This document shows positions 1 to 64,000 of a stretch of DNA of 64,000 bases, piece after piece. Origin of the DNA: Agapetus fuscipes (lineage: Eukaryota; Arthropoda; Insecta; Trichoptera; Glossosomatidae). The position numbers and the translations under genes are program-made. Under the pieces are notes generated by a model. It was not told the origin of the DNA and made no database searches. It worked only from the letters and a program-made list of their open reading frames with translations. Where the stretch lies: positions 4,154,001-4,218,000 of the forward strand of contig OX637338.1 of assembly GCA_951799405.1 (NCBI GenBank), read 5' to 3'. Numbering within the stretch: the first letter of the stretch is position 1; the number at the start of each line of letters is the position of its first letter.

Positions 1-1587
1 CGGGATGCGACCCCGACACGTGATCGAGGGGGAAATCCACCCCTTATTTTCAAACGTTTGACGTCACATTTGCGTCAATACCTGTTGCCGTACTTTAGAT
101 AGATAATCTAGCTTAATTTTCTGATGAATAGTTGTATGAAATACTAGTCGTGAATGTTTACGCAACCCCATTACAAATAACATGAATCGTATCATGATAA
201 TTGGACGATTAGTGATTGGATCGCTGTACCAAATATTACAGAAACATCTTCCATCTGCTGGATAATTAATCTGTTAATTATTTCTATTGACACATGTTGT
301 GTTACAATTATTCTTCCATTATTGTTGTTTTACAATCAGCCGGATTCTGTGGGGAGTGTGGCAATGCTAGAAAAAAACGCAATCGCCTACAATAGCAGAG
401 CATTAATAGTTTAACTGTCGCGATATCTATAAGCTGTAATTATTTTGTTGCTAGCAACATTGATGATATTTTTTGAACCTACGTCATAGTAAAAGAAATG
501 CTATACCTTTTGACTCTATCCAAAAAAAAATGAAGCGTTGGCCTGTAATGAAGATTGATTCTTTCTCACGAAAGTTTGGCTTTATCGAAAGTAGATATTA
601 TATTACCACAAATATCAACAAGCTTTATCTGAGACCTACATGAAGAAGAATACAAAAATGTTGTGTTGTACGGTGTACCTCTCTAACGTGTTAGTTATTG
701 TTTAACAGTAACAATGGGGGAATTTCTTTATCTCTAAAGAATGTGAGACCTTTTATGGTTTAGTTTGCCATCCGTCATGCCAGTCTTCTTTATTTTCCTG
801 GGACAGAAAAGATAATTCCGATTTCCGTCGCAAATCCACTTCCGCCGACTGAGAATGCAAGTGAAGGCTGGGACATTTCTGGAGTTGTCCAATTCTGTCA
901 ATGAGCTACTACGAACTGTACAATTGTGCGCACATCCGGTTTACTTAAAAGCGAATAAATAACCTTTAAAATGCGGCTTTCTTACGTAAAATTGAGCTAC
1001 ATGGTAAATGGACATTTAGACCATTGACTAGAATTGAAAAATGTTAAATGGTGAAGATAATTCCAATTCCTAAAGTGATATCCATCTTCCTACATAATAA
1101 TTTAGTTGAATATGCCTAACCATTTTTGTTGCTATGTTAAAATTGTCGTCGTATTTTATTTTAAACAATTTAAATCGCTTAGAACTGGAAAATTATAATT
1201 CATATGCATTATTAGTTAATTTATAATCTGGATATAAAATATAACGCTGAATTCTTCATTAAAGCTGCAAGTCATCCCTCCAGTTCTTGATTGGCTTATC
1301 TACCATTTGATTCAAAGATGACCTTTAATTGAATTTGTCTTAAGAACCAACCACATTCTACACAATCTGAGCTAAGAAAAAAAGCTGTAAATCACAGTTT
1401 TTAGTATTTTCAAAACCAATTTGTAGCATTCATAAGACACATTGGTCCAGTACACATGCGAAATTACCTCTGATACGAAAAACAAGCACTAAGGGGACAA
1501 AGTGGCGTTCATGAAATGAGTGTTGACCTTATCGATTTTCGCAACGGGTTGTTTGCAAAAAGGTAGAATGTAATATTTGTTAAAAAA
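1..1587. other. AT-rich non-coding DNA, no gene seen
   Basis: No ORF here has recognisable protein motifs, and I see no repeat family in it. It contains one perfect CRE-type octamer TGACGTCA at about 59-66. The rest is ordinary AT-rich intergenic or intronic sequence. Confidence 0.5.
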
Positions 1588-1887
1588 AAAAAAAAATTAG
1601 GCTGATTTATTTGGTGAGCGCTGTTTTTGTGTGTATCACACCTCAAGAGCCCTCTGCGAGCTTGGTCGTCGCTGTAGAAAACGCCAATTCTCAAGCAAGA
1701 CCCAGTTGTAAGGCTGGATGGACCTTTTGATGACCGGTCTTTGTTAAAGGTTTATGAATTTTTCAACCCAGTGAAGAGCAAATTTGAAAATATAAATGGT
1801 AATTTTTTTGTGCTCCGCCGGGATTCGAACCCACGACCTTCCAGTAACGATTCCGAAGTGTTACCACCTGGACTACGGACCAGTCGG
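1588..1887 (-). repeat. tRNA-derived SINE, family B, copy 1
   Basis: On the minus strand the head carries pol III promoter boxes: an A box TAGTCCAGGTGG near 1866-1877 and a B box GGTTCGAATCCCG near 1819-1831. The body continues through a shared central part to a 3' end that reads GAGGTGTGATACACAC and then AAATAAATCAGCCTAA, finishing in an A-rich run (the T run near 1580-1594 on the plus strand). Two other long copies at 13,053 and 36,463 align along the whole length. The 3' end also matches the CR1/L2-like LINE at 50.9 kb. The family name is mine. Confidence 0.8.
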
Positions 1888-4800
1888 TTGTTGGTTAGTA
1901 ACATATGAATGCTAGTTAGTGAACCATACTCGCCTCTCGTCTGCCATGTCAGGAGCCACGTCCAGGAAGGAAGCCTCCATGCCGAGCTGCGGTACACCAG
2001 CACTGCCAGTCAGTACTAACAATGAGGTGAACATCCGCACGCCGCACGCTATTAGCTAACCTCACCGCAACCAATGAATAGAGATTAAACCATGCCGGGC
2101 CGGGAGATGCAACATCCTGCGCAGACCAATTGTTATTATTCTCTGCGGAGAGCAAATATTAGCAGAATTATTACAAATTCTCGTTTATTGTGTCATGAAC
2201 ATGTATAAGCCCGCTTTGCGTAATGCCGAACAGAATGCAACCATACATTTTCATTACAACGAACCGTTTGAAAGTCAAATGCTTTTAATCCATGAAAGTT
2301 GTATCCAGGCGAGGATTACTTCGGTTTAAATGGCATTTATAACCAGGGTAAATAAAATAAAAACAATTGGTCCAGATCTGTTTTACATTAGATGTAATAT
2401 TTTTAATATGTAGTTTATGCTGTACACATACATAACGCTTTAAGGCTTCTACTGCATCATAATAATTAAACCTACTCAAATATTTTCTCTTAAAACGAAC
2501 GAAATAAAATCCCGACCCGATAAAAATCACATTGTGGTAATTTCACCGCAAAAAAAACTGAATTGAAAAAGTGCTCCTCTTTTAAGTTTTCTGAAGCGAA
2601 GCCTGTTGAAAATATGTCGCTGCAAAATGATTGTGGCGGCTTGCCGGGTCGGGGCGGCTCCTTTGTGCAACTTATTCTGGCTGGAGGAAGTCTTTCATGC
2701 GCCCCCATTGTTGCGGGGCCCGAGGGGGGCGCGCCTCCCTTTGAGAGAGCGATCCTGTCGTGTCTCATCTCTGCCGAGTGCCCTCAGGGGGTGGAGGGAA
2801 GGCTCAGGGCCTCCGGAAACAGAAAAAATACAATCCAAAGATTTCCAGCGCGTTTTCCGGGCAATCGAGAAGTATTTATATCAATATGAAACGTCAGCAT
2901 TTTATTTTTGTATAAGCATTTTGTAAGATTGTATGAATCGGGTAAAATTTATTGTGTTTTATTTTCGTAATTGACACATGTCCAAATAAGGTAATTTGAA
3001 ATGACACATTGTCATTGAGAAGAATGGCACTCTTTGAAGGTAAAGTCTGACCGGAAATGCGACGTAAGGTTGTGTGTGCGGCAGAGTGGAAAGATGTGTA
3101 ACCAATTTGTAAACAAATGACATCCTGTCAATTCAAAGCGCGTCTCCGAGTTTCCTTGCATCGGGATGAATTTGGGAGGCGCGTACGAAATGACAATTTA
3201 TTGCACAAACGTGGATTGTGTACGCTTGAGCTGAAGGCATTGTTGGCCTTGAGGTTGGGACTTTGCCTGAACTATTCTGGAGGTCAACAAACGACCCTTA
3301 TTCTCTTGCTGAACCCAAATTATGATCGACAGGATACACACATCACCTAACCAATAATTTACATACGTAATGCGAATCATATTATTTCAAAAATTTCCTT
3401 TGCATTTCGATGGCGTATTATTATCAGATTAGAAATCTAAGCTCTGTAGTAAGTTTATCTGAATTTTAGCTGGTTTGTGTTGAATACTTGAACTAGGTTG
3501 TGATAGCTTTTGAAGTAGTCTCGTTTGACATGGCTCGCCTCGTTACCCCACCCTCCCTGCAGGATCCCGACAAGCGCGTCCTTCCGTCAGCTTTAGAGAT
3601 CACAACGAGAGACAATCTAGCCCCACACACAAGGGCAAACTTCATCTTTGACTCGGTGTCCCTTTATACCTTTGTGAAGTTGCCTGCTATCCTCTGTAAT
3701 AGTACTCCTCCTCCCCCAAAGCTAAAAGCGTGTGCCGACTAGGAACACCGACTGTTATAGGTATATACGAGTATACACACATTGTACGTACAAAGTTACG
3801 CGTTTGAGAGATCCCACCAACTTTGGCAAAGGCTTCTTCTTATAGCAGCCTCTAACGGAGGGAGCGGTATTAAAATTAAAAACTTACATCTAATATCGCC
3901 AGGCTGGAACAACCCAGAGCCCGTCTGAGATACTCCTACAAAGGAAAATATACGCTTTGGCAACTTGTGTGCTGCGTAATATGAATTACTTTCCAAGAGG
4001 ATTTCATGGAATATGTTTTGATGTTCAAGCGAGGATTACACATGTCTGTAGCAAAGTTTTTAATGAAATTTTGAGAATCAAATATGTAAATTACCTACGC
4101 TGATTTCACTGAAAGCTGATGAAAGGAAAGTTGTGTGAATTTCAGGAAATCAGCTGCTAACATGTTAGCATTGATTTATCAGTTGGCGGATGTGGTTCGG
4201 CTTTCGGGTATAACGTAATAAACATACGAGTAACTTATTTAAATATATTATCAGACAAGCGGAAATCAAGTGCTTTTCGAGGTAAATATTTGTGAATCCC
4301 CAAGTGGTACGTCATCACACATTGAATCACACTTACCAACATAAAATTCACTTCGTGACGTAATAATGAATAACGTTGAACCAATTTTTAAAATGGAAAT
4401 GTGTCAAGTTTTGGCGGCGCAGACGCAGAAGAAACCGCGATGGAAATGGCGACACAGTTTTCCATTCGCGGCAAGGATTTTTCACAATAATAATAATAAT
4501 TGCTGTTATTTTTGCAATGCATCGGCCATGCTGACAAATATCCTGTGTTTTACGTTTAATTTAAGCGGAATGACTGCAGTTGCAACATTGGCGTGAGAAT
4601 CGGCTAAAGTGTGTACAAGACAACAGCGTGCCCAGCAGCAGGGTGACTACAGAATGAATGTAGTTTTTATGTTGGTACAATACACATCTGTATTGTCTTG
4701 TCTATTGACGCATTTTTTCTTTCTTTGAGTACTTAATTGAAAAACTCCTTCGTGAAAAGTTGATCGTTACGAAAAATCGTGTTTAATTTTTTCAATGGAC

Positions 4801-5148
4801 ACAGCCGATTTCACGCCTGCTTTTCTACGTAAAATTACCGAAATTCGATCATCTTTCTTGCTCGACAACACACTAATCCAGTTGAAGTTTGTATCGTGGA
4901 ATTATTGCGATCAATACCACTAATCTTGTCATTTATTCATATCAATGAGCCACATTGTTTTTTTTTTTTATTTTCAGCTGAAAAATCCCCCTCATTATGA
5001 CATTTAATAATCATAATGATTAACTTAGTTAGTGATTATTGCCGAGTGTTTACACACTTTTTAATCATTCACGTAAGACATACCATTAAAACTACAATTA
5101 AAATAATAACATAAGTGCCCATGCAAAGGAATCACCGAGTGTGTACCA
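1888..5148. other. Non-coding stretch with two GC-richer patches
   Basis: No recognisable gene or repeat family. Two patches stand out from the AT-rich background: about 2,620-2,830 (very GC-rich, many CpG, with a 100-codon open frame on each strand that looks composition-driven) and about 3,530-3,720. The stretch 1,890-2,150 next to the SINE is also moderately GC-rich. These could be exons, untranslated regions or conserved non-coding DNA; I cannot decide from the sequence. Confidence 0.4.
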
Positions 5149-5274
5149 GTACCCAAGTATAAAACTGAACTAAAGCGTCTTACCAACATTGTATAGATAC
5201 TAAAAACGCTCACTAGATTCGCTGTATTAGTGTCTATACAATTTGGTAAAATGCAAGAGTTTGCTTGGGTACAG
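5149..5274. mobile_element. Foldback MITE, family M1, copy
   Basis: The left arm starts GTACCCAAGTATAAAACT and contains TTACCAACATTGTATAGATA. The right arm is its inverted counterpart, with TATACAATTTGGTAAAATGC and CTTGGGTAC. The centre reads AACGCTCACTAGATTCGCTGT. The same centre and arm words occur at about 29.3, 39.1, 39.4, 48.8, 50.05 and 51.45 kb. Non-coding, and the short palindromic structure suggests a non-autonomous DNA transposon. I could not assign a superfamily. Confidence 0.6.
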
Positions 5275-8200
5275 AATTGCCGAGCAGTTTCCTTGCTTTC
5301 ATAATGCAAAGGATGATGACTCGTCGTTGCCAAACCAGTTTAAGAAATACTGCATCGTCTTCATAAATAAAGATTTCCGATGCGTCATCGCCGCCATTCC
5401 TGGAGGTCCCTCTGGAAGACTGGAATGCCAATTTATAAATATCACGCCGGTGAATCGAATTTCATCGTTATTCATCCTTCTTCTTCCTACTTGAAAGTTG
5501 TAAGCAAGCAAAGATTTAATCTTAAAAGCCACTTTTTTTGTAGTAAATTTCATCTATTTTTCTGGACCAGCTTTAAGGAGCAAAGGCATATAATATAATA
5601 TATATCGCCAGATTCAGCCATCAAATATTTTATAGAATTTTATGTTTGCTTTTAACACTTTTAAATTATTCCCGAATTTCAAAACAACTAAAATATCTGA
5701 TCATTCATCGATAAAGCATTCACTTTGTAAGCCCTTAATAAAAAAATAAAACAAAAAAATAAATTGAATGCTGTGTAGGGGGCGAGAAAAATGTAATCAT
5801 GTAAAATCGACCGGTTTCGTAAACTTTTAGATTTTACTCGCCCCGTAACCACATATATTTTTTTTATAATTTTTTTATTATACCTGACTTCAAATAACAT
5901 ATTATAGTCTTTTAATGGCTTTTCTTTTGTATTTATTTCATTGTATAATTGCCAAATTTAGAGGCCATTATTCTAAATATTAATTAACCGTTATTGCAGG
6001 TTTGTTAATAAGCGACTTTTTTTTCAATCCAAATGCCACACAATCTACATATTTACTACATTGTGACGTCACCGAGTTACAGACATGACCGGCTCGTGTA
6101 ATGCGCCATTTGTCTTATTTCGTGTTTACAAATTGTGAGTTGCAACATCGTTTGAAACAAAATTAAAATGTCTACCACGAGATTTGATCAACGACTTGAT
6201 TTGCTATCTCGGTGTAAAATAATATATTTTAAAAAATGACAGTTTTTATATGTAGAAGACTCCACCCATATTTTTGATAATTCACTTAAGCACTTGTATT
6301 TTTTTTTATCATTTCAACATGTGGTTCTTGATAAATATACAAAGTAAACAACAATAAATAAATCGAATAATTTTTTGCACACCTCTAAAATTGCATATCT
6401 CGAATAATCTTTATGGGAAGTATTTCTTTTTTCCACCGTGTGAAAGATAAACCTAAATATTGTAAATTTTATTATTGACCTGAAGTTTTGAGATATGTTT
6501 GATATTTTAAGAAATATGAGATAAGGACTTTTTTTAGTGTACGGCAAAATACACTTGAAATAAAGTAAAAATGGCCTTTGTGTTTGTTTACATTGAAGTC
6601 TTGCACTCGGAGTGCTGTTGAGAATTTGACATGAATAAATATACATCGTGTGATTGTAGAATGGCATATTTGACCCAAAGGTCGAACCAATTCTGGGATT
6701 AAAAACTTAATTCAGTACAAAAAAATACACGTTTATCTCAAAAGTGTCACTCTTTATCAGGTATGTGAACGATATTTTTTTCTCCAGAGGGTTATTTTGT
6801 TTTCAAAACAATGAATTGATTAAGCTACTGTAGATAGATTATTTTGTATGTTTAAAATGAGATGTAGTTCAATAAAATATGATTTGTTTTTAAATATTGT
6901 TTCGATATGCCATCATTATTATTGGCGCAGTGGTGTGGATCCCTCGAGGAGTTTTATCCATTTTTCCCTCTCCACCACCTTTCGTCGTCAATACACGTGA
7001 ATTGCAAAATACATTATTTTGTCGTCACGCGGCCGGGTTGCTAGGAAAAAGGCATTAAAATGTTTTGTTATTAGTAGCTAGGGACGGCAGTCGCATACAA
7101 GACTGAGAAAAAAGTTCCAAATTCTAAAATGTTCGGACCTCATTGCTCACTCTCAGAGCTCTTAAAACTCTTTCTACTATTTCCCTCCATCTCAACATTA
7201 GCCTACCGATAAGCAGTTTGGTATTGTTTTTCTATAGGCATTTACTGCATGCATCCATATGAGATGACGATGTGTACCTATATGTATGTATTATTATTAA
7301 AGAGTGATTGTTTCTTCTCGCTAAAGTATAATTAATTTTCCTTTGGCACATGTATCTATAGGGCAGCGATTTCAATATCGTGTGTTGTGACATTGCCTTA
7401 TATATCTGCTGGTTCGTTAGCATAATATTTATAACGCACACTACCCATGAGAGACATTTCGTCACTGCATGCTGTTTTGCAACGGATACACACACACACA
7501 GTCCGAAGCGGGAATATCTTCAAAATTCTCTGTTACAGATCATATTCGCTGTGTTGAAAGATGGCCGGCCGGCACAGAGGTGTTGCAAGGCTGGTCATGT
7601 TGCCCAACTTGAGAGTGTGAGCACAGCACAACTGCTGCTACCAGCGACTGTCCGGACTGCGGAGCGAGCAGCGCCGCAACGTTGCGACACATCTTTGAAC
7701 TTTTTACGGATGAAATCCGATGATGATGAGGCGCACGCAAATCGGATCTAAACTTGAAATTTTTATGGCACTGCGCTTCTATTCCGATTGCCTTTTATCT
7801 TTTTCTTCTCGCGCTACTTCTGCCAAACTATGCGAGTACCTGATCGAATCGATTTATCTTTCATCGAATTCTGCCATAGATGACCATGACTTTATTCAGT
7901 CAGGTATGTTTGTATTTCAAAAGTTTTAGATATTAGATGTGGTTAACATGTTTTGTTAGTGTATCGATGCTTCGTTTCCACAAGTAAAATATTCTGCGAT
8001 GTCACCGTGTTTACAGCCATAAATGATGCCATATCTCTCAACTGCTTTTCGTTTGTATTGTAAGAAAACTAGTGGTCAGATAGATTTCAATGGTCTTTAT
8101 GTATTTGATGTTTGAAATAAGAACCTGAAGCGCTGTTCTGCCAAATTCTTTACACTATACAATCCAAGTCGGAGCTTGCTTGCGCTTGCGAAAGAACTCC

Positions 8201-9126
8201 ATAGAAAAAAAAACACAGTACACCTTATTTTTTGACACGAATCGCTATATCGTCGCCTCTAGGTCGTAAGGAATTCTTCTGGGTCCTCCACGTAGACTCT
8301 CCTTGAACCGGTGGCCCTCAGCAGTCAGGAGGGTGATTCCGCTCACCGCACCATGAGTCACGCATTCCGCAGGATCCTCGCATCCCATATACCGAGTAGT
8401 CGATGCCAATAATAATACGGGTGGACCGTAACCAGTTTCTCGTCTGAGAAATGTCTGGCGCGCGCCGTGACGTCACCACGCCTTTATATATTATGTGTTT
8501 CTATGGGCATGTGCAAAATGAAAACAACACACGCTCTCACATCCGCCTCGCGTCATCAGCCAGCTATCTATCTGCATGTCATGTCATGACTTTGCTCTTC
8601 CAATACCTCAAATTGAATATTTCTCTCGAACGTTCATTAGAACGTTTAACCCTTGTATGCATTATTAATTTGTGATTTTTTTTCGAGTTGGAAAATTGAA
8701 ATCTCATTGTTTGGGACCTCCCAATGTGTACGAATATAATTTTAAATCCATTAATCTTTGACCGCGATTGTTTTTTTTTTGTTATGACAACATCCTGGAG
8801 ACCAATTGCATCGCTCGGAAAACAATTTTCGTTATCACTCGTCTATCGTTGCTAGACGCACGGCCGTGGATGTGGTAACCGCTCAGCCCAGGGAACATGG
8901 CTGGCATGGTCGACATTGATACACAGTAATTGCGCCACCGCACGCGTCGTGTTCCGGTCGGTCCATCTGATTTGGAAACGGCTTGAACCGCGAGCAACTG
9001 AGGCCGCTTATCGTTCACGGAAGGTTGTGCAATTAACGGCATGGGGCACCGCACTAGCAAACCTTAGCTGCATTCACCGCCTTGACAAACAATGCTAACA
9101 ACCAATAACCCTTGTGATCAATGATT
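5275..9126. other. AT-rich non-coding DNA
   Basis: No gene recognised. TGACGTCA octamers occur near 6,064 and 8,468, and a short CA run is at about 7,489-7,500. About 8,240-8,460 is higher in GC and of higher complexity than its surroundings. The open frames here lack any domain I recognise. Confidence 0.45.
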
Positions 9127-9555
9127 AACTACAGTCTACAAGTAATTTGTCATGTATGTTCCTTGACTTATAGGTTGTTATGCGGCTGACCACCCATAAT
9201 ATAAAAAATTGGTTCACTTTGCCAATGTCACCCCTGTTTCAGGGAAGGACGGCAAGAGTTGCAAGGCTTATGTTCATTTGAGATTGGGTTTTTATATTGT
9301 AGGTCCACATGCGGCATGTGTTAGCGCGAAATTATACATATCTGCTTGTGGGAATGCATTTAATATAAATCTTAAATGATATATATCTTTGCAGCTTAGA
9401 TTAGATTAGATTAGATACAAGACAAATTCTGCCCAACAAGCTGCTCACTGGCCGACCTAATGGAGAGTAATAGTGAAGCAGTGGATGTTGCCCGACACTG
9501 GGCAAGAGTAGTGTAGTGTCTGACACGAAGAAGAAGAAGAACTACAGTCTACAAG
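9127..9555 (+). mobile_element. LINE 3'-tail insertion flanked by a 16-bp target-site duplication
   Basis: The 16-bp word AACTACAGTCTACAAG occurs at 9,127-9,142 and again at 9,540-9,555. The inserted sequence between them begins with about 17 bp also present beside the 21.5-kb copy. It continues as the shared ~250-bp tail (words such as GCCAATGTCACCCCTG and GGGAAGGACGGCAAGAG) ending in TTAGAT-type repeats at about 9,396-9,416. It then runs into ~120 bp of other sequence ending in AAG repeats. The long perfect duplication and simple-repeat end are hallmarks of target-primed reverse transcription. It may be a SINE built on the LINE tail or a composite element. Confidence 0.75.
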
Positions 9556-10733
9556 ACATCCAAGTGATCACCGATAAACTGTTAAAAAAATGTGAGAGTG
9601 AAATGATTGACTCGCCACAATTTTTATTTCGTCGGCTGGCAAACGTAACAGTTCTATGTTACTAGGATCCTTAGAAACCAAAATACAATATCAGATAGCC
9701 GTTTCGGGTTTCCAGAGCTATCTTTTTTCTGTCCCAATTATTGTGTAGATTTCGTTGTCTCCTCGGTTTTTTTATAAGAAGATATCAGTTTCGATTCTCT
9801 GTCAGAATTCATCCAATATTAGAGATATGCAGGGGTAAATTTTCATATAATTTTTCGAAAATTAGTAAATATTCTCAAGACCCATCATAAGGCACTAGAT
9901 ATTGCTAGAGTTGGCAAACTTGCAGAGAACCTTTTAAGTATGTCTTATTCTTCAAAAACAGTGCTAACAAAAAATAGTTTTAGCTGTTTATCAGATATTA
10001 AAAGTTCTTGATGCAGGTTTTTCTCGTTTATAAAAATGATTTAAATTAATTTTCATTTCGTACAATAAGTAAATTTATCATATGATTTGCAGATAAGCGT
10101 CTATGTAATTAGACGTAAATATTCATTGGCGTGCTTAATGTTTTTTTTTTTACTCAATTGTGACTAAAGAATGCTTTACACAGTGCGCCCAATGACATTG
10201 CAAAACTTTGCCCTTTTTCGTGTTGCCCTTCCATTTAATTATGTTTGAATAGACGTATTATTAACTTTTTGAAATTCAAACCAACGGTACTTAATATCCA
10301 TGATTCCACGGATTATTATCTCAAAGCTGGCCCTTTTTGTTACAAAATATTTTATTTTTTAATATTCCATTTACAATATTGTACCTACCACGTTATGTTT
10401 CCTAACAAGATGGCCTGTGAAGCATCCCGTTTTCGAATGTCGAAATTTGAATATAATTCCGTATTCGAACTGATTGATTCACTTTATAATATCGAGTCAG
10501 TTGACGATGTTATCGGACTCGCAAGCGCAATCTCACAACTCACACACAAGGCATTTCGAAATCACAATATCTCTAACGGGCATTCTTGATTAAACGTTTT
10601 TCAATCAAATATTTTTTCGTGTGTCAACACCGATCGTGCATTTGAAAAATTCTACACAAATCGAATCTCGTGGGCTTGTATCCCGCGTGTTTGTGTTAAA
10701 TAGATCGGAAGCACGTGGACACGCATACTAGCA
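9556..10733. other. AT-rich non-coding DNA
   Basis: No recognisable gene or repeat. A 114-codon open frame at 10,245-10,589 has no identifiable motif, and I do not call it a gene. Confidence 0.4.
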
Positions 10734-11270
10734 TTATCATCATCATTAATGGCATCACAAACCAGGGTGGATCTTGGCCTCTTTGATCAACCGCAGCCTC
10801 CGCTGCTTGCCTTCGTCCTCCTGTCCCACAATCCTGAAGCCTCTCGCCTTCAATCCCACACTCTTAACTCACGGCAGTTTGCCACCAATCCATCCAGCTA
10901 CCTTAATCTGTGGGCCTTCCCACTGTCCTGCGTCCCTTCATCACACCATCTTTCCAGGCTCCAATGGTCCATTCACTGGATGTGACTTTTATTGACTTAA
11001 ACTCTTCCCCACCTTTCAATCTCGAGCAACACAGACACCGCACTTTCCCACTATCTGGGCTGTATTTGGCACATAAAATACAAAGGTAAGGATTGCGAAA
11101 CTCCAACCTCATACCCGTTCCGTTTATACACTTCCATCCGGGGAAGCGTATCACAGAACGCTTATGCAATGCTATAATTTTTTGTAGCGCAAGGCTTTGC
11201 CGATGGTCGTGACCCGATCCAGCAGTGACTCTTGCTTTACCTGTTCGTCCACTAGAGAAAACAGCAAACA
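10734..11270 (-). pseudogene. Decayed 3' end of an RTE-like LINE
   Basis: Read on the minus strand, this segment gives SEWTIGAWKDGVMKGRRT followed by VGRPTD, then a stop where the KVAG-type continuation is expected. Further on it ends near HPGL and a stop, followed by ATG/GAT triplet repeats (ATC repeats on the plus strand at about 10,735-10,746). The GRRxxGRP...KVAG pattern is typical of the C-terminus of RTE-type LINEs as I know them. The frame is broken, so this is a dead copy. It is not the same subfamily as the LINE at 15.0 kb. Confidence 0.5.
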
Positions 11271-13052
11271 CCCGAAGTTACTGACTCGGTGCAATGTCAT
11301 CGAGATGCGCTTCTTACTACTTCGTGTCAGTCACAAAGGACAAATGTTAGGATTACTGGGAATCCGCTGCGGATGCATGGATGTTGTAAATGTTGGAGCG
11401 GATCTGCAGGTACATGGTTCGCAGGTACCGCGGCCGTGGCCCGCTGTGCGTGCAGTGATGCAATATTCGCCATGTCGCAATTTGTGGGAGAGTTCACCGA
11501 ACTTCAAACTTCGAACACTGCCTGCTGTCTATTAAATACCTACCGTTTTTTTTTTTCGTAAATTCTTTTGATGGGAAACGTGGATTCACATGTTGGACCG
11601 AGACGCCAACATATGAAATGCATGCGTGCAAGCGAGTGAGAATGTTTTTTTTTTTTGTGTAGAAATAAATATCTTCATTGTTTATGGTAAACACAAAAAA
11701 AAAATCATAAAATTACTATGCATGTTATGTACAAGTAAAAAACTTCAAATCTATAATCTACATTAGCGTTTAGTAAAAAAATATATGTAGAAAAAACCAG
11801 CGCCTTTAGTGAGCGTCTTAATTTCCCATAAATATGTCAAAACATCATTATATTTTACTCGGGATACGTTATTCAGGTAGTTGGGTGCATAAAATAAAAA
11901 CTTCCAACATAATTATATTCCCAATAAATTTTATACATTTTATTTGACCATAAAAAAACTGATTTCCTGAGGATAAATTCGCTTGGATTGTTAGAATAAT
12001 TGCATGCCATCTATTATCGCATCCAGTAGCGATATTTCGTCTTCCCACCGCAGCAAAAAAAAATACAAGTAGCTCCTTTATTGCTTTGCAACTTACAGAA
12101 TGCAATGTTATTTATCAGGAGATTAGTCGATAGTTATTTTTTTCTGTGGACAGATATAATTGCATAGGAAGTGGAATGGCTCTAAGTGTCTACCATCAAA
12201 ACCCACAAACGATGCTATGAGACCTTACAATGCTATGCATGAATTACAATGACGATACTATGCGTTTGTTCGGTGCTGAAAATTTACCCAACTAATCAGA
12301 CGCATCGATTGAGGTCAGCACATTTGACATAGATAAATAAAAGTTGTGACGTCAGACTGAGGAGTTGCTAGGGCGAATGCTAATTGCCAAAGGTCCTATA
12401 TAGACGTGTGACGTTCACCCGTCCCGAAAAATTCAAACTTTGAAAATCCACGACGAAAATGTTAGACTTCATTAATGATAATAATAATAGATTCATGATT
12501 TTAACAATGCTTTTTCATGATCCCAAAGGTGCTTGCTCATAAGAGCCCGCGAACAGGTGGATCTTCAACCTTTTTGTCAATAGTGAAAGACCGTTCTATA
12601 TAGCTGGAGCAGCCACTTTGAAGGCTCGATCTCTTGCAACGAGATCTTTTTTCCTTTCTGGAAACTTTATTCGACTACGACATGAAGCTGCTGTTCGAAA
12701 TGTTGCAGTCTTTGCGCATTTAATGGACTCATAGCATTTTAAGTTTTCATAGCACTGCTTGTGAATACGCCATCAGTAAGTGAAGAGTCAACGACTCGAT
12801 GGCGAGTTCGTACAGACCCACAAATCATAGTTCTTCTTGCATGAGAACTTTGGTAATTATCGAGCGTGTAATGGAACGATTAAATACATACACAACGTGC
12901 AATTTATACCGCATAGTACTCGTATTAAATCCAGAAAAATGCAAACGTACCTTAGCTGTAACAATTATTGGGTATTAAGTTTAACATGGTACGTGTACTT
13001 AAGTATTTTTTATTATAATCTGTATCACATTTGACATTATAAATATATCTAT
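11271..13052. other. Non-coding DNA, no gene seen
   Basis: 11,271-11,560 is somewhat GC-richer and may belong to the decayed LINE next to it. The remainder is AT-rich with a TGACGTCA octamer near 12,350. I recognise no protein-coding exon. Confidence 0.4.
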
Positions 13053-13368
13053 CGTGACTGGTCCTTAGTCGAGTGGTAACGCTTCAGACTCGTAAATGGA
13101 ACGTCGTGGGTTTGAATTCCGGCGGAAAACAAAAAAAAAATACCATTTATATTTTCAAATATGCTCTTCGCTGGGTTGAAAAATTAATATACCTTTACAA
13201 AAGACCGGTCAACAAAGGTCCATCCAGTCTTACAGCAACTGGGTCTTGCGTGAGTATTGAAGCTTTCTATAGCAACGACCAAGCTTGCAAAGGACTCTTG
13301 AGGTGTGATTCACACAAAAACAGCGCTCACCGAATACATTATTCTAATATCATTATTATTTTAATTTC
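13053..13368 (+). repeat. tRNA-derived SINE, family B, copy 2
   Basis: The head has an A box TAGTCGAGTGG at about 13,067-13,077 and a diverged B box GGGTTTGAATTCC near 13,109-13,121. The body matches the copies at 1.6 and 36.5 kb. The 3' part contains CTTGAGGTGTGATTCACAC and CAGCGCTCACCGAATA, then ATT-rich sequence. The copy is diverged but essentially full length. Confidence 0.8.
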
Positions 13369-13419
13369 TTGCATTGGTTTTATCATTGTATTGTATTTAG
13401 ACTGAAACTCCTCCCCCCT

Positions 13420-13561
13420 TATTCTAATCTAATCTAATCTAAGCTGCAAAGATATATATCATTTAAGATTTATATTAAATGCATTCCCACAAGCTGACAT
13501 GTATAATTTCGCGCTAACACATGCCGCATGTGGACCTACAATATAAAAACCCAATCTCAAA
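13420..13561 (-). repeat. LINE 3'-tail fragment (TTAGAT-ended)
   Basis: It starts with TAATCTAATCTAATCTAAGC, the reverse complement of the terminal repeat, and continues with GCATTCCCACAAGC and CACATGCCGCATGTGG. It breaks off within the tail. Orientation is opposite to the SINE just upstream. Confidence 0.8.
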
Positions 13562-14987
13562 TTCATAATCAGATTTAATTTTTTTAACAAGTTGAGTCAA
13601 TTTTCCCATACTAAAAATTGGAAATTTAAAACGTCGATCTATAAGAGAAGTCTTTTTCAAATGACTTTTAATTTTTGCCACACATTTTGCAATGGTTTCC
13701 AAATATTTCGCAACTCTGGTCCTTCGAGCGCGTACACGGGCACCGGCCCTCCCACTAGCACTTGCCAATATTTGCTCCTTTTTTGCACACGTTGTGGCGT
13801 AATACTCACACCGACAAAATATATTCATATTTTCGCAAACCTACATGCTGAACGTACAAAAGGTTATTTAATTTTTCAATTACCGCCAAAACTGCAGGGT
13901 GCTAATGATCTTCCATCAAATATATAAACCTACCTACAAAAATAAATCAAACCTGACTTCACATACGTATGCAGTAAAGTCTCTGATGTAACAAGTGGAT
14001 TTTTTTGCCGCGGTAAGATGAAATTTTTCGCTTTGTCTTTTTATCAGCTTTCTGTAAGTTTGGATATTTTATCTCATCTGATAAAAAAGATAATAATTAT
14101 TTCAAGTTAAGTATGTGCGTACTTTATATTTTGACCTTACTGTTTTGATTTCATAATGATGCGCAATATATATATAAAAAAAAAAAAAACACTACGACAT
14201 CTGTGATTGATTTTTTATGATTACAGTTAATTGTGAAATCAGATTCAACCAGTTTATTATTATGACAAAATAGTCAACTCATCAAATGTCAGCATTTCTT
14301 TTTATCTCAGTGTACTTGTAATATACATTTTATTGATTCCGTTTTTTGAAAGTAAGATCATACATTCACGTGTACTGAAAAAAAGTGTAAATAATGTAGA
14401 CTACGAGATTTCTATTAAAAAGTGGAGAAATTTGACCGACCCAAAATCGTTTTGGAAATGATATCGGTCTTGTTCACTATTAATAAGCATGTTACAGCGT
14501 GATTCTATTAAAATTTCTGTGCAAAAGTATCACATTTCAGTCGTAAAAATTATGCTATTTTTACAGGGCTTGCCATGTCACCTTCACTGGAATTAACTAG
14601 TCATTGTTTTCTTTACTTAGTACCTACTCTAAACGCACACACCATTAAACCATCGCTGTATTTGCGTTTTCGTACAATCGTGTAAATTAATTTGCAAATT
14701 GCATCATTGTGTGAAATACTAGTAATAATGGAGCGATAAATAGAGCAGGCTTTGACATGATTCTGAATTGTTTCAATATTTCAATTTTAGTACCGAGAAT
14801 ACCGATAACACTGATTGAAAATGTGCGTGAAGCCCACCAATCTATCCCTTTGTGTTTCTTTATGAATTTTTCATGTCATACGTGAAATTTGACTTCCCGC
14901 GTCCAGAGGTAAAATTTGATAAAACTGTGGAATTTTCATGCATTTTATGCGTGTTGCTTTATTCAACTTTATTTCTGAAAATGTAGC
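13562..14987. other. AT-rich non-coding DNA
   Basis: No gene or repeat family recognised up to the 5' break of the LINE. Confidence 0.45.
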
Positions 14988-17111
14988 GTGACGTCAATGT
15001 ATTTCAAAATCGATTGTTTTATTAAATCCGATGATCCGAACGATGATGAGAACGTGTGTGGAAAAGATATTGAAAGTATGTGGAAAGATCTGAAAGAAGG
15101 AATGACTGAATGCGCTAAAAAAGTATGTGGGGTAACGAAAGGTGGAAGATTGAAAGGAGATGCCTGGTGGAATGATAAAGTGAAAGAAGCTGTGAAAGTT
15201 AAGAAAAAGTGTTATGAAAATTGGCTGAATGATAGAAATGATAGAAAGCTAGAAGACGAATATAAGATAGCTAAGAAAATGGCGAAGACTATAATTTATG
15301 AAAGCAAGATGAATGAACAAAGAAAGATTGATGAAAGGATTAACAGAAGTTACACCGACAGTAAGAAGGAATTTTGGAGGTGGATCAATGCGGATAGAAA
15401 TAAATCTTCTGCATTGACCACTCCGGGAGTCAAAAGTGCTGCCGGCGAGATGGTATGGGAGAATGAAGAAGTATGCAAGAGATGGAAGAACTATTTTCAA
15501 GAAATTTTTGGTCAGGGTGAAAGAAGAATTTATGAACAGATAGATGAAGAAAATGAATTGAATATTTTGAAAGAAGAAATGAAAGTGTCTATTTCACGTC
15601 TGAAGAATGGGAAGTCTGCTGGGTTTGATGGTATAAATGGTGAAATGTTGAAAGCAGGAGGTGAATGCTTGATAGATTGGATGTACGAATTATGTAAGCT
15701 TTGTGTGAATGCAGGAGTAGTACCGATGGATTGGAGGAAGGCAGTCATTGTTCCCATTTACAAAGGTAAAGGGGACAAAAAAGACTGTCAGAACTTCAGA
15801 CCAATCAGTCTACTCAGTATACCAGGAAAAGTCTTCTGTAAGGTGATTATAAAAAAAGTGATTCTGACTACTAGTGAAAGGATTTCCGATGTACAGTCCG
15901 GCTTTATGGCCGGTAGAGGCTGTGTTGATCAGATTTTTACTCTACGACAACTTGTTGAAAAACAATTGTCGGTGAGGCGGAAGCTGTTCACGGCCTTTGT
16001 AGATCTGGAAAAGGCTTTTGACTCAGTAGACAGAGGTATGTTATGGGATGTTTTGAAAGCATACGGAGTGAATAGGGCTCTCCTAGGTGCGGTGCATGCA
16101 AACTATGAAAATAGTAAGGCATGTGTTCGTATTGATGGTGAGTATAGTGAATGGTTTGAAGTTTATAAGGGTGTGAGGCAAGGATGTGTGATGAGTCCTT
16201 GGCTATTTAACATAGTCATGGACAAGTGTGTCAGAGATGCTAGACTTAATGATTGTGGATTGATGATAGGAGAGAGCAAAGTGAGTGTTCTACTGTATGC
16301 AGATGATGCAGTTCTTGTATCTGATTCTGCAGTAGAATTGCAAACAATGCTCTCTAGATTGAATGAAGCTTTGTTAGGTAACCATTTGAAGTTGAATGCA
16401 AGTAAGACGAAAGTATTGATTTTTGAAAGAGATGATGAAAATATGAATTATGAATTTAAAATTAATGGAATGAATGTTGATATCGTAAATGAGTTTGTAT
16501 ACCTGGGAAGTAAGTTTGAAAAAGATGGAAGAATGATCGGTGAATTTGATAGAAGAATAATGAAAGGCAGGTGCGTACTGGGTGCTACCGCTAGCATCGC
16601 CAAGAACCAGAACCTTTCAAAAAATGTTCGACTGGCGGTGCACGGTGGTATACTAGTGCCCACTCTGATATATGGAAGTGAAGCCTGGACGGTGAGTGAA
16701 AGTGAGATTAGTAAAGTCCATACAGTAGAAATGGACTACTTGAGAAGTATGATTGGGAAAAGACGGAGTGATAGGGTAAGGAATGATTTTGTTAGAGAGG
16801 AATGTGGTGTAAGAGAAAGTGTGAAAGTAAAGATTAAAAGAAGTATGCTTAGATGGTTTGGACATTTGGAGAGAATGAATGAGGAAAGACTGACGAAGAA
16901 AGTATATGCTGCGAGAATTGATGGATGTCGTGGAAGAGGAAGACCGAGAAAGGTATGGATGGACCAAATTTTCGAAATAGCGAATGAATGGGATATCCAG
17001 AGTCATAATAAAAGGAGAGCTTGTATGAAAAAGGTTATGGCTCTGGATGAAATGAAAGAAGTATGCAAGGATCGAAAGAAATGGCGGTTGATCTGTAATG
17101 CTGGCGGTTAA
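14988..17111 (+). CDS. LINE reverse transcriptase (partial pol, endonuclease missing)
   Basis: The open frame of 707 codons has no internal stop. It begins with a linker rich in WWNDKVKEAVK-type sequence (about residues 57-100), usual between endonuclease and RT in RTE-like LINEs. RT motifs follow: FRPISLLSIPGKVF, VDLEKAFDSVD with the first catalytic Asp at about residue 339, GVRQGCVMSPWLFN, and the YADD active site at residues 437-440. The C-terminus has YGSEAWT, LRWFGHLERM and RGRGRPRKVWMDQI. The listed first codon is GTG and is only the edge of the open frame, not a real start. The product would reverse-transcribe LINE RNA at the target site, but without endonuclease this copy is unlikely to be autonomous. 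Confidence 0.85.
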   Translation: MTSMYFKIDCFIKSDDPNDDENVCGKDIESMWKDLKEGMTECAKKVCGVTKGGRLKGDAWWNDKVKEAVKVKKKCYENWLNDRNDRKLEDEYKIAKKMAKTIIYESKMNEQRKIDERINRSYTDSKKEFWRWINADRNKSSALTTPGVKSAAGEMVWENEEVCKRWKNYFQEIFGQGERRIYEQIDEENELNILKEEMKVSISRLKNGKSAGFDGINGEMLKAGGECLIDWMYELCKLCVNAGVVPMDWRKAVIVPIYKGKGDKKDCQNFRPISLLSIPGKVFCKVIIKKVILTTSERISDVQSGFMAGRGCVDQIFTLRQLVEKQLSVRRKLFTAFVDLEKAFDSVDRGMLWDVLKAYGVNRALLGAVHANYENSKACVRIDGEYSEWFEVYKGVRQGCVMSPWLFNIVMDKCVRDARLNDCGLMIGESKVSVLLYADDAVLVSDSAVELQTMLSRLNEALLGNHLKLNASKTKVLIFERDDENMNYEFKINGMNVDIVNEFVYLGSKFEKDGRMIGEFDRRIMKGRCVLGATASIAKNQNLSKNVRLAVHGGILVPTLIYGSEAWTVSESEISKVHTVEMDYLRSMIGKRRSDRVRNDFVREECGVRESVKVKIKRSMLRWFGHLERMNEERLTKKVYAARIDGCRGRGRPRKVWMDQIFEIANEWDIQSHNKRRACMKKVMALDEMKEVCKDRKKWRLICNAGG

Positions 17112-17148
17112 AGCTAAGGCTTTTAAATTTAAAAAATATGAGTTGTAG

Positions 17149-17179
<31 letters not shown>

Positions 17180-17504
17180 TTTACTGTTTAATTGCTTAGA
17201 ATTTATTTGTTTTATATATTTGATTGTATTAATTGCTTGTACTCCTTGACTGATAGGTTGGTATGCGGCTGACCACCCATACTGTAAAAAATGGTTCACT
17301 TTGCCAATGTCACCCCTGCTTCAGGGAAGGTCGGCAAGAGTTGCAGGGCTTATGTTCATTTGAGATTGGGGTTTTTATATTGTAGGTCCACATGCAGCAT
17401 GTGTAAGCGCGAAATTATGCATGTCTGCTTGTGGGAATGCATTTAATATGAATCTCAAATGATACATATCTTTGCAGCTTAGATTTAGATTTAGATTTAG
17501 ATCC
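14988..17504 (+). mobile_element. 5'-truncated RTE-like LINE with its own 3' tail
   Basis: The copy holds an open reverse-transcriptase frame (14,988-17,111), then an AT-rich 3' UTR with a ~23-nt T run at about 17,152-17,174, then the ~250-bp tail from about 17,237. The tail ends at about 17,504 in TTAGATT-type repeats. The apurinic endonuclease domain expected upstream in this class is absent, so the copy is 5'-truncated. It explains the origin of the many dispersed tail repeats in the window. No target-site duplication was found. Confidence 0.85.
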
Positions 17505-17684
17505 CGTGACATTTTATTTCGTTCTTATTCGATCTCGAGTGAATCATTAATATGTATTTTATTAAAATGAAGAAAGTCGAAACTTTCCGGTCACGTAGGC
17601 ACAAAAGGAAGGGTCATTATGGACACATAAAAAAATATTTTCGTCACCACTTTCCTGGTTGTCGAATCATTCAAATTCAAATAG

Positions 17685-17795
17685 GGTTATAACAACTGAT
17701 CCATGGATCATCGTTTTTTTTGTATGGAAAATTTACGTTACGTAATGTTTGAACCATGGATTTGCTGTGTGTGAATAACACTGAATAGAATCTAA
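17685..17795. repeat. Unclassified repeat, copy 1 (relative at 22,556-22,672)
   Basis: Contains CTGATCCATGGATCATCG, then TGTATGGAAAATTTACG, then GCTGTGTGTGAATAAC. The segment at 22.56-22.67 kb has the same order of words. Partly self-complementary (ATCCATGGAT). Possibly a MITE, but I see no clean termini. Confidence 0.4.
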
Positions 17796-17883
17796 TGCAT
17801 ACTAAGTAAACACTCAAGTATTTATTTATCGGTTTGAAGCGGGAAAACACACGAAGAGAGTACATGTCATTATTTTTACAATC

Positions 17884-18013
17884 AAGAGTTTGGATTTTAT
17901 TTGTAAGTACACAATCAGCATTTGTAAGCGCGAACTACACGTGTTTGTTTGTGGGCATACATCTGAGAGCTTTTAATGAATATATCCTTGCAACTTAGAT
18001 TATAGATTATAGA
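17884..18013 (+). repeat. LINE 3'-tail fragment, subfamily ending TTAGATTATAGATTATAG
   Basis: It matches the tail downstream of the LINE fragment at 31.3 kb, with words such as GCATTTGTAAGCGCGAAC and ACATCTGAGAGC. It starts mid-tail (5'-truncated) and ends with the ATTATAG-type terminal repeat. Confidence 0.8.
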
Positions 18014-18416
18014 AGAGTACTCGTAGCAAATGATTTCCGTGTCTGAATAGCAAGGTAATATTTCGCTGATTTTGCGATACCAGGAAATACTTGAATTTTC
18101 AATTCAAATAAATAGAAAAATACCCCTCTTGGAATTTTTATTAATTGAATGTTTTCTGTTTTGTTCCAGGTAAGGATTATTTTTCTCGTCAGACCACCAC
18201 ACATGACATAATACGTAAGTCATCAATGTTTGTTTTTCCAATTAATTTAAAAATAGTGAGACTCGTAGGCAGTGAGTTAAAGGCTGTTGGGACAGCAACG
18301 CATAAGGGACCGTCGACAATGACTGTCTGAGGTCACTCAAAAACCACTATTAAAATTGATGATCAAATTGACCGATGATTCTTTGTGTCATATTTCATCA
18401 GAAATCCTTGTTCAAA

Positions 18417-18451
18417 GAATGGCAGTATTCCGGAATGAAATACTGCCATTC
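18417..18451. other. Perfect 13-bp-stem hairpin
   Basis: GAATGGCAGTATT at 18,417-18,429 and its exact reverse complement at 18,439-18,451 are separated by a 9-nt loop. It is too short for a typical animal microRNA precursor on its own. Function unknown. Confidence 0.7.
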
Positions 18452-18496
18452 GTCATTTTGGAAAACGAATAGCATTTTGATAGAAATACTAATTAA

Positions 18497-18730
18497 ATAA
18501 ATACCCACGATGATGCGTACACCCAAGATGATGGGAATACATACCCAATATGCTAAAAATACCCGTGATGATGCGTATACCCGTTATGATGTGAACTCGT
18601 GATAAAGTCTTCAATACCGTTTGATATAAATACATTCCTAAGATGATATGTATACCCCAGGATGACGTGAATACTACTCAAGATGAAGTCGTTGATGATG
18701 CTAATACCCATGATGAAGTATACTATAAAC
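18497..18730. repeat. Degenerate minisatellite (ACCC..GATGATG.GTAT unit)
   Basis: About ten imperfect units of roughly 18-25 bp, built around ACCC, GATGATG (or GATGAYG) and a TAT/AAT spacer, repeat through this stretch. Units are diverged, implying an old array. Confidence 0.65.
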
Positions 18731-19484
18731 GTGGCACACGTTTCACGCCGATAGTCAGTGTCAGGCAGGTACATATAATGTACCTCCCAGGTACTCGCAT
18801 TTCACCTCGGCGCGCGCGTTGCTTGCAACCTTCTCGCTAAAATAAAAATCAAGGTCCGTCGCGGTTTCGGGTTGCGTCATGACGTGCAAGCACACCGGCC
18901 ATGCACTGCCTAGATTCAGTGAATCTAAAAAAATAACAACACATACTTACAAATACATCAAGATTTGAACTGAAAAAAATACGTGAGAATCATTCATTGC
19001 TTTTCATTAGTTACAGAAGTTACTCAAGTATTTTTTTTTCTTTATTTGCCGCTTCCTTTTCGGAATGATTCGCTAATTTGACGGGTTTATAAAAAGGAAC
19101 GAATTACAACATCCTGCTATTAAGTTTTACTTTTATCATCTCGCTAGATCAGTTTATTAGCAACATCTATATATAATTTCACAATTATTGGAATCTCATG
19201 TTTGCAATGCAGCTGACGCCAGAGTTATTTCATCTACCAGCGTACATGCACAGAGATATTCTTGTGATGATAATTTTCACACGATTTCTAGGATGCCCTA
19301 GTGATTTGACACAGCTAGTTAGATACACAATAACGTATTGATTTCTCGCGACTTGTGGGTTTTTCTCTTTGCCCGTGGCCTCGACTTTCAAAAAAATCAC
19401 AAGTCCCGCGGTCACTCAAGCCAGACCGGCGCATTTTTTCCCTACCGAGATGATCGCTAAGTTTTAATGAGGTGATTACCCTTC
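18731..19484. other. Non-coding DNA, no gene seen
   Basis: No recognisable gene or repeat family. A short GC-rich patch lies at about 18,790-18,910. Confidence 0.4.
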
Positions 19485-19492
19485 TATAAAAG
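19485..19492 (+). promoter_or_regulatory. TATA box candidate upstream of a short ORF
   Basis: The motif CTATAAAAG lies in locally less AT-rich sequence, about 75 bp before an ATG at 19,560. No perfect arthropod initiator TCAGT is seen 30 bp downstream; the nearest candidate is around CAACACTG. Treat it as suggestive only. Confidence 0.35.
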
Positions 19493-19559
19493 TGGGTGCA
19501 CCGAAGCGCAACACTGTCCGTGCTTTATATCTGCGCCAAAAAACACTGATTGAGTTTCA

Positions 19560-19808
19560 ATGAACTCCTTCGTGATGTTTATTTTCATTTCGTATCTAAT
19601 CTATTACGTTCACTGCTTTTTTTTACTGGCTCAAGGGTTTTGCGAATTGAGATTTCATTTTGCGTTTGACCTCAAGTTGATTTCAAAGTCTGTAACTATT
19701 ACGTGCCGCTTTTCCACTATGGGCGATTATAACCTTTTTAGGGAAACTGTTAGTTCAATCCTTCACTGTAGACAATTTATTTTGATTCGTATTACTATTT
19801 GTGCGTGA
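19560..19808 (+). CDS. Possible short secreted-protein exon (82 codons)
   Basis: The ORF begins with ATG and encodes a strongly hydrophobic N-terminus, about residues 3-24 (FVMFIFISYLIYYVHCFFLL), which could be a signal peptide or membrane anchor. The remainder has no domain I recognise. The TATA box 75 bp upstream is the reason to mention it. Codon content is not distinctive, hydrophobic runs are easily produced by T-rich DNA, and no splice donor is obvious. It may well be chance. Confidence 0.2.
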   Translation: MNSFVMFIFISYLIYYVHCFFLLAQGFCELRFHFAFDLKLISKSVTITCRFSTMGDYNLFRETVSSILHCRQFILIRITICA

Positions 19809-21117
19809 TATTAAATTTTATATTTACTTCGTCTTACTCCAGCCAATTCCTACAATTTGCAGGTACTTTTTTTTTTTTGCATCCTTGAACGCAGATAGAT
19901 TCACAAGGTACAGCATATAATTAAAGCAGACTCTTGAACTTCCTCATCATCATATTTTTTACCGGATAAAAAAGTAGCAGCTGAATTTATAGCTGTGCCA
20001 AGTTCGGGCCCGCGTAAAAAAAAAAAAACAATAATCCTCGCGACTTCCCGCTTCTCACATACACGTTATATATATGCACAGCGCCTGTTTACATTATTAT
20101 TCCCTCGGTACGGCCGCGTTTCCACCATTTCCTGTGCAAAAAGAGAACTTTAATCGCTCTGGGATCCAGACAATGGCCGGGCCGGTCCTTGATCTCGCGT
20201 TTGGCTGACACGACAAAAAGCCACTCGCCTACCAGATGGTTCCGCTATGCCTTTATTCCATTTCCATTCCTATAATGCAGAGGTTCTTTGTCTGTGGTGC
20301 GAAGAGCCCTGGAAGTGGTGCGCGAGAGGGGACTGTAAAAGAGTTTGCAAGGAATATCAATCTGGTAGGGTTCCATACATCAAGCCACGGTGGGAGGGGA
20401 CCATAGAAAAGTTGCACAGGAGTATCAATTTGCAAACAATTCGCGATGAATGTTATGAAGTGCAAGGTATACGTGATCGTATCTACTAGGATGCGTTTGT
20501 TTTTTAATCTCTTGGAAGACTTCTGGTGAAAAACAACATTTCTCAAAAAAACTCAAGAAAATAGGAAGTAGCACGAGCAGGCCTGCGGTTCTGGCATAAA
20601 ACTGTCCACTATACTTTTGTTTTTTGTCAGATCTCATGGATCTTATTAAAAATCAAAGTAAGGGAAAATTGTGCTGGCGAAGCTGGACTTTAAACTAGAA
20701 TGTCGTAATGGTGCGTAGCACGAGTAGGCGGGCAAATATGGATGAATTCGTTAAAACTTTGTACCTATTCAGATTGATAATACTCCATGTCCATGTATAG
20801 TCCATGATGTTATAAAGCTCATCAAAGTGGTCGTCGGTCAAACAAGGTTTAGAACCACTGCTATAAATTGAATAATTTCTTTCAAACCCAGCCAAGTAAT
20901 AGTCGTCCCGCCTCCGTTATATCCGGCCTGCTGTTTCCACAGCTCTGTTGCATTGTTTTGCTTCTCTCGATCTCGGTCTATCAATCGTCAGCCGTGATGT
21001 TATTCTAACCCCGCCTTCTAACGACTCGGTACATCTGTCTTTCCTCTCTGGAAACAGCTGATGTAAAATGTGTATACATTATCAACTCAATCAATTCATA
21101 CTTTTTACATCATTAAA
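19809..21117. other. Non-coding DNA with a GC-richer block
   Basis: About 20,090-20,480 is richer in GC and holds overlapping open frames on both strands without recognisable domains. The rest is AT-rich. No repeat family recognised. Confidence 0.35.
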
Positions 21118-21622
21118 AGCGTAAATTAATAATGTAAAAATAAAAAAATATTTTTTTCTTCACGAGTTGATTTATTTTGCCAGCGCTTTCTGTGTTATCA
21201 CACTATTATGTCCTTTCCTAAAAGTTCTCTTGACTAAGGTGCGATAACACCGAAAGTGCTAATCTAATCTAATCTAATCTAAGCTGCAAAGATATATATC
21301 ATTTAAGATTTACACTAAATGCATTCCCACAAGCAGATATGTATAATTTCGCGCTAACACATGCCGCATGTGGACCTACAATATAAAAACCCAATCTCAA
21401 ATGAACATAAGCCTTGCAACTCTTGCCGTCCTTCCCTGAAACAGGGGTGACATTGGCAAAGTGAACCAATTTTTATATCATGGGTGGTCAGCCGCATAAC
21501 AACCTATAAGTCAAGGAACATACATGACAAATTACATTTTTTAAATCAAAGAAGTTTGAGGAAATAAATCAACTCGTGAAAAAAACTTTGTTTTTTTTGT
21601 TGCATTATTAATTTAGATTGAA
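21118..21622. repeat. Inverted-repeat composite around a LINE tail
   Basis: The left arm (about 21,118-21,178) contains TTCACGAGTTGATTTATTT. The right arm (about 21,557-21,622) contains its inverse AAATAAATCAACTCGTGAA, followed by A/T runs and CATTATTAATTT-type sequence inverted relative to the left arm. Between them lie two opposed SINE B 3'-end pieces (about 21,167-21,246) and a minus-strand LINE tail (21,262-21,538). A single relative of the arm occurs at about 31,497-31,560. It looks like a foldback element or inverted duplication that received retroposon insertions. Confidence 0.55.
21262..21538 (-). repeat. LINE 3'-tail copy, long form
   Basis: It begins with TAATCTAATCTAATCTAAGC and runs through GCATTCCCACAAGCAG, CACATGCCGCATGTGG and GGGTGACATTGGC to AACCTATAAGTCAAGG. 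It also includes the extra ACATACATGACAAATTAC stretch that matches the start of the 9.1-kb insertion. This makes it one of the longest tail copies. Confidence 0.85.
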
Positions 21623-21664
21623 TCTTTACATTGTCAATACAAATACCCTTAAACTTTTATTAAT

Positions 21665-21843
21665 AGCTTCCGCCAACCACTTCAGTGGAAGCGGGGGCTG
21701 GTAGGTTCTCATTTCTTGTGAAGGTTGAGTGAACCTTGCCGGTATGTTAGATTTTGGGTTTGAAATAAACACCGAAATGGGAAATCATTTCTGACACCTT
21801 GACGCAATTCGAATCCGAGCTCTCGGCATGGAATCGACGGGAC
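21665..21843 (-). repeat. tRNA-derived SINE, family A, partial
   Basis: It matches the complete family A copy at 39.9 kb in reverse: TGAACCTTGCCGGTAT, GGGAAATCATTTCTGACACC and GAGCTCTCGGCATGGAAT. The B box region is recognisable as AATTCGAATCCGAG. The A box end is missing. Confidence 0.75.
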
Positions 21844-23336
21844 AAGTTTTAAAATTATTTTGTTTTAAAATTAAAATTTTATACATATCTCGTTTAATTA
21901 CAAATCTATTAATTTAGCGTCCGCTACAAACACGCACTCATTACTCCTTGCTGCATTTGGACTTGCACATTAAAAGCCATTAATTGTGCAGCCTGCCGCT
22001 CACTTGGCCGAGTGTAGCCTGCCTAGCGAGATGTGTGTGGCTCGGGTGACCTCAGCTTGCAATATCGCTTATTCCGAAATCGCCGGTGTGGCAACACTTT
22101 ACCGCGCAGGCCGCCATTGACAAACAGCGGTGGAGCCCTTGAAACCAAATTTACGAGTTTTTTTTTTTTTTTTTTGGTATGAAAATGTTACGCAAACATT
22201 CATTAAGAGCCCGAAGTCCTTTTTCTTATGTTTTTTTAGCGATTTACATGGTATTATTTTTAATTAAAATGGCGCGCGTGCACTTCTCATTTGGATTTTT
22301 CGAATGAGTAAGATAGAAGTATAAAAGGTTGCATTCGGTCAGTCTTTGGTCTAATCCTCAGAAGATACAATGAGTAAATAAAATAAATAAATAAAAATTG
22401 ACACGTAATTCATACACCCTAAGCTATACACAAAACAATTGATCCATGGCAGATCTACGAATCATATATGTACATATTATGAAGAAAACTCCATGTAAGC
22501 TTTTACATGGTGTTAACTCGTTGTGTTGAATAAAAAATAAGCTCCATACAGTGCTATTCACAAAACATTTCATCCTTAGCTGATCTACGGAACATCATTT
22601 TTGTGTATGGAAAATTTACTGTAGGCTGCGGATGAGCCATCGCTTTGCTGTTTAAGAATAACTTACCCGATTGAGTTTGTTATTGTTCATGTTGACTTAG
22701 ATTCTTTAAAATTTCCTATTAGAAACTATTAATTTTATAAACAATTTTTGAGTTGAGTAGGTACTGACCCCTTGTACAAAAAAAAAACTTTTAGTACCTA
22801 CCTATTTGATAGTGATTCACCTCGACTTGTCCCCCTTTCGAATCAACCCAATGGCCCGTGGAACTTCAGGTTTGTGTCAATGCTCTGTTCCCCTCACCTA
22901 AAGATGGACCTTGACTAGTAAAGTGTGGACCTGCAGTGACCTTGCCGAACAATTTAATTTGCCAAAGGTGAAAATATTCTGACATTATCCGACCCACACG
23001 CTAAATTTGCACTGAAACTTTTAATCGGTGCGGCATTCTAAAGTGAATGAACGTCAATACTTGTATTACGCCGTTGTCCAAATACGTAGATCCAAGCAGA
23101 CCACTAAATTACATCAGTGACAATTTAGTTGGCTGATGATTACGCAACGAGATTTATTATTTTGGCGACAACCTTCAATGCAACAACTTTTCTTGATGAC
23201 AGATCTTTCGATCTGTGATTCACAAGAAAAACTTTATATCGGCTCACAGATCCTTAGATAAGAATGTCTAGCAATCTGTCCACCAGTTAGGCGTCGGCCT
23301 ATTCGCATCTCATTAGTTGCAATGGGTCTCCCTCTT
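21844..23336. other. Non-coding DNA
   Basis: Includes a GC-richer block at about 21,970-22,140 and the second copy of an unclassified repeat at 22,556-22,672. A TATAAAAGG at 22,320 is followed by TCAGTC at 22,339, a core-promoter-like pair. The spacing (about 21 nt) is short for a real TATA-initiator pair, and the following ATG opens only a three-codon frame. Confidence 0.35.
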
Positions 23337-23664
23337 CTACTGAAGTGGGCCGGCCCCCTTACCTGTAAAAATAAATAGGTTGAACTCGCCACATGTGACC
23401 CCTTTCGGAGATAACGCGGCAAGAAGTAACACTATATGTGTAGCTACTCTATGGGTGTGCACTTGTTGGGTAATTATGATATTTGTCGGTTCGCCCATAA
23501 GCTGGCGTTGCATCACGCGGCAAGGAGTAACACTATATGTGTAGCTTAGTTGCGCGTTGTGTGTTGGATGCTTTTGCTTGATGAGGTGTGCACTTGTTGG
23601 GTAATTATGATATTTGTCGGTTCGCCCATAAGCTGGCGTTGCATCACGCGGCAAGGAGGCTTGC
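23337..23664 (+). repeat. SINE A 3' part plus 131-bp-period direct repeat
   Basis: 23,341-23,446 matches the 3' part of SINE family A (GTAAAAATAAATAGGT, CACATGTGACCCC, GTAACACTATATGTGTAGCT). A 74-bp segment at 23,454-23,527 is repeated at 23,585-23,658, with the GCGGCAAGGAG motif present at each junction. This points to local tandem duplication after the SINE inserted. Confidence 0.75.
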
Positions 23665-26517
23665 GCCAGCCGAGAAACGTCGACTATTTCGATACGTCCA
23701 TCCGACTTGGTCGATTGTCCCTCGAATCAACAATGCCGTTTTAATATAATACTTCACATGTCGCAATCCTTTGTTTCCTTTGTTGTCTATATCCAAACTC
23801 CTAACAATATAATTAATTATCGTGACCACAAACGTCTTATGCCCAAAAATCCGCAATCCCCAACTTCACAGCGGATAATTTATTTGACTATACAGATAGC
23901 GATCGCAAATTTTGACGTATCGCTTTTAATCCAACTCTAAAGTGTTATCTGCCCGCGTGTAGGTATTTTAAAAGAAACAGTTTCGCAATTCTCAATTATC
24001 CGTTATCTCTTAATCTTTCATTAATATTCATATGTAATTCTCTTATCACTACATCAGTCACAAACGGTCACCTTGATTTGTATTAAAAATATTTACATTT
24101 CAATTTAGATCATTTCCCAATGTCACTTTTTTGTTTCAATCTATATTTAAGATAGTAGTATGTACAAAGTGAAAGATACCCTGTTTGTTTTTTTTTAATA
24201 GTAGTATTTGATATTTTGAGGTTGTGCAGCCAGTATGCATGGATATATAGAACTGGGATGGGCTAAGAAATCAATCCTTTGAGAATTAGAAATACGCTAC
24301 CCCGCTCATCACACAAAAATCCAAATTCAGTCTATCGGTACATTCCAACTGTCAACAGATGTGTTACCTAATTGAAAAAAAATACATATAAATACCAAAC
24401 TGGGTATTTTCTAAACGTGCCAACAAATGAGAGTAAATGTGTTATATAACATGGAATAATATTTCACTTTAATCACTATTCTATATAATTACGTTGATAA
24501 AATTTATTTTTCATTTGTCGAAATATTTTGTTCGCGAAAGTGACAGCCATTTCTAGAACTAGTGATGTTCAAATATATAGGTACTTGCTTCTTCAAGTAT
24601 GTAACTTCTATGCTCGCGGTAATAGATACTTGTGGAAATCATCCCGTACACAATGAGGTGGGAACATTTTTGAATTCGGAATTTATCAGATATCTTCATA
24701 CTTGCAACAACACTACTAACAAATTCGTTACCATAGTGATTTCATGTGTTTCCTTGGTGATTTGTAAATAGATTGAAGACGGAGTAGAGACACGTTGCTT
24801 ACATAGAAAATGAGAAAAGCATTTCATATGTCGTGAGCGAGACAGTATTATAAACGGTGTATGGTGTCAAAGACGGTGAATCATGTGGATTGGTACTAAA
24901 TCACATGTACGACCCCTCCATTTAATACTTCCTCCATGCCAGTATGTGTGGGTAAATAGCTAGTTTCTCCACCTGGCTTCAGCTCAACCTCACCTGGTCC
25001 GCGCTCCCAAAAAGTCTTTTGTCCCCATCGCTCTCTGCCAGGACTGCCAGATATCCCGACTCTGCGCAGAATACATTTCAATACACAAAAAACCCAAACC
25101 CAACACTGGCAGATGTTCGACGATATAATGTATTGCACTAAACAAAGTAAAATGTTCCTCCTACGTTAACTCCGCTCTATAGGATCTGCAATGTTGTTTT
25201 TTTTTCACCCCGAAGGACAATCGCAGCGACGAAAAAAATCTATAAATCGGACCTTATTTTGTGCAAACACCTTGAATATGTGCGACAAAAAATACAACTT
25301 GCTCACCCACTCCAACCCCGCTATTCACAATCAAGGACCAAACAACGTAACCCCATTTATTCTTGACAAAAAAAATTGAACCACATTTTCTGTTTTGTAT
25401 GTAGACTTTTTTTTAATGTAAAACTGATTTTTTAAATGTTTTAATTGAAACTTTGCCATAATGATGACATTTGATAGTGCGTTACTAAGTATTAGTGAGT
25501 ACATTTATGAATAACCTTCGCAGCAGTATAATACATAATTGTTCTCTATGCGAGCCGTATTCCGAAATCCCAGTTAGCGCAAGTAGGGTGAACTAACAAT
25601 GGTGACTTGGCTGGGCTTTGTTGTATGGCATCAATCACCTGCAAAATGCGAGTTACCTGGCTCGGCCTAGCTATCGTGCTTTGTTATGCTGCGTTCAACT
25701 TATATTTTTGTGAGGAATTCATGATTTTGTAGTTCACTGTGGGGATTTTTCATCGGCGGCCCATCTCCCGAGATTACCTGCCGACGGAGCCCGCGGTCGC
25801 GTGTCTCTTGCGAATATAACCAGTTCATTATGCACTAACTTTAAATGTAATATTTCGCAGTGCGAAATGTAATACGTTTTGAAATTGATTTATCCACATT
25901 CGTAATACTGACATTGGGCAATTTAGATTGTGAACTCGGCTTCAGCCGGTCTCTTGTAGTGCACACCACACAGACATAGTATACTGGCTATAGTCTATCT
26001 ATACACCACGCTATGGGTATATTTTGTTCCTTCTGCGCTCTTTTTTACTGGTTGCGACACTTTTCTAATGTGCTCCGTGTCCTCGGGCGATGTATGAGTT
26101 TGTATAGAGCCGCTGTGACTCGGTTAAAATGCGTTTATGTGTTGAATCTGAAATGCAAATAATAAATTATTATAATACGCGACCAATCATTGTTTCGCCA
26201 TTGCCGAAATCTGCTATCTCACGTCACACGGTGGGCAGCATTTCAAACTGTTGCGAATATATTGGCCATGCCATGGTTAGAGAGATAGTGAAATGTATTG
26301 ACGAAATTATGTGCCACTCTAACCTTATTGATTTCCTCACTTAAAGGCATCGCAATCAAAGATATACACTTTCTCCCCCTTTTACATAACAATGTTTTAA
26401 TTTTTAATCCATCTCTAAGTCAGTTCTTCCTTACACAAAAGTGGGGTTAAGTCTGATTTTTGTATAACAAATCTAAGAAATAAAGCCGTCTATGTTTTGC
26501 AAACAAAACAACCTATA
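23665..26517. other. Non-coding DNA, no gene seen
   Basis: Mostly AT-rich. About 25,540-25,800 is GC-richer and of high complexity. No recognisable exon, RNA gene or repeat family. Confidence 0.4.
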
Positions 26518-26695
26518 AGAGCCCCTTCCCACTTGTCGGGTGTCGGACCGTATATTAATCGGAGGTTCCAGTAGCAGAACATTTTCGGACAAAATCGGTT
26601 TCCGACGAGTGTGAATAGCTCCATACATAATGTTTTGCCACTGGAACCTCCAATTAATATACGGATCCGACACCCGACAAGTGGGAACGGGCTCT
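26518..26695. mobile_element. Palindromic MITE (~178 bp), family M2
   Basis: Long terminal inverted repeats: the left arm has AGAGCCCCTTCCCACTTGTC and then GGGTGTCGGACCGTATATTA. The right arm, read in reverse, has AGAGCCCGTTCCCACTTGTC and GGGTGTCGGATCCGTATATT. The arms pair over about 70 bp with few differences. A TA dinucleotide lies at each outer edge (26,516-26,517 and 26,696-26,697) and may be the target duplication. No coding capacity. Confidence 0.8.
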
Positions 26696-26697
26696 TA

Positions 26698-27644
26698 AGC
26701 GATACAGCAGAGTAAAGCTATCATTCAATACTAGAAGCTAATTTAGACTAACTTGTTTTGCCAGTCTTCGTGTATATTAATTAGTTGAATTTAGGCTTTA
26801 AGGCGTAGTATAAGGTGTCCATCTTTAGATAACAGACCTACGCAACATCTGTCCCTGTGTCCCGGCCGATGCATTAATAAGGATCTGAACAAAGCGCTCC
26901 CGGTTAACGCAGATGACAAAACATGTTGCGCTCGCACGTCACCTGGCTGCACTCCGTCCATAATAACTACACATTATAATATTCCATTTATCTGTGGGCA
27001 AACAAAGCCCTAGAAACAGCCGGCATTTCACAGCCACGAATACTACAAACAATTAAAACACACAAATTTCAACTGAAAACGGTCTCTGAATTGTAATGTT
27101 TACAATTCAAGTTTTCCCTTTAATTTACAGGACTTTTTTTGCTTTGATTTCATAATGTTTTTAGGTCTAACATCAAATTAAGAGTAATCGTACACGAATG
27201 TGTTTTTTTGGGTTACGATCCAATTATTTATTATACACGCATAAAAGAAATCACTGCCGGATAACAATACAGCGTGTTATTACAATGGATATATTGCTTT
27301 TTAAATCGTTTATTAAACACTCGTAAATAGCACCGCTTTATGGAGGCACAATTTCATGTGAAGGTTCCGAAGCGACCTATTCCGCAAAAAAAAATAGATT
27401 TCTTAAATGTGGTTATTATTTCGTAAAAATCGTTTAAAATTTTCAAACGACCATTCAACCGCGTCTTTAAATGGCATCGGAACTTTTTTAAAGGTTCTTT
27501 TATGTGAACAATCACTAAGCGCCTTTTGTTGCCTATGCATTGGGATCAATGTCATCAGCCATTACCAACACCAAGAAAACCATCTTAGATATCATTATTT
27601 TTTTGGATCACTAAAACATCTGGACTTGCTTGTTACTTTGTTGC
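26698..27644. other. Non-coding DNA
   Basis: No gene recognised. 26,810-27,050 is moderately GC-rich and non-repetitive. Confidence 0.4.
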
Positions 27645-28085
27645 TGTGCATGCAGGCACGGATCAAGGGCGGTTCGAGCGATGCGAACGAACCAGGGCCC
27701 CTGCATCCTAGGGGCCCCTGAGACGTAGAAAAATATACTTCAAATAATTTTTCGACATAAATTTCTTTGGAGGCCCAGGATTTTAAGGCATTCACGACCA
27801 AGAGGCCCCCAAAGACTTTAGAGTAATCAGTCAAAGTAGATATTTACTTCCATTTTTTTGGGGTCAAAATCAAAAAGGGCCTCTGGGAACAAAGACGCTC
27901 ATGGCGAATTGTGTAAAGTTGTATAGAAAAATAATTTAACATATTTTTGTTTACAAAGAAAACAAGAGGAAGTTCAATCCAACAAGTGTCATAAACCTCC
28001 TGCAATAAGGTTATGGGGGTTGTGGGGCCCCCTGACTTTCCCCGCACCAGGCTCCCTAGTGTCTTAATCCGGGCGTGTGTGCATG
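27645..28085. mobile_element. hAT-type MITE with perfect 8-bp target-site duplication
   Basis: The element (27,653-28,077, 425 bp) starts CAGGCACGGATCAAG and ends CTTAATCCGGGCGTG, imperfect 15-bp terminal inverted repeats of the CAG...CTG hAT type. It is flanked by TGTGCATG on both sides (27,645-27,652 and 28,078-28,085). An 8-bp duplication is diagnostic for hAT transposition. The interior has GGGGCCCC-type inverted segments and no transposase frame, so it is non-autonomous. Confidence 0.85.
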
Positions 28086-28982
28086 TACTACCTACATGTC
28101 CAGATAATCTACTAGAATGTCACCCCGAGTCCCCGTTCCATATTTGGTGGAGCAAAACATGTCCCGGCCCACACGTCCCTGGTTTTAGCTTGCGTAGGTC
28201 AACTTTATTGCCAAGGCCCACATCGGATACAATTCCTCGTTAATTTCGCCCGCAATAAATGCCAGGTTAGCCGGGCTGAAGGGGCACACCAACATGTGGG
28301 ATGTGAAAAATACAGAGCCTACCTGATCCTCTCACAATGGGTAACATCTCAAACAGCTGCTACCGGCTCGAATGACCAAAGTGACGTCAAATAATTTAGT
28401 GCTTACTCTAAAATGTCACATTGTTTGGATTGATTTACACGCGATAATCTTTTCTACATCTCTCTCATTTCCCTTGACCCATCAGACGGGGTCGGATCTT
28501 CCATAGGCGCGCAAAGCTCAAACTAAAATACATGAATGTTATTTTTCAATGTCAATGTGTTCACGGATTTTGTTTCAAGATAATTATGTGTGTGTCCATA
28601 TGTATCTGGTGTAATAAATCTCCCATATGACTGATATATTGCTAATCTGCATTCCAATAACACACCCTCTCTTCACGCTGACTAAACGATGTCGTCATAA
28701 AGCAAAAAATGACGTCACCTTCATATGTTTTGTTTACGGAAGCAAAAAAAAAACCTCGCCTCACCTTTCTCGCATATTCGGCGTTTTATTTTTCGGTTAA
28801 TTTTCATGAATAATTTTACTATCACACATCCCAGGTGATCTCACTGATAATAATAATATAATTTTAGCGCATCTACGTCATCGATTGTAGTAGTGTTAGT
28901 ATTAATGTAATGCCAAAATCCTTGTTACAATATTCCGTAATATTGATTGGTTGTTATCTATGGTGGAAGGTTATAGGGGTAG
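28086..28982. other. Non-coding DNA
   Basis: Two TGACGTCA octamers at about 28,382 and 28,708. No gene or repeat family recognised. Confidence 0.4.
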
Positions 28983-29221
28983 GTAATAATAATAATAATA
29001 ATAATAATAATCTAAGTTGCAAGGATATATTCATTTAAAGCTCTCAGATGTAAGCCCACAAACCAACAAGTGTAGTTCGCGCTTACAAATGCTGAATGTG
29101 TACTTACAAATAAAATCCAAACCTCAAATGAACATAAGCCCCACAACTTTTGCCGACCTTCCCTGAAACAGGGGTAACATTGGCAAAGTGAACCATTTTT
29201 TACAGTATGGGTGGTCAGCAG
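28983..29221 (-). repeat. LINE 3'-tail copy with TAA microsatellite
   Basis: A run of TAA triplets at about 28,985-29,010 leads into TCTAAGTTGCAAGGATATA and the tail body (TGTAGTTCGCGCTTACAAAT, AACAGGGGTAACATTGGC, TGGGTGGTCAGC). It belongs to the same subfamily as the copies at 17.9, 31.3 and 33.3 kb. The TAA run has probably replaced the usual terminal repeat. Confidence 0.85.
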
Positions 29222-29262
29222 GTACACTTGACAATTACAGTACTTTAACCATAAAACGTTTT

Positions 29263-29345
29263 GACTCAAATATAGCGTTTACCAAAAAAATGTATTGAAA
29301 CTGAGACAGCTCTTCTGGTTGAGCGTTTTAACTTACATACATCTT
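29263..29345. mobile_element. Foldback MITE, family M1, partial copy
   Basis: Contains ATAGCGTTTACCAAAAAAAT, TGTATTGAAACTGAGAC, CTCTTCTGGTTGAGCGTTTT and ACTTACATACATCTTTT, the inner arms and centre of family M1. Outer arms are missing or diverged. Confidence 0.5.
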
Positions 29346-30986
29346 TTAAGTAAAAATGTCAAGTTTTGAACTGAGATGAATTGCGATTTCAGAACGCTAT
29401 TATTTCATTGAATCCTCGTTAATTAACCTTACGTTTTAGTTTCATTACAGAGATTTCTAAAACAGCTTACGTTTTTTCTAGTATTAATTTTTTGTTGTCG
29501 TTTAATTTAAGACATACCTCCACCCACGCTACGCAGAGACGTCAGATTTGAAAAGATGATAAACGAAGAGAATATTGCGTCCCATTCATCGGCCATGTTA
29601 TTATTATTTATCTCCTCCGATCCGCAAAAAAAGATTACTGCGCTTTCTTCTCCAGGTCTCGGGGATGGAAGGCCCCGCGAAGGATGAACGAGAAACGGCA
29701 GATGTTGTGTGATTCGGGAGGATGCACCTTGTGTTGATTTAATATCGGGAGAGCTCCGCGAACCGAGAGGCGCAGGTAGTCCGAAAAGGACCAAGGAGAC
29801 CTTAAAAAACACCGATGCCGAATTCAGAGCTTAAATAATTACATCAACATGGCTATTAATCTTTAAGCCTTGCACATTTACAAATAAAGAAATTAAATGA
29901 AATGACTTGAGTTCAAACAATCATTTGGCAAGGGTCATACATGCTCCAATGATCTAATGGCAAGTATCCTCTAATTCCTAAAAAGTTATTAGACTTTATT
30001 CCGGCTCCGGGCTAATAATTTTCCCAAACTGAAAAATAAGCTTTTAACCTCATGTAATGACTAAGACCGTTTATTATTAACAAATGACGGTTACTACTTT
30101 TACCTACCCGAAATTATCTTCCAAGTTCTGACACCTGTTTTTTTCTTAAAATAAACATTCAATAATGAGCCATTTATATTATTTACATTTTCACGGCGTA
30201 AATGTACAATTATACCTACATTTTAATAAGCACCTACGTGATGGTATAAAAAGTGTTGTTAAACGAAAGCACCGTTTTAGAGTTGGACTCTATCCCACGA
30301 CCTTTGTTTGGGTCGAGTGAGCTCAGCCTTTGAGTCATGCCTCGGTGGGCACAGCTGACTGATCAACAATATTTTTCAAGTTTCGGTATCATATAGTGAG
30401 TATAGAATATTTCGAATAATATGGGTGCATAGGAGTTTTTCTTTGTTCCCTCTACCAGGTAGATAGATGCCTGTGCAAAACATGATACCAAATTCAATTA
30501 CCCGTACAACAAAAATCTTCACAATTTCTTGAAGAAATATCCCTGATAATTCCTATTCATCAACATTGGCGCTATAACAAGGTCCACCTTTTCCTTTCCA
30601 ACCTCTTGTCGTCAATATACGCTGCCTTAGTTCTTGTTTATCGTAAACGCCATTGAGAAAATTTTACATGAGCAATGTTTGCATGTGTACTGGACCAATG
30701 TGTCTTATAAAAACAAGAAATTTATTTAAAAAATATATAAAAGAACTCTCACATTATCGAGTTTTACGGTTTTTCTTAGCTCAGATTGTGTAGAATTTGG
30801 AAAAAATGCATGGAAATTTCATATTTGACAAGATTGGCGTATACGGTAAACAAGAACTGGGGGAGCGAATAGTCACGCCCGAAGTTCAAATGTACCTCCA
30901 CCCTAGTTTTAGCTTTGACCTCACGACACTTCCACCACTAGGTTTTGTGGTGTACATAATTCTATTATTACCTATTAACATCAAAA
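29346..30986. other. Non-coding DNA with one GC-rich block
   Basis: About 29,520-29,810 is markedly GC-richer, with a 101-codon open frame on the minus strand that has no domain I recognise. The remainder is AT-rich. Confidence 0.35.
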
Positions 30987-31461
30987 GAATGTGATGAGAT
31001 GGTTTGGGCATGTGGAAAGAATGAATGATGATAGACTGACAAAGTATGTAAACAAAGAAAGTGTGAAAGGAAAAAGAGGGAAGGGACGACCGAGAAAAGT
31101 ATGGAGTGATCAGATTGAGGAGATTGTGAAAGAATGGGATATACAAAGTGAGCGTAAAAGAAGAAACTGCACGAAAAAGGTGATGGATATGAATGAATTG
31201 AAAGGAGGCAACTCTGCAGAAGCTCTGGCAACCCCTAGCGGAATGGCGACAGAGTTACAGTCACAGTAACGATTGCCAATGTCACCCCTGTGTCAGGGAA
31301 GGTCGGCAAAAGTTGTGGGGCTTATGTTCATTTGAGGTTTGGATTTTATTTGTAAGTACACATTCAGCATTTGTAAGCGCGAACTACACGTGTTGGTTTG
31401 TGGGCATACATCTGAGAGCTTTAAATGAATATATCCTTGCAACTTAGATTATAGATTATAG
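30987..31461 (+). mobile_element. 5'-truncated RTE-like LINE, second subfamily
   Basis: The copy contains the C-terminal ~80 codons of pol followed at once by the dispersed tail (GCCAATGTCACCCCTGTG ... TTAGATTATAGATTATAG), ending at about 31,461. This is direct proof that the second tail subfamily also belongs to an RTE-like LINE. Confidence 0.85.
30991..31269 (+). pseudogene. LINE pol C-terminal fragment
   Basis: Reads MMRWFGHVERMNDDRLTKYV, then KGRPRKVWSDQIEEIV and KEWDIQSERKRRNCTKKVMD. It is colinear with residues about 620-690 of the RT frame at 15.0 kb but clearly diverged from it. There is no catalytic RT region, so this is a non-functional remnant. The upstream break lies at about 30,987. 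Confidence 0.85.
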
Positions 31462-31496
31462 AACGATAATGATGTAGTAACATAGAAGCGCTCGAT

Positions 31497-31560
31497 TAAA
31501 TAAATCAAGTGGTCAAGAAAAACTTTGTGTTTTTTTTTTACATTATTAATTTTAAATGAA
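31497..31560 (+). repeat. Single relative of the 21.1/21.6-kb inverted-repeat arm
   Basis: AAATAAATCAAGTGGTCAAG, then AAAACTTTGTG, a T run, and CATTATTAATTTTAAATGAA parallel the right arm at 21,560-21,622. No partner arm was seen nearby. Confidence 0.5.
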
Positions 31561-33218
31561 TCTTCCTAATGTCATTACACAAAACCTTCAACATTTGTTA
31601 TGTTGTAATTTGCATACCTAGTCTGAGTGTCCGATTTAACCAGTAAAATCTAAACATCAAAAATAGTATTGTTCAAACTTGCATTTTAAAATTTGTTCAG
31701 ACACGTTCAAACTTGTTTTTTTGTTTATCAATACTCGCCGTGAGTTATAACGGACCGATAAAAGTAGTAAGCGAAAAAAGTGGTAACCATTCGTCATCGA
31801 TGAGCCATTTCGTGGATGCGCCAAAAAACCTGACCAAAGCAAAACTAAACAAGTCGTAGCTTTCTTGTCGCGACCCGTGCGAGCATGCGCAGACACGACT
31901 TTTATACATGAAGTCATGATGATTTGAATTCGCTATAAACAGCAAGCTGATTTTTTTTTAACAATCAATAAACAAACAAAATAATCCGCAGATTTTACCC
32001 CTGTGACTAAATATGGCCACGGGATCAAAACACCTACGTAATCCGGCTTAAATTATGAAAAAAAAAATTGCGTGCCTGTAAAACCATACGTTCCTTGAAA
32101 CACATGTGTAGGTAGTTCATCCGTTTGAAATTATTAAATTGTTTTTATATTAAAATTCGAGCTAATGAATTTAGTATAAATTATGTTAAAAATATCTTAT
32201 TCCTATGCTCGTTTTGCCCTACGGTGTTCTTTTTTTTATAAGCTTACCGAATGGACAATAACTGTATCAAATTGCTGTTTTAATTAATCTACATTCTTGG
32301 CTCTCAAAAACCAAAAATAATAAATCGATACTACTATTTGTTGCATTTCAAGATAACTTATTAAGGTATATTTCGATACCTTAATGTTAAAAAAGCTGAA
32401 TAATTGAAACATTAAGCTTACATGGGTTGCTCACATAAATGCGCCATTTTTCCTATTTTCTACTAGAGAAAACACTGAAAAAAATTCAAAATCCTTTAGT
32501 CTAGGAGTTTGTCATGAGCACTTCCTTATAATTAGTTCACTTACTATGAGAAGTTACAATCAATAAAATGTTTTATCCATGATATCTTAAATCAGTGAAT
32601 CAATACATATTCAGCCTATCACATCACACCTATCGTTTTAACCTTTCTACCAGCTTATAAAATTTAATGATATTACTTGTTATTTATCGCATATTTATTA
32701 CTTATTCAGTTTTACCTTTAAGGTGGCGATTTATTACAGTCGAAGACAGTTAATATTGACATATTTTCATTACAAATTGAATACGCAATTACATTAAGAG
32801 TAAACGTATATTTTTATTAATCACTCGCACAGGTTCAAATTGTAATAATTACACTTATTAATTACATCCCAGTCTACATTTTTATTTTTTTAAGAGCGTG
32901 TTCGTGAGCGTGAACCTGTCGTTTTTGTTTTGTTCTCAAGAAATTTAATGAATGAAGTAGTTTCAGTGTTCCAGGTTTTCTCAAAAACTATTGACATTTA
33001 AAAAAAAAATCGGACTTATATGATACTAAACAATGTATACCTATTCTGTAATGAATAAGAAAAATACATTTCCAAAATATAGCACATACAAAAAAAAAAG
33101 TGAAAAAAAAAACTTGTTTTTTTTAAATATTTTTTTGTGGTGGCAATCAAAAAGTTATATATATTTTTTAACCTTTATAATTAAGACAAAATGATAATAA
33201 GCATGCCTGATTTTTTTA
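31561..33218. other. AT-rich non-coding DNA
   Basis: No recognisable gene, RNA gene or repeat. Very AT-rich, with long A and T runs around 33,000-33,150. Confidence 0.45.
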
Positions 33219-33440
33219 ATTATTGTAAAAAAATGGTTCACTTTGCCAATTTCACCCCCTGTTTCAGGGAAGGTCGGCAAAAGTTGTGGGGCTTATGTTC
33301 ATTTGAGGTTTGGATTTTATTTGTAAGTACACATTCAGCATTTGTAAGCGCGAACTACACGTGTTGGTTTATGGACAAACATCTGAGAGCTTTAAATGAA
33401 TATATTTTTGCAACTTAGATTATAGATTATTATAGATTGT
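33219..33440 (+). repeat. LINE 3'-tail copy
   Basis: Contains AAATGGTTCACTTTGCCAAT, CAGGGAAGGTCGGCAAAAG and GCGCGAACTACACGTG, and ends TTAGATTATAGATTATTATAG at about 33,438. Same subfamily as the 31.3-kb LINE. Confidence 0.85.
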
Positions 33441-33987
33441 CACTGTTTTACTAAGACCATAAAGTTTAAGTAACAAAAACGACTGATTTACGGTATATAA
33501 CACTCTTTATTTAATTTACCTACTCACAGTTAAGGTATAATGTTGCAGTTTGAAGGCTATGATGGCTATTGTTTTTAATAAGCATACATGTTATTGTCGG
33601 TGATAATGTTCAATATATAGACACACGAGGCCTTCGATAAAAACCTCACTTGATAAAGTTACTCGTTTCCAGTTTGCTGTAGTATCGAGGGCAGAGGGTT
33701 ACCCACATATAACTCGATTCGCGAACGGATGCGCCCGTTTTAAGTACAACGGTTGAACAACACAAATATAAAAATAAGGATGCGTTGCGTGATGAATAAT
33801 TACCGACACAATACACCGAAATGTTATTGAAAACTTCCTTTGTCATAGAAACATTATTCAGTTTTTTTATCGTTGTTAACGTGTCATTGGCAAGACCTAC
33901 ATATGGACAAGGTTTATAGTCGAGCACGTATTAAATTTGGTGACTTGTTAGGACGGCACAGTGACAAAACGACACATGACAGAACTT

Positions 33988-34230
33988 AGGTTGGTATGCG
34001 GCTGACCACCCATGCTGTGAAAATGATTCACTTTGCCAATGTCACCCCTGTTACAGGGAAGGACGGCAAGAGTTGCAGGGTGTATGTCCATTTTAGATTT
34101 GGATTTTATGTTGTAGGTTCACATGAGGCATGTGCAAGCGCGAACTTGTACGTATCTGGTTGTGAGAATGCATGTAATGTGAATCTTCAATGTAACATAT
34201 CTTTGCAACTTAGATTAGATTAGATTAGAC
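33988..34230 (+). repeat. LINE 3'-tail copy
   Basis: Near full length, from TTGGTATGCGGCTGACCACC to a terminal TTAGATTAGATTAGAT at about 34,212-34,229. It lies between minisatellite units. Confidence 0.85.
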
Positions 34231-34382
34231 AGAACAACACATGATAGAACAGCACTTGGGAGAACATCACAATGACAGTAGGTACATCACATGACAAAAC
34301 AACACAGAAGAAACATCACAAACACCGCGTCATGTGATGTATCTTTTTTCATGTGTCCAAGCAGACACTTATAACTTATAAG

Positions 34383-34557
34383 TCGCGTTGACACATGCCG
34401 CATGTGAACCTACAGTATAAAACCCAATCTCAAATGAACTTAAGCCCTGCAAGTCTTGCCGACCTTCCCTGAGATATAGGGTGACATTGGCATAGTGAAC
34501 CATTTTTTTTACAGTATGAGTGTTCAGCCTCATACCAAACTATAAGTCAAGGAGTCT
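34383..34557 (-). repeat. LINE 3'-tail copy, partial
   Basis: Runs from CACATGCCGCATGTGAACC through AAGCCCTGCAAGTC to ATAAGTCAAGG. The terminal-repeat end is missing. Confidence 0.8.
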
Positions 34558-34660
34558 GAGATTTTTTCACGTGATGCTCTGTCATTTGTCGTTCTATCAT
34601 GTGTCGTTCTATCGTGTGTTGTTGTGTCATGTTTTGTTTTGTCACTGTGCCGTTCCATCA

Positions 34661-35159
34661 TGAAACCATTAAATTTAATTTTAAACTTTTTTTTTCGCAT
34701 TACAACAATATCATGCGAGGTGGGATTGTTATTATTATTATTATTTATTATTATCTGCCTACTCTCGATTAAGTATGAAAAATAATTTTGCAAACTAAAA
34801 ATTTGAACTCCTTTCTAAACACAATGATGTAACTGCCATTATCTGTATATGTGTTTAGAACATTTAGGTTAAAATAATTAGGCGGGCGCGCGCCTTGCAC
34901 AATTTCATATGCAAAACAATTAGCATCGCATAAAAACAAAGGGCGAAGAATAAAAATATTGTAAATTTTCTTACTTTAACCCTGAATTCTGAATAAGATT
35001 TCATTATTCTCAAAGTTCATTCGCAAAAAAAAACTGAAAATACTTTCGTAAGTGAAAATTTTCCCCTCCTGTGTTAACAAACGCATTGCTGCAAAATCTA
35101 GATTTTTTAATTAACATGTTATGCACCACGCTATTAAGCTATACGTATAGTGTAACTCC
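34661..35159. other. Non-coding DNA with TTA microsatellite
   Basis: A TTA repeat at about 34,727-34,754 is the only feature I recognise. The rest is AT-rich. Confidence 0.4.
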
Positions 35160-35455
35160 TTGTCGCGTTTGCCCGAAAGAGTTAGCTTGTAGCGAATGGA
35201 ACCCATTTATTTTTACAGGTAAGATCTCTGGCCTAACGCCAACCGTTTAACAGTTTAAGTGGGGGTTTCCCAGCCTCCGAAGGGGTCTGGTACTCATTTC
35301 TGGGGAAGGCTGAATAAACCTGCGGGTATTTCATGTTGTATTTTGAAATAAATACCGAAACGGGAAATCATTTCTGACACCCTCGGTGGGATTCCAACCC
35401 GGGCTCTCAGCACGGAATGCAAAGCACTCTGTACCGACTGAGCCATCGACCGGAC
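35160..35455 (-). repeat. tRNA-derived SINE, family A, near full length
   Basis: On the minus strand the head reads GTCCGGTCGATGGCTCAGTC, with an A box TGGCTCAGTCGG and a B box GGGTTGGAATCCC. The body contains GGGAAATGATTTC-type sequence in the expected order and ends beyond TTTATTTTTACAGGTAAGA. It aligns with 39.9 kb over its whole length. Confidence 0.85.
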
Positions 35456-36222
35456 TGTTGCTGTCTCGTTCAATATAAAACAAAATATGCAGAAAAATAT
35501 TTATCATTTAATTAACAGAATTCACGACTTTCAACTGTACTGTGTGACTAACTGTTACTACCAGCAACAAGTCAGTGTTACAATCTATTAAGTAGCTGTA
35601 TTAATAAGGTATTAGCTAGGTGTCGAGATTATTCTCGTTTCTGTATGTACTTAACGCTAACGCTAACAGGCCAAGGTACCTGCAAGTACCTCCTCGTGAC
35701 CGAATGATTGGCAACTAACCCTACTTCATTGCAATGGTATTTACCAACGGAACGCCAACTGGATATCCGGCCAATCTCGTGACTATGTTCAATCGCTACC
35801 TTCAGTCACAATATGGCATGATGATTTTGTTTTTGTTTTTGTGTAAAACAATCACAGTCGATAGTGGCATTGTTTGTGAATTGACCATCAGTTATATCGA
35901 TAGGAAAAAATCTTAAATAAAAAAAAAGGAAATCGTTTATTTACAATGGATCTAGAATATTCTACACGTATTTTTAGTGTCATTCACTTCGCGTGATTTT
36001 GTTACTTTTGTTATCTGTATAGTAGAGATAATTTTTTAGACTTAAAACTAAAACAAAAGGTCACCATAGTAGCACGGATATATATTTTTTTTGATAAAAT
36101 TAGAAGTGAAAAAATATATCTTGTTAGTCATTTTTAGTGACCGTGTTACTTAGAGATTACTTATAAAGCACAGATCATGGAATACATATAGTTTTTCACA
36201 TTTTCAATTCAAGCCTTTATAG
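35456..36222. other. AT-rich non-coding DNA
   Basis: Nothing recognised. A 60-codon open frame at 35,734 lacks any motif. Confidence 0.4.
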
Positions 36223-36462
36223 TAATCTAAATCTAAGCTGCAAAGATATGTATCATTTGAGATTCATATTAAATGCATTCCCACAAGCAGACATGCATAA
36301 TTTCGCGCTTACACATGCCGCATGTAGACCTACAATATAAAAAACCCCATCTCAAATGAACATAAGCCCTGCAACTCTTGCCGACCTTCCCTGAAGCAGG
36401 GGTGACATTGGCAAAGTGAACCATTTTTTACAGTATGGGTGGTCAGTCGCATACCAACCATA
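36223..36462 (-). repeat. LINE 3'-tail copy, same subfamily as the 15-kb LINE
   Basis: Starts TAATCTAAATCTAAGCTGC and shares GAAGCAGGGGTGACATTGG and ACAGTATGGGTGGTCAG with the tail of the 15.0-17.5-kb LINE, including the CTTCAGGGAAGG variant. It abuts SINE B directly. Confidence 0.85.
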
Positions 36463-36769
36463 ATAATAATACCTAATATTGGGATTATTTATCTGGTGAG
36501 CGCTGTTTTTGTGTGAATCACACCTCAAGAGCCCTCTGCGAGCTTGGTAGTGGCTATAGAAAGTGCCAACTCTCAAGCAAGGCCAAGTTGTTGTAAGGCT
36601 TGATGGACCTTTAATGACCCATCTTTGGTTAAGTCATACGATTTTTTCAACCCAGCAAAGAGCATGTTGGATAAAATAACGGGTGTATATTTTGTGCTCC
36701 GCCGATATTCGAACCCACGACCTTTCATTTATGACTCCGAAGCGCTACCACTTGGCTACGGACCGGTCA
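36463..36769 (-). repeat. tRNA-derived SINE, family B, copy 3
   Basis: Minus-strand head: A box TAGCCAAGTGG near 36,752-36,762, B box GGTTCGAATATCGG near 36,706-36,719. The body and tail match copies 1 and 2. Its 3' end carries GAGGTGTGATTCACAC and CAGCGCTCACCAGATAA, followed by TAA/TTA-rich sequence. Confidence 0.85.
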
Positions 36770-39044
36770 AAATAATAATAATTACTCTGGAGAGTTGAAC
36801 CCTGTTTTTTTATCAGATAAAAAAATACATGACATTTATCGCTAGTCTCCTGCACAGGTTCTCTTAAAAATAAATCAGTGTCATATTTTTCTGACGTGCT
36901 TCTGAAGTGCTCCTCAATGTCAAATAGCATGTCGCGAGGGGGACTCCCCGTCAGGCTTCAGAGTGCCCCAACTGGGTGAAGGCCGCCCCAAGGATTGCCC
37001 AACCAGCGGCAACCATTGGCATACACTCTACACTGCAGGACCAACCACCATTATTGCAGATTAACCAACGCACACACAAACCGTTCTCATAATTATTGCG
37101 AGCCGCATTGTGCTGGCATTGCAAATATCAGATTCATTAGAAAATATCCATTTATATAGCTGAATTCTAACAGGCCATTGTTATCTTTGCCGCTAGGAGT
37201 GGTCGTGACATTGGACTCATTCCCCGACTTGATATCTTTGTCGAATAAAAAAAAAAAACATTTCCAAAATTTGACAGCTCTTATATTTTACACCCAATTT
37301 GCTAATTGCTTTGAAACCATTTCATTTATTTTCAATAACTAAATGATTAAAAAACAAATTCATTGCATTATTCCAAATGACTGGAATACGAAAATCTAAT
37401 TAAAGTGTCAATAGAAATGCATTTTGTTATAATTAGATAATTAACAAAATGTTTGAAATGATATTAATGCGATAGTTTGGAATATCTTTTTAATTTAACG
37501 TTTAACCGTCATCTGCTAAGCATTACGGTATTTTTCGTAGATTTTTAATTGGATGTCCCATAAATGCAAATGTATGAGTGTTATTTATTTACGGATCTGC
37601 AATGTAATTGATTGACCTCGAGCCAAAGCAGTCGCCCAACTAGTTTTGTGCAATCGATAACCAACTTAGCTAAATATCAGGAATTATATTACACGCAGTC
37701 TTAATCTCTGCTAGAAATACTTACTCAGGCATGTCAATTTTGCGTGTGAACTTTGAAAACCATGTTTTTTTTGTATGTATACATCTTTTAAATTTTAGTC
37801 ATTACTGTCACATCGAAATAACTGATTTACGTGGTAAGAAAATAAGTGAATCATAAAGAAAACCTCTCGAAGGAATGATGAAGCATAATTATTTTGTGGT
37901 GATCCTCTGTAAACCATTTTTTTATATTATCACTCAATATTCTTATCAGTTTTTTCACTGAATTTTATTTAATTTTGCACTGCATACTCCGCAATAGCTG
38001 CAAAAATTGCATCTCAGATTAGACTGCATCCAAAATCATACAAAAATAAAAAAAGTTATCTTACATAAATCAAATCAATGTAATTGCCATCAATACAATA
38101 AATCTGTGTTAAAAAACATACTTTAACATCACTTTTGGTGCGGTTTCATTTTTCGCACACGCAAAAATGACACTCCAGAATCTCCGTCTGTGAAGTGGCA
38201 AAAAATTGTCGTTTTTGCAAGAATTTAACTAAATCATTACGTAGCAAAAATAAACAATTTGCATTCACACTTACTAGCCCACAAAAATGAAATGGCATTG
38301 GATTATTTATTGAATATTGTGTTGGCTGTGTTTTAATATAATAAACTGCAGGCCGATGCATATTGCGTACTCGTGCCTACTATATTGCATCATGATTCGA
38401 AATTAATGATTTTTTTATTATTACAGTTAAGTATAACAGTGTCAGGGTTCTGCTTAATCTATCATTAATGATTATTGAAAGGTTTTTTCAAGGCTAAAAA
38501 ACAATAAAATTAACCTGACGTAAGTAGGTACATTATAATGTTTTGTAAAAATGTAATATCTCATGCATCTACTTAGTTTTTTGTTTTTATATTTAGTGGT
38601 TTTTAAATAAATTATAAATTTATTCTGCGTTCACAACTTGAGTTGACTTGTCTGTATGTTTTTTAAATATTTTGTAGGAAAGTGCAAATAAGGGTAGTTT
38701 TTCATTATCAATCCAAAACCGTATAAATAACAGCTGAACAGGTTAATAAATATATTAGAATTCCTAATGCATCTTAGTACCACAATCCTCTCTTGTTTGG
38801 GGATCATTTTTTACTAACGATCATTTGAATCCAAATTTAAGGGTGTGCGTTTTTTTTATCTCGTTTTTTTACTAATGAGGATATCAAAATAATGCTAAAA
38901 AAACAACACAAGTAGTACTTAAATCCTTTTTTGCCATAATTATAATCTAGGCTCTGATATTCCATACCTAATCGACAAAGTATCATCTACGCATCAAATC
39001 TTCTATTTTTTTTTTTCAGCTACCCCAATTTATTTGTTTTGCTT
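36770..39044. other. AT-rich non-coding DNA
   Basis: 36,930-37,060 is slightly GC-richer. No gene or repeat family recognised in the rest. Confidence 0.4.
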
Positions 39045-39480
39045 TTTTACGCCACAGTACGCCAAATACAAACACAACCACTGCGTATTACAAAAAAAAA
39101 TATAGAAGCCTAAACGCTCCTCAGAGGCGTTGTTTTATATTCACATACATTCTTGGTAAACGCTATGATTAAGTTTTTACCGTATAGTTTTATAATTGCC
39201 TGTATCAAATTTTGTCCACGCATAAAAAACCGAAATCCCAACGCAAATGTAGCGTTACAGTTAGGCAGGCAGTCTTTATACCTGCGATGCTTGCAAATTA
39301 TTCTGCACATCTCAAGACATCCAATACAAAACATATCATTATACAGTACTCCAAGTATAAAACTCTACATTTGAATCGTTTAATCTAAAAATGTGTGGAA
39401 GCTAAAACGCTCATCAGAGGCGCTGTTTTATTTATGTAAGTGCAATGGTTGAGTTTACACGTGATTCTATACAACTAGAA
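39045..39480. mobile_element. Two partial copies of foldback MITE family M1
   Basis: 39,085-39,185 holds AAACGCTCCTCAGAGGCGTT, GTTTTATATTCACATACATT and CTTGGTAAACGCTATGATTA. 39,340-39,475 holds CTCCAAGTATAAAACTC, AAACGCTCATCAGAGGCGCT and GGTTGAGTTTACACGTG. The inner CCTCAGAGG-type palindrome and the arm words match family M1. Confidence 0.55.
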
Positions 39481-39891
39481 GGTGATTGCCCCAAAGTAAC
39501 ACCGAGTGAAAACACACCTACGTTAGTAATAGTACAGATCATAGCATGTACATTGTACATCATTGCTTTTTTCGTATTTTCTTAAAAAATGTTAGACTAA
39601 TCTGTTTCAATGACTGTTCAATTCTTGCATCGCCTAATACTTCCTTGCAATATTTTTTTCTTTCACGGTCTTTTTCATCATGATGCATTAAAAACTAGAT
39701 TATCTGCTTTTATTTCTGACACAGTCTAAATTGTTTGCATCTTAACAATACATGAGGACCTGCTTCCAAAAAATTGCGTGTCGTAAGCATCTTGAAATAG
39801 ATAGATTCCACCGGCCATTGTGATCCTTCCCGGAAGAAAATGCACACTAAATTTGCAACTTAGATCATTTTATCATTTTGCTAATGGTCAG
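39481..39891. other. Non-coding DNA
   Basis: Nothing recognised except a short TTTGCAACTTAGAT at about 39,850, possibly the last bases of a LINE tail. Confidence 0.4.
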
Positions 39892-40203
39892 GTCTGATCT
39901 AGTCGATAGCTCAGTTGGTAGAGTGCTTGCATTCCATGCCGAGAGCTCGCGTTCAAATCCCACCGAGGGTGTCAGAAATGATTTCCCGTTTCGGTGTTTA
40001 TTTCAAACCCAAAATAAAATACCGGCAAGTTTTACTCATCCTGCACAAGAAATGAGAACCAGCCGCCTCGGGAGCTGGAAAACCCTCACTTCAACAGAAA
40101 TGGTGAGCGTGAGGCCGGCCCTCTTACCCGTAAAAATAAATAGGTCCCGAATCGCGCCACATGCGACCCCTCAGGGATAACGTAGGCAAGAAGTTACACT
40201 ATG
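39892..40203 (+). repeat. tRNA-derived SINE, family A, full length
   Basis: A box TAGCTCAGTTGG at 39,907-39,918 and B box GTTCAAATCC at 39,951-39,960, correctly spaced for a tRNA-like pol III promoter. The body follows (GTGTCAGAAATGATTTCCCG, CGGTGTTTATTTCAAACC, TACCGGCAAG), then GTAAAAATAAATAGGT and CGCCACATGCGACCCC, to GCAAGAAGTTACACTAT. Parts recur at 21.7, 23.4, 35.2, 56.36, 62.9 and 63.5 kb. Confidence 0.85.
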
Positions 40204-40953
40204 TTTATTGTTGAGTTGCGTTGCGTTTGCTTGACTTCATCTTCGCGCCCCAATCATTGCAGATCAGAGCAACCATTCTATAAACAAGTCTCCACTCTGT
40301 CCTATCCTTCCACATTCTTCTTTCAGTTTCTCAACCCTCGTCGCCCTCTTCATCTATTCTCACTCTGTTGAATCTCTGATCAATCCATCAATTCCTAGAT
40401 CTTCCCATCCTTCATCTTCAACAATCAACCCACTGCGATGTCCCTAAATGGTTTTGGCACACGTGTTTTTTTTTTGTTCATGATGATTTGTGATGCAACA
40501 TCCACGTGCTGGCCTAGGTTCGTTGCTAGTAGTGCGCGACACTATCGCTCCGCCGGTTCCGCAATACGAACAGTTAGTCGGGCTGTGTGTTGGATATGCA
40601 CACAGGCCGGCCCGAGGTGGCTCACTTGCCTGTTGCCAACGCTCTACAGAGGCAAGCGCCCGTTATACCCGAATCCACCGCTGCAGGTGACAAGGAAAGC
40701 ACTTCCCTGCATTATTTCAATGCTCTATCACTTGTTGCTTATCGCACATGTAACTGTAATGTTATGTTAAACAAACTGTTATTATAATCTGTTCCACTTG
40801 TGGCCCTAAATTGCTTCCAATCTAGGAACGCTAAATATTATTATAGTTCTGTCATTGCACTTACATACTATCCACTAGGTAAATCTTCATTTGAGGTTGT
40901 TGATTCGTATCATTATGCATCTAAAAGCAAAATGAATCATTCGAATGATATTG
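40204..40953. other. Non-coding DNA up to the retrotransposon
   Basis: 40,215-40,440 on the minus strand vaguely resembles a LINE 3' end but carries no secure motif. 40,500-40,700 is GC-richer without a recognisable exon. Confidence 0.35.
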
Positions 40954-40957
40954 ATAC

Positions 40958-41473
40958 TGTTATGTAAATATAAATATTGAAATAAGTATGGGTAGTTATA
41001 GTGTTATGTAAATATAAATATTGAAATAAGTATGGATAATTATAGTTATAAGAATCCTCAAAAGTATTGGTAGGTAAGATCGATAATTATGTATAAGTGT
41101 AGAATTCTCTAGGCTAAGTAGGTATTTGTTATAATTATAGGAATACTGTATTGCATTGGTAGGTAGGATTTTGGTTGTGTCTAGGTAGTACGTGAAACAT
41201 CGAGAAGTAATAATTACTCTGGAACCGTCTGGCGACTTTAGTTCTGGATCATACTGCTCTGAAGAGTATAAAGGTGCGAATGGCCTGCAGAGCGGGCCAG
41301 TATCATAGAGACTTACAAACACATCGAAGTCATCTGATCAGTGAACCAAAACCAAGTGGAATAATCGAGAAAGTAGTGTGAAAATAAATTTTGTAACTGT
41401 GTAAAATAAATAACTATTGAAGAAGACCTGTGTATTTTTAATTTGAAGACAATTGAACCCTAATTTCGTAACA
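40958..41473 (+). repeat. 5' LTR (516 bp)
   Basis: Begins TGTTATGTAAATATAAATAT and ends CCCTAATTTCGTAACA. The first 44 bp are repeated almost exactly at 41,002-41,045. A TATA box TATAAA sits at 41,267-41,272 and a CCAGT initiator-like site at about 41,297-41,301 (32 nt downstream). AATAAA signals lie at 41,383-41,388 and 41,405-41,410. These delimit plausible U3, R and U5 regions. Confidence 0.95.
41267..41301 (+). promoter_or_regulatory. LTR core promoter (TATA plus initiator)
   Basis: TATAAAGG is followed 32 nt later by CCAGTATC. This spacing fits a pol II TATA-initiator promoter and predicts transcription start near 41,299. The identical pair occurs in the 3' LTR at 48,006-48,040. Confidence 0.6.
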
Positions 41474-41475
41474 AT

Positions 41476-41491
41476 TGGCGTCAGGTGCGGA
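41476..41491 (+). other. Primer-binding site
   Basis: TGGCGTCAGGTGCGGA starts two bases after the LTR end with the TGG expected to pair with a tRNA 3' CCA. I did not identify which tRNA. Confidence 0.75.
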
Positions 41492-42138
41492 ATTGTCAAG
41501 AAAAATTAAGATCTTCTGTCTAAAAATAAATAAAATAAATTAAATAGTGTTAAAATGAACTTTATTCAAATTGAACTTTGTGTGAACTGACTTTTGTGAA
41601 AACAAGTGTTTAAATAAATTTTTGTTAAAAGAAAAGACGCAAAAAGCAAGTTCAAAAAAAATTCTGGAACATCATATGGAACATAATTCTGGACATAACA
41701 TAATGACTATTTTACCGCATTGAGAAAGTCATCAAATTGGACCATAGTTTTTTTTTATTATTGTGTGTGATTAAAAAATAAAATAAATAAATAAAAATCT
41801 TGAAAAATATTACAAAAGAACGTTCCAGATTCATCGAGAAAAAGTTTTTGAATAACTGCCCTTCGTTTACCAGTGTGTGAATGTACATTAAGTACCTACC
41901 TGTGTGTTTGAAAGACTTGAGACGAAATAAATAATTATGTACTATCAGACATTATTATGTAAAAAAATATTGGTGAATTAAAAATAAATATTAAAAGACA
42001 GTACCTACTCACAGTGTAATCAGATAAATTATTATTTTTGCTAAAGTACGTATTCAAAACAGCTATATATATAAAACTCAAAACTTGTATTAAATAAATT
42101 TGAAAATATTTTTGTTTTGACGTAAATTTTGAAAAAAA
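41492..42138 (+). other. AT-rich untranslated leader of the retrotransposon
   Basis: About 650 bp between the primer-binding site and gag with no long open frame. It contains several AATAAA words, is much more AT-rich than gag, and reads as a non-coding leader that may hold packaging or translation signals. Confidence 0.7.
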
Positions 42139-43479
42139 ATGGCAACTAAAGTGAACGTCAAGGACCTCAAAGTCACTGAGCTTAAAAATGAGCTTCTGGA
42201 GAGGGACCTGGAGACCTCAGGAGGAAAGGCAGCCTTACAAGCACGCCTCATAGAGGCCTTGGAACAGTCAGGCGAAGACCCGGCATATTTTGTCATGGCG
42301 TCTGGAGGGGACCGCGCCTTGGACGAGCTAAATATCAGCATCAACAGTAACCTGACAGGACTGAAGACTGAGATGGCTGACAACGCCAAGACCCTGGAGG
42401 AGAAGATGGCTGACAACGCCAAGACCCTGGAGGAGAAGATGGCTGACAACGCCAAGACCCTGGAGGAGAAGATGACCACCAACCTGAAGGAAGTGGTGAC
42501 CGACCTGAAGGTGGAAATGGCTGACAACGCCAGGAATCTGGAGGAAAAGGTGTCCCGAAATCTCACAACCCTGAAAGGAGAAATGGAAGAGAAGATGACA
42601 GCCCTGAAGGGGGAAATGGAGACTCGTATATCAAGCCTGGAGGACCGTCTGCGTGCCGAGCTGGCTGACAAGTGCCAGATGGAGTCCACCAGAATATCCC
42701 CCAAAGACGGCCTTCACGACGAGACCGACCAGGGATGCTCAACTCCAACCAGGGTCACTAGAGGGGATGACGACCCTTCGCTGTCGAAGCACAACCTTCC
42801 GACCTTCGACGGGAAGACGTCGTGGGAGGAGTATTTGACCCTCTTTGAGACGGCTGCCATGATGGGAGCCTGGAGCCAGCAGAAGAAGGCTTCGGTTCTC
42901 AGCCTGTCGCTCCGAGGAGACGCTCTCAGGGTTCTGCAGGCCATACCCCTGGACAACCGTGGTGACTTTGGGCAGCTGAAGCAGCGCTTGGATATGCGCT
43001 ATGGCCACAAGTGCCTGGAGCAGCTGTACAAGTCGCAGCTGAACACAAGGGTGCAGAAGCCCAACGAGAGCCTCCAGGAGTTTGAAATGGACATCGCCCG
43101 CCTGGTACGAGACGCTTACCCGACAGCCTCCGACGACATCTGTGAGAGCTTGGCAGTGGACAAGTTCCTAAATGGATTGCGGGAATGGGAGACGCAACAA
43201 GCCGTAAAACTGGCCCATCCCAAGGCTTTGAACGAGGCGCTCAGCCAAGCTCTCGAGTTTGAGGCTGTCAAACAGTCCATCAGGGGCCACGCCAGGGTTC
43301 GTGCAGTCGAGGCAGAGGAGGTCAAGCTACCTACAACCGAGGAGCTAATTGAAAAAGTGCTGGAACGTCTGAGACCTCGAAGACGAGACCCACGCTGCTG
43401 GAACTGCGGACAGCTGGGCCACCTTAGCACCAAGTGTCCCAAGCCTCAGAAACCCAGAAAACAGGCTGCGGAAAACTAG
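42139..43479 (+). CDS. gag: Gag polyprotein with SAP-like N-terminus
   Basis: 446 codons starting at ATG in the context AAAAAAATGG. Residues about 5-43 (VKDLKVTELKNELLERDLET plus a following GGKAALQARL) fit a SAP motif, a helix-extended-helix that binds DNA or RNA. Residues 79-111 are three exact copies of an 11-residue unit MADNAKTLEEK, with a diverged fourth at about 127, inside a long charged coiled-coil stretch (about 60-200). A capsid-like retrotransposon gag domain spans about 215-385 (DGKTSWEEYLTLFE ... RLVRDAYP). A CCHC zinc knuckle CWNCGQLGHLSTKC is at residues 420-433. It would package the element RNA in virus-like particles. It ends in TAG at 43,477, overlapping pol. Confidence 0.95.
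   Translation: MATKVNVKDLKVTELKNELLERDLETSGGKAALQARLIEALEQSGEDPAYFVMASGGDRALDELNISINSNLTGLKTEMADNAKTLEEKMADNAKTLEEKMADNAKTLEEKMTTNLKEVVTDLKVEMADNARNLEEKVSRNLTTLKGEMEEKMTALKGEMETRISSLEDRLRAELADKCQMESTRISPKDGLHDETDQGCSTPTRVTRGDDDPSLSKHNLPTFDGKTSWEEYLTLFETAAMMGAWSQQKKASVLSLSLRGDALRVLQAIPLDNRGDFGQLKQRLDMRYGHKCLEQLYKSQLNTRVQKPNESLQEFEMDIARLVRDAYPTASDDICESLAVDKFLNGLREWETQQAVKLAHPKALNEALSQALEFEAVKQSIRGHARVRAVEAEEVKLPTTEELIEKVLERLRPRRRDPRCWNCGQLGHLSTKCPKPQKPRKQAAEN
43428..43479 (+). promoter_or_regulatory. Gag-pol overlap, site of -1 frameshift
   Basis: The pol frame is open only after a TAG at 43,425-43,427 and gag stops at 43,477-43,479, so ribosomes must shift -1 within these 52 nt to make Gag-Pol. 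I see no canonical X XXY YYZ heptamer. The best candidate is G GAA AAC immediately before the gag stop codon. Pol has no ATG near its beginning (the edge codon is GTG), which supports frameshifting over independent initiation. Confidence 0.7.
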
Positions 43480-46400
43480 TAAGGGTTTATGGGAAGGGGC
43501 AACCGTTGACCCACGCTGGAGAGGCCCTGAAATCTGCTGCTACTGTCGCAACCGTGAGAGGAAAAGCCAGCAGCATTTTTATCAATGGCATAATAGATGG
43601 AGTAACTCGTGAACTACTGGTGGACACGGGAGCAACCAGGACAATTCTGAGACGCGACATAGTGGCACGAGGTAAGCAGATTGCACCAACAAAGTGGTCT
43701 CTGCACACCGCCACGGGAGAGTCAGCACAGGTGTATGGGGAGACGATTGCCACCTTCCAAATTGGCAGCACCACTTTTGATCATCGGACGTTGGTGGCCA
43801 ACATTGAAGAAGACGTTATATTGGGAATGGACATACTGGACAGATTTGGGTGCAGTTTAAATTTAAAGAAAGGGTCCATTAAAATTGGAAATGAAGAAGT
43901 CATCCTGCAAAGACGGAAAGAACTGGCTGCACGTGTTATCCTAGCCAAGAATACCGAAGTGAAGGGGCGATCCGAGATGATAGTGAGTGCCCGCCTGGAT
44001 TCCAGTAGTACAAATGACCAAATCTGTATGATAGAACCGGAGAACATGGACAATGTTAACAAAGGAGTCATGGTGGCAAGAACAGTGATTCGCGCAAAGG
44101 AGACCATTCCTGTCAAGATCATGAATGTGAACAGCTACCCAGTTAAAATGAATGAAGGTTTTGTTTTGGGCAGATGCGAGAGGATAACTTCCATTGTGCA
44201 ACAGATGACAAACATGTCATGCGAAGGAAACAAATTGTCAACACAATTGGAAGCCCTGGTCCACGACGCTTCCCAAGGTCTAACCGAGGAAAACAAACGG
44301 AGAGTGAGGAGTTTGATCTGCCGCTACCAGAACATTTTCGAGGACTCTAATGGCCGTCTGGGAAGAACCAAGGTAGTGCGACATAGCATAGACACCGGAG
44401 AAGCGAGACCAATAAAACAGGCTCCAAGAAGACTACCCTTTGCAAAGCGGGAAGAAGCTGACAAGATCATCAAAGACATGAGCAAGGATGGCATCATAGA
44501 ACCATCAAGTAGCCCTTGGACATCCCCGGTGGTACTGGTGAAAAAGAAGGATGGTACCACGAGATTTTGTGTGGACTACAGACTGCTCAACGATGTTACG
44601 AAAAAGGATAGTTACCCTCTGCCAAGGATTGACGACACCTTGGACACATTGGCAGGATGCACCATTTTTTCCACATTGGACCTGAAAAGTGGCTACTGGC
44701 AAGTTGAATTGGATGCCAAAGATAAGGAGAAAACTGCATTCTCGACTGGATCTGGACTTTGGCAGTTCACCGTGATGCCATTTGGCTTATGCAATGCCCC
44801 CGCCACGTTTGAAAGGCTGATGGAGAATGTGCTGCGAGGACTGTCATGGGAAACCTGCCTGGTATACTTGGATGACATAATCATCCTGGGAAAGGACTTC
44901 AACCATCAGTTGAGAAATCTGGAGCAAGTTTTCGGGCGACTACAAGACGCTGGACTGAAGCTCAACCCGAAAAAGTGTAACCTGTTCAAGAAACAAGTAA
45001 ATTACCTGGGACACATAGTTTCTCAACGTGGAGTTGAAGTTGACCCTGCCAAAATCAAGGCAGTAAGAGACTGGCCCGTGCTGAAGGACAAACATGAAAC
45101 TAGGAGTTTCCTGGGGCTGTGCACTTATTACAGGAGGTTTGTGCCAAGATTTGCGGACATTGCAAAACCGCTCACCAAGCTTACGGAAGAAAACACTCGC
45201 TTCCATTGGAGTGATTCCTGCGCACAAGCATTTGAAGAGCTTAAGGGAAGATTAACAAGTGCCCCCATCTTGAGCTACCCACGAAAAGATGGAAAGTTCA
45301 TCCTGGATACCGACGCTAGTAATGTGGGGATAGGAGGCGTCCTTTCCCAAATACAGGATGGGCATGAGACTGTTCTGGGTTACTTCAGTAAAGTGCTTTC
45401 CAAGCCAGAACGAAATTATTGCGTGACCAGACGAGAGCTTCTTGCCGTGATAAAATCAGTGGAACACTTCCGCAAATACTTGTACGGGAGAAAATTCACA
45501 CTACGGACTGATCATGCTGCACTGGTTTGGCTTCTGAAATTCAAAAACCCAGAAGGGCAAGTGGCTAGATGGATTGAAAGGCTCCAGGAGTATGATTATG
45601 ACTCCGAACATAGACCTGGCACGCTTCATCGAAATGCGGATGCATTATCCAGACGACCATGCGCCAGTGACTGCAAACATTGCAGCAAGATGGAGGACAA
45701 GGTAGCAATTGTCCAAAGGACGACCACCGAAGATGAGGACTGGCAAGATGAAAAATTGGCGCAAGACCAACTGAATGATCCGGACTTGAAGTATGTGATG
45801 GAATGGGCGCGAGAAGGAGAAAGGCCAACCTGGGAAAAACTCGCCCCCTTATCACCAACTGTCAAGGCTTATTGGGCTCAATGGGGATCCATAGTGATAG
45901 AAGGAGGGTTTCCGAAACGAAAGATCGAGAAGGAAGACGGCACACTTAGAAGAAAGCAAACCCTCGTTCCGAGGAGCCGAGTACCGGAAATCCTTGGACT
46001 GCTGCATGGAGGAACTTCTGGAGGACATCTAGGCGTTAAGAAGACGCTGGAGAAAGTGAAAGAGCGATTTTACTGGATCAACTGCAGCGAAGACGTCAAA
46101 GATTGGTGTCGAAAATGTGTAACCTGTGCAACGGCCAATGGACCGCAAAGGAAAAGGCGAGCACCAATGCGTCAGTACAATGTTGGCAGCCCCTTTGAAA
46201 GAATTGCCATCGACATAGCTGGCCCATTTCCTACAACTGAGAAGGGTAACAAGTACATCATGGTGGTGATGGATTACTTCAGCAAGTGGGTGGAAGCTTA
46301 CTCAATCCCTAACCAAGAGGCCGTAACCGTGACTGAAGTTCTAGTTACCGAATTTATCAGCAGGTTTGGCGTACCCCTGGAATTACATTCTGATCAGGGA

Positions 46401-47696
46401 AGGAACTTTGAAGCTGCTATCTTCCAGCAAATGTGTGAGCGGCTAGGGATCTACAAGACCAGGACCACTGCGCTACATCCACAGTCTGATGGAATGGTGG
46501 AAAGGATGAACCGTACCGTGGGGAGGTACTTAGCCAAAGTAGTGTCCAGCCATCAGCGGGACTGGGACCGACATCTGCCTTTGTTCTTATTGGCTTACCG
46601 GTCGGCTGTTCAGGAAACGACGAAGAAGACTCCCAGCAGCATACTGTTTGGGCGAGAAATGCGACTTCCTTGTGATCTCAAATTTGGCTGCAAACCAGGT
46701 GAAGACCTAGCCGGAGAAGACTATGTGACAGACCTTCGCAGGAGGCTGGATGACATCCATGATCAGGTCCGCATGAACATCGGGGAAGCCAGCGATCAAA
46801 TGAAGGAGCGCTATGACACCAGAGCTGACAGCATGGGGTACAAAGCTGGTGACTGGGTGTGGCTTTTTGACCCCAAGAGGCGCCAAGGATACTGTCCGAA
46901 ACTTCAGCGTTCCTGGGACGGGCCGTACGAGATCTTGGAGCGCATCAACGATGTGGTCTACCGCATAAAAAAGAGACCAAACGGAAAACCAAGGGTCGTG
47001 CACTACAATCGCCTCTCACCATACCTAGGCGATAATGATGACCAACCAGCCCAAAAAGTACGACAGTGCGTCGCATCCGAAAGATCACCAGCCTTTGAGA
47101 CGTTTTGGGAGAACGCGAAGGCAGGGCAGAAGTTTCGCCATGGAGTGACTACAGAAGTCCACAAGGACTTATTTGAGGTCACTAGGGACCACACACTGGC
47201 ATGCAGTGTACCGGAAGATCTAGATATGTCTAGAGGAATTGCACGGGTCTTCCGATACAAATTCGGAGAACCGCAACCCTCGAGCAGCCCGCAAGGAAGA
47301 GCTCTGAGACTACCGAAGGGGCGTCAACAAGCATACTGCCTGGTTGTCCCGGATTCCAGCAACCTGGAAGAGGACTACAAGGCATTGTGGGACGGCCTTG
47401 TTGAGCTGCGTGACTACATGTTGGAGGATCAGCAGGCGCGTCTGGCAATACCGAAGATGGGTGGCGGCCGCGCTAATCGAGACTGGCGGATAATCCGGAG
47501 TATGATTGAAGCAGTGTTCTCGGGAGTCGGCATCAGCGTCATGGTGTGCTGCGAGCAAGCGCAGCCGAGAGCCAGTGGGGAGAAATCCGTGGACTGCCAC
47601 TTCTTCCTGACCACAGGGTGTCGACGTGGATCAGCATGCCCCTACCTACACAGAGTCAAGACTGTTCCGGGACGAAACAGTCTAGGTGGGGGGTAG
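43434..47696 (+). CDS. pol: Pol polyprotein: PR-RT-RNaseH-IN plus macrodomain-like and CCCH finger
   Basis: 1,420 codons, uninterrupted. Residue numbers count from the frame edge. Aspartic protease VDTGA with catalytic Asp64. RT with FCVDYR (Asp381) and YLDD at 478-481. RNase H beginning LDTDAS (Asp625). Integrase zinc site His858, His865, Cys892 and Cys895, and catalytic D927, D987, E1023 with the classic 35-residue D-E spacing. GPY/F module WDGPYEIL around 1161-1168 and VVHYNRLSPY. After that comes a ~200-residue extension rarely seen in this group: residues about 1252-1385 resemble a TARG1-type macrodomain (DLDMSRGIARVFRYKFG at 1262-1278; IPKMGGG at 1339-1345; Trp1351). A CCCH finger follows, Cys1388, Cys1396, Cys1402, His1406. 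The polypurine tract lies within the last codons. Confidence 0.97.
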   Translation: MSQASETQKTGCGKLVRVYGKGQPLTHAGEALKSAATVATVRGKASSIFINGIIDGVTRELLVDTGATRTILRRDIVARGKQIAPTKWSLHTATGESAQVYGETIATFQIGSTTFDHRTLVANIEEDVILGMDILDRFGCSLNLKKGSIKIGNEEVILQRRKELAARVILAKNTEVKGRSEMIVSARLDSSSTNDQICMIEPENMDNVNKGVMVARTVIRAKETIPVKIMNVNSYPVKMNEGFVLGRCERITSIVQQMTNMSCEGNKLSTQLEALVHDASQGLTEENKRRVRSLICRYQNIFEDSNGRLGRTKVVRHSIDTGEARPIKQAPRRLPFAKREEADKIIKDMSKDGIIEPSSSPWTSPVVLVKKKDGTTRFCVDYRLLNDVTKKDSYPLPRIDDTLDTLAGCTIFSTLDLKSGYWQVELDAKDKEKTAFSTGSGLWQFTVMPFGLCNAPATFERLMENVLRGLSWETCLVYLDDIIILGKDFNHQLRNLEQVFGRLQDAGLKLNPKKCNLFKKQVNYLGHIVSQRGVEVDPAKIKAVRDWPVLKDKHETRSFLGLCTYYRRFVPRFADIAKPLTKLTEENTRFHWSDSCAQAFEELKGRLTSAPILSYPRKDGKFILDTDASNVGIGGVLSQIQDGHETVLGYFSKVLSKPERNYCVTRRELLAVIKSVEHFRKYLYGRKFTLRTDHAALVWLLKFKNPEGQVARWIERLQEYDYDSEHRPGTLHRNADALSRRPCASDCKHCSKMEDKVAIVQRTTTEDEDWQDEKLAQDQLNDPDLKYVMEWAREGERPTWEKLAPLSPTVKAYWAQWGSIVIEGGFPKRKIEKEDGTLRRKQTLVPRSRVPEILGLLHGGTSGGHLGVKKTLEKVKERFYWINCSEDVKDWCRKCVTCATANGPQRKRRAPMRQYNVGSPFERIAIDIAGPFPTTEKGNKYIMVVMDYFSKWVEAYSIPNQEAVTVTEVLVTEFISRFGVPLELHSDQGRNFEAAIFQQMCERLGIYKTRTTALHPQSDGMVERMNRTVGRYLAKVVSSHQRDWDRHLPLFLLAYRSAVQETTKKTPSSILFGREMRLPCDLKFGCKPGEDLAGEDYVTDLRRRLDDIHDQVRMNIGEASDQMKERYDTRADSMGYKAGDWVWLFDPKRRQGYCPKLQRSWDGPYEILERINDVVYRIKKRPNGKPRVVHYNRLSPYLGDNDDQPAQKVRQCVASERSPAFETFWENAKAGQKFRHGVTTEVHKDLFEVTRDHTLACSVPEDLDMSRGIARVFRYKFGEPQPSSSPQGRALRLPKGRQQAYCLVVPDSSNLEEDYKALWDGLVELRDYMLEDQQARLAIPKMGGGRANRDWRIIRSMIEAVFSGVGISVMVCCEQAQPRASGEKSVDCHFFLTTGCRRGSACPYLHRVKTVPGRNSLGGG
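47181..47651 (+). other. Region encoding the Pol C-terminal macrodomain-like fold and zinc finger
   Basis: This is the same reading frame as pol, singled out because of its content. Macrodomains bind ADP-ribose, and some remove it from proteins. The match is to the TARG1/OARD1 branch by motif order: start TLACS, DLDMSRGIA, VFRYKFG, hydrophobic CLVV strand, IPKMGGG and a Trp six residues later, and final GISVMVC strand. By my recollected alignment the catalytic Lys and Asp of TARG1 are not conserved (Pro/Asp and Ala here), so it may bind rather than hydrolyse. The CX7CX5CX3H finger suggests RNA binding. Confidence 0.75.
47683..47696 (+). other. Polypurine tract
   Basis: AGGTGGGGGGTAG sits directly against the 3' LTR start at 47,697. 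It is G-rich with two pyrimidines and overlaps the last pol codons and stop, giving priming of plus-strand synthesis at the expected position. Confidence 0.75.
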
Positions 47697-48212
47697 TGTT
47701 ATGTAAATATAAATATTGAAATAAGTATGGGTAGTTATAGTGTTATGTAAATATAAATATTGAAATAAGTATGGATAATTATAGTTATAAGAATCCTCAA
47801 AAGTATTGGTAGGTAAGATCGATAATTATGTATAAGTGTAGAATTCTCTAGGCTAAGTAGGTATTTGTTATAATTATAGGAATACTGTATTGCATTGGTA
47901 GGTAGGATTTTGGTTGTGTCTAGGTAGTACGTGAAACATCGAGAAGTAATAATTACTCTGGAACCGTCTGGCGACTTTAGTTCTGGATCATACTGCTCTG
48001 AAGAGTATAAAGGTGCGAATGGCCTGCAGAGCGGGCCAGTATCATAGAGACTTACAAACACATCGAAGTCATCTGATCAGTGAACCAAAACCAAGTGGAA
48101 TAATCGAGAAAGTAGTGTGAAAATAAATTTTGTAACTGTGTAAAATAAATAACTATTGAAGAAGACCTGTGTATTTTTAATTTGAAGACAATTGAACCCT
48201 AATTTCGTAACA
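47697..48212 (+). repeat. 3' LTR (516 bp)
   Basis: Same length and, as far as I can compare by eye, the same sequence as the 5' LTR, including the 44-bp internal duplication (47,697-47,740 and 47,741-47,784), the TATA box at 48,006 and both AATAAA signals. Confidence 0.95.
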
Positions 48213-48216
48213 ATAC

Positions 48217-50330
48217 CAAACCACAGATATAATTAAATTTTTCATTTGAATCTAGGTAATCGTGGTATACCTACTAAAAAATCTACTTTCAGAGGGTTTC
48301 TTTCTGGAAGCTGTTTGTTTTGATCAAATAACAAAATCAGATAAAAATAAATACTTTTTTAAAACTAACTTCCCAACATTTCCAACTGAGCAGCTCAATT
48401 TCCTGTATTTAGAAAATTGTGAATATAAACTCGTATTCATTCTAATTAAATTTGTGAGTAAATATGTTTTTTCATTTCCACCTAAATAGACCAGCAATCT
48501 AGGACCGTGAGTGTACCCTTTATAGCAGTGTTGTAACAAAATAAATCAAACTAGTGTATTATTGTATTTGTTTTATTTTGTTGTGGCAACACAGAGTTTA
48601 TCTTAATCTATTTAATTCAGCAGTCAATAAAGCATTGAAGGGAAAAAGTTGGTGACGCAATGGTGCCGATATATTTATTATCCTCGTTCCCCCTAGTGCA
48701 GTTCATAACTATGTACCAACAAGTGTCGCATAATGTGTACCTGTACCTCAACTCTGTCAATGCGTTTTACCAAGAATGTATGTAAAGTAGAACGCTCACT
48801 AGAAGAGCTGTACTAGTTTCGATGCATTTCTCCATTGTTGAAATTATACGTAAAGTTTATACTTTGGTTACAGGGGACGTGACATGTGCTCACGGTATCA
48901 GATACATTAAGGGGGCTTGCGAAAGCCTGTGATTTATTTTATAACAATAAAAAAACACGTAGATTCTGATATTAGATCAATATTGCGTAAGCTACGTTAT
49001 CGGATAGAAAGTAGCGTAATATAGAAGCACATACAATCAACGTTATGATACAGTATTTTAATTATGACAGTCTTATCAACTGAACTCCAAAGTTGGATCA
49101 GATACAATAACGACAATTACAGTCATGACACAAAAAAATATTTTTAGTAGTAATTTTTCGTTTAAGTTGTTTTAACTATTGTCAGAGGCACCCCTTTGAC
49201 CTAGAGGGTAGGTTCTGATGATGAGGTATACTGTCATTCAACATCTCGAGAGAGCCTTGTGACCCTTCAAAAAAATAAATAACAAATCACGATGAAAATA
49301 TTACGAATTTCCTGCGGATAAGGTTCTTTTGAGTTGTACAGAATATTGTTTTATTTTTTTTAGAAAATGAGGTAGGTATATCGATAACTCAAAGGTAAAA
49401 CTGAATAAGTGGCATATCCTTCTATCGAAGGTTTCTCAGATAAATGCACCTTCTTTCCTATTTTCTACGAGAGAAATCATTAAAAATGTGTGAAAATCCT
49501 GTAGCTTAGAACTTTTTCTTGGGCACTGCCTTATAATAAGTTTACTTAATATGATAAGTTACACCCAATAAAAGGTTTTATCTACGATTTCTCAATTCAG
49601 TGAATCAGCACGTATTAAGTTTTAAAACTTTTAAGGTGGCGATATTTAGAAACACGGGGAATTATTTTCTCGCTATTTTAATGTATTTTTCTCTGTTTCA
49701 GAATGAAAAGCATAAAATAAATAAAAAACAAAGATGATAATAATAAAAAAAACACATTGTTATTCTCCACGTTGGAGTGAATAAACTTTCAGTATTAGAT
49801 AATAATTGTATTTTTACACCATTTTCTATTTTCAGTGCACACACGCGTAGAGAGAAATATTATTTTCCGCATTGCGATGTATGTATATAGATAACACAAT
49901 AAGTGCACATTTTCTCTACTTAATAATAATTACAAGTCATTATATATTATGTGCACAGATCTTCACCACAAATATTTAACGTTACGTTTAACTCAACCAA
50001 GATTTCGTATGGAAAGTAAAGCAACACTCCTAAGCAGTGTTTTATATTCCATGCAGTCTTGTTAACACGCTATATTTGAGTTTAAATGTAATGTTTATAC
50101 TTGGAGTGCACATCTTATGAATGACGTGTTATTGCTATTGTTGAATGGGAAAATTGCGAAATGCTTTTCACTTTGCAGAAGAGTTGCAATGATAATTCTC
50201 TCATGTGTTAATTATTTATTATTACATATCCTCATCGTGTCTATCTGTCATTCAGATCGCAGCTGGTAGGATGTTACGTGCATTCTGCATAACTGAGAAA
50301 ACGCATTATGACATTTTAAACATAATACTA
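48217..50330. other. Non-coding DNA with MITE M1 copies
   Basis: No gene recognised. 48,700-48,870 and 49,990-50,120 carry the family M1 words (TTTTACCAAGAATGTATGTA, AACGCTCACTAGAAGAGCTG; and AACACTCCTAAGCAGTGTTT, TAACACGCTATATTTGAGTT, TTTATACTTGGAG). The rest is AT-rich. Confidence 0.5.
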
Positions 50331-50443
50331 TAATCTAAGTTGCAAAGATATGTTAACATTTAAGGCTCGTATTAAATGCATGCCCACAAACAGACACGTG
50401 TAGTTCACGCTTACAAAATATGTACTTACGCGTGTGTACTTAC

Positions 50444-50859
50444 GCTTTCAATCTGTGTTGAATTCGGCAGCAAGACTCATATTCGGGATACCCAAATTCG
50501 CTCACATCACTCCGCTGTTAAAAACACTACATTGGCTTCGTTTCCCGGAGAGGGTGGTCTACCGTGTTTGTGTGATGGTATATAAAGCCATCAATGGCTT
50601 GGCTCCACCTTATTTGACTGACATGATGTTGCCTGTTTAGATGGGTGTAAGGAGGCAGACACTCAGATCCGCGGGCGATGAAGTAGTCAATTTGGTTCAG
50701 CCACGCCGTCAGATTCGTACAAATTTCGGAGACCGCGCTTTCCGTGTTGCGGGTCCGGTGGAGTGGAACAGACTGCCACCCGGAGTGAAGAACTCCAAAT
50801 CTATGGATGTATTTCGCGGAGCACTCAAGACACACCTATTTAGAAAGTCTTATCCATGA
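50444..50859 (+). pseudogene. CR1/L2-like LINE pol C-terminus, interrupted by a stop
   Basis: The first part reads LRFQSVLNSAARLIFG, ITPLLKTLHWLRFPER, VYKAINGLAPPYLTDM. After a TAG at 50,638-50,640 it continues in the same frame with RQTLRSAGDE, FGDRAFRVAGPVEWNRLPPG, MDVFRGALKTHLFRKSYP. The order LQSVLNxAARLI ... LHWLP-like ... LAPPYL ... RSAxxxLLVPxxR ... GxRAFSxAGPxxWNxLPxxI ... LKTHLF is the C-terminal signature of CR1/L2-group LINEs. It contains no catalytic domain and one nonsense codon, so it is dead. Confidence 0.9.
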
Positions 50860-50957
50860 TCGGAGAGGGCCCTTGAGGTGTGACACACACAAAAATGGCG
50901 CTCTCTTATCATTTGTAATTTAAAATAAATTAGCCTGATATTATTATTTATTATTAT
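50444..50957 (+). mobile_element. 5'-truncated CR1/L2-like LINE, nested insertion
   Basis: The copy holds the pol C-terminus and a short 3' end: CCTTGAGGTGTGACACACAC, AATGGCGCTCTC, AAATAAATTAGCCTGATA, then a TTATTATT microsatellite. Its 3' end is shared with SINE family B. It is inserted in an RTE-type LINE tail. Confidence 0.8.
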
Positions 50958-51108
50958 TACTTACAGATTAAAATTTAAACCTTAAATGAACATGAATCCT
51001 GCAACTTTTGCTGACCTTCCCTGAAACATAGTGACACATTGGCAAAGTGAACCATTTTTTAGAGTGTGGATGGTCAGCCACATACCAACCTATAAGTTAA
51101 GGAATTAA

Positions 51109-51762
51109 GGAATCAGGTTTCAAAGTACATATATTGTTTTCCAAATACATATACCATTGTTAAATCCAAATGTGTGTAAGCAAAGCCAGAAACCAAGGAT
51201 TTTTTCTTCTTCAAAAGCTGAGAAAAATATATGGCTACGTAGGAAATCACATTCTTATCATTTGCATACTTAGTATTTTTCTCATTTTGTAAAAGATCTA
51301 GATTGCCGTCTTCGATTCCATATGACTAAAACCTACTTACATTTATTTACAACTTGGGGTGAGTGAAATAATAATAATAATATAAGCGCACTTTACGTTC
51401 CAACTCAACAATCGCGTTCACCAAAAAATTGTATTCAAACTTAAACGTTCACTATGAGGGACTGTTTTAATTTACATAATTTTTTTTTGAAGCGATATGG
51501 CTTAGTTAAAACGTAATGTTTTGTTACTTGGGGTACAGAGAGGGCAATGAACGTTCGCGTAAATGCGGTAGCGCACTCTGAGACCTTAACAGCTCCCCCA
51601 TACAATAAATCAGGATGAAATGTGCTCGAGCAAATCGCAGGCCGCCATAAAGCCTTGCTTTGTTTTCGCACGTAAATATTTTAGGTCGACTTAAACTTAC
51701 ATGAACCGCGCAGTTTTTCTTTCCGATTAGCTTGCTTGCGACTGTAGCGTTGAAAATCAGTA
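51109..51762. other. Non-coding DNA with MITE M1 copy
   Basis: 51,393-51,540 contains family M1 words (CGCGTTCACCAAAAAATTGT, AAACGTTCACTATGAGGGAC, ACTTGGGGTACAG). Otherwise AT-rich and featureless. Confidence 0.5.
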
Positions 51763-51924
51763 AGGGCCGTCTCACACGTAACGCATTCTGCCCGGTTTAT
51801 CGATGGATTACCGGAAAAAGGTGAAAGATTTCATACATCTCCATACACTATTGACTTCTGACCCGGTGCCGAATAGAAAAAACTTAGACAAACCGGGCAG
51901 AATGAGCTTAGTGTGTAATGGCTA
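51763..51924. mobile_element. Palindromic MITE (~160 bp), family M3
   Basis: Left arm: GCCGTCTCACACGTAACGCA, then TTCTGCCCGGTTTATC. Right arm in reverse: GCCATTACACACTAAGCTCA, then TTCTGCCCGGTTTGTC. The arms pair over ~35 bp. No coding capacity. The target duplication is unclear. Confidence 0.7.
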
Positions 51925-53307
51925 CGATCTCAAATCTAAGTGGCAAATATTATACCAATATATAAGTTAAGGAATGCTGTAAGTACTAAATAATGGGCTT
52001 TGTCCAAATTCCATAATAGGACTTCTTTCTCGCCGGGTAAACAACACAAATATATCGAGGGTGTTCTGGCAATAAGTCCTATCTATTTTTTGGTGTTTTT
52101 ATGTGTGATTTTGTCAAAATAAACAATAAACATTGTGAAAATAAACATTTACGTATTTTTTTTTTTATAATAATGTGCCTGAGACATTATTTATTAAACA
52201 GATTTTAGTCTCTCCTTTAAAGTTTGCATTTTGGAGACGGGACTTATTGCCAGATCACCCTCGATATGTATTTATGATATGTCTTTAGCAATCAATAAAT
52301 ATTATTACTTAGCCTTCTCCTAGAAATCCGATCGTGTGATATCTCAACTTTTTTTGTCATTTTTTACAGATCTGATTTATGGTTTTTACAGCGCCTTTTC
52401 ATCACTCTCGGTCATTCCTAAAGATAATAAAGCGCCTGAAGGATTGTGGGGGAAAAATGTTGAAAGCCACAAGATGCGATAAAGGTTTCAACTAAAATAT
52501 ATCCGCATGCCTGTAAGCTTCATACAATGTGTTAGTTTATTGCGCTTTGCCATTATTTTGCGTTTGCGACAGCTCAAATGTTACAGCGCTCTGTCTTCAC
52601 CACATGACACGTGACAGCACTTTTACTGCCGCACTCGACACGTTTTTAGATTCATTTGGAAGTGCGTTCATAAATATTAGGATGATTTAGACTCACTGGA
52701 AAGTTTATTATCTAACATATTAAAGCAAAATATGTGTACGATTTACGGCTTTTAGATTCCGTTCACATTTGGTTCGAAATAAGAGTGGCTTTTTTAACTG
52801 TTCAGCTCAACGGCTCTGATACAAGTCTCTCTTCAAAGCATCTCGACCTCTATTTATAGGTGTATAAGGGTTATTCTGGCACACGCGAGATCACGCTAGA
52901 ATATTATTATTTAGAAGATTCGAGCGAATACTCACACCATTGAACAAATACAAGTATAATTATTGAAATAACTACATCTAGAGACACAGACGCACATGCG
53001 GAACAATATTTTGCACCGTGAATGTAATTCGTCGAGGTGTTAGCTGGGGACGCTACACTGGCGATGCATTTTAGCAGCGAGAATGCATTTCTGCTTGACC
53101 GTAAGCCTGTGACTACGAGATGCGAATTTAAATGTCTATTTTATCAGCGACAACACTGCAGTTCATTTGCGAATGCTGAACCCTAAACAGAGTAGGTATG
53201 AGTACTTCATACTCTTATGAATCTGTGTGCTCCGAATGCTAAAAATATTTGAACGAGTTTACTATACTACTGAGATGACATTAAAGTATGTGTGGATAGC
53301 GTGACGT
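51925..53307. other. Non-coding DNA
   Basis: 51,931-51,975 is a tiny internally deleted LINE-tail piece (AAATCTAAGTGGCAAATATT, then ATAAGTTAAGGAAT). The remainder shows no gene or repeat that I recognise. Confidence 0.4.
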
Positions 53308-53515
53308 ACAATCTAAGTTGAAATTAACGTTAAATATAAGCAGACACGTAGCAGTTCGCTTTTACACATGTTACATGTGTACTTAGTACCTAATTACAAC
53401 GTAAATCCCAAAACTGAAAGGAATATAGACCCTGCAACTCACGCCGCCTTTCCTTGAAACAGGGTTAACATTGGTAAACGTGGTCAGTTCTATACTAATC
53501 TTTAAGTCACGAAGA
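53308..53515 (-). repeat. Old, diverged LINE 3'-tail copy
   Basis: CAATCTAAGTTG, ACATGTTACATGTGTACTTA, CCTGCAACTCACGCCG, AACAGGGTTAACATTGG and TCTTTAAGTCACG follow the tail order, with many substitutions and indels. Confidence 0.75.
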
Positions 53516-56500
53516 TCAAGATTGTTTTGAAAACAATCGATACACTTACGTACGAAAAAAATATTTACTTGTTTTGTTTACAGTGCACATTATTTTTCTT
53601 CCTGTTTTATTTCATTATTTGTTTTGTTTATTCTGCAAGCTCTCGTCGACCTCAGCATTGTTTTTGTTAGCAAACAAACAAAAAGAAACAATAAGCAATA
53701 ACAATTATTGCATCGGAGGCTTGTGTGTGCGAGAAGTAGTAAATATCGAGTACTACACTTCACTACTGGATTGCGTTTTATTGAAACCTCAACGGTGCCT
53801 TGTAAAAGCTTGCAACAGAAACAATTCCATACGTTACCGTTTCACTATCAACAATACTTTCAACCACTCTCAAAACAATTACCATTGTAATTTAATTACA
53901 CCCTATGATACAACACACACATTAAAGGACTATTTTTAAAATGAAAGCTTTAATAAACAAAGAAATCCTGTATTGATAAAGCACTTTGCAATAATAATTT
54001 TAAGTGCATTTATGTTTCGGATATTGTTTTATTACCCACAAAGTATATCATTATCATTAAATTAACGATGTTATTACAATGACGCATATGAAGCAATGTT
54101 TTCAATCTATTTGATATCAATGATATCATATATCCAAATGATCTCAGTTTGCATAAATCGTTCATATTTTTTTGGAAAAGAAGCAAATGGCTGTTTCGTC
54201 ACACATCCACTTTAAAAAAAAACAGATCCCGCCCGTCTGTCATGTCCCCCATACAGATATACGTGACAAATTTGCATTGGCATATTCAAATTCACATTTG
54301 TATCACCCATGCGATTTGCATACGAATCAAGGATATGCCATTCGATACCAACTAGCTTTTGTTTGGGATGCCTTTTTTACATCCTTGACTACATTTGGAT
54401 CACGATGTTTTACAGTACGTTTCAAAAATTTGTACCCTTTTGCGTCATTCAAACCTATGAAGTGTAATGTGCTAAAAAATGAAGTAACCGTTTTGTAATT
54501 CAGTTGAAACTGAGATGTAATGTAATCAGCGACTGGGAGTTATCATTGTCTTATTGTTTCATACCGATCATGCCAATTGTTGCACGCGTAAGGTCAGCCT
54601 GTCGCTACTAGTAGGTAACTAGTGTGCTGTTGCCATTATCTGGTATGCAGGGTGACACGTTTGTCGCGCAGATTCCGAAGGCTGCTGGTGAGCTGTGAAA
54701 AAAACATTAAATTATTAGCCACAATGCGAAATATGATCGGAGGCGGTCATTGTAATGTGTGTTCGGGAATGCCACGGTAATCAAGCCGGCCATTATTTTG
54801 CAACAAAACATGGCGCAGATGTAATCAATCACGATGTAAATATAAATATTACATGTTTAAAATTGAAATTATCTCGCGCAACAACAAAAGCTGAGAGCAT
54901 TAACTTCTAGCCGGGCAAAAAATATGAAATGATACATTTCGGTCCGCGAGATACATTACGGTCGCCATTATGGTTGCGCGCAGTCCGCATTTGAAGAGTT
55001 TTTGTTTTGGGAATTATTTGGCAGCGAGTACTTCTTGCGGTAATAGTTGCTCGCAGACTCAAACAGGCTAATTATGCGAATTGTAGAGACGATTCTCGTA
55101 GATGCGAGTGGTAGTAAGTAGAAAACACAGTTCCCTAGTGTGTGCATGTGTATATATTCTACGTACCTCCACACTGTCACAGCTTGTGATTGTTTGCGAA
55201 TTTGAGTCTGATGGCTGCGAACTGTTGGTCACGATGTTTTTAGTCTACCAATATACGTATATAGGAAACAATGCCAGTGGAAACAAATTGCACGGGCGAG
55301 TAAATTGTCTATCTTTGCGAATTCCTCAAATGGCCGCGCTGCAAACGTGAGATTGGTCAAAAGCAAGCCGTCCGTCTGGTACCACGGGACATCATCATTA
55401 TCTGCTATGACCGTGACTTTACCTCTTATGTACCAGGAAATATCATAGACCATATAGATAGACCATTTATTTTCCTATTTTGGGAAAACGATTCGGGTTT
55501 GTTAACCTCAGTGCTATATCTATAACCACTTATACATACTGAATAATAAATAATTTCTTCACACATTTTTTCCTTATTTTTCTTGAATTCGACACGAGTG
55601 TCTTGTAAGTGATTGCAGTATGTAAATTTCACTTCATCTTGTTTAGCGATATCTTGCCGTCTCTTAGAGCTGCCGCATTGCGCTGAAAAGAAAGTTCGCG
55701 AAGAGACGTGTTGGTTTTTGGATGTTTGTGCCAAGTCGTTGGTCTCTGGTGTGACGCTGTGGGCGCCCACGGAGAGGAACGTCAGCGAGGGATCCGTATG
55801 TGGGCTGACGGGGACCGCAAACGTCAAACGTGAACTCCGATAATGATGCGAAACCCATTTACGGCGTCCGCAAACACGCGGAAGGAGACGCTGACCTCAC
55901 ACTGACTAGACTAACACACTCTGCAGACAAACAGCTAACACATCCGCTTCTAGACTCGATACACCAATCTAATTTTAAACATGTAAATAGATATTATTCG
56001 GTGGTATACAAAAACTATGCACTGGATTAAAGGCCACCGATAATGATGATGATAAGGAATAAGCTGTTTCTTTTTATTGACGCCGTTTCGTCACATTGTC
56101 ACTTCAAGGGCGCCTCAAAAGATTCAGCGAATAGATCGTTCTTGAGACATCTTTTGAAGTGACTACTGTCGGCAATCTCTTGAGCTTATATCAAATATCG
56201 AGCATCAGAGCTGCTTTGCGTGTCAAATCACTGGTGTCCTAGCCAGGAAGAATGTACCAAAACGTTTCTGATATTAATGCACCTCAAGCCATTATCATTT
56301 ATGTTGGATCTACGCTATCTTAAGTCTGTTTGCTTCAATGTATATATATTTTCACATGCGACCCCGCGGCAAGAAGTTACACTATATGTGTAGCTTAGTT
56401 GCGTAGTTGCACATGCGCTACTGTAAGCAACCACTCAAAACACACCACTTGTATTTTATATTGATGACAGGTGTCTAATCCAACCAGGAAAATAACTTAG

Positions 56501-56929
56501 CTGATTTGTAGCATTCTCGACTTTCAGATGCTCAATAAAAAGTGTACAGATTATTTTAAGTTACTGGTTACATAAAATTGAATAGCTTGTTTACTTCTCG
56601 CCCCGACAATTATAATAGTATAGTATTATATATTAGAAACGTACGTTGAGTTATCGGTTAGTACAGAGCGCAGCCATGTTGGGTTATGCGTTGCGTTATC
56701 ACATTGCGAAAGCTCGCAGATTGGCACGCCTGTGTTTAAGCCGCATTTTAATGTGCAATTTTAAAGGTTATTTATTTCATCGCCAAACTCCTCCGTACCG
56801 AAATCTTCTGTTTCTGTTCACAGTTCACAGCTGTGGGCCCATACGAGGTCCGGTCAAAAAAATACTATTAATATTTATTGAAAAATATTAATGAATTCCT
56901 CAGATTCTGATAAAAATACACTTGTTTAG
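53516..56929. other. Non-coding DNA, no gene seen
   Basis: AT-rich for most of its length. 55,660-55,840 is GC-richer with overlapping open frames on both strands that lack recognisable domains. A short piece of the SINE A 3' end (CACATGCGACCCC, GGCAAGAAGTTACACTATAT) is at 56,354-56,400. Confidence 0.4.
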
Positions 56930-57000
56930 AGCGCTGTTGAGGTGTGATTCACACAAAACAGCGCTCACCAAATAAATCTTACTTATTTATTATTTATTTA
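56930..57000 (+). repeat. SINE B / CR1-like LINE 3'-end fragment
   Basis: GTTGAGGTGTGATTCACAC, AACAGCGCTCACCAAATAAA, then TTATTTAT repeats. Only the shared 3' end is present, so it cannot be assigned to the SINE or the LINE. Confidence 0.7.
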
Positions 57001-57113
57001 TTTACTTGTGTCACCACTTGTCTAATTCTAGGAGCACTTTTGTTTGGCGCTTTTTGGCATGGCGTTGGTTATGGCGATGATAAGATCTTTATCAATTAAA
57101 TTGTGGCAAAACA

Positions 57114-57283
57114 GGGCTGGAAGTCTCATCACCACGGTAATTCTTACCTACCGAATATCAGTAATATTTGTATAAAGACCTGTCAATCCAAGATGGCCGC
57201 AAGTGAACAGCTGATTAGTCTTCATACAAATGTTACCGATATTCGGCAGGGAAGCATTACCGTGGTGATGAGACTTCCAGCCC
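57114..57283. mobile_element. Palindromic MITE (170 bp), family M4
   Basis: GGGCTGGAAGTCTCATCACC at the left end is mirrored by GGTGATGAGACTTCCAGCCC at the right end. The arms continue as CACGGTAATTCTTACCTACC versus CACGGTAATGCTTCCCTGCC (read inverted). Pairing extends about 60 bp inwards. Non-coding. No clear target duplication. Confidence 0.8.
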
Positions 57284-58723
57284 AGCGCTCTTTTTATGGC
57301 TTGTTTTTCAGTTCTCGGGACAGAAAAACGTTGCAAGGGGTCCGTTAATACATTGGCCGAAACGATAAGTTTTGGTCGGAAAAACAAAAACTTAAAACGG
57401 CGTGTGCGTTAGCGCATTATCGTGGTTTACTGATTCCGAAACGATTCCGGATTTTTATTTTTGTATTGCTTTTTGGTTGTGGTGTTTAACTTCAAAGTAA
57501 TGTTCCTCATTGACCATATGACCTTCCACACAAAATTAATGAAAAAAGGAAAATCGAAATATTTTTTAACATACCTCGTACACCACAGTGCATACATATC
57601 AACTCTTTGGCAATTTTATTTCGCGATGTAGTAATGAATAATAATTATTATAATCATCTAGTGATTACTATGTAGGTATACATTTATTATTCTCAGATGG
57701 CATCTCTCGCTAAGATTTTTATTACGCCTTACTCATTGAAAGTCGGTAAACTTTGGCAATCTGTACATAATTTACGACTTCTTTCGACACTTGAAGAGTA
57801 TCAAGTGTAAACACTCCACCCAGCAGCGATGTATCCAGTGCTTCTGCGGAATTCTGTTCGTCAATATACGCCACTTGAAAACACAAGAGATCATTATAGT
57901 AAACATTAATTTATCTTGAAACAAAAAAAACTTATTTGTACGTCTGCTGTCAATTCATTTTAAATATTTACTGTTTCGCTCATGCACTTGAAAATATCTG
58001 TAAAATATGTAAATAAGTATATAATCAAATGAAAGCTAAGCTTATCATTTATATAAGTGTGCATTCAACTCACATTTTCCTCATACATTTTTCCTGTTTC
58101 TTAAAATATCTCAAGTAATTAAAAGTTTATAAGGGCTTGTGAATTGACATTGCGAATTAATTAAAGTAAAATTCGGGATTTGGTTCGAATCCCACCGAGG
58201 ATGGTTGGTTCCAAACTCGACTACCACTTCCAACCACAATCCCCCTTATAATATAAAATGCAACGGCCTCCCCATACAAAATAATTGTGCGTTAATGGAT
58301 GACAAACTGAAGAACTCCTGAACAGATGCACGTCATATTCACAACAAATATTGTTCAGGACTTGGGATGTGCTTCCTCATCATTAATAGATTTTAAATTG
58401 TTGTTTTTAAAATAAATAAACATGATCAATCACAACACCTTTTTATGTAAAACCTATGCGAGAAACAAAACTCATTTTGACATTCGAATTTCAAATAAAT
58501 TGCCAACACTTCAACATACGCTTCAAAGTTGCCATACAAGTCAATTCTTTTTCGGTTGAATTCCGTTGAGTACCTACCTATATTCTTTATTTATTTCAAA
58601 ATTATACTTCAACCAGTTATAACATGTATTTTTTATAAATAATGACGATCGATTAGGTCAACTTTTTATATAAAACCATACTTATTGCGGCATTTAATTT
58701 TTTTAAAGTATTATTATAATATA
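57284..58723. other. Non-coding DNA
   Basis: A lone B-box-like GGTTCGAATCCCACCGAGG at about 58,182-58,200 suggests a truncated tRNA-type SINE. TCCTGAACA at about 58,316 and TGTTCAGGA near 58,352 form a short inverted pair. Otherwise nothing recognised. Confidence 0.4.
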
Positions 58724-61215
58724 CAATCTAAGTTGCATAGACGCATTAACATTTATAATTCATATTCAATGCACTACTCCACGGAGACACGAGTGAGTTT
58801 GCGCTTACAAATGCTGCATGTGTATTTACAAATAAAAATTTCAGCCTCTCATGACCATAAGCCCTGCAACTTTTGCTGACCATTTCAGCAACAGGGGACA
58901 CATTTGTTAAGTGAACCCATTTATGCGATATGGGTGGTAAGCCTCATACTAACCCTTAAGTCAAGGAATTTGATTCAACAAGGTTAAATTTAATTTATAA
59001 TCTAAAGTTGCAAAAAAAGTTATTTGATGATTCAAATTGAATGCACGCCCACAAACTGGCAAATGTCATTTCACGTTAACATATAGTTGTGGCGCTTGAT
59101 TTTTTATAAATATTAGAATATATAATCTAAGTTGCACAGATACAATAACTTTTATAATTCATATTCAATGCATGCCCCCCTGGAGACACGAGTGGGTTCG
59201 CACTTATAAATGCTGCATGTGAACTTACAAATTAAAATTAAGGCCTCTTATGAACATAAGCCCTGCAACTTTTGCCAACCTTTTCAAAAACAGGGGAAAC
59301 ATTTGTCAAGTGAACCATTGTTTGCGATCTGGGTATTCAAGCTCATACTTCCCTATCCGTCAAGGATTTGAGTTTAAAAAATCCTTCAACAACGTTAAAT
59401 TTAATTTATAATCTAAAGTTGCAAAAAAAGTTATTTGATGATTCAAATTGAATGCGCGCCCACAAACTGGCAAATGTCATTTCACGCTAACCTATAGTTG
59501 TGGCGCTTGATTTTTTTTTAATATTAGAATATATAATCTAAGTTGCACAGATACAATAACTTTTATGATTCATATTCAATGCATGTCCCCCTGGAGACAC
59601 GAGTGGGTTCGCACTTATAAATGCTGTATGTGAACTTACAAATTCAAATTAAGGCCTGTAATGAACATGAGCCCTGCAACTTTTGCCACCCTTTTCAAAA
59701 ACAGGGGAAACATTTTTCAAATGAACAATTTTTTGCAATATGGGTATTTAGGCTCATACTAACCTATAAGTCAAGGAATTTCTAATCTAATCTAAGCTGC
59801 AAGGATATATATCATTGAAGATTTATATTCAATGCATTCCCACAAGCAGACATGTATAATTTCGCGCTGGCACATGCCGCATGTGGACCTACATTATAAA
59901 AACCCAATCTCAAATGAACATAAGCCATGCAACTCTTGCCATCCTTCCCTGAAACAGGGGTGAAATTGGCAAAGTGAACCATTTTTCACAGTATGGGTGG
60001 TCAGCCGCATACCAACCTATAAGTCAAGAATTTGAGTTTGAAAAATCCTTAAACAACGTTAATCTTAATTTATAATCTAAGTTGCAAAAAAACTTATTTG
60101 ATGATTCAAATTAAATGCACACCCATAAGCTGGCAAATGTCATTTCACGTTAACATATAATTGTGGCACTTGATGTTTTTAATATTAGAATATAAATCTA
60201 AGTTGCATAGATACATTTTATATTTCATATTCAATGCATGCTTCCATGGAGACACGAGTGAGTTCCCGCTTAGAAATGCTGCATGTAAACTTACAAATTA
60301 AAATGAAGGCCTCTAATGCACATAAGCTCTGCAACTTTTGCCGACCTTTTCAGAAACAGGGGGAACATTAGTTAAGTGAACCCATTTATGCGATATGGGT
60401 GGTAAGCCTCATACTAACCCTTAAGTCAAGGAATTTGATTCAACAACGTTAAATTTAATTTATAATCTAAAGTTGCAAAAAAAGTTATTTGATGATTCAA
60501 ATTGAATGCACACCCACAAGCTGGCAAATGTCTTTTCACGCTAACATATAATTGTGGCACTTGATGTTTTTAATTTTAGAATATAAATCTAAGTTGCATA
60601 CATACATTTTATAATTCATATTCAATGCATGCTCCCAAGCAGACATGAGTGAGTTTGCGCTTACAAATGCTGCATGTGTAACTACAAATAAAAATTTCAG
60701 CCTCTCATGACCATAAGCCATGCAACTTTTGCCGACCTATTCAGAAACAGGGGGAACATTAGTTAAGTGAACCCATTTATGCGATATGGGTGGTAAGCCT
60801 CATACTAACCCTTAGGTCAAGGAATTTGGGTTTGGAAAATCCTTAAACAACGGTTATCTTAATTTATAATCTTAAGTTGCAAAAAGAGTTTTGATGATTC
60901 AAATACAATGCACACCCACAAGCTGGCAAATGTCTTTTCACGCTAACATATAATTGTGGCACTTGATGTTTTTAATTTTAGAATATAAATCTAAGTTGCA
61001 TACATACATTTTATAATTCATATTGAATGGATGCCCCCAAGCAGACATGAGTGAGTTTGCGGTTACAAACGCTGCATGTGTAATTATTACAAATAAAAAT
61101 TTCAGCCTCTCTTGACCATAAGCCCTGCAATTGTGCCGAACTTTTCAGGAACAGAGAAACATTCGTTCAGTGAACATTTTTTTAGGTATGGGAGGTCAGC
61201 CTCATACCTCATGCT
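58724..61215 (-). repeat. Tandem array of ~400-bp units built from LINE 3' tails
   Basis: Unit starts (ATCTAAGTTGCA) fall at about 58,724, 59,125, 59,536, 60,197, 60,588 and 60,985. The spacing is ~390-411 bp, except for one 661-bp interval that contains an insertion. Each unit holds one nearly complete minus-strand tail plus a second partial tail starting ATAATCTAAAGTTGCAAAAA. The last unit is only the complete-tail part. Neighbouring units differ by many substitutions, so the array is not brand new. Confidence 0.85.
59780..60022 (-). mobile_element. Later LINE-tail insertion inside the tandem array
   Basis: It begins TCTAATCTAATCTAAGCTGC and belongs to the subfamily seen at 9.2, 13.4 and 21.3 kb (GCATTCCCACAAGCAGACAT, CACATGCCGCATGTGGACC), unlike the array units around it. 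It interrupts unit 3 between AAGTCAAGGAATT and TTTGAGTTTG. Its better conservation implies a younger insertion. Confidence 0.8.
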
Positions 61216-61360
61216 TCATACAAGAATCTCAGAACATGAAAGAACTAAATAACCCTTTTACCGCATTTTTTTTTCAAATTACTTCTTAAACCATTTAATT
61301 ACTATGAATGAGGTGTGAGGAAAAATTATTGCGAAGCCAGACTCACTCTGCCCGAAGGGC

Positions 61361-61398
61361 CTAGCAGACAACCGTGCACAGCACGGTCAGTCTGCTAG
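61361..61398. other. Long hairpin (~18-bp stem, 3-nt loop)
   Basis: CTAGCAGACAACCGTGC pairs with GCACGGTCAGTCTGCTAG around an ACA loop, with one small internal mismatch. It ends in CTAG and lies in a GC-rich island (61,335-61,400). It could be the 3' end of a Helitron-like element, a MITE terminus or another structured element. Confidence 0.6.
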
Positions 61399-61416
61399 TA
61401 TTAGTTATAAAAAAAA

Positions 61417-61833
61417 TGTTATGTAAATAGTAAATGCATTATGCAATATGATTTTTTAGATAGGTATGGGTATTAGATATAGCTGATAGGAATATTTTGT
61501 AATATTGGTGGGTAGGATTAATGATTGTTGAGTACATAGATAACTCACTAGATTGTCATAATAATGTGCTTCGAGAAGCTTCTAGCAAAATTCACCTTTA
61601 GAAGCTTCTATCGCTGGGGTATATAAGGCGCGAACAGCTTGCAGAAGGAGAGCTCTCTTGCGACCTCATACCTGTGAAGACTAACAGCATAAGTGAACAC
61701 AAACCATCTGTGAAATAAATGTAAATTGCTAAATAAATGTAAAAGAGTAAAAATAAATTTAACTGTAAAATAAATATCCTAAAAGAAGACGAGTGTTTAA
61801 TTTGGAGACTATTACAACCCTAAAATCATAACA
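61417..61833 (+). repeat. Solo LTR of a related Ty3/gypsy family
   Basis: Begins TGTTATGTAAATAG and ends ACAACCCTAAAATCATAACA, parallel to the 40.9-kb element's LTR. It shares its layout of TATA box, GAAGAC and TTTAATTTG words and several AATAAA signals. It is 417 bp and diverged from the intact element. No internal region follows. The 4 bp after it (ATAC) do not match the 4 bp before it (AAAA), so I see no target duplication. Confidence 0.75.
61570..61627 (+). promoter_or_regulatory. Heat-shock-element motifs next to the LTR TATA box
   Basis: TTCGAGAAGCTTC at 61,570-61,582 is a perfect three-pentamer TTCnnGAAnnTTC heat-shock element. TTC at 61,591 and GAAGCTTC at 61,601-61,608 extend it. 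TATATAAG follows at 61,620-61,627. The intact 40.9-kb LTR lacks a perfect element in the equivalent place. Confidence 0.6.
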
Positions 61834-61837
61834 ATAC

Positions 61838-62143
61838 GAGTATATTAATTATTTATTAACAGTTAAGATTCACATAATAATTAACGCGTAAATAACACAC
61901 CTTTAATCACTACCCTTGTGTAAAAACCGTCACAGTAACAGTTGTTTCTCACAGCCCTCAATTGCTCATCATATTATATATTTGATCGGCGATTACGCAT
62001 GTCGTTGGACGAACCTGCAGAAGTGTGTATAGGTCGCGGGTTCCCATGATTAGGGAGTTGGCCCAATAATCGTGCATGGCGTGTGGGGCAAACTGGAATG
62101 TGAGGTGCCGGCAATAGTCTGGACCATAGACTTATTAAAGAGT
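61838..62143. other. Non-coding DNA
   Basis: Nothing recognised between the solo LTR and the LINE fragment. Confidence 0.4.
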
Positions 62144-62335
62144 GATGGATGTCGTGGTAGAGGAAGACCGAGAAATGTATGGAAGGATCAAATCTCTGAA
62201 ATAGCGAATGAATGGGATATCCAGAGTCATAATAAAAGGAGGACTTGTATGAAAAAGGTTATGACTCTGGATGAAATGAAAGAAGTATGCAAGGACAGGA
62301 AGAAGTGGCGGCTAATCTGCAATGTTGATTTCTAA
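62144..62335 (+). pseudogene. RTE-like LINE pol C-terminal fragment
   Basis: DGCRGRGRPRNVWKDQISEI, ANEWDIQSHNKRRTCMKKVM and TLDEMKEVCKDRKKWRLICN are nearly identical to the last ~60 residues of the 15.0-17.1-kb RT frame. This makes it a close relative of that subfamily. It is cut on the 5' side at about 62,144 and lacks the usual tail downstream. Non-functional fragment. Confidence 0.9.
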
Positions 62336-62450
62336 TGTTGGTGTATTCATTTGCTACATTTTTTTTGCATAGGAAATTTTTGACTTTTTTTGTATAGATT
62401 TCTTTGTAAGGTTTTGTTCTTTTTTATATTTAAATGTAATTTATCTATAA

Positions 62451-63057
62451 CTATAAAGAAGGATGTATGTATGTATGTATGTATGTATGTATGTATGTAT
62501 GTATGTATGTCCCCTATAGACTCATAAACCGCTCATCCGATTTTGACGAAATTTTCAGGAAACATGTAACATATTCTTAGAACGAATCCTGTGAAGTTTG
62601 ATGGTGATCAAATAAACAGTGGTTCTCAATTCTCGATATTTCAGCAACGAGGTCGGTAAATTTTGAAACCACCCAATAGAAGAAGACCATTATATTCAAC
62701 TACAATACATAATCTTAGTTGCAAATATACATTTACATTAAAGATTCATATAAAATGCATGCTCACAAATAGACACATGTAAGTTCACGCTTACAAATGC
62801 TGCATGTGTACCTACTCATAATTTAAAATCCAAATCTAAAATGAACAACCCAGTAACTTTTACTTTACGCCAACTTGAAATGGATGTTATTCAGCTCCTG
62901 AGTGGCTTGACACTCATTTCTTATGAAGGCTGAGTAAGCCTTGCCGGTATTTTATTTTGGGTTTAAAATAAACACTGAAACGGGAAATAATTTCTGACAA
63001 GTTCGGTGGGATTCTAACTCGAGATCTCGGCATGGAATGCAATCTATCTATCTATAT
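62451..63057. mobile_element. Helitron-like repeat unit, tandem copy 1
   Basis: Starts CTATAAAGAAGGATG followed by TATG repeats to about 62,509, then CTCATAAACCGCTCATCCGA, TTTTGACGAAATTTTCAGG. This layout resembles the 5' part of insect non-autonomous Helitron/Helentron elements (short microsatellite, then a CCGATTT-type block). Downstream it includes a minus-strand LINE tail (about 62,703-62,870) and a 3'-side SINE A fragment (62,886-63,042, minus strand) that stops within the tRNA-like head at GCATGGAATGCA. It joins copy 2 through CTAT repeats. Confidence 0.6.
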
Positions 63058-63695
63058 CTATAAAGAAGGATGTGTGTATGTATGTATGTATGTATGTATG
63101 TATGTATGTATGTATGTATGTATGAATGTATGTTCCCTATAGACTCATAAACCGCTCATCCGATTTTGACGAAATTTTCAGGAAACATGTAACATATTTT
63201 TAGAATGAATCCTGTGAAGTTTGATGGTGATCAAATAAACAGTGGTTCTCAATTCTCGATATTTCAGCAACGAGGTCGGTAAATTTTGAAACCACCCAAT
63301 AGAAGAAGACCATTATATTCAACTACAATACATAATCTTAGTTGCAAATATACATTTACATTAAAGATTCATATAAAATGCATGCTCACAAGTAGACACA
63401 TGTAAGTTCACGCTTACAAATGCTGCATGTGTACCTACTCATAATTTAAAATCCAAATCTAAAATGAACAACCCAGTAACTTTTACTTTACGCAAACTTG
63501 AAATGGATGTTATTCAGCTCCTGACTGGCTTGACACTCATTTCTTATGAAGGCTGAGTAAGCCTTGCCGGTATTTTATTTTGGGTTAGAAATAAACACTG
63601 AAACGAGAAATAATTTCTGACAACTTCAGTGGGATTCTAACTCGAGATCTCGGCATGGAATGCAGTTACTCTACCAACTAAGCTATAGACCGGAC
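63058..63695. mobile_element. Helitron-like repeat unit, tandem copy 2
   Basis: It repeats copy 1 in order with few differences at an offset of 607 bp: CTATAAAGAAGGATG, TATG repeats (about 63,071-63,125), the CCGCTCATCCGATTTTGACG block, the LINE tail (about 63,330-63,480) and SINE A on the minus strand (about 63,505-63,695). Here the SINE head is complete to GTCCGGTCTATAGCTTAG (A box region, minus strand). Confidence 0.7.
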
Positions 63696-64000
63696 TTTTT
63701 ACAAATATGGTGGATCGATATCGGTTTGGTTAGGGGTAAGCAACCTGCGGCTCACCAGCCACATGCGGCTCTTTGGATGTGAAGTTACGGCTCTTTAGCT
63801 TCATACGCAAATATAAAAAAAACACAGAATTATACTTCTGATCGAAAAAAACTAAATCGTTCTGAATCGATTAACGATCTCTCCGCTACTTGTACTCGCT
63901 TTTCACCCCCCACCCTCCCCCCGCCCCATCGACGCTATTTATTGTTGGCAAAAAAACATTTGTGGCTCTTTACAAATCCAAATCCAAAATAAGATATGTA
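63696..64000. mobile_element. Start of a hAT-like element running off the window
   Basis: TAGGGGTAAGCAACCTGCGG, CACATGCGGCTCTTTGG and ACGGCTCTTTAGCTTCATA at about 63,730-63,805 resemble the AGGGGTGxGCAACCTGCGGC terminal sequence common in hAT transposons and their MITEs. The other end is not in the window, and no coding region is visible. Confidence 0.45.

Follow-up and report, generated by a model that had tools for sequence, protein, structure and literature searches.

Architecture of the element

The window, a 64-kb stretch of Agapetus fuscipes DNA, contains an LTR-bounded element whose Pol ORF carries a C-terminal tail. The element and all of the features described for it lie on the + strand. 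Its 5' LTR (40958..41473) and 3' LTR (47697..48212), each 516 bp long with TGT...ACA ends, are identical at 516/516 positions, and ATAC flanks both outer ends (40954-40957 and 48213-48216) as the target duplication. A 44-bp repeat is present at the start of the LTR (40947-41046 and 47694-47785); among 30 copies, the exact core of this unit occurs 0 to 3 times per 3' LTR, and LTR lengths vary.

Gag (42139..43479) is composed of an N-terminal SAP domain, a coiled repeat, Retrotrans_gag, and one CCHC knuckle, as assigned with Pfam (PF02037, E 3.7e-8; PF03732, E 2.2e-5; PF00098, E 1.6e-5). The SAP domain occupies 42157-42264 (E 3.7e-8), and the coiled stretch is encoded by a perfect 33-bp tandem repeat (42371-42474). 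Counting the SAP domain with the tail, there are three modules of nucleic-acid or chromatin type beyond the usual set of an element.

Pol (43428..47696, 1422 codons from stop to stop), delimited from the ORF list and Pfam, contains PR, RT, RNase H, and IN, followed by the tail. Since Pol briefly overlaps Gag and lies in the frame -1 to it, passage from Gag to Pol by frameshift is likely. The reverse transcriptase (RVT_1) is found at 44538..45020 (Pol 371-531, E 6e-37), and the integrase zinc-binding H2C2 and core rve domains are found at 45966..46466 (Pol 847-904 and 922-1013; E 8.3e-18 and 3.1e-15). The integrase C-terminal SH3 module, GPYEILERINDVVYRI...NRLSPYL (46848..47024; PF22938, E 3e-12; PF24626, E 3.8e-7), ends near residue 1199; the name GPY/F given to it here is a reading of its motifs. 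Classification as Ty3/gypsy is based on the LTRs, the target duplication, the order PR-RT-RH-IN, and the GPY/F module rather than on an RT tree. A Pfam search of the whole of Pol gave no chromodomain match at E <= 1.

A TARG1-type macrodomain and a CCCH finger at the end of Pol

Past the GPY/F module, Pol extends for another 223 residues in the same frame. A linker (47025..47141) leads into a TARG1/OARD1-type macrodomain (47142..47564, Pol residues 1239-1379), defined by sequence, profile, and predicted-fold matches; a CCCH zinc finger (47583..47651) follows. The original prediction had placed a TARG1/OARD1-type macrodomain on the end of a Ty3/gypsy Pol from a series of short strings. All of these are present in frame in the Pol ORF: DLDMSRGIARVFRYKFG, CLVV, IPKMGGG with a Trp six residues on, GISVMVC, and CX7CX5CX3H. 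The prediction of a macrodomain is borne out by the matches given below, but its start at 47181 has to be moved to 47142, since the first strand, which has the KDLF motif, would otherwise be missed.

When the tail is compared with PDB sequences, the first match is human TARG1 (C6orf130), with a phmmer E of 8e-11 (3.6e-11 for the domain alone) and about 27% identity. An OARD1 profile made from 59 sequences, which exclude the tail and were picked among 120 of 3341 matches listed, gives 59.1 bits (E 2.2e-17) with Pol 1239-1379; among the 1207 window frames of at least 30 aa, it matches the Pol frame only. A chance resemblance or artefact would agree with the lack of a match to the Pfam Macro model (PF01661; E <= 1, all of Pol) and with the poor fold predicted when homologs are withheld. 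However, it is at odds with both E-values, and it is rejected on the shuffle test, in which the tail with its residues shuffled 2000 times scored at most 5.3 bits vs 59.1 for the real sequence, making it extremely improbable. Of 5000 versions of the 669 tail bases with their order shuffled, 0 were stop-free in the Pol frame.

A profile search without a macrodomain match had been named beforehand as evidence against the domain. This outcome was obtained with Pfam Macro and was not obtained with TARG1 sequences or the OARD1 profile. Some true OARD1 proteins likewise lack the Pfam mark, as does P0001, a match to the macrodomain; thus, the failure of PF01661 does not count against class membership. 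Over the host genome, the Pfam Macro model yielded nine scored candidates with three matches at two loci, none of which is a tail copy. This blind spot could explain how the domain would go unnoticed by annotation pipelines. Domains of this kind can thus escape the Pfam model, and they may be present unnoticed in other elements. The NCBIfam model for DarG (NF048014) matches tail residues 119-183 at E 1.5e-5; its 24.4 bits are far below the cut-off of 250. Assignment of the tail domain to the TARG1-type (ALC1-like) macrodomains is close to certain.

A structure model was made with homologs for window positions 47040-47693, and a second one without TARG1 relatives in the alignment. With homologs, the model has a macro fold, for which TARG1/OARD1 is the best match over the whole domain. 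In the linker, confidence is low for residues 1-11 and higher for a helix at 19-27 (block mean 88). Without TARG1 relatives, the pLDDT is 44 and there is no fold match at E <= 0.001, DarG being found at rank 6 (E 0.21). The predicted fold thus depends on homologs. The absence of a beta-alpha-beta sandwich, which the original prediction would have taken as refuting, is not seen in the homolog-based model; the homolog-free model is too poor to tell. The domain is presumed to fold in vivo.

The finger proposed to follow the macrodomain has the expected spacing (C-HFFLTTG-C-RRGSA-C-PYL-H). It passes the PF00642 cut-off of 20.5 when the tail is searched alone (21.5 bits) and reaches 17.5 bits within the whole of Pol; the match is marginal. 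Its best PDB match is CPSF4/CPSF30 (phmmer E 0.0035), and in the model with homologs it is of low confidence (pLDDT near 40). By its type, the finger may bind nucleic acid.

Pocket and catalytic residues

Catalysis by TARG1 is attributed to Lys84 and Asp125 (Glu125 as printed in PMC7050489), and catalysis by DarG to Lys80 (PMC7050489, PMC8501950). As had been anticipated, this Lys/Asp pair is replaced in the tail, where Lys84 (found in 118/119 OARD1 rows, with 1 gap) is Pro and Asp125 (113/119) is Ala. Ser35 (118/119) and Thr83 (116/119) are also gone, having been replaced by Pro and Val. P0001 shares the Pro and Ala at Lys84/Asp125 with the window copy. An active enzyme of TARG1 type is unlikely. 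Loss of the pair is by itself no proof of inactivity, since SCO6735 is described as hydrolysing without it, depending instead on Gln85, the equivalent of Lys84, and on Asn27 (PMC9411070). Asn27 is read here as the position of TARG1 Ser35 (PMC9411070 prints Ser26), and on this equivalence the tail lacks all three of the ALC1-like catalytic sets that have been described. Hydrolysis by a known ALC1-like route is therefore unlikely, and TARG1-like hydrolysis is probably absent from the tail domain.

Near-invariant positions account for 60 columns of the OARD1 alignment (117 rows). The tail keeps 24/60 and alters 36/60, the latter including H32, C33, S35, T83, K84, C122, L124, and D125; the pocket-lining loops keep D20, L21, G43, I44, A45, P118, G121, and G123. 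Eleven contacts with ADP-ribose are given for DarG (PMC5179494), and their TARG1 positions were assigned here from motifs and offsets. Under this tentative mapping, the TARG1 residue is kept at 5/11 (Asp20, Leu21, Ile44, Gly121, and Gly123) and altered at 6/11 (C33S, S35P, L47V, T83V, L124R, and D125A); by our reading, four of the altered contacts would adjoin the distal ribose and the catalytic site. Judged from these residues, the distal-ribose/catalytic end of the pocket appears to be largely gone from the tail, but residues at the adenine and diphosphate end are still in place. Whether such a pocket would bind ADP-ribose is finely balanced, with the odds tilted slightly against it.

Copies and insertion sites

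A search of the host assembly (618 Mb, 148 contigs) with the 223-residue tail gave 1412 candidates, the best 150 of which were scored. All 150 are 100% identical to the tail over its full length; this identity is partly due to selection, since only the best matches were scored. The exact 1422-codon frame is present in 106/150, among them the window copy. Eight of the 150 have longer frames (1430-1861 codons), which in some suggests Gag and Pol in one frame. Contigs 1-14 hold 149/150 scored copies and contig 15 holds the other, a distribution from which the real copy number is probably above 150. Host contigs up to number 33 look like chromosomes, with megabase coordinates where these were seen and lengths of 14.7-30.3 Mb. 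A further copy, 229/232 identical, is present in public data on a 996-base contig.

At 30 loci, the 669 tail bases differ from those of the window at 1-3 positions, all silent, and one site differs in 30/30. In 28/30 of these loci the 1500 bases upstream of the tail have 1-6 differences; the remaining two have 498 and 557 in an ungapped count, which indicates an indel or other sequence there. The tail-carrying family has spread in a recent burst of copies.

The end of the 3' LTR was located in 28/30 loci. The four bases that follow it are (A/G)TA(T/C) in 22/28, and TA is in the middle in 27/28; RTAY has a background of 2.1% in the window outside the element. This preference could be produced by the integrase alone. 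The mean GC of the 28 3' flanks is 0.35 vs 0.379 for the window. Nothing in the 28 flanks calls for targeting by ADP-ribose, of which flanks are no real test. Among 13 3' flanks there are 15 pairs with similar stretches, a raw count without a control that suggests some insertions in or near repeats.

Other carriers and the source of the domain

A search for the same fusion in other Ty3/gypsy elements, as had been proposed, matched P0001 only, by means of searches that were seeded on shared words and from which distant carriers may escape. P0001 was the 1 match among 7 candidates for a query with the macrodomain only. With a 923-residue piece of Pol as query and scoring confined to its final 223 residues, none of 789 candidates matched at E <= 0.001; viral contigs gave no match to the tail or to an integrase piece, and genome contigs likewise gave none. 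The profile search listed 120 of 3341 matches, and the rest could include further elements with such tails. Eight other host RT loci had 0 OARD1-profile matches at E <= 1; these loci are 3.5-3.8 kb long and hardly reach the Pol C-terminus. No Ty3/gypsy element with a TARG1-type macrodomain was found among the papers listed from the openly licensed PMC literature, which leaves subscription papers and Repbase reports outside.

By BLAST, the top animal protein (76.6 bits) and the top viral protein (72.4 bits) are about level. In a 44-row tree, a branch of 6.67 changes per column separates the element from the midpoint root, and because of this length the tree gives no source for the domain. Capture from the TARG1 of the host, in line with the original prediction, would be one candidate origin. 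Of 84 viral (IMG/VR) loci with a TARG1-like domain, the best 80 were examined: 25/80 lie on contigs of > 100 kb, and 0/80 have a relative of the Pol RT or integrase at E <= 0.01. Only 1/79 viral TARG1-like rows lacks both Lys84 and Asp125, in a search whose patterns favoured Asp125.

Relation to known systems

TARG1/OARD1 (C6orf130) is the best match of the tail in both sequence and fold over the whole domain. Unlike TARG1, the tail has Lys84, Asp125, Ser35, and Thr83 replaced and is fused to Pol. The antitoxin DarG has a macrodomain of the same class, and its model NF048014 matches the tail far under the cut-off; the catalytic Lys is absent from the tail. Chromoviruses carry a chromodomain directly after the GPY/F module, according to PMC12440569 and PMC2774666. 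The present element likewise has an extra module at this place, of a fold that reads chromatin marks elsewhere, but the module is a macrodomain with a CCCH finger and there is no chromodomain match.

Retroelements with an acquired macro domain are described among fish epsilon-like endogenous retroviruses, some of which have CNPase or macro-domain ORFs (Basta et al. 2009, cited in PMC4977317). By description, which is the only level of this comparison, the fish domain is in an additional ORF of a Retroviridae-like element, whereas here it is in frame at the end of a Ty3/gypsy Pol. Given these ORFs and the chromodomains at the same place in chromoviruses, the arrangement of the tail is not wholly without precedent. 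Orchid Ty3/gypsy elements reported to carry an AlkB demethylase (PMC9289625) similarly have a captured domain tied to nucleic-acid modification; as reported, AlkB is an active enzyme with other chemistry in an additional ORF, unlike the tail.

Possible functions of the tail

The best explanation, at a probability of roughly 45%, is that the tail is a non-hydrolysing, ADP-ribose-binding tether with a nucleic-acid finger, a reading favoured by the loss of the catalytic end and the retention of adenine and diphosphate residues. The C-terminus of a Ty3/gypsy integrase, where chromoviruses have their chromodomain, would have gained a TARG1-type macrodomain together with a CCCH finger. The macrodomain would bind mono-ADP-ribose or chain ends, and with this ligand on host chromatin or host factors, the integrase/Pol complex would be tethered there, while the finger would bind RNA or DNA. 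It is more doubtful that the tether serves integration. The fullest version is a little less likely still: the integrase of a highly successful Ty3/gypsy family would have a built-in ADP-ribose reader, as the counterpart of the chromodomain, by which integration or the replication complex is anchored at repair sites or PARP-marked chromatin, next to a finger that binds RNA. If the module does bind ADP-ribose, it would directly link a retrotransposon integrase to PARP signalling, and whether ADP-ribosylation marks or restricts retroelements would become testable with a small protein.

One argument against such a tether is that, with 36/60 near-invariant columns altered, binding could be lost. 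A degenerate macrodomain that does not bind ADP-ribose, and that acts together with the finger as a scaffold or as a protein- or RNA-binding extension of the integrase, would account for these alterations and for a finger of RNA-binding type next to the macrodomain; it fits less well with the eight pocket-loop residues that are kept. Such a ligand-free scaffold is nearly as likely as the ADP-ribose tether. Viral macrodomains oppose host ADP-ribosylation, and the tail might similarly act as a decoy in counter-defence, binding or removing ADP-ribose put by host PARPs on element proteins, RNA, or cDNA. This role, which is rather improbable, would be in keeping with reports that TARG1 strips ADP-ribose from DNA (PMC8501950) and that SCO6735 is active without Lys/Asp (PMC9411070). 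Its hydrolytic form is opposed by the Pro residues in the tail at the equivalents of SCO6735 Gln85 and Asn27 and by the lack of an ALC1-like catalytic set; masking of ADP-ribose without hydrolysis may still occur.

A piece of a host gene could also have been caught by chance and copied without use. The identical copies agree with this, in that they reflect a recent burst and do not show selection on the tail. Yet the domain is far diverged (branch 6.67) and still has an open frame, 24/60 near-invariant columns, and half of the pocket, which we read as long-term constraint; fast change after capture is possible. A mere passenger is quite unlikely.

Other features of the window

Outside the element, 10 window frames were searched with Pfam, and the sole match was the RT of a second retroelement. 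This reverse transcriptase ORF (14979-17111, +; 710 codons; PF00078, E 1e-35) is of non-LTR type by our reading. Tandem arrays with a unit of roughly 400 bp, satellite-like in appearance, are present at 58712-61207.
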